A DNA stretch of 40,752 nt, taken from contig JACPDH010000090.1 of assembly GCA_016184115.1 (NCBI GenBank), positions 1-40,752 on the forward strand. Direction: 5' to 3'. Source of the stretch: Acidobacteriota bacterium. GTDB taxonomy: Bacteria > Acidobacteriota > Thermoanaerobaculia > Gp7-AA8. This document shows positions 1-40,752 of the stretch, one piece after another. Under the pieces are notes generated by a model that saw nothing but the letters and a program-made list of their open reading frames with translations, was not told the DNA's origin and searched no databases. A program made the translations under genes and the position numbers. How positions within the stretch are numbered: the first letter of the stretch is position 1; each line of letters begins with the position of its first letter.

Positions 1-738
1 GCGAAGCGGGAGCAACGCCGAGAGCCGGAGAGTACCTGGTGTGTCGGCTTCCAAGGCTTCCTTCTGAACTGCGGCCACCGCTGCGAGTTGCGTTTGTGTG
101 ATCACGACGACGGCAGCGATGCCGAACGCCGTCGCGACGAGTGCAGCCAACCGCGCTGCGCCCGGCTTCAGCCGGAACAGGGCCGCCGCGATTCCCGCGA
201 GGAGCGCGGCGAAGATCGCGCCGATGTACGGCAAGAGGCGGACGTCGGCCCGCACGGCCTCCTGGCTCGCGAGGCTCGCGAAGACGACCGGCTCGTTAGG
301 CGACTTCTCCGCAAGAGTGCGGAGCGACATCACCTTCCATTCGTTCCCCTCCTTCACGAGCTCGATCGTCAACGTTTCGTCGACCCCGGACGGGTACTCG
401 ATCTCGAATACCGCAGCACGTTCGGACAACGAGGGCACGACGGTCTTCATCTCCCACTGCGCACCCGCGATGGGACCGGCGCGCACTTCGATCTCCTTCA
501 ACGCCTCGTCAGCGGAGAGAGAGCGGAGAGGTGACGCCGCCGCGAGACGTCCCGCAATCGCCTCAGGGCCGACGGCAAGATAGTTCGCGGCAATCTCGGC
601 GGCTGCGCGCTCTCCTGCCGAGAAGGGGCGCGGGCCATCCTTCGCCGACGCGCCCGCCGGCAGCCAGACGAGGAGCATGGCGGTAAGGAGAACACGCAGA
701 AATGCGTCACATTTGAGTACGGGCTGAACGTCGACCAT
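1..738 (-). CDS. Partial membrane protein of unknown function (C-terminus beyond left edge)
   Basis: The frame stays open from an ATG at 738 down to the first base of the window, giving 246 codons with no stop, so the C-terminus is missing. Residues 1-32 look like a signal peptide (hydrophobic LLTAMLLVWLPAGASA), although a shorter start at the internal Met 21 is possible. A soluble region of about 130 residues follows, containing a strand-rich stretch (AVFEIEYPSGVDETLTIEL) that would suit a small periplasmic domain. Two hydrophobic segments (near residues 168-188 and 195-213) then probably span the inner membrane. I do not recognise the family. It lies downstream of the AAA+ gene on the same strand, 116 bases away, so co-transcription with the PspA cluster is possible but unproven. 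Confidence 0.7.
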   Translation of the reverse strand, partial: MVDVQPVLKCDAFLRVLLTAMLLVWLPAGASAKDGPRPFSAGERAAAEIAANYLAVGPEAIAGRLAAASPLRSLSADEALKEIEVRAGPIAGAQWEMKTVVPSLSERAAVFEIEYPSGVDETLTIELVKEGNEWKVMSLRTLAEKSPNEPVVFASLASQEAVRADVRLLPYIGAIFAALLAGIAAALFRLKPGAARLAALVATAFGIAAVVVITQTQLAAVAAVQKEALEADTPGTLRLSALLPLR

Positions 739-854
739 GGGCGACTCCGGGCAGCAACGGCGCGAGTCTAGCAATGGAGGCGTGCCGGCACAACCGGCGA
801 ACGAGGAATCGCGTCGGGCGCTCTTGAGCGCATTCCGAAGGGCCGCTAGTTTTG

Positions 855-2714
855 CTAACGCCGGTTCCCCACAATCGTCCGAAGGAGCCTGAGGCGCTGG
901 TCGATCTCCTCGGGGCTCATCGACGCGTACTTCGTCGGGAGGAGCCTTCGGCTCGACGATTCGAACACCGCGAGCATCTCCATGAACTCGAGCATCTCGG
1001 CATCGCGGCTCGGGAAGTAGTCGATTGCGGCGGCCTTGAAATGCTCCGGCGTGACCGCAGCATCTCCGCCGGCTTCGCGTGCAGCGTCGTCATTCGCCAG
1101 CAAAATCACAGCCTCAACGTCGGCATTGCTGTAGCCGACGAGCTTCGCGCCGAATTCCTCACGAATCGCGGCAAAGTCGACCTCCGTTTTGATCCGGTTC
1201 TTGCGAACGAGCGCCTTCGCCACATTCTCCACTTCTTCCGGAGTCTGCGAGTAAAGGAATGGGATCTTCCGGTCGAGTCTCCCCGCCCGTTTGAGATCGA
1301 CGTCGAGCTTGTCGGGGCGGTTCGTCATGACGACGAAGAGGATGCGCCCGCGGTTCGACGTGTCTGACATGAATTCCTTGATGCGCGCGATGACACGCGA
1401 GGAGGTTCCGCCATCGCCGTCGCCATCGGTATTGCCGAACGCTCGATCGCCCTCGTCGATGATCACGACGACCTGACCGATCGCCTTGATCACGTTCAGG
1501 ATCTTTTCGAGGTTTCCCTCGGTGGCGCCGACCCATTTCGAACGGAAGTTCTTCAGCTTGATCGTGGTTAGGCCGCACTCCTTCGCGAATGCCTCCGCGA
1601 CGAAGGTTTTTCCGGTGCCCATCGGCCCGGTGAAGAGGAGCCCCATCGGAACACGCGCCGCCCGGCCGTCGCGGATGTTCTGCGCGATGACCAGAAGATC
1701 CTTCTTCACCTCATCCATGCCACCTACGACATCGAAGCCGTGCGCCGGCTCGAGAATCTCGATGAGCCCAAAGCACTCGCGCTCCATGATCTCGCGCTTG
1801 CGCCGCGCGATGAGGCGATCGGCTTCCTGGCGCGCGCGGACGGCCGGGTCTGGCGCCGACGAAGAAGGCTCTCCAGCTCCCGGTGCGATCAGCCTGCGGA
1901 TCTCGTCATTGTTCATTCCCGCCGTCAGCGCCGCGAGCTTTTTCGCTCGCTCCGCAGCGTCGGGGGTGCCGCCGAGAATTCCGGCGATGAATGCTTCACG
2001 CTCAGCGTTGTCCTGAAGCGATGCGGGAGGCGGCGTTAGGATCGAAGCGATCTGCGTGCTCTTGAGCCCCGCGGTGATCTCCGCGTAACGGTCAGCGTCG
2101 GCGGCAGGAAGCTTCGGATCGACAATGTGCGCAACGGCGCGACGCGTCTCCCGGTCGGGCATCGGCACATCGACTACGGCGACGCGAGGGTTCGACACGA
2201 GCTTCGTCGACAACTCGGTCAGATTCTCCGCGATCACGATGATGACGTTGTCTCCCTTCTCGATCTCGGGAAGCGCCGACCAACGGTGCAACGTCACGGC
2301 TGCGGCGCGATCGGCATCGGTCATGAAGCTCGGATCCCCGGCGGGCGCGACCGATTCGGCGTATTCGATGATCACCCCGACCTTACTCGCCTGCTGGAGA
2401 AGCCTTTCGAGTGCGGCGAGCGCCTTCTCCTTTCCCGAGGCGAGGATCAGATCCTCTAGGTTCTTCGCCTGCGAGCCCCCTTTCGAGAACTTGACCCCGG
2501 TCGCCACGTTGTAGACCGCGAGCACGTCTTTCGATTCCCGAAGCAGCTCCTCGGTGAGGAACGAGGTGATCGTGTGCAGCCTTCCCTCGTGAAGCACCAC
2601 GTCGTAGACGTTTCCATGAAGAACGAACATCGACGATTCGCCGCGGAGATAGCGGCGACGAAGGTCTTCGGCCCACTGCGGGAGGATTCGCGGTTGTGAC
2701 ATCGTGTGAGGCAT
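855..2714 (-). CDS. Tandem AAA+ ATPase, degenerate first module plus active classic-clade second module
   Basis: The protein has 619 residues. The C-terminal module carries Walker A GPMGTGKT (363-370), a pore-loop-like SKWVG (392-396), Walker [10 protein letters not shown] (415-423), a sensor-1 region ending in TN (464-465) and an arginine-finger-like RAGRLDR (476-482). These are hallmarks of classic AAA proteins (FtsH, p97, Vps4). Residues 28-228 appear to be a second, degenerate AAA module: a beta-strand VGVIIEYAE sits where Walker B would be, and the NVIIVIAEN...PMPDRETR stretch parallels sensor 1 and the lid of the second module, but there is no P-loop. Residues 275-312 are a charged linker. 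The likely role is an ATP-driven remodeler of a protein assembly. The start is ATG 2714, three bases after the previous stop; ATG 2702 is an alternative. Its substrate is inferred from context to be the neighbouring PspA-like protein. Confidence 0.88.
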
Positions 2715-2717
2715 GGC

Positions 2718-3623
2718 CTAGATCTCCATCGCCGCGAGCATCTTCTCCGTGTCGCGCGTCGACTCCTGAATCGCTTCCACCCCGGTGAGCAGTTCATCGA
2801 GCTGGCCGCTCAGTTCGCCCGGCGAATGCATCGTCACGATCTGATCGGCGATCAGCTTGAATGAGTTCTCGATCAGATCGAGCTGGCCGCGCGCCGTACC
2901 GAGGTACTCGCGAATCTCGCGGATCTTGTCGAGGCGCTTGAGGATGATCGCGAAGTTCTTCTTCGCGATCTCGGTGTCGGCCTCACCCGCTTTGCCGGTG
3001 CGCATTCGTGTCTCCCAGCGTTGACGGTCGCGCTCGAGCTCGCGCAGGTCGACGGACTCGAGGTACTGCTCATAGCGGGTGCTTCGAATTGCCATCTCGA
3101 TGAACGAATCGACGAGGCGCGACGTCTTCACGAGCTCGCTCTTGAGAAGCTCGGAGCCGAACGACGGATTCTGTTCCGCCAGTTTGTGGATCCGCTGACG
3201 GTTCTCGACGAGTGCCGCGACCCGCTGCTGCAGGTAAGGCGGAAGGTCGCGCGTCTTTTCTTCGCGCTCCTGCGCCTCGATCGCCTCGCGGAGTTTCTCG
3301 AAACGCGGATCCCAAAGTATCTTTCGGAGCTTCTTCGAATCGGGAGCGTAGAGAAGCCAGAGCGCCTCCGCTCCGATCGCAGCGATCGCGAGCACCGGGT
3401 TGAGCGTGATTCCGGCTGCGACGAGCGCGCCACTGAACAGCGAAAGATTGTACGGATTCCCGAAGGCGAACTTCAGGTACGGTCGTTTCGAGAGAATCGA
3501 ATCGCGGATGAGGTTCTTCCCGGCCGAGATTGCCTCGTCCACGACCTTCTGCTGCGCTCCGGCCGCAGGAGTCTTCGTCCCGGACAGCGTTCGGCGAGGC
3601 GCAGGCTTTTCGATCGTTCCCAT
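2718..3623 (-). CDS. Membrane-anchored coiled-coil protein of the PspA-AAA+ cluster, family unknown
   Basis: The protein has 301 residues. The N-terminal 55 residues are basic and polar. A hydrophobic stretch at about 60-93 (LSLFSGALVAAGITLNPVLA onward) is long enough for one membrane-spanning helix or a tight hairpin. The remaining 200 residues are highly charged and helical, with probable coiled coils (around 110-150 and 175-300). I do not recognise a named domain. It lies between the PspA gene (55 bases upstream, separated by a strong hairpin) and the AAA+ gene (3 bases downstream). An adaptor that brings the ATPase or the PspA polymer to the membrane is a reasonable inference, with no direct proof. 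Confidence 0.8.
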   Translation of the reverse strand: MGTIEKPAPRRTLSGTKTPAAGAQQKVVDEAISAGKNLIRDSILSKRPYLKFAFGNPYNLSLFSGALVAAGITLNPVLAIAAIGAEALWLLYAPDSKKLRKILWDPRFEKLREAIEAQEREEKTRDLPPYLQQRVAALVENRQRIHKLAEQNPSFGSELLKSELVKTSRLVDSFIEMAIRSTRYEQYLESVDLRELERDRQRWETRMRTGKAGEADTEIAKKNFAIILKRLDKIREIREYLGTARGQLDLIENSFKLIADQIVTMHSPGELSGQLDELLTGVEAIQESTRDTEKMLAAMEI

Positions 3624-3636
3624 CGGGACGTCTCAA

Positions 3637-3671
3637 CGAAGGCTGGGGGCGTAGGGAGCCCCCAACCTTCG
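3637..3671 (-). promoter_or_regulatory. Intercistronic hairpin just after the pspA stop
   Basis: A 14-bp inverted repeat, CGAAGG...CCTTCG, surrounds a GC-rich stem with a 7-nt loop. The only imperfect position is C/A in the plus-strand reading, which becomes a G-U wobble in minus-strand RNA, so the fold favours the minus transcript. It begins 8 bases after the PspA stop and ends 14 bases before the next start, and no T-run follows. It looks more like an mRNA-stabilising, processing or partial-attenuation element than a full terminator. Confidence 0.6.
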
Positions 3672-3678
3672 AAACGGC

Positions 3679-4383
3679 TTACATCGTCTTCTGGCCCTGC
3701 GCCGCCTGCTGCGCCGCCTTCTTCGCCTTCAGCTCTTCGAGCTGCTTGCGCGCCTGGACGTCGCCAACCTGACTGCGAAGCCCGGCAAGCCGCGCGTCGA
3801 GCGACGACTCGGAAAGCTCCTTGCCGAGATTCGCTTCGGCAATCGTCGTCTTGATGTGCGAGCGGACATTGTCGAGAGCCTTCACTTCCTCGTCGACCGA
3901 GAGGCCGTCGAGCTGTTCCTGGATCTTGATGCGCGCCTGCGCGGAGTGCATCTTCGCGAGCATCGTGTCGCGCTCGGCCTTGAGCTTCTTGATCTCACCT
4001 TGCACGCCGATGAGCGACGACTTCGCGGAGTCGGCGTCGGACGATGCCTGCTTGAGATCGCTGTCGAGGTCGGAAACCTCCTGCGTCAGCGCGTTCTTCT
4101 TCTGGATGAGGATCACCGCCAGATCGTCCTGCCCCGTCTCGACCGCCGTAGCGAGCTCGGCGTCGACCTGCTCGAGCTCCCTGGTCGCGCGCTTGTAGCG
4201 CTCGTCGAGCTCTTCGCGGCGGCGGATGATCGCGGCGGTTGCCGTCTTCAGCTTCGTGTATTTCTCGACCATCGAGTTGATCGCGTTCTCATACGCGATC
4301 TCCGGATGGTCTTTTTCGATGTCGGCGATCCAGAGCGAGAGGAAGCCTCTCCAGAGATTACCGAGTCGCGTAAACATGCCCAT
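3679..4383 (-). CDS. pspA: PspA/IM30 (Vipp1) family protein, bacterial ESCRT-III-like
   Basis: The 234 residues match the PspA/IM30 plan. An amphipathic N-terminal helix rich in Trp and Phe ([19 protein letters not shown]) is followed by [16 protein letters not shown], equivalent to the helix-1 start of E. coli PspA. A long helical hairpin with alternating charge runs over 40-150, and shorter helices continue to the end ([10 protein letters not shown]). Family members polymerise on membranes, share the ESCRT-III fold and protect or remodel the inner membrane under stress. No PspF, PspB or PspC is visible in the window; the partners here are a helical protein upstream and a membrane coiled-coil protein and AAA+ ATPase downstream. 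The SD-like AGGAAGGG lies 7 bases before ATG 4383; ATG 4377 (MFTRL) is also possible. Confidence 0.87.
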
Positions 4384-4440
4384 GTTCGTGCCCTTCCTGT
4401 GAGTGTTCCCGATGTCGCGATGCGCTCAATGGCGACGCGA

Positions 4441-5112
4441 TCACTGTTTCGGTTGTGGTTCGTGCAGGCGCGGCGATTCGCGAACGACCTTGGCCACAGT
4501 CTCCTGCCCGAAGAACTCGAGAATCTGCTGCACCTCGAGCTTCTTGTCATTGCAGTGCTTGATGACCGACTGCTGCTCTTCGACTTTCCGATGAATGAGA
4601 GCGCGGATCTCCGCGATCTTCTGCTCGTAGTCGCGAACCAGCGTCTCCGACTCCTCGCTCATCTTAGCCGTCTCGGAAGCGCCGTTACGGATGTATCCCT
4701 CGAGAGCCTGAATCTGCTCGACGCCCGTCTCGATGATCTTGTCGATCTCGACGCCGAATGCCTTCAGGGAGGCGCCAACGATCTGCCGCTTCACGGTCGG
4801 ATCGGTGCCGGCTGGAAGACTCTTCAACAGTTCCACCGACTTCCCGATCCGTTCCCGATCGGCCATACCGATGCCCGCGGCATCGAAGACGGCGTCGAAA
4901 TCGACGACGCCGCCCGGTGCAGCGGGCACGTCCTTCTCAAACACCTGCGGCATTTCGGCGAGCGCCGAGTCGGCATGTGCGACCGTCGGCGGCTCGACTG
5001 CAGCCGCGTCGACCGTCGGGCTTCCGAAATCGCCTGCCGATTCCTGGTTCGCCCCATCCTGCACGACGAACCAGCCGAGAACCGTCTTCCCCCAGCCTTT
5101 TCCTTCGCTCAT
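4441..5112 (-). CDS. Helical protein heading the PspA-AAA+ cluster, unknown family
   Basis: The protein has 223 residues and I recognise no domain. A short aromatic and amphipathic N-terminus (KGWGKTVLGWFVVQ, residues 5-18) could touch a membrane, as the PspA N-terminus does. It is followed by a low-complexity Ala/Pro/Glu linker (20-65), a small folded-looking part (67-115) and a long coiled coil (about 118-205) ending in a polar tail. There is no signal peptide, so it is probably cytoplasmic or peripheral. Its stop is 57 bases before the PspA start and it is first in the four-gene run. Structural partner or regulator of the PspA-like polymer is the best guess. Confidence 0.75.
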   Translation of the reverse strand: MSEGKGWGKTVLGWFVVQDGANQESAGDFGSPTVDAAAVEPPTVAHADSALAEMPQVFEKDVPAAPGGVVDFDAVFDAAGIGMADRERIGKSVELLKSLPAGTDPTVKRQIVGASLKAFGVEIDKIIETGVEQIQALEGYIRNGASETAKMSEESETLVRDYEQKIAEIRALIHRKVEEQQSVIKHCNDKKLEVQQILEFFGQETVAKVVRESPRLHEPQPKQ

Positions 5113-5148
5113 CGCGTCACGAGGCTCCGTCTACTCGAGATGCGCTGA

Positions 5149-5181
5149 ATCATAGCATGGCGAATCGCATGGAACTTGCCG
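5149..5181 (-). promoter_or_regulatory. Candidate promoter for the PspA-AAA+ cluster (sigma-54-like and extended -10)
   Basis: Read on the minus strand, 5181-5167 is CGGCAAGTTCCATGC, which has the GG-N10-GC spacing of a sigma-54 -24/-12 element (GGCA and TGC conserved). Positions 5157-5149 read TGCTATGAT, an extended -10 hexamer for a housekeeping sigma with no good -35. Either would give a leader of roughly 30-45 bases before ATG 5112. Proteobacterial psp operons are sigma-54 dependent, which makes the first reading interesting, but both matches are short. Confidence 0.3.
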
Positions 5182-5190
5182 TGCGTCGGT

Positions 5191-7593
5191 TCATTTCGTC
5201 ACCGAAAACTCGTGACGCGAGGGCGTGCCGGCGCAAGCCGCGGGCGCGTCGCAGGCATCGATTTCGAGCACATACGGCCTGTCGGACGGTGGCAGCGCCG
5301 GATAGCGCACCGACCGATCGCGTGTCCACTCCGACCACGCGCTGTCGACTCCCGCGAGGCGCGTGCGGAATCGAAGCGCCTCCTCGTTCCTGTACGAAAG
5401 CGCCGCGAAGTCCACCGTCACTGACGCGTGTCCCTTTCCCGTGGAGCGAACGTCGACCCGCTCGATCGTGATGGGTGGCCTGCTTCCACCCGCTTCGAGC
5501 GCGAGCACATCGACGATCGACACGCCGCGCGGCGTCGCAACCCAGAGCTTTCCCTCGAAGTCGAAGGCGAGCGCACCCGGACCCCAGACTTCGCCGTCGA
5601 CGAGACCTTCGCGCCGGGTGATGCGTGCACGACGCCCCAGCGTCGCGGCGTCCACTTCCACGATGGCACTGCCGTGACTGAACCAGACGTCCCCTCGGGG
5701 CGAGACCGCGATCGAAGCGGCGATCGAAGAGCCAAGCCCCTCGCTCCCCTCGAACAGCTGTGGCGTGATCGCATCGCCATCCTGCCGAACGTCAAAGACG
5801 GCGACTCCGCCCGCAGCGCCCGCCCATACCTGATTCCCGCCCACGGCAATCGCCCGGAAGTGATCTGACAGAGCACCGCGCGAACGATCCCACACCGTGC
5901 GGAGCATTGCCGCGCTCGACGATTCGCCCGACAGGCGCGATCGGAGCCGGCTGACGGAGAGTGGAGCCTCGGATCGCTGCACGCCACGCTGCGGCGTCGC
6001 AACCCAGAGATGCCCACGCGAGTCGATCGCGACGTCGTACGCCGCACCGCGCCCCGCGTCGGCGTCGACGTCAATCCACGTCCCGTCGACGAGGCAACGC
6101 ACTCCCGACGAACCGGCAGTGAATACGAGCTGCTCATGTCCCTCGCCATTCGAAAGGTCGAGGACGCGGCACGAATAGATGCGTTCCGGCTCGAGAGCGA
6201 TGAAACTCACGATCGTTGCCCGACTACCGAGTATCTCGACCGATTGCGTCGTGGTTAGGCCGCCCGGTTCCGCCGCGCCTTCCGGCACGATCGCGTTGAG
6301 CCCTGCCGCGGTTCCGACCCAGATCCGCCCCGCACGATCGCGCGAGAGGCTATAGACCGAGCCACTGAGCAGACCTTCCTTCTGCGAGATCACCGAGGTC
6401 CGACCGGCGCGATCGCGCACCGCGACGCCCGCGGCCGTCGCAATCCAGCTCCACGAGCCAGGGCCATCCGCGGAAGCCGGGGGAACGACGCCAAAACACT
6501 CCGGAGCGGGAAGCGCAGGAGCGTGGTCGTTTCGTCTCGATGCAGTCAACGTCGTGAAGGCGCGATAGTCCGAGCGGAGTCTCGAGAGCCCTCCGTTTTG
6601 CGCGAACCAGAGATTCCCTTCGCGATCGGCCGCGATCGACCAGACGGTGTTGCTCAGGAATCCGTCACCGCGATTGAACCGCGTTCGATTCGCAGGAGAC
6701 GAGGCGTCGAGCCGGAGGACGCCCGCACCGAGGCTCGCGACCCAGAGATCGTTGCCGACAGCGGTGATAGCGGGGATCCGCTCGTTCAATTCGTTCGTCA
6801 CGAGCACGAATGGCTTTCCCTCTCCAGCGCTACGCCAGAGCTCGCCGCTGACGGTCCCTGCCCACAGCTCGCCAGGGACGCGCTCGTAGAGCGCCGAGAC
6901 GAGCGTCGCACTGAGCTGCGGGTCGCGCCATGTCGTCATGCGCTCGCTCCCCGCCTCACCGCGTCCGAACGTCCCATCCTCGAATGCGATCCAGAGTGCG
7001 CCCGACGGTCCCGCCGCGAGCATCGATGCGCCGCCGTCGTCCTCCGAGCTCAGAATCGCGCGAGCGAGACTTCCGCCGCTGGCGAACTTGTAGGTCTCCA
7101 CGCCGTTCCTCGTCGCGATGGCGAGCCGGCCGTCGCTCAGCTGCGCCATCTGATTCCGACCCATGCGCTCGCCCGGGAGACTGGTTGCGCCGAACCGCGT
7201 GGTAAAGCGAACGCGCGCTCCAGGTGCACCAGCCCCGAGCGGCGATTCGCTCGCGAACACGCCCGTCTCGCTGGTCACCCAGAGCCTGCCGCTCGCATCC
7301 TCGATGAAATCGCGGACTGTTAGGTCGCCGAGCCCGTCTGCCACGGACCAGTTCGTCACCGACTGCCCGTCGTAGCGCCCGAGCCCCGTGCTGAAGAACC
7401 CCATCCAGATGTATCCGAGACGGTCTTGTGCGACTTTCTGGACACTCGACGACGGAAGGCGTGCGGGCCCCGCTTCAGGCGTGAAGTGGGTGAACGGCAG
7501 CTCCGCCGACGCGACGGAAGCAACCGTCAACAACACCGCAACGAACGTCAATGACAACACGGCACGCTCTGCAACGCGACAAAGTGGGGGCAT
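5191..7593 (-). CDS. Secreted two-component-type beta-propeller protein with Y_Y_Y domain, no kinase
   Basis: The 800 residues start with a signal peptide (cleavage near VASVASA, about 30). Repeated propeller motifs follow across 40-690, for example QDRLGYIWMGFFSTGLGRYD, DREGNLWFAQNGGLSRL, DRAGRIWVGTAAGLNAI and DSRGHLWVATPQRG, the pattern of Reg_prop ligand-binding propellers. Residues 700-798 resemble a Y_Y_Y domain (RFRTRLAGVDSAWSEWT and following). In hybrid two-component sensors this is followed by a membrane helix and kinase; here the protein stops right after it (FSVTK). It is therefore a stand-alone periplasmic sensor, or the remnant of a split sensor. SD AGGAG precedes ATG 7593. It sits 78 bases upstream of the PspA cluster on the same strand. 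Confidence 0.85.
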   Translation of the reverse strand: MPPLCRVAERAVLSLTFVAVLLTVASVASAELPFTHFTPEAGPARLPSSSVQKVAQDRLGYIWMGFFSTGLGRYDGQSVTNWSVADGLGDLTVRDFIEDASGRLWVTSETGVFASESPLGAGAPGARVRFTTRFGATSLPGERMGRNQMAQLSDGRLAIATRNGVETYKFASGGSLARAILSSEDDGGASMLAAGPSGALWIAFEDGTFGRGEAGSERMTTWRDPQLSATLVSALYERVPGELWAGTVSGELWRSAGEGKPFVLVTNELNERIPAITAVGNDLWVASLGAGVLRLDASSPANRTRFNRGDGFLSNTVWSIAADREGNLWFAQNGGLSRLRSDYRAFTTLTASRRNDHAPALPAPECFGVVPPASADGPGSWSWIATAAGVAVRDRAGRTSVISQKEGLLSGSVYSLSRDRAGRIWVGTAAGLNAIVPEGAAEPGGLTTTQSVEILGSRATIVSFIALEPERIYSCRVLDLSNGEGHEQLVFTAGSSGVRCLVDGTWIDVDADAGRGAAYDVAIDSRGHLWVATPQRGVQRSEAPLSVSRLRSRLSGESSSAAMLRTVWDRSRGALSDHFRAIAVGGNQVWAGAAGGVAVFDVRQDGDAITPQLFEGSEGLGSSIAASIAVSPRGDVWFSHGSAIVEVDAATLGRRARITRREGLVDGEVWGPGALAFDFEGKLWVATPRGVSIVDVLALEAGGSRPPITIERVDVRSTGKGHASVTVDFAALSYRNEEALRFRTRLAGVDSAWSEWTRDRSVRYPALPPSDRPYVLEIDACDAPAACAGTPSRHEFSVTK

Positions 7594-7676
7594 CGGTCGA
7601 GTCTCCTCTTGGTCTCGCCGGGGCGCGCGGATGATAGCACTGGACCGAATCGGGCGGGCGATGCGGTGTAAGGCCG

Positions 7677-8693
7677 TTAACGCGGCAACAGAGTGTCGGT
7701 CAGTGGGCCGGACGGTGCTTCATGCGATCTGCCGCCCTTTTGCAGAGAGCGGACGAGGCGCCGGAAGCCTCGGCGGATCGGATAACTCGCCCGAGCGGGA
7801 AGCTCAGCCCGCGTGCGAACTGCAGCGGATTCGGTGCGGATCCTGATCGCAAGCCGGCGAATGCAGTCGACTACACGCGGGGAATCGATGGCGAACAGGT
7901 TCGTGTGCGCGCCGCCATCGATCAGAACGAGCTCGCGCCCCTGCCTGCTCGCGTCGAAGAGCTTGCGCCCCATCCACGTCGGAACGGTCTTGTCCTCCGT
8001 GCCGTGGACGATCACGGTCGGCAGCTCCGACCTTCGGATCGCATCGACGTTGTCGAGCGCGTCTCCCGCAACGTGGTGGATCGGCGTCGTCGGGTATCGG
8101 TGCCGTGCCATGTCGCGGAGGTTCGTGAAGGTCGACTGCAGAACCAGCCCGTCGAAGTGCCACCTGTGCGAGAGCTGGAGCGCGACCGCCCCACCGAGTG
8201 AGTAGCCGTAGAGGATCGACGGAACGTCGCGGGGCCGAATCGTCTCGTGTCGCTCCGCGGCGGCGATCGCGTCTTCGATCAGTCCGCTGATCGTCGGGAT
8301 TCCACTGCTCTTGCCGTAGCCTCGATAGTCGAACGCAAAGATGTTGAGCCCGGCCGCAACGAGTGCCGGGATCGCCGGTGCGCTGTCCGTCATGTTTCCC
8401 TTGTTGCCGTGACAAAAGAGAAGCGAGGCCACGGGCTCGGCTGCCCTGCAATACCAGCCGTGAAGGATGTGTCCGTCAGCCGATTCGAGCTCGAGCTCCG
8501 TCACCTGCGCGGCGTCGATCCCGTAATCGCACGGGTTCCACGACGAGGCGGGCTTCCGCGAGGGGTGGAAGAGATTCAGGTTGCGGAATAGCAGCCGGGC
8601 TACTTCCGCACCTGCAGCGATCAGGCCTCCTGCGAGCACCAGCGTGAGCGACGCCGGGCGCCGCGAGGGTTTCGAGAGCAGCCGATCAAGCAT
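7677..8693 (-). CDS. Alpha/beta hydrolase, BEM46/ABHD13-like, membrane-anchored
   Basis: The protein has 338 residues. One hydrophobic segment near the N-terminus (SLTLVLAGGLIAAGAEVARL) probably anchors it. The hydrolase fold follows: the HGNKGN loop forms the oxyanion hole, GYSLGG holds the nucleophilic Ser, HGTEDKTVP gives the acid Asp, and GGAHTN gives the His. The order and spacing match the ABHD13/BEM46 group of serine hydrolases, whose substrates are mostly unknown (esters, acyl groups or peptides). The last 60 residues are a basic, probably disordered tail. It is a single gene facing away from the M16 pair, with 158 bases of shared upstream DNA. Confidence 0.85.
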   Translation of the reverse strand: MLDRLLSKPSRRPASLTLVLAGGLIAAGAEVARLLFRNLNLFHPSRKPASSWNPCDYGIDAAQVTELELESADGHILHGWYCRAAEPVASLLFCHGNKGNMTDSAPAIPALVAAGLNIFAFDYRGYGKSSGIPTISGLIEDAIAAAERHETIRPRDVPSILYGYSLGGAVALQLSHRWHFDGLVLQSTFTNLRDMARHRYPTTPIHHVAGDALDNVDAIRRSELPTVIVHGTEDKTVPTWMGRKLFDASRQGRELVLIDGGAHTNLFAIDSPRVVDCIRRLAIRIRTESAAVRTRAELPARASYPIRRGFRRLVRSLQKGGRSHEAPSGPLTDTLLPR

Positions 8694-8795
8694 TTCGCCG
8701 AGTACCCATTTTCCGAAACAGACCGGAACCAGCGTACATTCTCGCGGACGACGCGTACGCGTTACGAGTCACGCACCGATTCTCGCCCCTTGCAT

Positions 8796-8801
8796 TACAA
8801 T
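8796..8801 (+). promoter_or_regulatory. Possible -10 box for the M16 peptidase pair
   Basis: TACAAT matches the -10 consensus at five of six positions and lies 50 bases upstream of ATG 8852. I find no convincing -35 at 16-18 bases, so this is tentative. Confidence 0.25.
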
Positions 8802-8851
8802 CCCGCCCTCGTCATATGCAGTTCAATCCAAACACAACAGATGGAGGGACC

Positions 8852-10378
8852 ATGCGGAAACCGCAGATGGTCATGGCGCTCGCAGCGCTACTCCTCTCGA
8901 CGGCGCCCGCGCTACTCGCGCAGGATGTCGCGTCGTTCGAGAAGAGGATCAAGGTCGAGACGCTCGACAACGGGCTGACGCTGATCGTGATGGAACGTCC
9001 CGAGGCGCCGGTCTTTTCGTTTTTCATTCACGTCGACGCCGGGAGCTCGCAGGAGCTAGCGGGTCAGTCGGGTCTCGCGCACATGTTCGAGCACATGGCG
9101 TTCAAGGGAACCGACGTGATCGGCACGACGAATTACGCCGAAGAGAAGAAGGCGCTCGAGACGGTCGAAACGACCTACCGGGCATACGAGCTCGAGCGGC
9201 GCAAGCTCGCGGGGCGTGACGACGCAAAGGCCGCGGCACTCCAGAAGGCGTGGAAGGACGCCATCGCCGAAGCAGACAAGTTCGTCGTGAAGAACGAGTT
9301 CGGCGAGATCGTCGATCGCGAGGGGGGCGTCGGCCTCAACGCGTTTACGTCGAACGACGAGACCGGCTACTTCTACTCGTTTCCCGCGAACCGGATCGAG
9401 CTGTGGGCGTATCTCGAGTCGGAGCGCTTTCTCAAGCCGGTCATGCGGGAGTTCTACAAAGAGCGCGACGTCGTGTTCGAAGAGCGGCGCATGCGCGTCG
9501 AATCGAATCCGATCGGCCGTCTCGTCGAGCAGTTCCTCGCCGCGGCCTTCACGGCACACCCATATGGCCGCTCGGGCGTCGGCTGGCCGAGTGACTTGAC
9601 GAGCTATTCCGCGAGCGACGCGGAGTCCTTCTTCGATCAGTACTACGTCGCTTCGAACATGGTCGTCGCCGTGGTCGGCGACGTGAAAGCCGCCGAGGTC
9701 AGCGCGCTCGTCAAGACCTACTTCGGCCGGATTCCCAAGAGCCCGAAGCCTGAGCCGATCCGCACGGTCGAACCGCCGCAGAGCTCGGAGCGGACGGTCG
9801 TCATCAAAGACCAGGCCCAACCGTTTTACGTCGAGGGCTACCACCGGCCGAGCGCGTTCGACAAGGACGACGCGGTGTACGCCGTCATCTCCGACCTCAT
9901 GACCGCGGGCCGCACCTCGCGCCTCTATCGCGCGCTCGTGCGGGACAAGAAGATCGCTGCAGCCGCGGCGGGATTCAGCGGATTCCCCGGAGAGAAGTAC
10001 CCCAATCTCTTCGCGTTCTACGCCGTGCCGACTCCGGGACATACACCGGCCGAGATGCAGGCCGCGATCCGCGAGGAGATCGAAAGGCTCAAAACGACCG
10101 ACATCACCGCCGACGAGCTCAAGATGGTCAAGACCCGCGCGAAGGCCAACCTGATCCGTGGCCTCGCGAACAACCAGGGGCTGGCGATTCAGCTCGCCAC
10201 GGCGCAGAACCGCTTTGGCGACTGGCGTCAGGTGTTCCGCCAGGTCGAAGACATCGACAAGGTCACCGTCGCGGACGTGAAGCGCGTGGCCAACGCGACG
10301 TTCGTCGAGTCGAACCGCACGATCGGGATCGTCGATTCGACGAAGCTGGCGACCGCGCCGGCAGGAGGCCAGGAATGA
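8852..10378 (+). CDS. M16 family zinc metallopeptidase, catalytic subunit, secreted
   Basis: The start ATG 8852 is chosen over an upstream in-frame ATG at 8816 because GGAGGG lies 3 bases before it and a signal peptide begins there (MRKPQMVMALAALLLSTAPA, cleavage near AQD). The 508-residue protein has the inverted zinc motif HMFEH (77-81), with the third ligand Glu around 210-211 (VVFEER). An insertion of about 60 charged helical residues (95-155) separates the zinc motif from GLNAFTSNDETGYF, which usually follows much sooner. Family members cleave peptides inside a clamshell formed by two M16 halves. The second half is supplied by the next gene, which overlaps by four bases (ATGA). Likely a periplasmic oligopeptidase. 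Confidence 0.92.
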   Translation: MRKPQMVMALAALLLSTAPALLAQDVASFEKRIKVETLDNGLTLIVMERPEAPVFSFFIHVDAGSSQELAGQSGLAHMFEHMAFKGTDVIGTTNYAEEKKALETVETTYRAYELERRKLAGRDDAKAAALQKAWKDAIAEADKFVVKNEFGEIVDREGGVGLNAFTSNDETGYFYSFPANRIELWAYLESERFLKPVMREFYKERDVVFEERRMRVESNPIGRLVEQFLAAAFTAHPYGRSGVGWPSDLTSYSASDAESFFDQYYVASNMVVAVVGDVKAAEVSALVKTYFGRIPKSPKPEPIRTVEPPQSSERTVVIKDQAQPFYVEGYHRPSAFDKDDAVYAVISDLMTAGRTSRLYRALVRDKKIAAAAAGFSGFPGEKYPNLFAFYAVPTPGHTPAEMQAAIREEIERLKTTDITADELKMVKTRAKANLIRGLANNQGLAIQLATAQNRFGDWRQVFRQVEDIDKVTVADVKRVANATFVESNRTIGIVDSTKLATAPAGGQE

Positions 10379-12492
10379 GACCAGTGAAACTACTCTCCTC
10401 GGCGCTCGCCTTCGCGGTTGCGCTAGGAGTCTCCGGTTCCGCGCTCGCGCAGGCGAATGATTGGAGAGAGATCAAGAAACCAGCGCTTCGTCCTTTCAAG
10501 ATGCAGCAGCCGGCGCGCGTCGCCTTGCCTAACGGGATGGTGATCTATCTGCAGGAAGATCACGAGCTTCCGCTCATCAACGGCTACATCGTGATCCGCG
10601 GAGGTTCGCGCGAAGAGGTGTCGGAGAAGACGGGGCTCGTCGACGTCTACGGCGAGGTGTGGCGCACCGGCGGCACCAAGGCAAAGACGGGCGACGAGCT
10701 CGACGATTACCTCGAGGCTCGCGCAGCGAAGGTCGAAACGGGCGGTGACGTCGACTCGACCGGCATCACCTGGAACTCCCTGAAGGGAGACTTCGACGCG
10801 ACGTTCGCCGTCGTCGTCGATCTGATCAAGAGCCCCGAGTTCCGCGAAGACAAGATCGGCATCGCCAAGAGCCAGATGAACACCGGAATCGCTCGTCGCA
10901 ACGACGACCCGATGGGGATCGCGACTCGCGAGGCAACGAGGCTCGGATATGGCAAGGACAACCCCTACGCCCGCATCCCCGAGTACGACACCGTCGCGGC
11001 CGTGACGCGCGACGATCTCGTCGCGTGGCATGCGAAGTACGTTCACCCGAACAACATGATCGTCGGCGTCGTCGGCGATTTCGACGCGAAGACAATGGAG
11101 CAGAAGCTCCGTAAGGCGCTCGGCGCCTTGCCGAAGGGTCCGCAGGCAACGGCGCCGACGATCGAGCCTGCCCCCGCCAAGCCGGGCGTCTACTTCGTGA
11201 AGAAGGACGACGTGACGCAGAGCAACATACGCATGGTCCACGGCGGCGTTCGCAAGGACGATCCCGACTACTACGCGATTCAGGTGATGAACGAGATCTT
11301 CGGAGGCGGCTTCTCCGCGCGCCTCTTCTCGAACATCCGGACCAAGAAGGGGCTCGCGTACAGTGTCGGCGGCGGCGTTGGATCGCAGTACGACCACGCT
11401 GGCCTCTTCACTCTTCAGATGAGCACGAAAAGCGAGTCGACCGTCGCCTCGGTCGACGCCCTCTACGAGGAGATCGACAGGCTTCATAACGAGCCGATCT
11501 CTGACGATGAGATGCGCCGCGCGAAGGACTCGATTCTCAATTCCTTCATTTTTCTCTACGACTCGAAGCAGAAGGTGCTCAACCAGCAGCTGATGCTCGA
11601 GTACTTCGGCTACCCGAAAGATTTCCTCGAGAAGTACCAGGCGGCGGTCGAAGGAGTGACCGCGGCACAGGTTTCCGCCGCGGCAAAGCAGCACATCCGC
11701 AAGGCCGATATCGCGATCCTCGTCGTCGGGAAGGACGCCGACTTCGATGCGCCGCTGTCGAAGTTCGGCAGCGTGACGACGATCGACGTCACGATTCCTG
11801 ATCCGGGAGCTTCGAAGGCGTCAGCGCCAGCGATCGGTTCAGCCGAGGGCAAGGCCCTGATGTCGCAGGCCGTCGCCGCGATGGGTGGTGCGGCAAAAGT
11901 CGGTGCGATCAAGAGCTATCGAATGATTTCGGTGCTCACCGTCAAGGGCCCAATGGGCGAGATGGCGCTCGACACCGACGAGACGACGATCTTCCCCGAC
12001 AGGCAGCGCCAGACGGTCAAGACGCCGATGGGCGAGATGGTCATGGTCGTCACCGCCGACGGCGGATTCATGACTATGGGAGGCAAGTCTCAGGATCTCC
12101 CCGACTCACAGAAGAAAGGGATGCTCGACTCGATTCGCGACACGCCCCTCCTGCTCGGCAGCAAGATCGATGATCCGGCCTATACGTTTGCCATCGCGGG
12201 AGAAGCGATGGTCGGCGACGTCGCCACGAAGGCCCTCGAGATCAGCGGCGACGGGATCCGCGTAAAGTGGTGCATCGATCCGAAGACCGGCGACCTGTTG
12301 CGCACGATCAAGTCGTCGCCCCAGGGCGAGCAGTGGATCGACTATTCCGATTTCCGCGACGTCGACGGAATCCGGATGCCATTCAAGGGCGCAGTTCGCA
12401 CTGCGGAACAGGACAGTGGCCGGTTCGAGATCAAGTCATTCGAGCTGAATCCGAAGATCGACGATGCAATCTTCGCAAAGCCACAGGAATAG
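10375..12492 (+). CDS. Catalytically inactive M16 partner fused to a LolA-like C-terminal domain
   Basis: The 705-residue protein has a signal peptide (cleavage near ALAQA, 26). Residues 45-480 are an M16 fold, but the zinc motif is gone: the HxxEH position reads D90-V-Y-G93-E94, so His, Glu and His are replaced by Asp, Gly and Glu. The GGGFSARLFSNIRTKKGLAYSV segment, typical of the substrate-binding half, is intact. Residues 490-705 form an extra domain (ALMSQAVAAMGGAAKVGAIK...WIDYSDFRDVDGIRMPFKG) resembling LolA/LolB-like lipoprotein-carrier folds. By analogy with mitochondrial processing peptidase, it should pair with the catalytic subunit encoded just upstream. AGGAGG lies 6 bases before the start, inside the upstream gene, so translation is probably coupled. 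Confidence 0.9.
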   Translation: MRPVKLLSSALAFAVALGVSGSALAQANDWREIKKPALRPFKMQQPARVALPNGMVIYLQEDHELPLINGYIVIRGGSREEVSEKTGLVDVYGEVWRTGGTKAKTGDELDDYLEARAAKVETGGDVDSTGITWNSLKGDFDATFAVVVDLIKSPEFREDKIGIAKSQMNTGIARRNDDPMGIATREATRLGYGKDNPYARIPEYDTVAAVTRDDLVAWHAKYVHPNNMIVGVVGDFDAKTMEQKLRKALGALPKGPQATAPTIEPAPAKPGVYFVKKDDVTQSNIRMVHGGVRKDDPDYYAIQVMNEIFGGGFSARLFSNIRTKKGLAYSVGGGVGSQYDHAGLFTLQMSTKSESTVASVDALYEEIDRLHNEPISDDEMRRAKDSILNSFIFLYDSKQKVLNQQLMLEYFGYPKDFLEKYQAAVEGVTAAQVSAAAKQHIRKADIAILVVGKDADFDAPLSKFGSVTTIDVTIPDPGASKASAPAIGSAEGKALMSQAVAAMGGAAKVGAIKSYRMISVLTVKGPMGEMALDTDETTIFPDRQRQTVKTPMGEMVMVVTADGGFMTMGGKSQDLPDSQKKGMLDSIRDTPLLLGSKIDDPAYTFAIAGEAMVGDVATKALEISGDGIRVKWCIDPKTGDLLRTIKSSPQGEQWIDYSDFRDVDGIRMPFKGAVRTAEQDSGRFEIKSFELNPKIDDAIFAKPQE

Positions 12493-12515
12493 GCAAATTC
12501 AGCACTCAGTACGGG

Positions 12516-12543
12516 GCGGGGCGCGACGCAAGTCGCGCCCCGC
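12516..12543 (+). terminator. Hairpin terminator after the M16 pair
   Basis: A perfect 12-bp GC stem (GCGGGGCGCGAC and its complement) surrounds a GCAA tetraloop, 23 bases after the stop at 12492. T-rich patches follow (TGCGTTTCGCGGTTTT). It separates the M16 pair from mdh. Confidence 0.7.
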
Positions 12544-12699
12544 TGCGTTTCGCGGTTTTCACCCATCGCGCCGAGGATCTCCCTCCCCTACGCGTTCGAT
12601 GGTCACGCCGATGGAGCGGAGAGTGACCGGGCGCACATTCCTGCTCCTGTTCGCCGATGATAGAGTCTTTCTTCATTGAAACCGCGGAGGGAGATTCGC

Positions 12700-13677
12700 A
12701 TGAAACCACCAGTTCGTATCGCAATCACCGGCGCTGCCGGACAGATCGGCTACCAGCTCTGCTTCCGAATCGCCTCGGGTGACATGCTCGGGAAAGATCA
12801 GCCGGTCGTTCTGCAGCTGCTCGAGCTCACGCCCGCGCTCGACGCGCTCAAGGGCGTCGTCATGGAGCTCAACGATGCGGCGTTCCCGCTCCTTCATGGC
12901 GTCGTCGCCACGGACAAGGCCGAAGAAGCGTTCAAGGATATCGATTTTGGGTTGCTCGTCGGCGCGCGGCCCCGTGGCCCCGGTATGGAGCGCAAAGATC
13001 TGCTGCTCGCAAATGCGCAGATCTTCTCAGTCCAGGGCAAGGCGCTCGACGCTGTGGCCAAACGTTCGGTGAAGGTGCTCGTCGTTGGAAACCCTGCGAA
13101 CACCAACGCGCTGATCGCATCGAAGAATGCGCCCGGCATCGATCCGAAGCAGTTCACGGCGATGACGCGCCTCGATCACAACCGCGCATTGTCGCAGCTC
13201 GCGGAGAAGACGGGTGCGCACACGTCCACAATCAGGAAGATGCTCATCTGGGGCAACCACAGCTCGACGCAGTACCCCGACCTCAATTACTGCACCGTCG
13301 ATGGCAAGCCGGCGAAATCGCTCGTTGACAATGCCTGGTACACCGACACCTTCATTCCGACCGTGCAGCAACGCGGTGCCGCGATCATCAAGGCGCGCGG
13401 CGCTTCGAGCGCAGCATCCGCAGCCTCATCAGCGATCGACCACATTCGTGACTGGGTGATGGGAACGCCGGACAACGACTGGGTGAGCATGGCCGTGCCG
13501 TCGGACGGCAGCTATGGCATCCCCGAAGGCGTAATCTACTCCTACCCGGTCACCTGCAAAGAGGGGACCTACTCGATCGTTCAGGGACTTCCGATCGACG
13601 AGTTCAGTCGCGACCGGATGGACAAGAGCGACAAGGAGCTCCGCGAGGAACGGGACGGAGTGAAGGAGCTGCTGTAG
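12700..13677 (+). CDS. mdh: Malate dehydrogenase, type 2 (MDH type found with cytosolic/NADP enzymes)
   Basis: The 325-residue protein interconverts malate and oxaloacetate in the TCA cycle. The N-terminal NAD-binding motif is [10 protein letters not shown], followed by [20 protein letters not shown] with the family's LLE...A...GV.MEL pattern. The signature [12 protein letters not shown] and the catalytic core TRLDHNRA...[13 protein letters not shown] (Asp/His pair) are all present. Length and motifs match the type 2 MDH subfamily. ATG 12700 is preceded by GGAGG with 9-base spacing; an in-frame TTG at 12676 has no such site. It is monocistronic between two hairpins, with a repeat element inserted in its downstream region. 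Confidence 0.95.
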
Positions 13678-13744
13678 TTGGACTGAACGGGAAACCAGGA
13701 ATTGAGAATCGGGGTATGGCCGGGCTGCCCACCTCGCTCGGACT

Positions 13745-13979
13745 AGTGTAGTGTTTCGTTAATCCCTTGCCTTTCGTTGCGGCGGAATGGAGCCGAATTC
13801 GCAAAGCGCCGACGAGTCGATGTGGTACATCGGCGAGGAGGCGCGACAAAGAAAGCGGCTCCATTCCGCCGCAACCCGGAGGGCAGAGCAGAAACGGGGC
13901 GATTTCCGCGTCGCTCGTCGTCGACGATGAACCACATCGACTCCCTGCGAAAGACAAGGGATTAACGAAACACTACACT
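13745..13979 (+). mobile_element. MITE-like element with 25-bp terminal inverted repeats and interleaved internal repeats
   Basis: Outer arms at 13745-13769 and 13955-13979 are perfect 25-bp inverted repeats (beginning AGTGTAGTGT, ending ACACTACACT). Inside, a perfect 20-bp inverted pair lies at 13776-13795 and 13856-13875. A second pair matching at 18 of 19 lies at 13814-13832 and 13925-13943. The internal pairs cross (B, x, B', x'), so they cannot both fold at once. There is no transposase and no clear target duplication. Short frames on both strands encode the same GLTKHYT peptide only because the ends are palindromic, so I call no gene here. A non-autonomous transposable element or a REPIN-like unit is most likely. 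Confidence 0.65.
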
Positions 13980-13983
13980 CGAC

Positions 13984-14005
13984 AGGCCGCGGGAAACCGC
14001 GGCCT
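13984..14005 (+). terminator. Hairpin, possible mdh terminator displaced by the repeat element
   Basis: A perfect 9-bp stem (AGGCCGCGG and complement) has a GAAA loop and is followed by TGTTCGTT. It starts 4 bases after the right end of the repeat element and about 305 bases from the mdh stop. Confidence 0.5.
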
Positions 14006-14042
14006 TGTTCGTTCGGTGTGGCGACGCGCGTGCCGGGGGTGC

Positions 14043-14074
14043 AAAAAAAGAAGGCCGCGGATAACCACGGCCTT
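14043..14074 (-). terminator. Rho-independent terminator on the minus strand
   Basis: The stem AAGGCCGCGG / CCACGGCCTT (one G/A mismatch on plus, one C/T on minus) has a 4-base loop. On the minus strand it is followed by CTTTTTTT. It would stop transcripts coming from the right, whose nearest gene is the GGDEF-EAL gene ending at 14552. The stem sequence resembles the hairpin at 13984-14005, so the two may be related copies. Confidence 0.6.
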
Positions 14075-14551
14075 GCGCTCGGATTAGTGTGTGGCTGACC
14101 ACGTCACCATCGCCGAGCGATAGACGGAGAGGAGAGCATCGATACAGGCGCTACAACATCGCGGTGGCAAGCGCGGCCATGCCCCTGGCTACTTCTCGAG
14201 CGTCGCCACGGCGTCAGCGGTTCTTCTGATCGGCTGCCCTGCCTGCCGACGCCCGCGCTCCCCAACCCGCATCCTGTCTCGAGCCCCGACGGCCAATCCC
14301 GTCGGAGGCGCTCGGAAGGGAGAGTATTCAGTTAGCGGTGCCGGGTGGGCGGTGTCCCCTGCTTGGTATCAGGAGAGCTCCAACTCGATCGCACTTCGCG
14401 AGGGACCTCGCCACGGACGACTCACTCGCATCGCCAGGAACGCCACCACGGCGCGCCTTTCAAACCTCTCCTCCCCGTGTCTCTAATGTAGTTCCGAGGA
14501 GGAGAAAAAACACGAGCGATTGGAAAGATTTCGAACTTGCCAAAATCCCCC
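14075..14551. other. Non-coding stretch, nothing recognised
   Basis: These 477 bases hold no convincing gene, tRNA or riboswitch. The short open frames lack start signals and domain-like sequence. Because a minus-strand terminator lies at its left edge and the GGDEF-EAL gene ends at its right edge, it could be a long 3' untranslated region or carry a small RNA. Confidence 0.4.
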
Positions 14552-16402
14552 TCACCCGTTCCGCGCCAGTCCCATCCTCGTCGTACGAAGCCAGTCGGAG
14601 AGCTCGGCAGAGGGGAGCGGCTTGCTGAGGAAATAGCCTTGCCCGAGGTCGCAGCCGAGCTCGCGAAGCATCGCCCACGTATCGGCGTCTTCGATGCCCT
14701 CTGCAACGACCTGTCTGCCGAGGTTGTGCGCCAGGTCGATCGTCGCACGGACGATCTCCGCGTCGCTCGCGTTCCGCGTCATTTCCTTCACGAAGGACTT
14801 GTCGATCTTGATCTCGTCGACCGGGAGGCGCCGAAGGTACGCAAGCGAAGAAAAACCGGTTCCAAAGTCGTCGAGCGAAAGATGAACTCCCATCGCATGC
14901 ACTTTTTCGAGCATGCTGATCACGCGGTCGGGTTCCGACATCATGCTGCTCTCGGTGATCTCGAGCTTCAGGAACTGCGGCTCGACTTTCCACCGGTCGA
15001 GAAGCGATTCGATGAGCTCGGGCAGGAACGACTCCTGCAACGTCCGCGTCGAGAGATTGACGGCGATCGAGATCGGCGTTCCTTCCGCCTGCCAGGCGCG
15101 GCATTGCGCCATCGCGATGTCGAGAATCTTCGTCGTCATCGGCTTGACGAGGCCGGTACGCTCGGCGAGCGGAATGAACTGCATCGGCGGCACCATGCCT
15201 CGCTCGGGATGGTGCCAACGAACGAGCGCCTCCACACGGGTGACGAGCCCAGAGCGCAGATGCGCCTTCGGCTGGTAGTGGAGGAGAAGCTCTCCTCCGT
15301 CGATCGCGCGTCGTAGCTCGTGCGCAACCGCGAGGTAGCCGGAGCGGTGCCGATCGCTCGTCTCCGAGTAGACCGCGTAGCCCGCCTGCGCTTCCTTCGC
15401 AACGTACATCGCGATGTCGGCGCGGCGGCGCAGCGCGTCGCCGTCAGAACCGTGAGCCGGAAAGAGCGCGATTCCGATGCTCACCGCGATATCGAACTTG
15501 TGTCCGTCGACGTCGACCGGCTGCTCGAATGCGGTGAGGACTTTCCGCGCGATCCGCTCGGCGACGTCGCGATTCCCTACCGCCGGGAGAAGCACGGCGA
15601 ACTCGTCGCCCCCGACTCTCGCAACGGTGTCGGTGGCCCTTACGCTCCCCGATATTCGAATGCCCGCCTCACGGAGAATCGCGTCGCCTACAGCGTAGCC
15701 GTACGTGTCATTCACATCCTTGAAGTGGTCGAAGTCGATCATTACGATCGCCGCGACCTCGTCGCGTCGCGCCGATCCAAGGACCGTCTGGCGCAGTCGA
15801 TCCTCGAGCAACGACCAGTTAGGGAGTCCCGTCAACGCGTCATGAAGCGCCTGATGTCGCAGCGCCTCCATCTGCGCGCGCCGCTCGCTCACGTCGCGAA
15901 GGATCGCAACCCAGTGCGTCAGCCTTCCGGTCGTTTCATCGCGAACCGGGACGAACTGCATCTCGAGCGCGACCTCCTGACCCCCGGGCCGGATCGCCGT
16001 GACCTCTCCCGCGAAGCGCAAGCCTTCGCCCATCCGCCGCCGCGCGAGAAGCATCACCTCGCGGTCCTCGGGGCGGACACTGATCAGCTTCAGCGGATTG
16101 CCCTCCGCCTCGCCCGCCGGAATTCCGGTGATGCGCGAAAAGCCTTCGTTCACGTAGAGCGTGCGCAGACGGAACGGGCGGCCCGCAGCCGCCATGATCA
16201 TGATTCCTTCTCCGGCATTCTCGAGGGCGGAGGCGATGATCCGAAGCCACTCCTGCGCAAGTTGCCGACCTGCAACCTCCCGCCCCGCGCCTCCCGAGGC
16301 GGCGACGCGCGCGCGCAGCTGAGAGACTTCTCTCTCGAGCCGCTCGATCGCCCTGCGAAGCGCTTCGGGTGTCTCCTCGTCGATCGCCCGCTCCTTGATC
16401 AA
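14552..16402 (-). CDS. PAS-GGDEF-EAL cyclic-di-GMP turnover protein
   Basis: The 616-residue protein has a coiled coil (10-40), a PAS domain (about 48-175, with LYVNEGFSRITG), a GGDEF domain (about 180-345) and an EAL domain (about 355-610). The cyclase motif is intact (GGDEF, 264-268), and an RxxD inhibitory site (RATD, 255-258) lies five residues before it. The phosphodiesterase motif EAL (391-393) and DDFGTG loop are also intact, so it could synthesise and degrade c-di-GMP, with PAS sensing choosing between them. No membrane segment is seen. The TTG start at 16402 comes one base after the terC stop, with AAGAAGGG as the likely SD inside terC, so the two genes are probably co-translated. 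Confidence 0.92.
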   Translation of the reverse strand: MIKERAIDEETPEALRRAIERLEREVSQLRARVAASGGAGREVAGRQLAQEWLRIIASALENAGEGIMIMAAAGRPFRLRTLYVNEGFSRITGIPAGEAEGNPLKLISVRPEDREVMLLARRRMGEGLRFAGEVTAIRPGGQEVALEMQFVPVRDETTGRLTHWVAILRDVSERRAQMEALRHQALHDALTGLPNWSLLEDRLRQTVLGSARRDEVAAIVMIDFDHFKDVNDTYGYAVGDAILREAGIRISGSVRATDTVARVGGDEFAVLLPAVGNRDVAERIARKVLTAFEQPVDVDGHKFDIAVSIGIALFPAHGSDGDALRRRADIAMYVAKEAQAGYAVYSETSDRHRSGYLAVAHELRRAIDGGELLLHYQPKAHLRSGLVTRVEALVRWHHPERGMVPPMQFIPLAERTGLVKPMTTKILDIAMAQCRAWQAEGTPISIAVNLSTRTLQESFLPELIESLLDRWKVEPQFLKLEITESSMMSEPDRVISMLEKVHAMGVHLSLDDFGTGFSSLAYLRRLPVDEIKIDKSFVKEMTRNASDAEIVRATIDLAHNLGRQVVAEGIEDADTWAMLRELGCDLGQGYFLSKPLPSAELSDWLRTTRMGLARNG

Positions 16403-16403
16403 A

Positions 16404-17171
16404 TCAGCCCTTCTTTTCGGCGGATTCCCCGCCCTCGTCCGCGTATGCCGAATGAAGATGTACGGGCACCGACTTCGCTCGCATCCGAAGATTCAGCATC
16501 TCCACGAACACAGAGAACGCCATCGCAAAGTAGACGTAGCCCTTCGGAATGTGCATGCCCGTACCTTCGCCGACCAGCGTCGTACCGATCAGCAGCAGGA
16601 AGCTCAGCGCCAGAATCTTGAGTGTGGGGTGCTGTTCGACGAAATCGCCGATCGACTTCGCCGAGAGCATCATCACGCCGACCGAGATCACGACCGCGAT
16701 GATCATGACCGGGAGATCGCGCGCCATGCCGACCGCGGTGATCACCGAGTCGAGCGAGAACACGATGTCGAGGAGCATGATCTGCACGATCACACCCGAG
16801 AACGACGGCGGCACGCTTTTGATCCCCTCGCCTTCGACTCCCTCGAGCTTGTGGTGAATCTCCAGCGTCGCCTTGCCGATCAGGAAGAGGCCACCTCCAA
16901 GCAGGATCATGTCGCGGCCGGAGAACCCATGCCCCATCACCTCGAAGAGTGGCTTCGTCAACCGCACGATCCAGGCGATCGACATCAGCAGCAGGATGCG
17001 CATGAACATCGCCAGCACGAGACCGACTTGTCTTGCTTTCCCCTGCTTCGCCGCCGGCAACTTCGAAGACAGAATCGAGATGAAGATGATGTTGTCGATA
17101 CCGAGGACAATTTCGAGCGCAGTAAGTGTGAGTAGCGCGATCCACGCCTCAGGACTGGAAATCCAGCTCAT
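16404..17171 (-). CDS. terC: TerC family integral membrane protein
   Basis: The 255-residue protein has about seven hydrophobic helices. Two acidic membrane motifs typical of TerC are present: LEIVLGIDNIIFISI near the N-terminus and LLDIVFSLDSVITAVGMA in the middle. The family is linked to tellurite resistance in some bacteria and, in others, to Mn2+ export or metal loading of exported enzymes. The polar C-terminal tail faces the cytoplasm or periplasm and carries no domain. It is followed by the GGDEF-EAL gene after one base and is divergent from arsC with 156 bases between. Tellurite itself need not be the substrate; metal homeostasis is the safer inference. Confidence 0.9.
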   Translation of the reverse strand: MSWISSPEAWIALLTLTALEIVLGIDNIIFISILSSKLPAAKQGKARQVGLVLAMFMRILLLMSIAWIVRLTKPLFEVMGHGFSGRDMILLGGGLFLIGKATLEIHHKLEGVEGEGIKSVPPSFSGVIVQIMLLDIVFSLDSVITAVGMARDLPVMIIAVVISVGVMMLSAKSIGDFVEQHPTLKILALSFLLLIGTTLVGEGTGMHIPKGYVYFAMAFSVFVEMLNLRMRAKSVPVHLHSAYADEGGESAEKKG

Positions 17172-17327
17172 CCGTCAGATTCTCCGGAGCTCGGTTGATT
17201 TTGAAACCGCTTCATCTTAGCCCGACGCGCCGCTCGCCACCAGCAGCACTATCGATTCCACCGTTACAGGACACCAGCCTTTTGCGGCTAACATAACCGC
17301 CGCCGCACCAACGGCCACGGAGATCCG

Positions 17328-17777
17328 ATGAGCGCGAAGAAAACAATCCTGTTCCTCTGTACCGGCAACGCCGCGCGCAGCCAGATGGGGGAAGCACTCG
17401 CCCGACTCGACTGGGGCGACATCGTCGAGCCGCTGTCTGCCGGCTCGAAGCCCGCCGGATGGGTGCATCCACTCGCAATCGAGGCGATGGAAGATCTGGG
17501 CGTCGACATGAGCGGAGCCCGATCGAAATCGGCCGACGAGTTCCTCGGCCGCGACATCGATCTCGTCGTCACGCTTTGTGACTCCGCCGCGAATGACTGC
17601 CCCGTGTGGCCTGGTGCGAAACGGCTCATTCACATGCCCGTCGACGATCCGTCGTTCGGCGAAGACGATCCACTCACCCGATACCAACGCTTCCTCGAGC
17701 GACGCGACGAGATCCGAGAGATCATCACCAGGCTCGTCCACGAAATGGGATGGGCCGACGAAGGGGAGCGACGATGA
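17328..17777 (+). CDS. arsC: Arsenate reductase, thioredoxin-coupled (low-Mr phosphatase fold)
   Basis: The 149-residue protein has the P-loop CTGNAARSQ (Cys11, Arg17) of the low-molecular-weight tyrosine phosphatase fold. The two further cysteines of thioredoxin-type ArsC are at Cys84 and Cys91 (LCDSAANDCPVWPG), spaced seven apart as in the S. aureus enzyme. DDP (about 105-107) supplies the acid. It reduces As(V) to As(III) through a Cys relay regenerated by thioredoxin. No ArsR, ArsB or Acr3 partner is nearby. Its last four bases overlap the start of the M14 gene (ATGA). GGAG lies 7 bases before ATG 17328. Confidence 0.88.
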   Translation: MSAKKTILFLCTGNAARSQMGEALARLDWGDIVEPLSAGSKPAGWVHPLAIEAMEDLGVDMSGARSKSADEFLGRDIDLVVTLCDSAANDCPVWPGAKRLIHMPVDDPSFGEDDPLTRYQRFLERRDEIREIITRLVHEMGWADEGERR

Positions 17778-19621
17778 ACGCAGTGGTTCGCGGCGCCTTC
17801 GTCTGTCTCCTTCTCGTTGGATCTCAACTCATCGGAGCGGCTGAGCCTCCGCCTAACGGAGTCGCGATCGGTCCGCTCCTTCCGCCGGAGATCCCTTGGT
17901 CGGGAAAGAGCGAGTCGCTGATCTCAGGTCCGGGTGACCGCTGGATTACGCCAGCCGAGGCATCGGGCTTCGACACGACTCCGAGCTATGACGAGACCGT
18001 CTCCTGGCTCCGGAAGCTCGAGAAGGCTGACAGGCGCGTCCGGCTCATGTCGATCGGCCGGAGCCCCATGGGCCGCGACATCTGGATGGTCGTCGTGTCG
18101 AAGAACCGAGCGTTCACGCCCGAGAGTGCGAAGAAAGAGGGCAAGGCCATCGTTTTCTTCCAGGCCGGAATCCACTCGGGAGAGATCGACGGCAAAGACG
18201 CAGGAATGATGCTGCTCCGCGACGTCTTGATCAGGGGCACAAAGAAGGAGCTCCTCGACGGCGCGATCATCCTCTTCGTTCCGATCTTCAACGTCGACGG
18301 ACACGAACGCGTCGAAGAGTACGGACGCATCAACCAGCGCGGACCGCGCAACGCAGGTTGGCGGAACACGGCCCAGAACCTCAATCTGAACCGCGACTAC
18401 GTGAAGGCCGACACTCCCGAGATGCGCGCGATGCTTCGTGCCCTTCAGTCGTGGCAGCCGGACCTCTACGTCGACCTCCACGTGACCGACGGCGCCGACT
18501 ACCAGTACGACGTCACCTTCGGTTTCAACGATGTCTGGGGCTGGTCTCCGACGATCTCGCGCTTCCTGAAGTCGACGCTCGCTCCCTCGCTCGATCGCGA
18601 CCTTCGTGCGATGGGTCATCATCCCGGTCCACTCATCCAGGGCGTAGCGGGTGACGATCTCACCAAGGGAATCTACAACTGGAGCGCGACACCCAGGTTT
18701 TCGACCGGCTACGCCGACGCGGTTCACATTCCGGCGGTGCTCGTGGAGAACCACTCGCTCAAGAACTATCGCCGGCGCGTGTTAGGCACATACGTCGCGA
18801 TGGAGAGCATGACGCGCGTCGTGAGTGCGAATCTCGGCGCCATTCGAACGGCGATTGCGGCCGATCGCAATGCGCGTCCCGCGGAGGTGTCGCTCTCTTT
18901 CGGGCCGAGCACGAAAGTGCCGCCTCGCATCAAGCTCGACGGCATCGAGGCTCGCTTCGAGCCATCGGCTGTATCCGGCGACATCCGAACCACCTTCACC
19001 GGAAGGCCGGTGACCCTCGACATCCCCGTCGTCGACTACGACACGGTGACCGCAAAAGCAGCGCGACCAAAGGCGTATTGGGTTCCCGCGACCAAACCCG
19101 AGGTGATCGAGCGCCTGAAAGCGCACGGCGTCGCGTTCGAGACGATTGGTGCACCACGCGAGCTCGAGGTCGAGATGTACCGACTCGACGACCCGAAGAT
19201 CGACTCATCGCGCGCGTGGGAACCGAATCCGTTCGAGGGCCACGTGCGAATGACTGCCACAGTCATCCCCGAGAAAGGCCACCAGACCTTCCCCGCCGGG
19301 TCGATCCGCGTTCCGACCGACCAGCCGCTCGGGTTGATGGCGATGATCCTGCTCGAGCCGGACTCGCCCGACTCGCTCTTCCGTTGGGGCTTCTTCAATG
19401 AAGTTCTCTCGCGGATCGAGTACTACGAGGGCTATGTTCTCGAACCGATCGCCGAGGCGATGCTTGCGCGGGATCCTTCACTCGCGAAGGAATTCCGCGA
19501 CAAGCTCGAGGGCGACAAGGAGTTCCGCGGCGACGCGACGAAGCGCCTCGACTGGTTCTACGAGCGGACACGCTTCGCCGATCAGCGTTGGCGCCTTTAC
19601 CCGGTTGGAGTGGAGCGTTAA
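17774..19621 (+). CDS. M14 family zinc carboxypeptidase-like protein, secreted
   Basis: ATG 17774 overlaps the arsC stop and is followed by a signal peptide (cleavage near LIGAAE, 22), so I prefer it to the longer in-frame extension inside arsC. In the 615-residue protein the M14 catalytic set is complete: zinc ligands H134 and E137 (HSGEID) and H236 (DLHVTDG), substrate-binding NRD around R207 (NLNLNRDY) and general base E325 (VLVENHS). Residues 380-615 form a second region rich in beta strands with no named domain that I recognise. M14 enzymes trim C-terminal residues or cell-wall peptides; this size and layout fits the secreted group in Gram-negatives. Confidence 0.9.
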   Translation: MNAVVRGAFVCLLLVGSQLIGAAEPPPNGVAIGPLLPPEIPWSGKSESLISGPGDRWITPAEASGFDTTPSYDETVSWLRKLEKADRRVRLMSIGRSPMGRDIWMVVVSKNRAFTPESAKKEGKAIVFFQAGIHSGEIDGKDAGMMLLRDVLIRGTKKELLDGAIILFVPIFNVDGHERVEEYGRINQRGPRNAGWRNTAQNLNLNRDYVKADTPEMRAMLRALQSWQPDLYVDLHVTDGADYQYDVTFGFNDVWGWSPTISRFLKSTLAPSLDRDLRAMGHHPGPLIQGVAGDDLTKGIYNWSATPRFSTGYADAVHIPAVLVENHSLKNYRRRVLGTYVAMESMTRVVSANLGAIRTAIAADRNARPAEVSLSFGPSTKVPPRIKLDGIEARFEPSAVSGDIRTTFTGRPVTLDIPVVDYDTVTAKAARPKAYWVPATKPEVIERLKAHGVAFETIGAPRELEVEMYRLDDPKIDSSRAWEPNPFEGHVRMTATVIPEKGHQTFPAGSIRVPTDQPLGLMAMILLEPDSPDSLFRWGFFNEVLSRIEYYEGYVLEPIAEAMLARDPSLAKEFRDKLEGDKEFRGDATKRLDWFYERTRFADQRWRLYPVGVER

Positions 19622-19625
19622 GACA

Positions 19626-21053
19626 ATGGTGCCCGCAGACGCACCCGCCGAGATTCTCGAGCGCATCGCCTCGATTCGAGCGCGGCAGATGCTGCACGCG
19701 CCGGCCGTCGCCGCAACCGGAGCCAGGGAGCGGCAGCAGAAGTTGCTGCAGCTCGAACAGGCGATCCTCGCAAGGCGTCAGGCGATTCGCGACGCGGTGT
19801 GGGCCGACTTCCGCAAACCCGAATCCGAAGCCGACATCTCCGAGATCCTCGCGACCCTGTCGGAAGCACGTCATACGCGACGGCATCTCGCCGCATGGAT
19901 GCGACCGCGTCGCGCTCCTGCAACGCTCGCATTCTTCGGTTCCAGGGCATGGATCGTGCCTGAACCGCGAGGTCGGGTGCTCATCATCTCGCCATGGAAC
20001 TTCCCGCTCATGCTCTCCCTAGGCCCTCTCGTTTCGGCGGTTGCCGCCGGCAACTGCGTGGTACTGAAGCCGTCTGAGCTCACACCCGCCACGGCGAAGC
20101 TCATCCGGGAGATCGTCGGAGAGGTTTTCATCGAGGACGAGGTCGCGGTCATCGAAGGCGACGCGCGCGTGTCGGGCGCGCTGCTGAGCGAGCCGTGGAA
20201 TCACATCTTCTTCACCGGAAGCACGGCAGTCGGACGCGTGGTCATGCGTGCCGCGGCTGAACATCTCTGCCCCGTCACCCTCGAGCTGGGAGGCAAATCG
20301 CCTGCGATCGTCGAGGCTGCGACGGACCTCGATGAGGCCGCGAAGAAAATCGTCTGGGGAAAACTGAGTAACGGCGGGCAGCAGTGCATCGCACCCGACT
20401 ACGTGCTCGTCGAAAAGGCGGCGGAAGCGACGCTGATCGAGAAGCTGCAGAAAGAGATCGCGCATCGTTATGCGCCGGAGTCGGGTGGCGGCGCACCGAT
20501 CGCTTCGATCATCGACGAGCGGCACTTCCGGCGCATCAGCGCGCTCATTGACGACGCGGTCGCCGACGGCGCGGAGATCGTGACGACCGGCGAGCGCGAC
20601 GCGCGATTGCGACACCTGCCGCCAACCGTGCTTCGAAACGTCTCGTCCACCTCGTCGATCATGATGGAGGAGATCTTTGGGCCGGTGCTGCCCGTCCTGA
20701 CGTGGGAGAAGCTCGACGACGCGATCCGCTTCGTGAACGACCGCCAGCCGCCGCTCGCCCTCTACGTATTCTCTCGGAATGAGCGAGTCGTCGATGCCGT
20801 GCTCCGTGGGACTCGCGCGGGAACGACGGCGATCAACGATGTCGTGATCCACTTCTCACACCCGAACCTGCCGTTCGGAGGATTTATGGAGAGTGGCTTT
20901 GGTCGTGGTCACGGGAAGGAAGGCTTCGAGACATTTTCGAACCTGCGCTCCGTACTCGAGCAGCCAAGACCCTTCGGACCGATGGCCCTCTTCTATCCGC
21001 CCTACACTCCGTCCGTCCGGAAGCTGATCGATTTCGCTCTCCGCTGGTTATGA
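19626..21053 (+). CDS. Aldehyde dehydrogenase, class 3-like
   Basis: The ATG at 19626 is four bases after the M14 stop. The 475-residue protein oxidises aldehydes to acids with NAD(P)+. Visible motifs are PWNFPL with the oxyanion Asn125, KPSE for cofactor binding, FTGSTAVGR, LELGGKSP with general base Glu220, the catalytic Cys254 in NGGQQCIAP, and EEIFGPVLPV. The C-terminal hydrophobic end (FYPPYTPSVRKLIDFALRWL) resembles class 3/fatty-aldehyde enzymes, which associate with membranes. It is likely co-transcribed with arsC and M14, although no shared pathway is obvious. Confidence 0.93.
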   Translation: MVPADAPAEILERIASIRARQMLHAPAVAATGARERQQKLLQLEQAILARRQAIRDAVWADFRKPESEADISEILATLSEARHTRRHLAAWMRPRRAPATLAFFGSRAWIVPEPRGRVLIISPWNFPLMLSLGPLVSAVAAGNCVVLKPSELTPATAKLIREIVGEVFIEDEVAVIEGDARVSGALLSEPWNHIFFTGSTAVGRVVMRAAAEHLCPVTLELGGKSPAIVEAATDLDEAAKKIVWGKLSNGGQQCIAPDYVLVEKAAEATLIEKLQKEIAHRYAPESGGGAPIASIIDERHFRRISALIDDAVADGAEIVTTGERDARLRHLPPTVLRNVSSTSSIMMEEIFGPVLPVLTWEKLDDAIRFVNDRQPPLALYVFSRNERVVDAVLRGTRAGTTAINDVVIHFSHPNLPFGGFMESGFGRGHGKEGFETFSNLRSVLEQPRPFGPMALFYPPYTPSVRKLIDFALRWL

Positions 21054-21129
21054 CCGCGAAAGTGGACAACTGCCCCGGGAACCCTTTTCGACCCAAAACC
21101 GACCCACTCGGCCGCAATTGACCCACGTA

Positions 21130-21149
21130 TTAGACCCTAGCGGGTCTAA
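21130..21149. terminator. Weak palindrome after aldehyde dehydrogenase
   Basis: TTAGACCC and GGGTCTAA pair around a four-base loop, 77 bases after the aldehyde dehydrogenase stop. There is no T-run on the plus side, so it may equally be an operator. The rest of the 275-base gap holds the promoter listed next and no gene. Confidence 0.35.
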
Positions 21150-21233
21150 AATCGCGCCACTTCTCGCCCCTTCGATTCCTACCTCCACCGTTAAATATTT
21201 CCAAACACACGACTTGCTATCGTTTGGCGAGTT

Positions 21234-21249
21234 GGCATTTCTCCTGCTC
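21234..21249 (+). promoter_or_regulatory. Sigma-54-like -24/-12 promoter for the M43 protease
   Basis: TGGCATTTCTCCTGCT has GG at 21235-21236 and GC at 21247-21248, exactly ten bases apart, with TGGCA intact. Transcription would begin near 21260, about 70 bases before ATG 21329. No enhancer-binding regulator is encoded in the window. Confidence 0.4.
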
Positions 21250-21328
21250 TAAGAGGCGGCAGCGGAAGTTCAGGGAAACAGCGAAACCAACGCAATCAAA
21301 CAATCAGAGAGATTCAGGAAAGGACAAC

Positions 21329-22267
21329 ATGAACTTCAAGAATACCTTCCTCGCAGTTGCCGCCGCCGCAACCTTCGCCGTTCCGGCCGTCGCCGCCGAC
21401 GGTGGCTTCGCCCGTAATGAGTGGACCGACCACACCCCGTTCGTCATGAACGGCGAAGAGTTCGACAGCCAGGAAGACTTTCTGAACAGCGGCCGCCGTT
21501 GCGCGAGCAACGTCCAGCCAGCCGAAGCAGCCGCAATGGAAGCTGATTTTCATGGACGCATCATGGAGTCGGGCCTACCCGAGGTTTCGGGCGGCGTGAT
21601 CAACGTTTACGTGCACAACATCACGAAGTCGAACGGCACGGGCGGCGCAACGAGCCAGATGATCAACTCGCAGATGAGTGTGCTCAACGCCGCGTACGCA
21701 TCGACCGGCTGGAGCTTTAACCTCGTCAGCGCAACCAATGTCGCGAACGACTCGTGGTACACCGTCGGCTACGGCAGCGCCGCAGAGACGGAGATGAAGA
21801 CCGCGCTTCGCCAGGGCAGCGCCGACGATCTCAACATGTACTTCGCGAACATCGGTGGCGGCCTCCTCGGCTGGGCAACCTTCCCGTCGTCGTACTCGAG
21901 CAAGCCGAAGATGGACGGCGTGATCATCCTGACGGCGTCGCTCCCGGGCGGCAGCGCTGCTCCTTACAACCTTGGTGACACCGCCACTCACGAAGTCGGC
22001 CACTGGATGGGTCTCTACCACACGTTCCAGGGCGGCTGCAAAGACGGCTCGAACGGTGGCGACTACGTTGCCGACACGCCGGCCGAGAAGTCCGCTGCCT
22101 ACGGCTGCCCGACCGGCCGCGACACCTGCACCGGCAGGCGCTTCCCTGGCAAGGACCCGATCGAGAACTTCATGGACTACACCGACGACTCCTGCATGTA
22201 CCTCTTCTCCGCAGGTCAGGACTCGCGCATGGACTCACTGTTCACGACCTACCGCTACGGGAAATAA
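21329..22267 (+). CDS. Secreted M43 (pappalysin-type) zinc metalloprotease
   Basis: The 312-residue protein has a signal peptide (cleavage near PAVAAD, 23) and a short propeptide-like region to about 85. The metzincin zinc motif HEVGHWMGLYH lies at 221-231 (three His ligands, Glu222 catalytic), and the Met-turn lies at 279-290 (ENFMDYTDDSCM). Cysteines around 237-290 probably form disulfides, as in family M43 (ulilysin, PAPP-A). M43B enzymes are secreted endopeptidases, usually activated by propeptide removal. The start at ATG 21329 has an SD-like AGGAAAGG 5 bases upstream. A UUCG-loop terminator follows, so the gene is monocistronic. Confidence 0.93.
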   Translation: MNFKNTFLAVAAAATFAVPAVAADGGFARNEWTDHTPFVMNGEEFDSQEDFLNSGRRCASNVQPAEAAAMEADFHGRIMESGLPEVSGGVINVYVHNITKSNGTGGATSQMINSQMSVLNAAYASTGWSFNLVSATNVANDSWYTVGYGSAAETEMKTALRQGSADDLNMYFANIGGGLLGWATFPSSYSSKPKMDGVIILTASLPGGSAAPYNLGDTATHEVGHWMGLYHTFQGGCKDGSNGGDYVADTPAEKSAAYGCPTGRDTCTGRRFPGKDPIENFMDYTDDSCMYLFSAGQDSRMDSLFTTYRYGK

Positions 22268-22289
22268 CTCGATTCCGCATCGATCGCGA

Positions 22290-22316
22290 CGGGGCGCCTT
22301 CGGGCGCCCCGTTTTA
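22290..22316 (+). terminator. Rho-independent terminator after the M43 protease
   Basis: A 9-bp stem (CGGGGCGCC and complement) with a TTCG tetraloop is followed directly by TTTTATT. It begins 23 bases after the protease stop. This is the cleanest terminator in the window. Confidence 0.9.
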
Positions 22317-22339
22317 TTGCCCCTCACAATCTCCAGTCG

Positions 22340-23767
22340 ATGACCAGCGATCTACAATCACGCGCGATGCAGACTGATGTTCACGTGAAGGACTCTCCCC
22401 TTGCCCGCTTCGGCACGGCAATCGCCTCGTTCATGGAGCGCTTTTTTCCCGACGCGTTCGTTTTTGCGCTCGTCGCCGTCGCCGTGGTCTTCCTCTTCGG
22501 ACTAGGCGTTGGCGAAACGCCGCTCGTCCTCGTCGGGGCGTTCGGAGACGGCTTCTGGTCGCTCGTGCCCTTCACGATGCAAATGATCCTCGTGATCGTC
22601 GGTGGCTTCGTCGTCGCAAGCTCCCGACCCTGCTTCGTCATCATCAGGCGCGTCGCCGCATGGCCAGGGTCGCCGCGCTCCGCCGTTGCGTTCGTAGCGC
22701 TCTTCTCGATGACGACGTCGATGGTGTCGTGGGGCTTTTCTCTGATCTTCACCGGCCTCCTCGTGCGCGAGCTGGTCCGCCGCATCGACGGTCTCGACTT
22801 TCGTGCGGTTGGCGCGGCGGCCTACCTTGGCCTCGGAGGGGTCTGGGCGTTAGGGCTCTCCTCATCGGCGGCGATGATGATGGCAACTCCTTCCGCGATG
22901 CCAAAGGAGCTGGTCGCGATCTCGGGTGTCATACCGCTTACTCAGACGATCTTCCTCTGGCAGATCCTGCTCGTCGCTGCCGTCCTCATCGCCCTCTCCG
23001 TGACGATTGCCTGGTTCTCCTGTCCTTCTCCGGCGAACGCGAAGACCGCGGCGATGATGGGAATCCACTTCGACGATCCGACCGTCGGAGCCGACGAGGC
23101 TACAACTCCTGCGGAGAGACTCGAGCGCTCGCCCATCCTCACGCTCTTCGCCGTGTCACTTCTGCTTCTCTACCTCGGCATGCGCATGAGCGAGAAAGGC
23201 GCGCTCGCAGCGCTCGACCTCAACAACTTCAATCTCGCCTTCATCGCCTTCGGGATGCTGCTTCACTGGCGTCCTCGGTCGTTTCTCAAGGCGGTCGCGA
23301 GCTCGGTACCAGCGACGTCGGGCGTGCTCATTCAGTTCCCCTTCTACGCGGGCATCTTCGGCCTGATCACTTACACATCGATCGGACACGTCCTTTCGAG
23401 CTACTTCGCGTCGATCGCGACGCATGACACGTACAACGTGATCGTCAGCATCTACTCATTCGTCCTCGGCGTATTCATCCCTTCTGGCGGCGGCAAGTGG
23501 GTCGTCGAGGCGCCATACGTGATGCACGCCGCAACCGAGCTGAAGATGCATCTCGGATGGACGGTTCAGACCTACAACGCCGCGGAAGCGCTGCCCAACC
23601 TGCTGAATCCGTTCTTCATGCTTCCACTCATGGGAATCCTGAACGCGAAGGCACGCGATCTCGTCGGTTACTCGATCCTGCAGCTCCTCTTCCATGCGCC
23701 CGTGGTAATCATCCTCTGCTGGCTGCTCGCCTACACGCTTCCCTATACCCCGCCCGTCATGCCGTAG
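22340..23767 (+). CDS. atoE: Short-chain fatty acid transporter, AtoE family
   Basis: The 475-residue protein has roughly ten to twelve hydrophobic helices. The N-terminal pattern RFGTAIASFMERFFPDAFVF and the conserved FIPSGGGKWVVEAPYV are characteristic of the AtoE/DUF1504-like family, as is the late helix pair (NPFFMLPLMGILNAKARDL). E. coli AtoE imports acetoacetate or short-chain fatty acids. No CoA transferase or thiolase lies next to it. Neither possible start (ATG 22340 or ATG 22367) has a good SD; the family alignment favours starting near residue 10. Confidence 0.9.
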   Translation: MTSDLQSRAMQTDVHVKDSPLARFGTAIASFMERFFPDAFVFALVAVAVVFLFGLGVGETPLVLVGAFGDGFWSLVPFTMQMILVIVGGFVVASSRPCFVIIRRVAAWPGSPRSAVAFVALFSMTTSMVSWGFSLIFTGLLVRELVRRIDGLDFRAVGAAAYLGLGGVWALGLSSSAAMMMATPSAMPKELVAISGVIPLTQTIFLWQILLVAAVLIALSVTIAWFSCPSPANAKTAAMMGIHFDDPTVGADEATTPAERLERSPILTLFAVSLLLLYLGMRMSEKGALAALDLNNFNLAFIAFGMLLHWRPRSFLKAVASSVPATSGVLIQFPFYAGIFGLITYTSIGHVLSSYFASIATHDTYNVIVSIYSFVLGVFIPSGGGKWVVEAPYVMHAATELKMHLGWTVQTYNAAEALPNLLNPFFMLPLMGILNAKARDLVGYSILQLLFHAPVVIILCWLLAYTLPYTPPVMP

Positions 23768-23838
23768 CATCCTGCAGGAACCCGCTCGCATTCCGTACGT
23801 GAATGGCGGTTTGCGCAGCCCCCGCACGAGCGGATTGG

Positions 23839-25161
23839 CTACTTCGCCAGATACTCGGTCGGAATCGAATAGCCCTGAGTGCCGCGTGGCACGTCGACCT
23901 TGCCTTCGAAGACCAGCCGAATCGAGCCATCGCCGTTCCGCTCGTAACGCCAGCGCGTGCGGCTGCAGCTCGACGTCGCGAGGTCGTCCGCCTGGTCCGG
24001 CCATGCGCGGTCAGCGGTCGCAGTCCGGCGAGCCTTGAGCTCCACGATCTTTGAGGTTCCTTCGATCGCGATCTTCGCCATCGCAACACGCGAGAACGCA
24101 AGGTGCGTCGACGGTAGAAAATCGCCCGCGATGACTCTCGCAATTCGGGGAACGCGCGATTCGATCGAGGCGGCGATCGCGCGGCTGTCGATGTCGCAGG
24201 GCTCTGCGCGCTGCAGTTTCAGCAGTTCGTCGACGGTCACATTCTCCATCTCGGTCAAGCCCCACTGTACGAATGGCCTCGTCGCGACTTCGCGAACGAT
24301 GCGACCGACATGCGGACTCTCAGCGCGCGCAGCGTCTCGCATCTGTTCGACGAAACCGGCGCCAAAGACCGCTTCGGACGACGCGTTCCACTCCGCGCGG
24401 CAGGAGTCGAGCATCGAACGGTGAAAATCGAACCGCTCGACCTCGCCGAACCAGGCGGGCGTCGGGCCTTCGAGCTTGCGCGATACACCTGCAATTCCGC
24501 GCACCAACGCGACGCCGATCAGCTGACTGATCATCTCGGGTCTCGAGAGCATCCCCTTCGCCAGCGTCCAGGCTGCGCCCTGTGCGCGCCACGCGCGAGC
24601 GTCGTCACCGGCGCGCTTTGCCGAGAGGCTCACCGCCGAAAGCAATCGGGAGAGCTGCATCTGCCCCAACAGGTTGGGCAGCGGCCTCGACTGCGAATTC
24701 CCCTCGAAACTCACTGGCCAGCGTGGAGCATCGCCGCGTTCGAGCGTCGCGAGCAGCATATCGATCGGCGCCCGATTCTCCTCGAGATAGCGGCTCACCT
24801 CCTCCGGTGGAGCGGTAATCGAGTCGTCCGGAGCCTCGACCGATGCCTGGATCCAACCGTCAGCCGCCTGTTTAAAGCGCACGAATTGCGCCTTGTCGAT
24901 CGACCCTTCTGCCAGCGCATCGAGCTCGGGCTTCGGCATCATCCCGATGCCTAACGTCATCGCCGCCCCCTCGAGGGCTGTTGCGACGTCGTTCTTTGCC
25001 TTCACAGGCGGGAACTTCGCGGCGAAGGCTTCGTCGGACTCGATCGTCCGCCACTTCTTCGCAATTGCACTACTCGCGTTCGATGCGAGCATTCCAACGA
25101 TCCCGTACACGAGCGCGACGAGTACGACGACGAATCCCACGACAGTAGCAACCTTCTTCAT
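23839..25161 (-). CDS. Uncharacterised membrane-anchored protein
   Basis: The 440-residue protein has one N-terminal hydrophobic helix (residues 4-26, VATVVGFVVVLVALVYGIVG) without a clear cleavage site, so it is probably anchored in the inner membrane with a large periplasmic part. That part is mixed helical, with a Cys pair near the end of a strand-rich C-terminal region (SSCSRTRWRYERNGDGSIRLV). I recognise no catalytic motif or domain. SD AGGAG is 5 bases before ATG 25161. The gene converges on atoE with 71 bases between and is divergent from the YeiH gene. Confidence 0.8.
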   Translation of the reverse strand: MKKVATVVGFVVVLVALVYGIVGMLASNASSAIAKKWRTIESDEAFAAKFPPVKAKNDVATALEGAAMTLGIGMMPKPELDALAEGSIDKAQFVRFKQAADGWIQASVEAPDDSITAPPEEVSRYLEENRAPIDMLLATLERGDAPRWPVSFEGNSQSRPLPNLLGQMQLSRLLSAVSLSAKRAGDDARAWRAQGAAWTLAKGMLSRPEMISQLIGVALVRGIAGVSRKLEGPTPAWFGEVERFDFHRSMLDSCRAEWNASSEAVFGAGFVEQMRDAARAESPHVGRIVREVATRPFVQWGLTEMENVTVDELLKLQRAEPCDIDSRAIAASIESRVPRIARVIAGDFLPSTHLAFSRVAMAKIAIEGTSKIVELKARRTATADRAWPDQADDLATSSCSRTRWRYERNGDGSIRLVFEGKVDVPRGTQGYSIPTEYLAK

Positions 25162-25365
25162 CTCGACTCCTGAGGCCTTTCGACCGATTGTCGCATGTAC
25201 GACGCGGTGAGTCTCCGGAAGGTCACACCAGCCTCGCGTGCCATGCGCGCCACTCTGCGGATGCGTCGCGAGAGCGACATCCCTCAGCGTCCGATGACCT
25301 ACGCCCTACGAACCGCCGATCGGGAATTCATCGCGCGCCGCCAACATTAGGCACGCCCGAAGCCG

Positions 25366-26292
25366 ATGTCTCCAACCTTCACTCGAACAACCGTCATCGT
25401 GGCGGCAGTCGTTTGCCTGACACCGTGGATCTCACCACCCGTGGCGTTGGCAATCGGCCTCGCGATCGGCCTAACGCTCGGCAACCCGTGGCCGAAGGAG
25501 ACCGCGAAAGCGACGAAACTGCTTCTGCAGGCCTCGGTTGTCGGGCTGGGATTCGGGATGAACATGGAGGCCGTCATCCGTGCGGGGACAGAGGGAATCG
25601 GCTTCACGATGGCGACGATCGCCGGGACGCTTCTGCTCGGAGCGATCCTCGGGCGTAGCCTCTCGATTTCACCACGCACGACGCACTTGATCTCCTCCGG
25701 CACCGCGATCTGCGGCGGGAGCGCAATCGCCGCAGTCGGGCCCGTCATGGGCGCATCAGACGAGGAGATGTCGGTCTCGCTCGGCACGGTCTTCATCCTC
25801 AACGCGATCGCACTCTTTGCCTTCCCTCCGATCGGCGTGGCCCTCGGCCTTACGCAGTCGCAGTTCGGCATCTGGTCCGCGGTCGCGATTCACGATACGA
25901 GCTCGGTCGTGGGCGCTGCCTCGAAGTTTGGCGCCGAGGCACTCCAGATTGCGACGACGGTGAAGCTGACACGTGCGCTCTGGATCATCCCTCTGGCGCT
26001 CGCCACCGCCTTCGCGGTCCACCGGCGCGCGGCGAAGGTGACGGTCCCCTGGTTCATCGTCTTCTTCTTCGTCGCCGCGGCGGTGCGAACCTGGGCCGGC
26101 AACCCCTTCGACGTCTTCGCCCATATCGTCTTCGGGGCGCGCCGCGGACTGACGCTGACGCTCTTCCTTATCGGCGCGAACCTGACGCTGCCGAAGCTGA
26201 AAGCAGTCGGTGCGCGTCCGCTGATCCTCGGCGTCGCACTCTGGATCGCCATCTCACTCGCCACGCTCGCTGCCGTTCGCACCCTCGTGTAA
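25366..26292 (+). CDS. YeiH/UPF0324 family permease (putative sulfate exporter type)
   Basis: The 308-residue protein has about nine to ten hydrophobic helices. The signature GTAICGGSAIAAVGPVMGA (about 109-127) and the AIHDTSSVVGAAS segment mark the YeiH/PSE family. Members have been proposed to export sulfate or sulfonate breakdown products, but most are untested. The ATG 25366 start gives a first membrane helix immediately. It is followed by 94 bases with no strong terminator before the M28 unit. Confidence 0.9.
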   Translation: MSPTFTRTTVIVAAVVCLTPWISPPVALAIGLAIGLTLGNPWPKETAKATKLLLQASVVGLGFGMNMEAVIRAGTEGIGFTMATIAGTLLLGAILGRSLSISPRTTHLISSGTAICGGSAIAAVGPVMGASDEEMSVSLGTVFILNAIALFAFPPIGVALGLTQSQFGIWSAVAIHDTSSVVGAASKFGAEALQIATTVKLTRALWIIPLALATAFAVHRRAAKVTVPWFIVFFFVAAAVRTWAGNPFDVFAHIVFGARRGLTLTLFLIGANLTLPKLKAVGARPLILGVALWIAISLATLAAVRTLV

Positions 26293-26386
26293 CGTCCGGC
26301 ACCGCCGTCAGATCACGTACCGCGCGCGCAAATCTCCCCCCCTCTGGTACATTGCACAGATCGCACGAGTCCCCTGGAGGCCATCG

Positions 26387-28072
26387 TTGTCGTTCCTTCG
26401 TCTCTGTCTAGCCATGTCGATGCTCGCCACAACCTCGGCGGATCTGGCGCAGCTCCCGCCTCCAGCCGAAGCCGTATCAGCCACACGAACGATCACCGCG
26501 GAAGCTCATCGGTCGGCGGTACGCTTCCTTGCAGACGACCTGCTCGAGGGTCGCGGGCCCGCTACGCGCGGCGACGCGCTCACACGCCTCTGGCTCGCCA
26601 CCGAGCTCGAGGAGCTCGGCCTCGAGTCGGGGTTTGGTGACTCGTGGCAGCAGGAGTTCGACGTCGTCTCGGTCTCCAGCAACGTTCCCAAGAGCTGGAC
26701 GTTCAAGGGAAAGTCGGGGGAATCATCCCTCGGTTACTGGGATGACTTCATCGCGACGAGCGGTAGCCAGACGCCGATCACAGAGATTACCGACTCCGAG
26801 CTCGTCTTCGTCGGATACGGCATCGAAGCACCCGAGTACAAGTGGAACGATTTCAAAGGCGCCGACCTCGCGGGGAAGCTGCTCGTGATGCTCAACAACG
26901 ATCCCGACTGGGATCCGTCGCTCTTCGCCGGACAGACAAGGCTCTACTACGGACGATGGACGTACAAGTACGAGAGTGCAGCTCGTCAGGGCGCTGCAGG
27001 CGCGATCATCATCCACACGACCGCGTCGGCCGGATATCCGTTCCAGGTGGTGCAGAGCTCGAACAGCGGAGCGCAGTTCTCGCTGCCGCCGAGCGGAGCG
27101 CCGGCGCTGCCGGTACAGGCATGGGCGACCGAAGAGTCCGTGCGCCGGTTGCTCGCAGCGAACGGATTCGACCTCGACAAGCTCGTGACCTCCGCGAAGT
27201 CGCGGGAGTTCAAGCCGGTGCCTCTCGGTCTTCGCACATCGCTCCGGCTCGAGAACGAGGTCGAGCGCGTGAAGACCGGAAACGTCGCAGGATTGCTCCG
27301 AGGACGCGACGACGCTCTCGCAAAGGAAGTCGTCATCTATACCGCTCACCACGACCATCTTGGAGTCGGACACGATGACGGTACAGGCGATGCCATCTAC
27401 AACGGTGCCCGCGACAACGCAAGTGGCGTGGCTCAAGCGCTGACGATCGCCCGCGCGTTTGCCTCGCTTCCGCAGCGACCGAAGCGATCGATTCTCTTCC
27501 TGTTCGTCGCCGCCGAAGAACAGGGGCTCCTCGGATCGGAGTACTTTGCGGCGCACCCAACGTTTCCCGCTGGAAGGATCGCCGCCAACATCAACTTCGA
27601 CAGCGCGAACATCTGGGGACGCACGCTCGATCTGACGCAGATCGGTCACGGCAAGTCGACTCTCGATGACGTCGCGCGGAAGTACGCGGCGATGCAGGGG
27701 CGGGAGCTCGTGCCCGATCCGGCACCGGAGAATGGCTCGTTCTACCGTTCGGACCAGTTCAACTTCGCGAAGATCGGCGTTCCCGCGCTCTATCTCAAGG
27801 GAGGCGTGAAGTTTCGCGCGCACCCCGATGGCTGGGGAAAGAACACGGTCAAGAGTTACACGCAGTCGAGTTATCACCAGCCGACTGACGAGCTCGACGG
27901 GAGCTGGAATTTCGAAGGAATGGTCGAGGACTCGACGGTGGCATTTCTCTCGGGGCTCGAAGTCGCCGATGCAGCGGCCCTCCCTTCGTGGACGCCCGGT
28001 GACGAATTCGAAGCGGCACGGGTCAAGGCATTGAAGGACGTCGCGGCGGACAGCGCCGGATCGGGCAACTGA
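26387..28072 (+). CDS. M28 family zinc aminopeptidase with PA domain insert, secreted
   Basis: The start is a TTG at 26387: GGAGG (26376-26380) is 6 bases upstream and a short signal peptide begins there (MSFLRLCLAMSMLATTSADL). ATG 26414 would leave a truncated signal. In the 561-residue protein a PA-type insert (about 130-270) precedes the catalytic ligands: H321 and D323 (AHHDHLG), D343 (YNGARDNASG), E377/E378 (AAEEQGLLGS), Asp in NINFDSANIWG and the last His in SSYHQPTDE. These make a complete co-catalytic two-zinc site. Members remove N-terminal residues from peptides. It precedes glgA by one base. Confidence 0.93.
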   Translation: MSFLRLCLAMSMLATTSADLAQLPPPAEAVSATRTITAEAHRSAVRFLADDLLEGRGPATRGDALTRLWLATELEELGLESGFGDSWQQEFDVVSVSSNVPKSWTFKGKSGESSLGYWDDFIATSGSQTPITEITDSELVFVGYGIEAPEYKWNDFKGADLAGKLLVMLNNDPDWDPSLFAGQTRLYYGRWTYKYESAARQGAAGAIIIHTTASAGYPFQVVQSSNSGAQFSLPPSGAPALPVQAWATEESVRRLLAANGFDLDKLVTSAKSREFKPVPLGLRTSLRLENEVERVKTGNVAGLLRGRDDALAKEVVIYTAHHDHLGVGHDDGTGDAIYNGARDNASGVAQALTIARAFASLPQRPKRSILFLFVAAEEQGLLGSEYFAAHPTFPAGRIAANINFDSANIWGRTLDLTQIGHGKSTLDDVARKYAAMQGRELVPDPAPENGSFYRSDQFNFAKIGVPALYLKGGVKFRAHPDGWGKNTVKSYTQSSYHQPTDELDGSWNFEGMVEDSTVAFLSGLEVADAAALPSWTPGDEFEAARVKALKDVAADSAGSGN

Positions 28073-28073
28073 C

Positions 28074-29546
28074 ATGAGAATCGCGCACATCGCGGCAGAA
28101 TGCGCTCCGTTCGCGAAGACGGGAGGGCTCGGAGACGTCGTTGGATCCCTCCCTATTGCGCAGGCCGAGCTGGGGCACGAGGTCAGCGTCTGGTTGCCGC
28201 TTTACCGGCAGGTGTGGCAGGCGCTGGACAAGCTCGCGATCAAGCCGGAGATCGCGCTCGACCCATTCAAGATCGACCTCGGTTTCAACCGCTACGAAGT
28301 CGGCATTCTTCGCGTCTACCTCCCCGGCTCGCTCGTGCCGCTCTACCTCGTAGGATCCGACCCGCATTTCGATCGGCCCGAGATCTACGCAAAAGCCGCC
28401 GACGGCGGTGACGATGGTGTCGTGCGTTACTCGCTCTTCGTGCGCGCCGCGATGGAAGGAATGAAGCGGCTCTGGCAACCGCCCGAAGTCCTTCACGCGC
28501 ACGACTGGCATACGGCGCTCGCGCCGATGGCGCTTCGGTGGGACGATCCGAAAGACTGGGTCTTCAATCACACGATCAGCGTGTTGACGATTCACAACGC
28601 GTCGTACCAGGGAATGTACGGTCCCGGCGCTTTCGTCCACCTTGGCCTGCCGCGCAGGGCCTACAGGTGGACGGAGTGGCACGGCGCAGTCAATCTGCTC
28701 AAGGGAGGGATCGAAGCCGCCGACGCAATCACGGCGGTATCGCCTAACTTCGCGCGCGAGCTCATGACGCGCGACGGCGGCTTTGGCCTCGATCCGATCC
28801 TCGGGCGCCGTTGGCAGAGCGTCATCGGCATCGTCAACGGAATCGACCCGAAGGTGTGGAACCCGAAAGTCGACTCGAAGATCCCGCACAAGTACGGCCT
28901 CGACGAGCTCGCGAAGAAGAGAGACAACCGGCGCGAGCTCCTGCAAATCGCCGGAATGAACCCCGACGATCCCGGCTTCGTCGTCGGCGCCGTTGGCCGC
29001 CTCACCGAGCAGAAGGGCTACGACATGCTCTTTCCTGCGATGCACGACCTGCTCAACCAGGGCGTTCGTGTGATCATGCTCGGCTCGGGCGAGCGGCAAC
29101 ACGAGAGCTCACTCCATTGGTTCTCCGAGAACGCACCGGGACGATTCTGGGGATACGTCGGATTCCAGGACAACCTCGCCCATCTCATCGAGGCGGGAAC
29201 CGACTCATTCGTGATGCCGTCGCGCTTCGAGCCTTGCGGACTCAACCAGCTCTACTCCCTCGCTTACGGCACACCGCCGATCGTCCGACGCGTCGGAGGA
29301 CTCGCCGACACCGTCACGGGCTACAACGGCTTCAATCGCTGGGAGGCGTCGGGCTTTACGTTCGAGGAGCCGAGCCCTTACGCGCTGCGCGACACGATCA
29401 TGTGGGCGCGTCACTGCTATCACGACCCGTCGCTCTGGACTCAACTCGTTCGCAACGGCATGACACAGGACTGGTCTTGGCATCACTCCGCGCAGACCTA
29501 CATGAACGTCTATCAGCGGGTGCGGGAGTTCCGAGGAATGCGGTAA
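28074..29546 (+). CDS. glgA: Glycogen synthase, ADP-glucose type (GT5)
   Basis: The 490-residue protein elongates alpha-1,4-glucan from ADP-glucose. The N-terminal ADP-binding motif KTGGLGD (15-21) and the HAHDWHTAL motif are typical. The C-terminal Rossmann half carries VGRLTEQKGYDM, the catalytic SRFEPCGLNQLY and the GTPPIVRRVGGLADTV signature. Length fits bacterial GlgA (about 480). ATG 28074 follows the M28 stop after one base, so it is translated from the same message. No glgC, glgB or glgP is in the window. Confidence 0.96.
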   Translation: MRIAHIAAECAPFAKTGGLGDVVGSLPIAQAELGHEVSVWLPLYRQVWQALDKLAIKPEIALDPFKIDLGFNRYEVGILRVYLPGSLVPLYLVGSDPHFDRPEIYAKAADGGDDGVVRYSLFVRAAMEGMKRLWQPPEVLHAHDWHTALAPMALRWDDPKDWVFNHTISVLTIHNASYQGMYGPGAFVHLGLPRRAYRWTEWHGAVNLLKGGIEAADAITAVSPNFARELMTRDGGFGLDPILGRRWQSVIGIVNGIDPKVWNPKVDSKIPHKYGLDELAKKRDNRRELLQIAGMNPDDPGFVVGAVGRLTEQKGYDMLFPAMHDLLNQGVRVIMLGSGERQHESSLHWFSENAPGRFWGYVGFQDNLAHLIEAGTDSFVMPSRFEPCGLNQLYSLAYGTPPIVRRVGGLADTVTGYNGFNRWEASGFTFEEPSPYALRDTIMWARHCYHDPSLWTQLVRNGMTQDWSWHHSAQTYMNVYQRVREFRGMR

Positions 29547-29554
29547 GGCTTGGA

Positions 29555-29977
29555 ATGGCCTCTCTCGTCACAGTCGGCAACTACCCGGATCTGGCATCGG
29601 CCGAAGTGGCCGCGTCGCTGCTCGAAGCAGCCGGAATCGCGTGCATGATTCCCGACGAGAATTTCGCCGGACTCAGCTGGCAGATGGGATCCGCGATCCA
29701 AGGAATCCGACTGCAGGTAGCTCTGAACGAGCTCGACGCCGCCCGCCAAGTGCTGGCGATCCACGAAGTCCCGTCGCCAATGGCGCAGGAGCCACAGACG
29801 TCGCTGCATGACGAGCGCTGCGTAGCCTGTGGATCGGAGTCGATCGGCCCGCCGAGATGGAAGAACCGCACCAAGGCGATCGCGATCCTCTTTCCTCTCG
29901 CACTACTCGCGTGGCCGATTCTCGCCGCGGTGAAACCGCGGCTGCAGTGTTCGTCGTGCGGCCACGCGTGGCGGTGA
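29555..29977 (+). CDS. DUF2007-like protein with a zinc ribbon split by a membrane helix
   Basis: ATG 29555 is nine bases after the glgA stop, with AAGG as a weak SD. In the 140-residue protein, residues 3-72 match the DUF2007 (putative signal-transducing) domain: VTVGNYPDLASAEVAASLLE and the following GIACMIPDE. Then comes CVAC (89-92), a hydrophobic helix at about 107-126, and CSSC (132-135). The two CxxC knuckles, which normally form one zinc ribbon, are thus separated by a membrane segment, an unusual layout. The longer in-frame extension into glgA is not real. Function is unknown. Confidence 0.8.
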   Translation: MASLVTVGNYPDLASAEVAASLLEAAGIACMIPDENFAGLSWQMGSAIQGIRLQVALNELDAARQVLAIHEVPSPMAQEPQTSLHDERCVACGSESIGPPRWKNRTKAIAILFPLALLAWPILAAVKPRLQCSSCGHAWR

Positions 29978-30068
29978 GCGCCCTCGCCACGGACCGCGTC
30001 GAATCGTCCCGTCACGCCGATCGCATGGTGCATGACCACCTCTGGGGACGCTCGGTTTTCCAAGCCGC

Positions 30069-31361
30069 TCAGGCGGTGGCGTCGGCTTCCTGACGTCGAT
30101 AAAGGAGCTGGAAGAGCGGCGACGCCATCAGTGTCGTGACGACCGCCATCGTCACCATCATCGTGAAGAGCATCGGCGTGATCAGCTTCTTCTCGAGGCC
30201 GATGTTCAGAATGATCAATTCCATCAAGCCTCGGGCATTCATCAGAGTTCCGACGATCAACGCATTGCGCCAGCTCTCGCCGCTGATCTTCGCGGCGAGG
30301 AGGCAGGCAACTCCTTTCCCTCCAATCGCTGCGAGCACGATGATCGCGGTCAGCGACCAGAGGCCTGCCGTGTTGACCAGGCCTAACTGGGTGTTGAGCC
30401 CCGAATAGACGAAGAACACCGGCAGCAGCAGCGACGTCGTGACCATTTCGCTCTTTTCAATCACGAGCGCGGAGAACTGCCCCTTCGGCATGCAGGCGCC
30501 GAGGATGAAGGCGCCGAACACGGCGTAGATGCCGATGTAATCGGTGAACCAGGCGCAGAGCATCAGTACCATCATCAAAAGCGTGAAGAGGCCGACGCCC
30601 GGTTCATCGGCAGCGCTCCCGCCCCTCTGATGCCACCACTCGAAGCCGCGCAACCAGCCGCGACCGACGACGACCATGAAAAGGCCATAGGCGATGCCGC
30701 CGCCAATTGCCATCATCGCAATCTGCGGATTCGACTGGAAGCTTGCAAGGACTACCGCGAGCAGGCACCAGGCAATCGCGTCGTCGATCGAGCCGGCCGC
30801 GAGTGTCACCACGCCGAGCCGTGTGTTGGTGATGTCCTTCTCGTAGAGAATCCGAGCGAGCATCGGAAACGCCGTAATCGACATCGACGCGCCCATGAAG
30901 AGCGCGGCGCCCCATCCCGACAACCCTGGCTGAAAGAGGTCGGCATTGCCACGAAGCACGAATGCGATGAGCGCACCGAGCGCAAATGGCACGACAATCC
31001 CGGCGCCCGAGATCAGTCCTGCACTCTTCGCCCGGCCTCTGATGTATTCGGGATTGAATTCCAGCCCGACGATGAACATGTAGAGCACGAGTCCCAGCTG
31101 CGCGAGGACGTAGAGAATCGACATCGACGGATGCGTGATCGTGACGCCGCCAACCGTCGCCTTGATCGGAAAGAGCCACGCCTGCACTTCGGGAGCCACC
31201 AGACCGAATAGCGATGGTCCGAGAAGCACGCCCGCGATCATCTCGCTGACGACCTGCGTCTGGCCGAAGAATCGCGTGCCGATCCAGCCGATCGCCCGGC
31301 AGACCGCGAGAATCACGGTCAACTGCAGGAAGAGGCGCAGTACCAGGTCGAAGTTCGACAT
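30069..31361 (-). CDS. Cation:proton antiporter, CPA2 family (KefB/NapA-like)
   Basis: With ATG 31361 the protein has 430 residues and starts with MSNFDLVLRLFLQLTVI; an upstream GTG at 31412 would add 17 residues and has no better signal. Around twelve helices are predicted. The ion-binding Asp pair is in AAGSIDDAIAW, and the unwound-helix region and SITAFPMLARIL are as in CPA2 exchangers. There is no C-terminal TrkA/RCK domain, so it is a NapA-type Na+/H+ or K+/H+ antiporter rather than a full Kef channel. It is a single gene between the DUF2007 gene and the patatin. Confidence 0.9.
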   Translation of the reverse strand: MSNFDLVLRLFLQLTVILAVCRAIGWIGTRFFGQTQVVSEMIAGVLLGPSLFGLVAPEVQAWLFPIKATVGGVTITHPSMSILYVLAQLGLVLYMFIVGLEFNPEYIRGRAKSAGLISGAGIVVPFALGALIAFVLRGNADLFQPGLSGWGAALFMGASMSITAFPMLARILYEKDITNTRLGVVTLAAGSIDDAIAWCLLAVVLASFQSNPQIAMMAIGGGIAYGLFMVVVGRGWLRGFEWWHQRGGSAADEPGVGLFTLLMMVLMLCAWFTDYIGIYAVFGAFILGACMPKGQFSALVIEKSEMVTTSLLLPVFFVYSGLNTQLGLVNTAGLWSLTAIIVLAAIGGKGVACLLAAKISGESWRNALIVGTLMNARGLMELIILNIGLEKKLITPMLFTMMVTMAVVTTLMASPLFQLLYRRQEADATA

Positions 31362-31460
31362 GAACGAGGGTTTCCTTCGGCGAATCGAATTGGGAGCGGC
31401 GAATCGTAGCACGGGAGAGCGCCAACAACTCCGCCTCGGAGACTCCTCAAGGCGAAAGCA

Positions 31461-32645
31461 CTAACCCACGCCAGCGCTCTGGTACGGCAGCCCCGCCGGA
31501 GGCGCCATCTTCCGGTCTGCGTGCTTGCGCATCGCTGCATCGCAGACCGCGTAACCCCAGTTGATCAGCCGCTCCTGCAAGAGATCCGGCATCGCCGCAA
31601 GCCTCGTCTCGACTTCAGCGAGCTGCATCGTCGCAGCGTGAGGACATCCGATCGCGTCGTCGAGCCGGAAGTGTGCGATGTCGGAGCGGATCCCCCAGTA
31701 CGCCCCCTTCCTCTTTCCTCTCCGCAACGAGCTCACCACCTGGCGCTTCCTGAGACAGCGCACCTGGTTGTCGACGAGGTCCATGACGCGCCGGCTCTGC
31801 CCGGCCCACTCGCTGTGAGGATCGGGCTCGGGACCTAACCTCCCTCCCGCGTCGCTCACGAGGATCGTTCTGTAGCGCTTCCATGCCGTTTCCAGGCCAA
31901 GGTTGTCGTAAACGCCGCCGTCGCAGAGTACGACTTCCGACGTGAATGGCTCGCGATGGAGATCCTCGAATCCGTCAGACGGGGCGAGGTCCCTGGGATC
32001 GATCGTGAGGCGCACAGGTCCCAGGAACGGCGGAAAGGCCGACGACGCTGCCACGGCGAGCGCGAGCGACACCTTCGGACTCCGTACCTGTCCTACGCGG
32101 TAATCGCGCATGTACGGCTTCATGAATCGCCAGAGCGCGCCGCTCTGCATGTTCGTCGCATTGATGACGAAGCGGGGCCTGTCGGGAAGATCCTGGAGCG
32201 TCGCCTTTCCGAAGAGGTGCTTCCGATAGCTCTTCTCGATGCGATCGGAGATCGAAGTCCCTGGCGTGATCAGCCCGCGCGCGATCGCCGGAAGATCGAT
32301 CGTAACCGATGCGATCCGGCGAAGCGGGGCCACCATGAGCTCCTCGAATTTCGCACTTCGGCCGGCCGTTCCTAGCTCGAGCCGGCTCCATGTTAGGCCG
32401 AGCATCGCGGCGGCGATCGAGCCGCCCGACACGCTCGACACGCGGTCGAGCCTCGGAAGCCAGCCCGCTTCGTTCAGGCGCCAGAGCGCGCCCACGTGAA
32501 AAAGCATCGCCCGGTAGCCGCCTCCCGAAAGACAGAGGGCGACGCCATCGCGGAGCGCGCCGCGGCGCGCTCCCGTCCTGATCGCCTCGACGGGAGAGAG
32601 GAGGTCGGGACTCGTTTCGTCCCTGGGAACGTGTTCTGGTGGCAT
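31461..32645 (-). CDS. Patatin-like phospholipase
   Basis: The 394-residue protein has the glycine-rich oxyanion loop LSGGGYRAMLFHVGAL (39-54), nucleophilic Ser73 in SSVSGGSIAA and the catalytic Asp in CDGGVYDNLG. These are the full Ser-Asp dyad elements of patatins, which hydrolyse acyl chains from glycerolipids. No signal peptide is seen, so it should be cytoplasmic. The gene is divergent from the DUF4388-FHA gene with only 59 bases between, so their promoters must overlap or the FHA gene is nearly leaderless. Confidence 0.91.
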   Translation of the reverse strand: MPPEHVPRDETSPDLLSPVEAIRTGARRGALRDGVALCLSGGGYRAMLFHVGALWRLNEAGWLPRLDRVSSVSGGSIAAAMLGLTWSRLELGTAGRSAKFEELMVAPLRRIASVTIDLPAIARGLITPGTSISDRIEKSYRKHLFGKATLQDLPDRPRFVINATNMQSGALWRFMKPYMRDYRVGQVRSPKVSLALAVAASSAFPPFLGPVRLTIDPRDLAPSDGFEDLHREPFTSEVVLCDGGVYDNLGLETAWKRYRTILVSDAGGRLGPEPDPHSEWAGQSRRVMDLVDNQVRCLRKRQVVSSLRRGKRKGAYWGIRSDIAHFRLDDAIGCPHAATMQLAEVETRLAAMPDLLQERLINWGYAVCDAAMRKHADRKMAPPAGLPYQSAGVG

Positions 32646-32704
32646 CGCGAAATGGTACTCCGCACGCGCGTCGGCGCGCCGAATTCTGCTACTCTTTCGA
32701 GATC

Positions 32705-33913
32705 ATGCAGCCGTCGTTGCAGGGCTCCCTCAAGTCGTTCAGGCTGTTCGACTTGTTGACGTTCCTTTCCCTGTGCAAGAAGACGGGTACGCTGATGCTC
32801 GCACGAAACGGCAGCTCGGCGACCGCGTACTTCCGCGCTGGCGAGCTCGTCTTTGCCTCGACCGATCAGGAGCGCCTGCGGATCGGCACGATCATGCGCG
32901 AGCGCGAGCTCCTCGACGCCTCGCAGGCCGCACGCGTCGCCGAGGGCCAGGCGTCAGACGAGCGTTTCGGCGCGTCGGCCGTCCGGCTCGGGCTCGTCTC
33001 CGACGATCAAGTCCGCGCCGTGCTGAAGGTCCAGGTCTCCGAGATCATCTACGACGCTCTGACCTGGAGCGAAGGCGACTTTCTGTTCCACGATCCAATG
33101 GAATTGCCCGACTGGGCCGTGACGATTGCCGTCGACCTCACGAACCTGATCATGGAGGGAGCACGCCGCATCGACGAATGGGAGCAGTGCCTGCAGCTCC
33201 TTCCCGACGACCAGGTCGTCTTCCGAGTGGCCGACGATCCAGAACTGCAGGAGCGCATCAGCCTTTCGCTCGACGAGTGGAAAGTACTCTTCCGTTTCGA
33301 CGGCCACAAAAACCTGAAGCAGATTCTCGAGGAGTCGGCAGAGCAACCGCTCGACCTCTACCGGGTCGTGTATGGGCTACTGGCGAGCAACCTGATCGAG
33401 GAAGCGCCGGCTGACCCATCGACGCGCAATACTCTGCGACAGCAGATGAGCGAGCCGATTCCGTCACCCGCGGGCCACACAGGAAAGATCATGAGTCCGG
33501 CGGCAATCGAGATCAGCGATGAGGAGTGGAAGGAGCTCGAAGACGACACGCGACTTCTCGTTTCCGGAGAAGCGACGCTCTCGCGCCGCGACGTCAAGCG
33601 CATGACGACGAGCACTCCTCGGCTTCGGGCGATTCCACCAGACGGCGAGGCTCGCTTCTTCCCGCTCGACGGTGCCGCATATGTCATTGGTCGTTCGAGC
33701 GACGCGGCGATCCGCTTCAACGACACCGGCGTCTCCGCGCGACACGCGAAGCTGACTCGCGAGCGCGACGGCTACGCGATCGAGGATCTCAACAGCCGCA
33801 ACGGCACGTTCGTCAACGATGTCGCCGTCGAGCGACGGCTCCTTCGCGACGGTGACGAGATCCGTGTCGGGCGAGTCGTGATGCAGTACCAGGTGTTGTA
33901 CAGCGTTGATTGA
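32705..33913 (+). CDS. DUF4388-FHA protein (signalling adaptor)
   Basis: ATG 32705 starts MQPSLQGSLKSFRLFDLLTF, the usual DUF4388 N-terminus. Residues 1-110 match DUF4388 (CKKTGTLML, AYFRAGELVFA), a domain often found in delta-proteobacterial and acidobacterial regulators. A related degenerate module may continue to about 260. The C-terminal FHA domain (about 318-400) has GRSSDAAI, SARHAKL and SRNGTFVNDV, the residues that bind phosphothreonine. The 402-residue protein probably reads Ser/Thr kinase output, but no kinase is in the window. A longer in-frame start inside the patatin promoter is less likely. Confidence 0.88.
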   Translation: MQPSLQGSLKSFRLFDLLTFLSLCKKTGTLMLARNGSSATAYFRAGELVFASTDQERLRIGTIMRERELLDASQAARVAEGQASDERFGASAVRLGLVSDDQVRAVLKVQVSEIIYDALTWSEGDFLFHDPMELPDWAVTIAVDLTNLIMEGARRIDEWEQCLQLLPDDQVVFRVADDPELQERISLSLDEWKVLFRFDGHKNLKQILEESAEQPLDLYRVVYGLLASNLIEEAPADPSTRNTLRQQMSEPIPSPAGHTGKIMSPAAIEISDEEWKELEDDTRLLVSGEATLSRRDVKRMTTSTPRLRAIPPDGEARFFPLDGAAYVIGRSSDAAIRFNDTGVSARHAKLTRERDGYAIEDLNSRNGTFVNDVAVERRLLRDGDEIRVGRVVMQYQVLYSVD

Positions 33914-34049
33914 CGCGGACGTGGCGATCGTACGGGCGGTTAGGCCTGGCCGGTTCTCAGGAACCAGAGCGACGAACGTTGAGCTCTGAATCCAGAAAGG
34001 AGCCGCACTCGATTGCTGGATTCACGAGTCATCGTTCATCGTTCCAACT

Positions 34050-35366
34050 TCAGATTTTCCCCGCCGCGCTCCCCGCAACCCTTCCGCTTGCCCATGCCCA
34101 CTGGAAGTTGAAGCCGCCGATGCGGCCGTCGACGTCGAGAATCTCGCCGCACAGAAAGAGCCCGCGACATCGCTTCGACTCCATCGTCGTCACGTCGACC
34201 TCGTCGAGAGGCACACCTCCCGCCGTGACCTCCGCGAAGGCGTAGCCGCGGTTTCCGGCGATCGGAAGCGGAAGCGCGGTCAGGGCATGCACCACCCGCC
34301 GCCGGTCGTCGCGCGCGAGCCTGCCAAGGGCCGTATCGGGCGCGACTGACGCCCCCTCGCGCAGCAACCCGTCCGCAAGCCTGTCGGAGAGCCGCGACCG
34401 CACGAGATTCAGGAGCGTGCGGCGCGGCCCCGCCTTCGCCTCCGCGACGATCCACGCCTCGACCGACTCGAAGTCTTCGCCTGGAACGAAGTTCGCGACG
34501 ATCGCCGCCTCGCCGCCGGAGGATGCGGCGATCCAGTGCCGGCTCATGTCGAGAACCGCGGGGCCGCTCAGCCCGAAGTGAGTCAAGAGCATCGATCCTT
34601 GGACTCGTTGACGGACTCGCCCTCGAGCGTCGCGGAGCTCCAGCGTGGCGTCGCAGCTGACTCCCGAGAGCGCGGTGAGCCAATGGCCGGACTCGAGGAG
34701 AAGCGGGACGAGCGCGGGAAGCGTCGGCGTGACCGACTGACCTAACGCCTGCGCCATCGCATATCCCGCGCCGTCGCTTCCGCTCTTTGGAATGCTGAGA
34801 CCTCCGGTCGAGAGTACGATGCGACGCGCGCGCAGTGATCCCGTGACCGTCTCCACGGCGAAGCCTTCGCCGATCGGCGCGACCGAGACGACACGAGATG
34901 CCGTCCGGATCTCCGCCCCGGCGCGCCCGACCGCTCCGACGAGCGCGTCGAGCACCGTCGCTGCGCGGTCCGTGACCGGGAAGAGCTTCCCCGTCTCCTC
35001 ACGCTTCAGCTCGACGCCAAGATCGCGGAAGAATGCGATCGCATCGTGCACACCGAAGGAGCGGAGAACCTTCGACACGAGATTGCGGTTCGAGCCGTTG
35101 AAATCCTCGGCCCTCACCCTCTCGTGCGTGACATTGCATCGCCCCCCGCCCGAGATGAGAATCTTCGCGCCGAGTCTCGACGCGCCATCGAGCGCGAGTG
35201 TCGTTGCACCTTCCCGCGCGGCAAAGTACGCCGCCATCAACCCGGCGGCTCCCGCACCGACGATCGCGACGTCGACCCAGGGCGTGCTCGCCGACAGGTT
35301 CGTCTTCGACTCCGCGGTCAACTGAGTGTTCTGTGGGTGAATTGGGTGCGGTTTCGTCAAATTCAC
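34050..35366 (-). CDS. HI0933/YhiN family FAD-dependent oxidoreductase
   Basis: The 438-residue protein has the dinucleotide motif VAIVGAGAAGLMAAYFAA and the family hallmark GAKILISGGGRCNVTH. The C-terminal FAD site reads CRGLFLCGEILDVDGRIGGFNFQWAWASG. The family includes BaiN-type flavoproteins; substrates are mostly unknown. The start is a GTG at 35366, about 30 residues before the Rossmann motif, so a later start is possible. It is ten bases downstream of dodecin on the same strand, a flavin-linked pairing. Confidence 0.92.
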   Translation of the reverse strand: MNLTKPHPIHPQNTQLTAESKTNLSASTPWVDVAIVGAGAAGLMAAYFAAREGATTLALDGASRLGAKILISGGGRCNVTHERVRAEDFNGSNRNLVSKVLRSFGVHDAIAFFRDLGVELKREETGKLFPVTDRAATVLDALVGAVGRAGAEIRTASRVVSVAPIGEGFAVETVTGSLRARRIVLSTGGLSIPKSGSDGAGYAMAQALGQSVTPTLPALVPLLLESGHWLTALSGVSCDATLELRDARGRVRQRVQGSMLLTHFGLSGPAVLDMSRHWIAASSGGEAAIVANFVPGEDFESVEAWIVAEAKAGPRRTLLNLVRSRLSDRLADGLLREGASVAPDTALGRLARDDRRRVVHALTALPLPIAGNRGYAFAEVTAGGVPLDEVDVTTMESKRCRGLFLCGEILDVDGRIGGFNFQWAWASGRVAGSAAGKI

Positions 35367-35376
35367 GGACTGAACA

Positions 35377-35586
35377 CTACTCTTCGAGCCGGAACCCGAC
35401 CTTCAGCTTGACCTGGAACTGGGCGACCATCCCATCGACGACGCGGCCGCGCATCTCCGTGACCTCGAACCAGTCGACATGCTTCAGTGTCTTTGAGGCA
35501 CGCCGCACTCCCGCATCCGCCGCCTTCGCGAACGACTCGCTCGACGTACCGACGATCTCGACGAGCTTGTAGATGTGATCTGACAT
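35377..35586 (-). CDS. Dodecin flavin-binding protein
   Basis: The 69-residue protein (MSDHIYKLVEIVGTSSESF...HVDWFEVTEMRGRV) is the usual dodecin length and sequence. Dodecins form hollow dodecamers that bind flavins in pairs, stacked on the conserved Trp (Trp in DWFEV here), and are thought to store or quench flavin. The start at ATG 35586 has GGGAGG 4 bases upstream; the longer in-frame start at 35634 would break the family's N-terminus. It is followed by an FAD oxidoreductase and preceded by the chorismatase. Confidence 0.95.
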   Translation of the reverse strand: MSDHIYKLVEIVGTSSESFAKAADAGVRRASKTLKHVDWFEVTEMRGRVVDGMVAQFQVKLKVGFRLEE

Positions 35587-35662
35587 GGGACCTCCCTCAT
35601 TCGAGCTGATTCGTGAAGGATACAACGAGGACACACAGTCGATTTCGAAATCGGAGAGCGCC

Positions 35663-36628
35663 TCATTCCCTTCCGATCATCTCGACCTCGACCAGCAGCT
35701 CAGCGCGGCAGATATCGCCACGCAGCCACAGGCACGTTGCGTCGTCCCCGATTCGAGGAAGGAATCGCTCGCGAATCGTCTCGAGATCCTCTTCGCGCTT
35801 CACGTAGATGCGATAGAGCGCGCCTGCCGCCTCGCGCAGACTGCGCAGCTCGCGCCCTGCCGCAGCGCCGTAGACGAGTCGCAGGTTCTCGACGGTCTCG
35901 TCGACCTGTGCTGCAGCGTCGCCGCAATGAAGACTCACGTGTCCGACGATGCTCGCGGTTCCGGAAACGAAGATCAGCGCCCCACCCTCCGTCTCCACTC
36001 TGCTCGCCCGCGCAAACGAGGGGCTCTTGGGACCGTATTGCCGAGGATAGTGAAATGCGCTTACTTGCCTCGGATTCTCGAAGTAGCCTGCGGACCGCCT
36101 CGACGCGACGACCGTCACGAGGAGACCGTCGCCACTCGTGCCGACAGCACTCGCCGCGGGCAGATCTCCCTCCAGCGAGTAGCCCGCCGATTCGAACGCC
36201 GCGTAGCGTCCCGTGCAGAACGCCTGATAGCGCTCGAGTCCGTCGTTCTGCACGAGGATGCGCGGGAACTGGTTCCACAGCCTGAGAATGTTCGGGAAGC
36301 CAGCGCGGCGAACGAACGAAATGACCGACCGATACGAATCGTCCGCGCGGGCCGCGATCGGCCCGGCGTCCGCGACCGCAATCGCCCCCACGAGCAGGTC
36401 ACCCGCGCTCGACCAAACCACCGCGCCGTCGACTCCACGCTCGATGGGAAGATCGGTTCGCCAGACCTCCGCATGCGCGTCGCCCAACACCGGCATCGCC
36501 AGTCCGATGCGAAGAGGAGAGGTTACCGAGGCCTCGATCGTCCCAGGCACGACGACGGCCAGAAGCCCATCCGCGCTCTCCGGGACGACGGTTGTGTAGT
36601 CGATTTCGAGCTGCTGGACCGCTTCCAT
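35663..36628 (-). CDS. Chorismatase, FkbO/Hyg5/XanB2 family
   Basis: The 321-residue protein has the signature NPRQVSAFHYPRQYGPKSPS followed by FARA, shared by chorismatases that split chorismate into pyruvate plus a hydroxybenzoate or dihydroxycyclohexadiene acid. A C-terminal part (GTASIVGHVSLHCGDAAAQV onward) has the RidA-like trimer fold known for this family. The E-rich final strand (LLVEVEM) is in the active-site region. Which product forms (3-HBA, 4-HBA or DHCHC) cannot be read from the sequence. No aryl-polyene, polyketide or ubiquinone gene is nearby. It heads a run of minus-strand genes and is divergent from the M16 gene. Confidence 0.88.
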   Translation of the reverse strand: MEAVQQLEIDYTTVVPESADGLLAVVVPGTIEASVTSPLRIGLAMPVLGDAHAEVWRTDLPIERGVDGAVVWSSAGDLLVGAIAVADAGPIAARADDSYRSVISFVRRAGFPNILRLWNQFPRILVQNDGLERYQAFCTGRYAAFESAGYSLEGDLPAASAVGTSGDGLLVTVVASRRSAGYFENPRQVSAFHYPRQYGPKSPSFARASRVETEGGALIFVSGTASIVGHVSLHCGDAAAQVDETVENLRLVYGAAAGRELRSLREAAGALYRIYVKREEDLETIRERFLPRIGDDATCLWLRGDICRAELLVEVEMIGRE

Positions 36629-36798
36629 GGACGGCGCGAACGATACCCGATCGGGAGCCGCTTGTCAGCGATCGCGAGCACACCCGCGGCCCCTCCTGAA
36701 ACTTCGGCGTCGAAGCTTCGTAGAGATGGGAGGGGGGCGGTGCGCCTCCCTTGCTCAGTGACCATCCACCCGACAAATCGTTAACTGGAGGCAATCGC

Positions 36799-39588
36799 AT
36801 GAGAAGCACTCGCGCAGCCGTGCTCGGCATCGCGCTCTCGCTCTTCGTTTCTGCGCCACTCGTCGCGGCGTCGCAAGCGAAGACAAAAGGCGCCATGACC
36901 GGCCCGGTCGCCAAGATCGACCCGAGCTCGATCGACATACCCTACAAGCAGTTCGCCCTCGACAACGGTCTCACCCTGCTCGTCCACGAAGACCACAAGG
37001 CGCCGATCGTCGCGGTCAACATCTGGTACCACGTCGGCTCGAAGAACGAGCCCGCGGGCCGATCCGGCTTTGCCCATCTCTTCGAGCACCTGATGTTCAA
37101 CGGCTCGGAGAATTACGATCAGGACTACTTCCAGGCACTCGAGCGCATCGGTGCAACCGACCTGAACGGCACCACGAACGAGGACCGGACAAACTACTTC
37201 CAGAATGTCCCGACGAATGGTCTCGACCAGGTTCTGTGGCTCGAGTCCGACCGGATGGGCCACCTGCTCGGCGCGGTCGATCAGCCGCTCCTCGACGAGC
37301 AGCGCGGCGTCGTGCAGAACGAGAAGCGCCAGTGGGAGAACACGCCGTATGCCGTCGCCGAGGAGTTGATCACGAAGGCGACCTTCCCGGCGCATCACCC
37401 CTATTCGCACACCGTCATCGGCTCGATGGCCGATCTCGATGCAGCAAAGCTCGAAGACGTCAAGGAGTGGTTCCGCACCTACTATGGCGCCGCGAATGCC
37501 GTGGTGGTCGTCGCCGGTGACATCGACGCCGAGACGGCGCTCGCCAAGGTGAAGCACTACTTCGGCGACATCCCGGCTGGCCCGCCGGTCGCGCGCCACG
37601 ACCAGTGGCCAGCGAAGCTCACCGAGCCTCAACGCCAGTTGGTTCATGATCGCGTGCCTCAGGCGCGCCTCATCCGCGTCTTCAACATCCCCGGCTGGGG
37701 TGTGCAGGACGCGGTCTACCTCGACCTCGTCAGCGACGTCCTCGGCTCGGGCAAGAACTCGCGCCTCTACAAGCGCCTTGTCTACGACGACCAGATCGCG
37801 ACGAACGTGACCGCGGCGATCGACCAGCGCGAGATCGCCGGCCAGTTCCGGATCGAAGCGACCGCCCGCCCCGGAGACGACCTCTCGAAGGTCGAGAAGG
37901 CGATCGACGAGGAGCTCGCGAAACTCTTCGAGAAGGGGCCGACCCAGGAAGAGCTCGACCGCGTCCGCACTGAGTACTTCGCCCGCTTCATTCGCGGCAT
38001 CGAGCGGATCGGCGGCTTTGGCGGCAAGTCCGACATCCTCGCGCAGAGCACCGTCTACGGCGGCTCGCCCGATGCGTGGAAGACCAACATGAAATTCGTC
38101 GCCGACGCGAAACCGGCAGACCTTCTTGCCGCTTCGAAGCGCTGGATGACCGGCGGCGTCTACAACCTCGAAGTCCTCCCCTTCCCGCAGTACGTCAACG
38201 CGAAGGAAGGTGCCGACCGATCGAAGCTTCCCGAAATCGGCACGGCGCCGGCGCCCGTCTTCCCCGCGATGGAGAAGGCCACACTATCGAACGGCCTCAA
38301 GGTCATCATTGCGAGCCGCAAGAGCGTCCCGACCGTGAACATGTCGCTGATGGTCGACGCCGGCTACGCAGCCGACCAGGGGGCGACCCCTGGCACGGCG
38401 TCGCTCGCGATGAACATGCTCGACGAGGGGACGAAGACGCGCTCCTCGCTCCAGATCAGCGACGAGCTCTCGAAGCTCGGCGCCACGCTCAACAGCGGCT
38501 CCGACCTCGATACGTCGTTCGTCGGCATGTCGGCACTCAAATCGGCCCTCGAGCCGTCGCTCGCTCTCTACGCCGACGTCATCCTCAACCCCGCGTTCCC
38601 CCCTGAGGACTTTGCACGCCTGCAGAAACAGCAGATCGCTGGGATTCAGCGCGAAAAGGTGAATCCGATCCAGATGGCGCTCCGCGTAATGCCAAAGCTG
38701 ATGTACGGCAGCGGTCACGCGTACTCCGTCGAGTTCACCGGGAGCGGCACCGAGGCGTCGGTGGCGAAACTCACGCGCGAGGAGCTTGCGAAGTTCCACG
38801 GCACATGGTTCAAGCCGGACAACGCGACGTTGGTCGTCGTCGGCGACACCACCATGGCCGAGCTCCGTCCGATGCTCGAGAAGACGTTTGCGTCGTGGAA
38901 GCAGGGCGACGTGCCGAAGAAGAACATCGGAACCGTTGCTCAGCGTTCCGAACCGGCAGTCTTCATCGTCGACAAACCGGGCGCGCAGCAGAGCACGATT
39001 CTCGCCGGCCACGTCACGGTCCCACGCAACAATCCAAATGAAACCGCGATCGTCGCGATGAACAACATCCTCGGCGGCCAGTTCACTTCGCGCGTCAACA
39101 TGAACCTGCGCGAGGACAAGCACTGGTCCTACGGCACGCGGACGATCGTGATCGACGCCCGCGGACAGCGGCCGTTCATCGCCCTCGCGCCCGTTCAAAC
39201 CGACAAGACGAAGGAGTCGATCGTCGAGGTCCGCAAGGAGCTCGTCGACATCGTCTCGACGAAGCCGGTCACCCAGGACGAGCTCGACAAAGTGAAGAAC
39301 AACTCGATCCTCGAGCTCCCCGGCTCGTGGGAGACCAACAACGCCGTTCTCGGGGCCATCGGCGAGATGGTTCGCTTCGGCCTCGCCGACGATTACTGGG
39401 CGAAATACCCCGCCGCGGTGAAGTCGCTCGACAAGGCAAAGGTCGACGCGGCGGCGAAGGAAGTGGTCAACGCCAACAGCATGATCTGGGTCATCGTCGG
39501 CGACCGCGCGAAGATCGAAGCCGGAATCCGCGAGCTGAACCTCGGTAAGGTCAGCATCATGGACGCGGACGGAAACGTCGTGCAGTAG
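36799..39588 (+). CDS. Two-half M16 family metallopeptidase, secreted
   Basis: ATG 36799 follows GGAGG by 7 bases and starts a signal peptide (MRSTRAAVLGIALSLFVSAP, cleavage near VAASQA). The 929-residue protein carries both halves of an M16 clamshell. The N-terminal half is catalytic, with HLFEH (93-97) and Glu175 as third ligand. The C-terminal half lacks the zinc motif (the equivalent region reads SLAMNMLDEGTKTRS) and provides the substrate cavity. Such pitrilysin-like enzymes degrade peptides in the periplasm. It is a single gene followed by repeats and a terminator, and is the fusion counterpart of the two-gene M16 pair at 8852-12492. Confidence 0.94.
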   Translation: MRSTRAAVLGIALSLFVSAPLVAASQAKTKGAMTGPVAKIDPSSIDIPYKQFALDNGLTLLVHEDHKAPIVAVNIWYHVGSKNEPAGRSGFAHLFEHLMFNGSENYDQDYFQALERIGATDLNGTTNEDRTNYFQNVPTNGLDQVLWLESDRMGHLLGAVDQPLLDEQRGVVQNEKRQWENTPYAVAEELITKATFPAHHPYSHTVIGSMADLDAAKLEDVKEWFRTYYGAANAVVVVAGDIDAETALAKVKHYFGDIPAGPPVARHDQWPAKLTEPQRQLVHDRVPQARLIRVFNIPGWGVQDAVYLDLVSDVLGSGKNSRLYKRLVYDDQIATNVTAAIDQREIAGQFRIEATARPGDDLSKVEKAIDEELAKLFEKGPTQEELDRVRTEYFARFIRGIERIGGFGGKSDILAQSTVYGGSPDAWKTNMKFVADAKPADLLAASKRWMTGGVYNLEVLPFPQYVNAKEGADRSKLPEIGTAPAPVFPAMEKATLSNGLKVIIASRKSVPTVNMSLMVDAGYAADQGATPGTASLAMNMLDEGTKTRSSLQISDELSKLGATLNSGSDLDTSFVGMSALKSALEPSLALYADVILNPAFPPEDFARLQKQQIAGIQREKVNPIQMALRVMPKLMYGSGHAYSVEFTGSGTEASVAKLTREELAKFHGTWFKPDNATLVVVGDTTMAELRPMLEKTFASWKQGDVPKKNIGTVAQRSEPAVFIVDKPGAQQSTILAGHVTVPRNNPNETAIVAMNNILGGQFTSRVNMNLREDKHWSYGTRTIVIDARGQRPFIALAPVQTDKTKESIVEVRKELVDIVSTKPVTQDELDKVKNNSILELPGSWETNNAVLGAIGEMVRFGLADDYWAKYPAAVKSLDKAKVDAAAKEVVNANSMIWVIVGDRAKIEAGIRELNLGKVSIMDADGNVVQ

Positions 39589-39592
39589 GGTC

Positions 39593-39630
39593 GTTGGTTG
39601 TTGGTTGTTGGTTGTTGGTTGTTGGTTGTT
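39593..39630 (+). repeat. Heptanucleotide tandem repeat (GTTGGTT)
   Basis: Five perfect copies of GTTGGTT and part of a sixth begin seven bases after the M16 stop codon ending at 39588. On the other strand this is AACCAAC. Perfect identity suggests recent slippage. Confidence 0.9.
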
Positions 39631-39650
39631 AGACAAGCAGCGTGAGACTG

Positions 39651-39676
39651 ACGGGCCGCCAGAGATGGCGGCCCGT
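39651..39676 (+). terminator. Hairpin terminator after the M16 peptidase
   Basis: A perfect 10-bp stem (ACGGGCCGCC and complement) has the loop AGAGAT and is followed by TCCTTG. It is 62 bases after the M16 stop, beyond the heptamer array. Confidence 0.65.
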
Positions 39677-39684
39677 TCCTTGTA

Positions 39685-39723
39685 GCCGGACATTCCGATG
39701 TCCGGCGCGCCGCGCAGCGGCGC
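39685..39723 (+). repeat. REP-like palindrome pair, plus orientation
   Basis: GCCGGACAT-TCCG-ATGTCCGGC is a perfect 9-bp stem, followed directly by a second stem GCGCCGC-GCA-GCGGCGC. Its core (ACATTCCGATGT) is the reverse complement of the core in the 40-bp tandem array 47 bases downstream. Confidence 0.75.
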
Positions 39724-39752
39724 ATCGCGCGTTCTGAAGACCCGTGTGTGAA

Positions 39753-39872
39753 AAGGCATGGCGGCACATCGGAATGTGCCGCTACGAAGTCGAAGGCATG
39801 GCGGCAGATCGGAATGTGCCGCTACGAAGGCGAGGGCATGACCCACCATCAAAATGCGCCGCTTCGAAGCGG
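39753..39872 (-). repeat. 40-bp tandem array of REP-like palindromes (three units)
   Basis: Units start at 39753, 39793 and 39833 with exact 40-base spacing. The first two are nearly identical; the third is degenerate. Unit 1 holds a perfect 9-bp stem, GCGGCACAT-CGGA-ATGTGCCGC; unit 2 has one stem mismatch. The minus-strand reading matches the copy at 39685-39706 in opposite orientation. The last unit overlaps the putative start of the next gene. Confidence 0.85.
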
Positions 39873-40324
39873 CCGCGTATCATGCGCGCGTGAAACTCAT
39901 CGAGGTTCTCTTCGGAAGCGGCTGGTGGATTCCCTGGCACGTCTTCATCGTCGGCTCATTCGTACCGATGCTCCTCCTGCTTCGCCGCGTGCGGCGAACG
40001 GAGCCCGGCGAGGGCGCTCCCGGCGGCGGATTCGCCTATCTCGCCCTCCTCGGCATCGCCTTCGCGCTCGCCTTCGCAACCGTCGTCGACGGCACGTTGC
40101 TCGGCTGGAGAATCGCCAGGCTCCACGGCGCTGCGTGGGGAATGATCGGCGGCCTCTCCTTCATGATGCTCTGGACGGCGACGCTCTTCGGCATTGCGAA
40201 GAGGCTTTCGGTACCGAGAGAGGAAAGCGAGATCACGGTCCTTCCCGCCACGCTCACGTTCGCCGTCTGGCACGCGGGAATCATCGCCGCGAACCTCGTC
40301 GCACTCCGGAAGGCGAACGGCTGA
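39854..40324 (+). CDS. Small integral membrane protein, unknown function
   Basis: The 156-residue frame has four hydrophobic segments (about 24-43, 60-80, 95-115 and 132-150) and no catalytic motif that I recognise. ATG 39854 lies inside the last repeat unit, with no SD, so its first residues are repeat-encoded. An in-frame GTG at 39890 (VKLIEVLFG, 144 residues) is a plausible true start. It stands alone before a 260-base gap in which I see no gene, only a short weak stem near 40435-40450. Confidence 0.7.
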   Translation: MRRFEAAAYHARVKLIEVLFGSGWWIPWHVFIVGSFVPMLLLLRRVRRTEPGEGAPGGGFAYLALLGIAFALAFATVVDGTLLGWRIARLHGAAWGMIGGLSFMMLWTATLFGIAKRLSVPREESEITVLPATLTFAVWHAGIIAANLVALRKANG

Positions 40325-40584
40325 CGAGCTCCTCTTCATCGCCTCGGAAAGCACGCTCACGCAACGCGGACGCGCCTTCGCGGGCGACCCGATCGAGAGC
40401 GATCCCGGCAAAACGCCCGAAAACTGAGCGCAGTCGCCTCTTCGGGCGATCACCCGCTCACCTCCTGCCTGCATTCACCGAAAATTTGCCCTGCCCGCCA
40501 AACGTGACGCCTCGCCTGCTGTATCTTCCTTCCGGCGCCGCGCCGATGTGCGTCGCGCAACTTCAACAGAACAGGAAGCCACCG

Positions 40585-40752
40585 ATGCGCCGACGTTTCA
40601 GCGCCGCGCTTGCGGCAGTCGTGATCACCCTCGCGGGCCTCGCCTCGTCCGCGGCACCCGTCTCGCGTCCGGCGAGGATCATGGACGCGGCCGAGATCCG
40701 TCTCGCGCTTGCGAAGCTCCAGGTCGTCGGCAGCGCGCTCTACCTCGCCGCG
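40585..40752 (+). CDS. Probable PIG-L family deacetylase, N-terminal fragment at right edge
   Basis: ATG 40585 opens a frame that runs off the window after 56 codons. Residues 1-25 form a signal peptide. The next part, DAAEIRLALAKLQVVGSALYLAA, is the sequence that usually leads into the HPDDE zinc motif of PIG-L/LmbE N-acetylglucosaminyl deacetylases in secreted family members. The motif itself would lie just past the edge and is not seen, so the call rests on the lead-in strand only. AGGAAG precedes the start by about 6 bases. Confidence 0.55.
   Translation, partial: MRRRFSAALAAVVITLAGLASSAAPVSRPARIMDAAEIRLALAKLQVVGSALYLAA

Follow-up and report, generated by a model that had tools for sequence, protein, structure and literature searches.

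In main-text passages of Ravi et al. (mSystems 2024, PMC11237479), an operon type was described that combines PspA with an ATPase containing two AAA domains, a Snf7-like protein with a transmembrane (TM) segment, an ABC ATPase, a permease, and a PBPB/OmpA protein. ATP-dependent membrane remodelling as in ESCRT was suggested there, and the analogy to Vps4 was already drawn. The locus analysed here is of this operon type, and the gene set had accordingly been noticed before. The same passages contain neither the protein termed X223 nor the C-terminal motif of PspA reported below, and the motif appears to be new. A literature search found no paper on a characterised PspA–AAA pair of this type.

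With eukaryotic and archaeal ESCRT-III/Vps4 (CdvB-CdvC), the locus shares a gene for an ESCRT-III-superfamily polymer protein beside a classic AAA+ ATPase, and in both cases the polymer protein has a short motif at its C-terminus, which in PspA is, however, far shorter than the MIM helix. With the classical PspFABC system of E. coli it shares PspA; no match to PspC (PF04024) was found in the genome, in agreement with the proposed absence of this classical partner, and the AAA+ ATPase is of the classic clade, whereas PspF is a sigma-54 activator.

Gene content and conservation of the locus

The DNA analysed (GCA_016184115.1, contig JACPDH010000090.1, 40,752 nt, henceforth called the window) belongs to an Acidobacteriota bacterium (Thermoanaerobaculia; Gp7-AA8). 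All four predicted ORFs were found where they had initially been placed, i.e., at 855-5112 on the minus strand in the order X223, PspA, TMcc, and AAA+ ATPase, separated by 57 (X223/PspA), 55 (PspA/TMcc), and 3 bases (TMcc/AAA+). The neighbouring genes, encoding a propeller protein upstream and a 246-aa membrane protein downstream, were rejected as operon members because neither is conserved, and the cluster limits were hence kept as first drawn. Sigma-70 promoter or terminator signals at the cluster did not exceed chance. The genome of the window encodes a single PspA.

X223, PspA, TMcc, and AAA were found together again in dozens of contigs, which excludes chance clustering, and the set is conserved in Acidobacteriota and Myxococcota. 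The four-gene set is thus real, but in most relatives it is part of a seven-gene operon (X223-PspA-[PBP/OmpA-permease-ABC ATPase]-TMcc-AAA) with the transporter trio between PspA and TMcc-AAA. In the genome of the window, the genes for PBP/OmpA, permease, and ABC ATPase are located on a separate contig (C86:1170-4667), so that the seven-gene operon is present there in split form, with four genes left together in the window. Compared to the operon in the main-text passages of Ravi et al., the ABC ATPase, permease, and PBPB+OmpA protein are common to both, in-operon in the relatives and on C86 in the genome of the window, which differs in having its transporter at this second locus.

Co-occurrence was determined across 149 Acidobacteriota genomes, in which the AAA was scored by its N-domain. 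PspA was present in 21/26 genomes with the AAA N-domain (Fisher p = 4e-10) and in all 21 genomes with TMcc, which occurred only together with PspA (p = 1.4e-14). The linkage anticipated for related genomes was recovered, with PspA and the AAA at most 10 kb apart in 14/21 genomes from 10 families of this sample. PspA was undetected in five AAA+ genomes, two of which are incomplete.

Domain composition of PspA, the AAA+ ATPase, and TMcc

The initial identification of a PspA protein next to an intact classic-clade AAA+ ATPase held for both proteins. PspA (3679..4383, minus strand, 234 aa) matched PspA_IM30 (PF04012) with residues 2-227 (E = 6e-19, above the Pfam cut-off), and its residues 1-221 aligned full-length with Vipp1/PspA structures (E = 2e-11), which places it in the PspA/IM30 family (ESCRT-III superfamily) over its full length. 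The AAA+ ATPase (855..2714, minus strand, 619 aa) matched Pfam AAA (PF00004, E = 3e-27, above the cut-off) and consists of an N-terminal domain (about residues 1-275) and an intact classic AAA domain (about residues 325-590), in which Walker A, the pore loop KWVG, DE, sensor 1, and the arginine-finger region are near invariant. Intact Walker A, Walker B, sensor 1, and arginine-finger region together with the PF00004 match assign the protein to the classic AAA ATPases.

The closest solved relatives of the C-terminal domain are CDC48/p97 D2 sequences in the PDB (E about 1e-41). Neither MIT nor Vps4_C was found in the protein by Pfam search (E ≤ 1), the N-terminal 275 residues forming another domain, and an assignment as Vps4 by domains was consequently ruled out. 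The protein shares tandem AAA-like domains with CDC48/p97 but differs from CDC48/p97 proper, as CDC48_N had no Pfam match and the first domain has no Walker A. Searched as a profile against the PDB, this N-terminal domain retrieved almost only AAA proteins, in the post-SRH/lid register and with weak matches (E of at least 0.13), and hhalign found no similarity between N- and C-domain. Based on the lost Walker A and the weak profile matches, this part of the protein probably represents an AAA domain that has degenerated; in the operon type of Ravi et al., the ATPase has two AAA domains, of which the N-terminal copy is regarded as inactive.

TMcc (2718..3623, minus strand, 301 aa), characterised by hydropathy, AF2, alignment, and co-occurrence with PspA, has a hydrophobic hairpin at about residues 57-92, after which a long helical bundle/coiled coil begins (AF2 model with pLDDT 78 and pTM 0.63). 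No Pfam family was matched, and the AF2 fold had no significant match in Foldseek; VIA-align returned designed helical bundles and BAR-like rows (best Z 12.4). The operon in the passages of Ravi et al. includes a Snf7 homologue with a TM segment; TMcc has a TM hairpin and a helical bundle, its structure matches are generic helical bundles, and profile comparison, with a probability of 2% for PspA, did not recognise it as PspA/Snf7. The initial designation as the "own membrane adaptor" of the PspA–AAA set is plausible for TMcc, but since AAA-less genomes can likewise contain the pair of TMcc and PspA, it is a partner of PspA first.

The C-terminal motif of PspA

Residues K232-T233-M234 of PspA (codons at 3682..3690, minus strand) represent a candidate AAA-recognition tail, identified by entropy and distribution. 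The motif reads K[TS][ML]-COOH or K[ETS][LMI]GP and follows a variable linker; the entropy of the last three residues is 0.17-0.54 bits, compared to 1.1-2.5 bits in the linker before them, and 0.05-0.4% of shuffled tails are expected to carry the motif by chance. It was found in 18/19 complete PspAs of AAA-encoding Acidobacteriota genomes (the exception being G122) vs 0/20 in AAA-less genomes, and in each of the 40 operon-linked intact PspAs. The regular expression was frozen before a further set of genes was fetched and scored, of which 5/5 (AAA+) vs 0/17 (AAA-less) had the motif; a second, AAA-unlinked PspA from one AAA+ genome in this set did not (0/1). Ten AAA-bearing Myxococcota genomes each encode one motif-bearing PspA (two in one genome), while 0/15 scored PspA paralogues from the same genomes carry it. 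This pattern also holds in genomes in which PspA is not next to the AAA, and the motif marks the AAA-type PspA among its paralogues in Myxococcota.

Across genomes, the motif tracks the AAA and does not fit a TMcc, X223, or transporter signal. Family f31 (7 genomes) has PspA and TMcc, and neither AAA nor motif. AAA and motif are present in f21/f41/f65, although the PBP/OmpA transporter was undetected there, and most genomes in the phylum sample whose PspA carries the motif have no X223. On the PspA tree, the correlation between motif and AAA amounts to about two state changes, for which reason it is suggestive and not proof. The f31 PspAs group with those of f21/f41/f65 (weak support), independent pairs are too few for significance, and shared ancestry can account for most of the correlation.

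Proposed role of the AAA+ ATPase and alternative explanations

The reading preferred here, to which a probability of roughly 55% is assigned, is a PspA-built module that remodels membranes in the manner of ESCRT-III plus AAA and in which the AAA pulls PspA by its tail. The AAA most likely engages the tail and extracts PspA from membrane-bound polymers. By analogy to its family, PspA would assemble on the inner face of the cytoplasmic membrane via an amphipathic N-terminal helix. TMcc, anchored by its TM hairpin and with a cytoplasmic helical bundle, may hold or nucleate PspA there, a role on which its occurrence in the sample, never without PspA, bears. The tail, i.e., variable linker plus K[TS]M or K[ETS][LMI]GP, would project from the polymer and be caught by the AAA ring, with the degenerate N-terminal domain probably serving as docking layer and the C-terminal domain, with its intact ATP site and aromatic pore loop, presumably pulling and unfolding subunits so that the polymer is recycled. 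The binding protein of the ABC importer is a fusion with a peptidoglycan-binding OmpA domain, and in most relatives this importer would be coupled to the module.

The Vps4-like disassemblase originally proposed is thereby made more specific by the AAA-tracking motif, though its domains are not those of Vps4. A bolder version is put forward tentatively, namely a dedicated bacterial ESCRT-III disassembly machine derived from a CDC48-like two-domain AAA+ instead of Vps4, which reads the C-terminal short linear motif of PspA as an independently evolved counterpart of MIM-MIT and works together with an ABC importer anchored to peptidoglycan. The disassembly of bacterial PspA coats becomes directly testable, because the PspAs of AAA-bearing species carry a short conserved tail that the AAA may grip. 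The pair, with its three-residue candidate tail, would also be relevant to the question of a repeated origin of remodelling by a polymer plus AAA.

Alternatively, the AAA+ could be a chaperone that helps to assemble the membrane complex of ABC importer and TMcc or controls its quality, with PspA protecting the membrane rather than being the substrate. The position of the trio inside most operons and the presence of the AAA N-domain in 14 of the 15 genomes with a detected PBP/OmpA homologue are in line with this explanation; it is nevertheless rather unlikely, as six genomes (G069, G108, G119, G149, G173, G181) have the AAA and a motif-bearing PspA with the transporter undetected, the genome of the window keeps PspA with the AAA while the trio is elsewhere, and the tail motif is left unexplained. 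Less probable still is that TMcc or X223 is the target of the AAA+ and that the PspA tail is a docking site placing the AAA at the PspA coat, not an unfolding handle. As in the window, TMcc usually lies directly upstream of the AAA, separated from it by a few bases, and both co-occur (p = 3.7e-8, 149 Acidobacteriota genomes), but the AAA-less genomes with TMcc and PspA indicate that TMcc needs no AAA, and X223 is missing from most AAA genomes. That some PspA clades retain the motif as a lineage relic, or that another cell factor such as a protease or PDZ-like protein reads it, with the AAA linkage due to co-inheritance in an envelope operon, would suit the few state changes on the tree but is quite improbable given the near invariant last residues after a varying linker, the lack of both AAA and motif in f31, and the retention of motif-bearing PspA where the AAA is not adjacent.

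X223 (4441..5112, minus strand, 223 aa; ORF, orthologue alignment, and AF2 model with pLDDT 82 and pTM 0.56) recurs with the set but is a narrower addition to it (6/149 Acidobacteriota genomes), and no relationship to PspA was detectable. Searches of Pfam and of PDB sequences gave no match, Foldseek gave none of significance, and VIA-align gave Z ≤ 6.1; as the Z values of both TMcc and X223 are what helical proteins are expected to give, no family is claimed for either fold, and profile comparison did not support them as PspA/Snf7 relatives. The protein is soluble and helical, with invariant columns in the orthologue alignment, a conserved hydrophobic/aromatic N-terminus (WGxTVLGWFVV), a disordered linker, a small helical domain (residues 72-118), and a long helix (residues 123-201). 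X223 is a lineage-restricted accessory that probably binds PspA or the membrane via its aromatic N-terminus.

The four-gene cluster as a split locus

The four genes of the cluster lie on the minus strand (855–5112) in the order X223, a 223-aa helical protein (4441–5112), PspA (3679–4383), TMcc, a 301-aa protein with a transmembrane hairpin and a coiled coil (2718–3623), and a 619-aa classic-type AAA+ ATPase (855–2714). They are separated by gaps of 57, 55, and 3 bases, respectively, which reproduces the gene set and the 3–57 base spacing of the first-pass annotation. The PspA protein belongs to PF04012, gave a full-length alignment with Vipp1/PspA structures, and is the only copy in the genome (4.4 Mb, estimated completeness 97%), of which the window is one entire contig. 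PspC was not found in this ~97% complete genome, so that the earlier statement that classical psp partners are missing holds as to PspC.

A protein search with the ATPase yielded 60 loci, whose titles were nearly all Acidobacteriota or Myxococcota, and most complete loci had the order X223-PspA-PBP/OmpA-permease-ABC ATPase-TMcc-AAA. The genes of the annotated set are thus linked in relatives, but the set itself was incomplete, as a trio of ABC importer genes, coding for an NMT1-like binding protein that carries a fused OmpA domain, for a BPD permease, and for an ABC ATPase, usually sits inside it. In the window's genome, the trio was located at a second locus (L096, contig C86, positions 1170–4667), and its binding protein shares 74% identity with that of a relative. 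Since the trio lies inside the operon in most relatives and on C86 here, the window cluster is a split form of a seven-gene system. The NMT1-like binding protein with a peptidoglycan-binding OmpA domain encoded at C86 represents an unusual importer design.

Conservation of the flanking genes in relatives was looked for on both sides of the cluster, and none was found. This includes an 800-aa two-component-regulator-type beta-propeller protein with Reg_prop repeats, encoded 78 bases upstream of X223 (5191–7593, minus strand), whose position beside X223 was not kept.

Co-occurrence and linkage in Acidobacteriota

Across 149 Acidobacteriota genomes, PspA (scored by PF04012) was detected in 41, the AAA+ ATPase (scored by its N-domain, i.e., the first ~275 residues) in 26, TMcc in 21, and X223 in 6. 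Co-occurrence was strongest for PspA and TMcc (Fisher p = 1.4e-14), followed by PspA and AAA (p = 4e-10) and TMcc and AAA (p = 3.7e-8), these values being based on raw genome counts that ignore shared descent. PspA was encoded within 10 kb of the ATPase in 14/21 genomes spread over 10 families; together with the common seven-gene order, this bears out the linkage in related genomes for which the annotation had called. The arrangement varied: for instance, two genomes (G181, G069) carried a three-gene variant PspA-TMcc-AAA, one family (f31) had PspA-TMcc without AAA, one genome (G118) had AAA first, and in another (G149) the genes were fully dispersed. Separately, three PspA paralogues in tandem were observed in a genome without AAA (L130, G164:C200:16124–18307).

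The same operon type is described in Ravi et al. 2024 (PMC11237479), where ATP-dependent remodelling is suggested and compared with Snf7/VPS4. The Vps4-like gene set proposed by the annotation is hence conserved as an operon, but had, X223 apart, already been described. In the literature searched, no precedent was found for the membership of X223, the splitting of the locus, the constant association of TMcc with PspA in the sample, or the PspA tail motif presented below; some of these may already be contained in the supplement of Ravi et al. (Text S2.2).

ATPase and helical proteins

Pfam assigned one clear AAA domain to the ATPase (residues 359–486); among solved structures, CDC48/p97 D2 domains come closest to it. 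Walker A, the pore loop KWVG, the DE motif, sensor 1, and the arginine-finger region were near invariant among orthologues, and the C-terminal domain is therefore expected to work as a motor. One orthologue (L069, G015:C7:28154–29998) carried a single in-frame TGA. The N-terminal 275 residues lack a Walker A motif. In the PDB, the hits of their profile were nearly all AAA proteins, the alignments falling in the post-sensor/lid region at E-values of at least 0.13; hhalign detected no similarity between N- and C-domain. Judged from the missing Walker A and these PDB hits, the N-domain is likely a degenerate AAA copy, as described for this ATPase type in Ravi et al. 2024. According to an ESCRT survey (PMC10936438), Vps4 derived from a CDC48 ancestor and Vps4-containing systems are restricted to archaea and eukaryotes.

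TMcc consists of a hydrophobic hairpin (~57–92) followed by a helical bundle. In X223, a linker joins the aromatic N-terminus to a small helical domain, after which comes a long helix. Neither matched any described family, structure comparison gave generic matches only, and a relationship to PspA was undetectable for both. The helical nature and aromatic N-terminus given for X223 in the annotation stand.

PspA tail motif and possible mechanism

The PspA alignment revealed a C-terminal motif (K[TS][ML]-COOH or K[ETS][LMI]GP) after a variable linker, a candidate tail for recognition by the ATPase. The regular expression [KR][ETSD][MLI](GP|end) was set before the remaining PspA genes were fetched. 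Among complete PspA genes, the motif was present in 18/19 AAA-encoding versus 0/20 AAA-less genomes, and among genes fetched afterwards in 5/5 versus 0/17. It occurred in all 40 intact operon-linked PspA genes, the single operon-linked miss (L018) being a frameshifted fragment; the unlinked second PspA of one genome (G011) was motif-negative. Each of ten Myxococcota genomes with AAA had one motif-bearing PspA (G201 two), and 0/15 scored PspA paralogues of these genomes had the motif. Entropy was 0.17–0.54 bits for the last three residues versus 1.1–2.5 bits for the linker, and 0.05–0.4% of shuffled tails matched.

A polymer-plus-AAA cycle offers the most straightforward interpretation: PspA would coat the membrane, TMcc would tether this coat, and the ATPase would presumably catch the exposed PspA tail and extract subunits; structural work still regards the PspA disassemblase as unknown (PMC11746142). 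Plain co-inheritance could also account for most of the pattern: on a PspA tree computed with the tails left out, about two changes suffice to explain the motif, and the motif/AAA correlation is thus too little replicated to exclude inheritance. Alternatively, the ATPase might serve the transporter, or act on TMcc with the PspA tail as docking site. The motif distribution follows AAA, not TMcc, X223, or the transporter.

One PspA without the motif is encoded in an AAA-encoding genome whose system is spread over three contigs (L118, G122:C15:3562–4221), and in the myxococcotal genome G201 both PspA paralogues (L158, L166) have motif-like ends, GRTL and KKTI.
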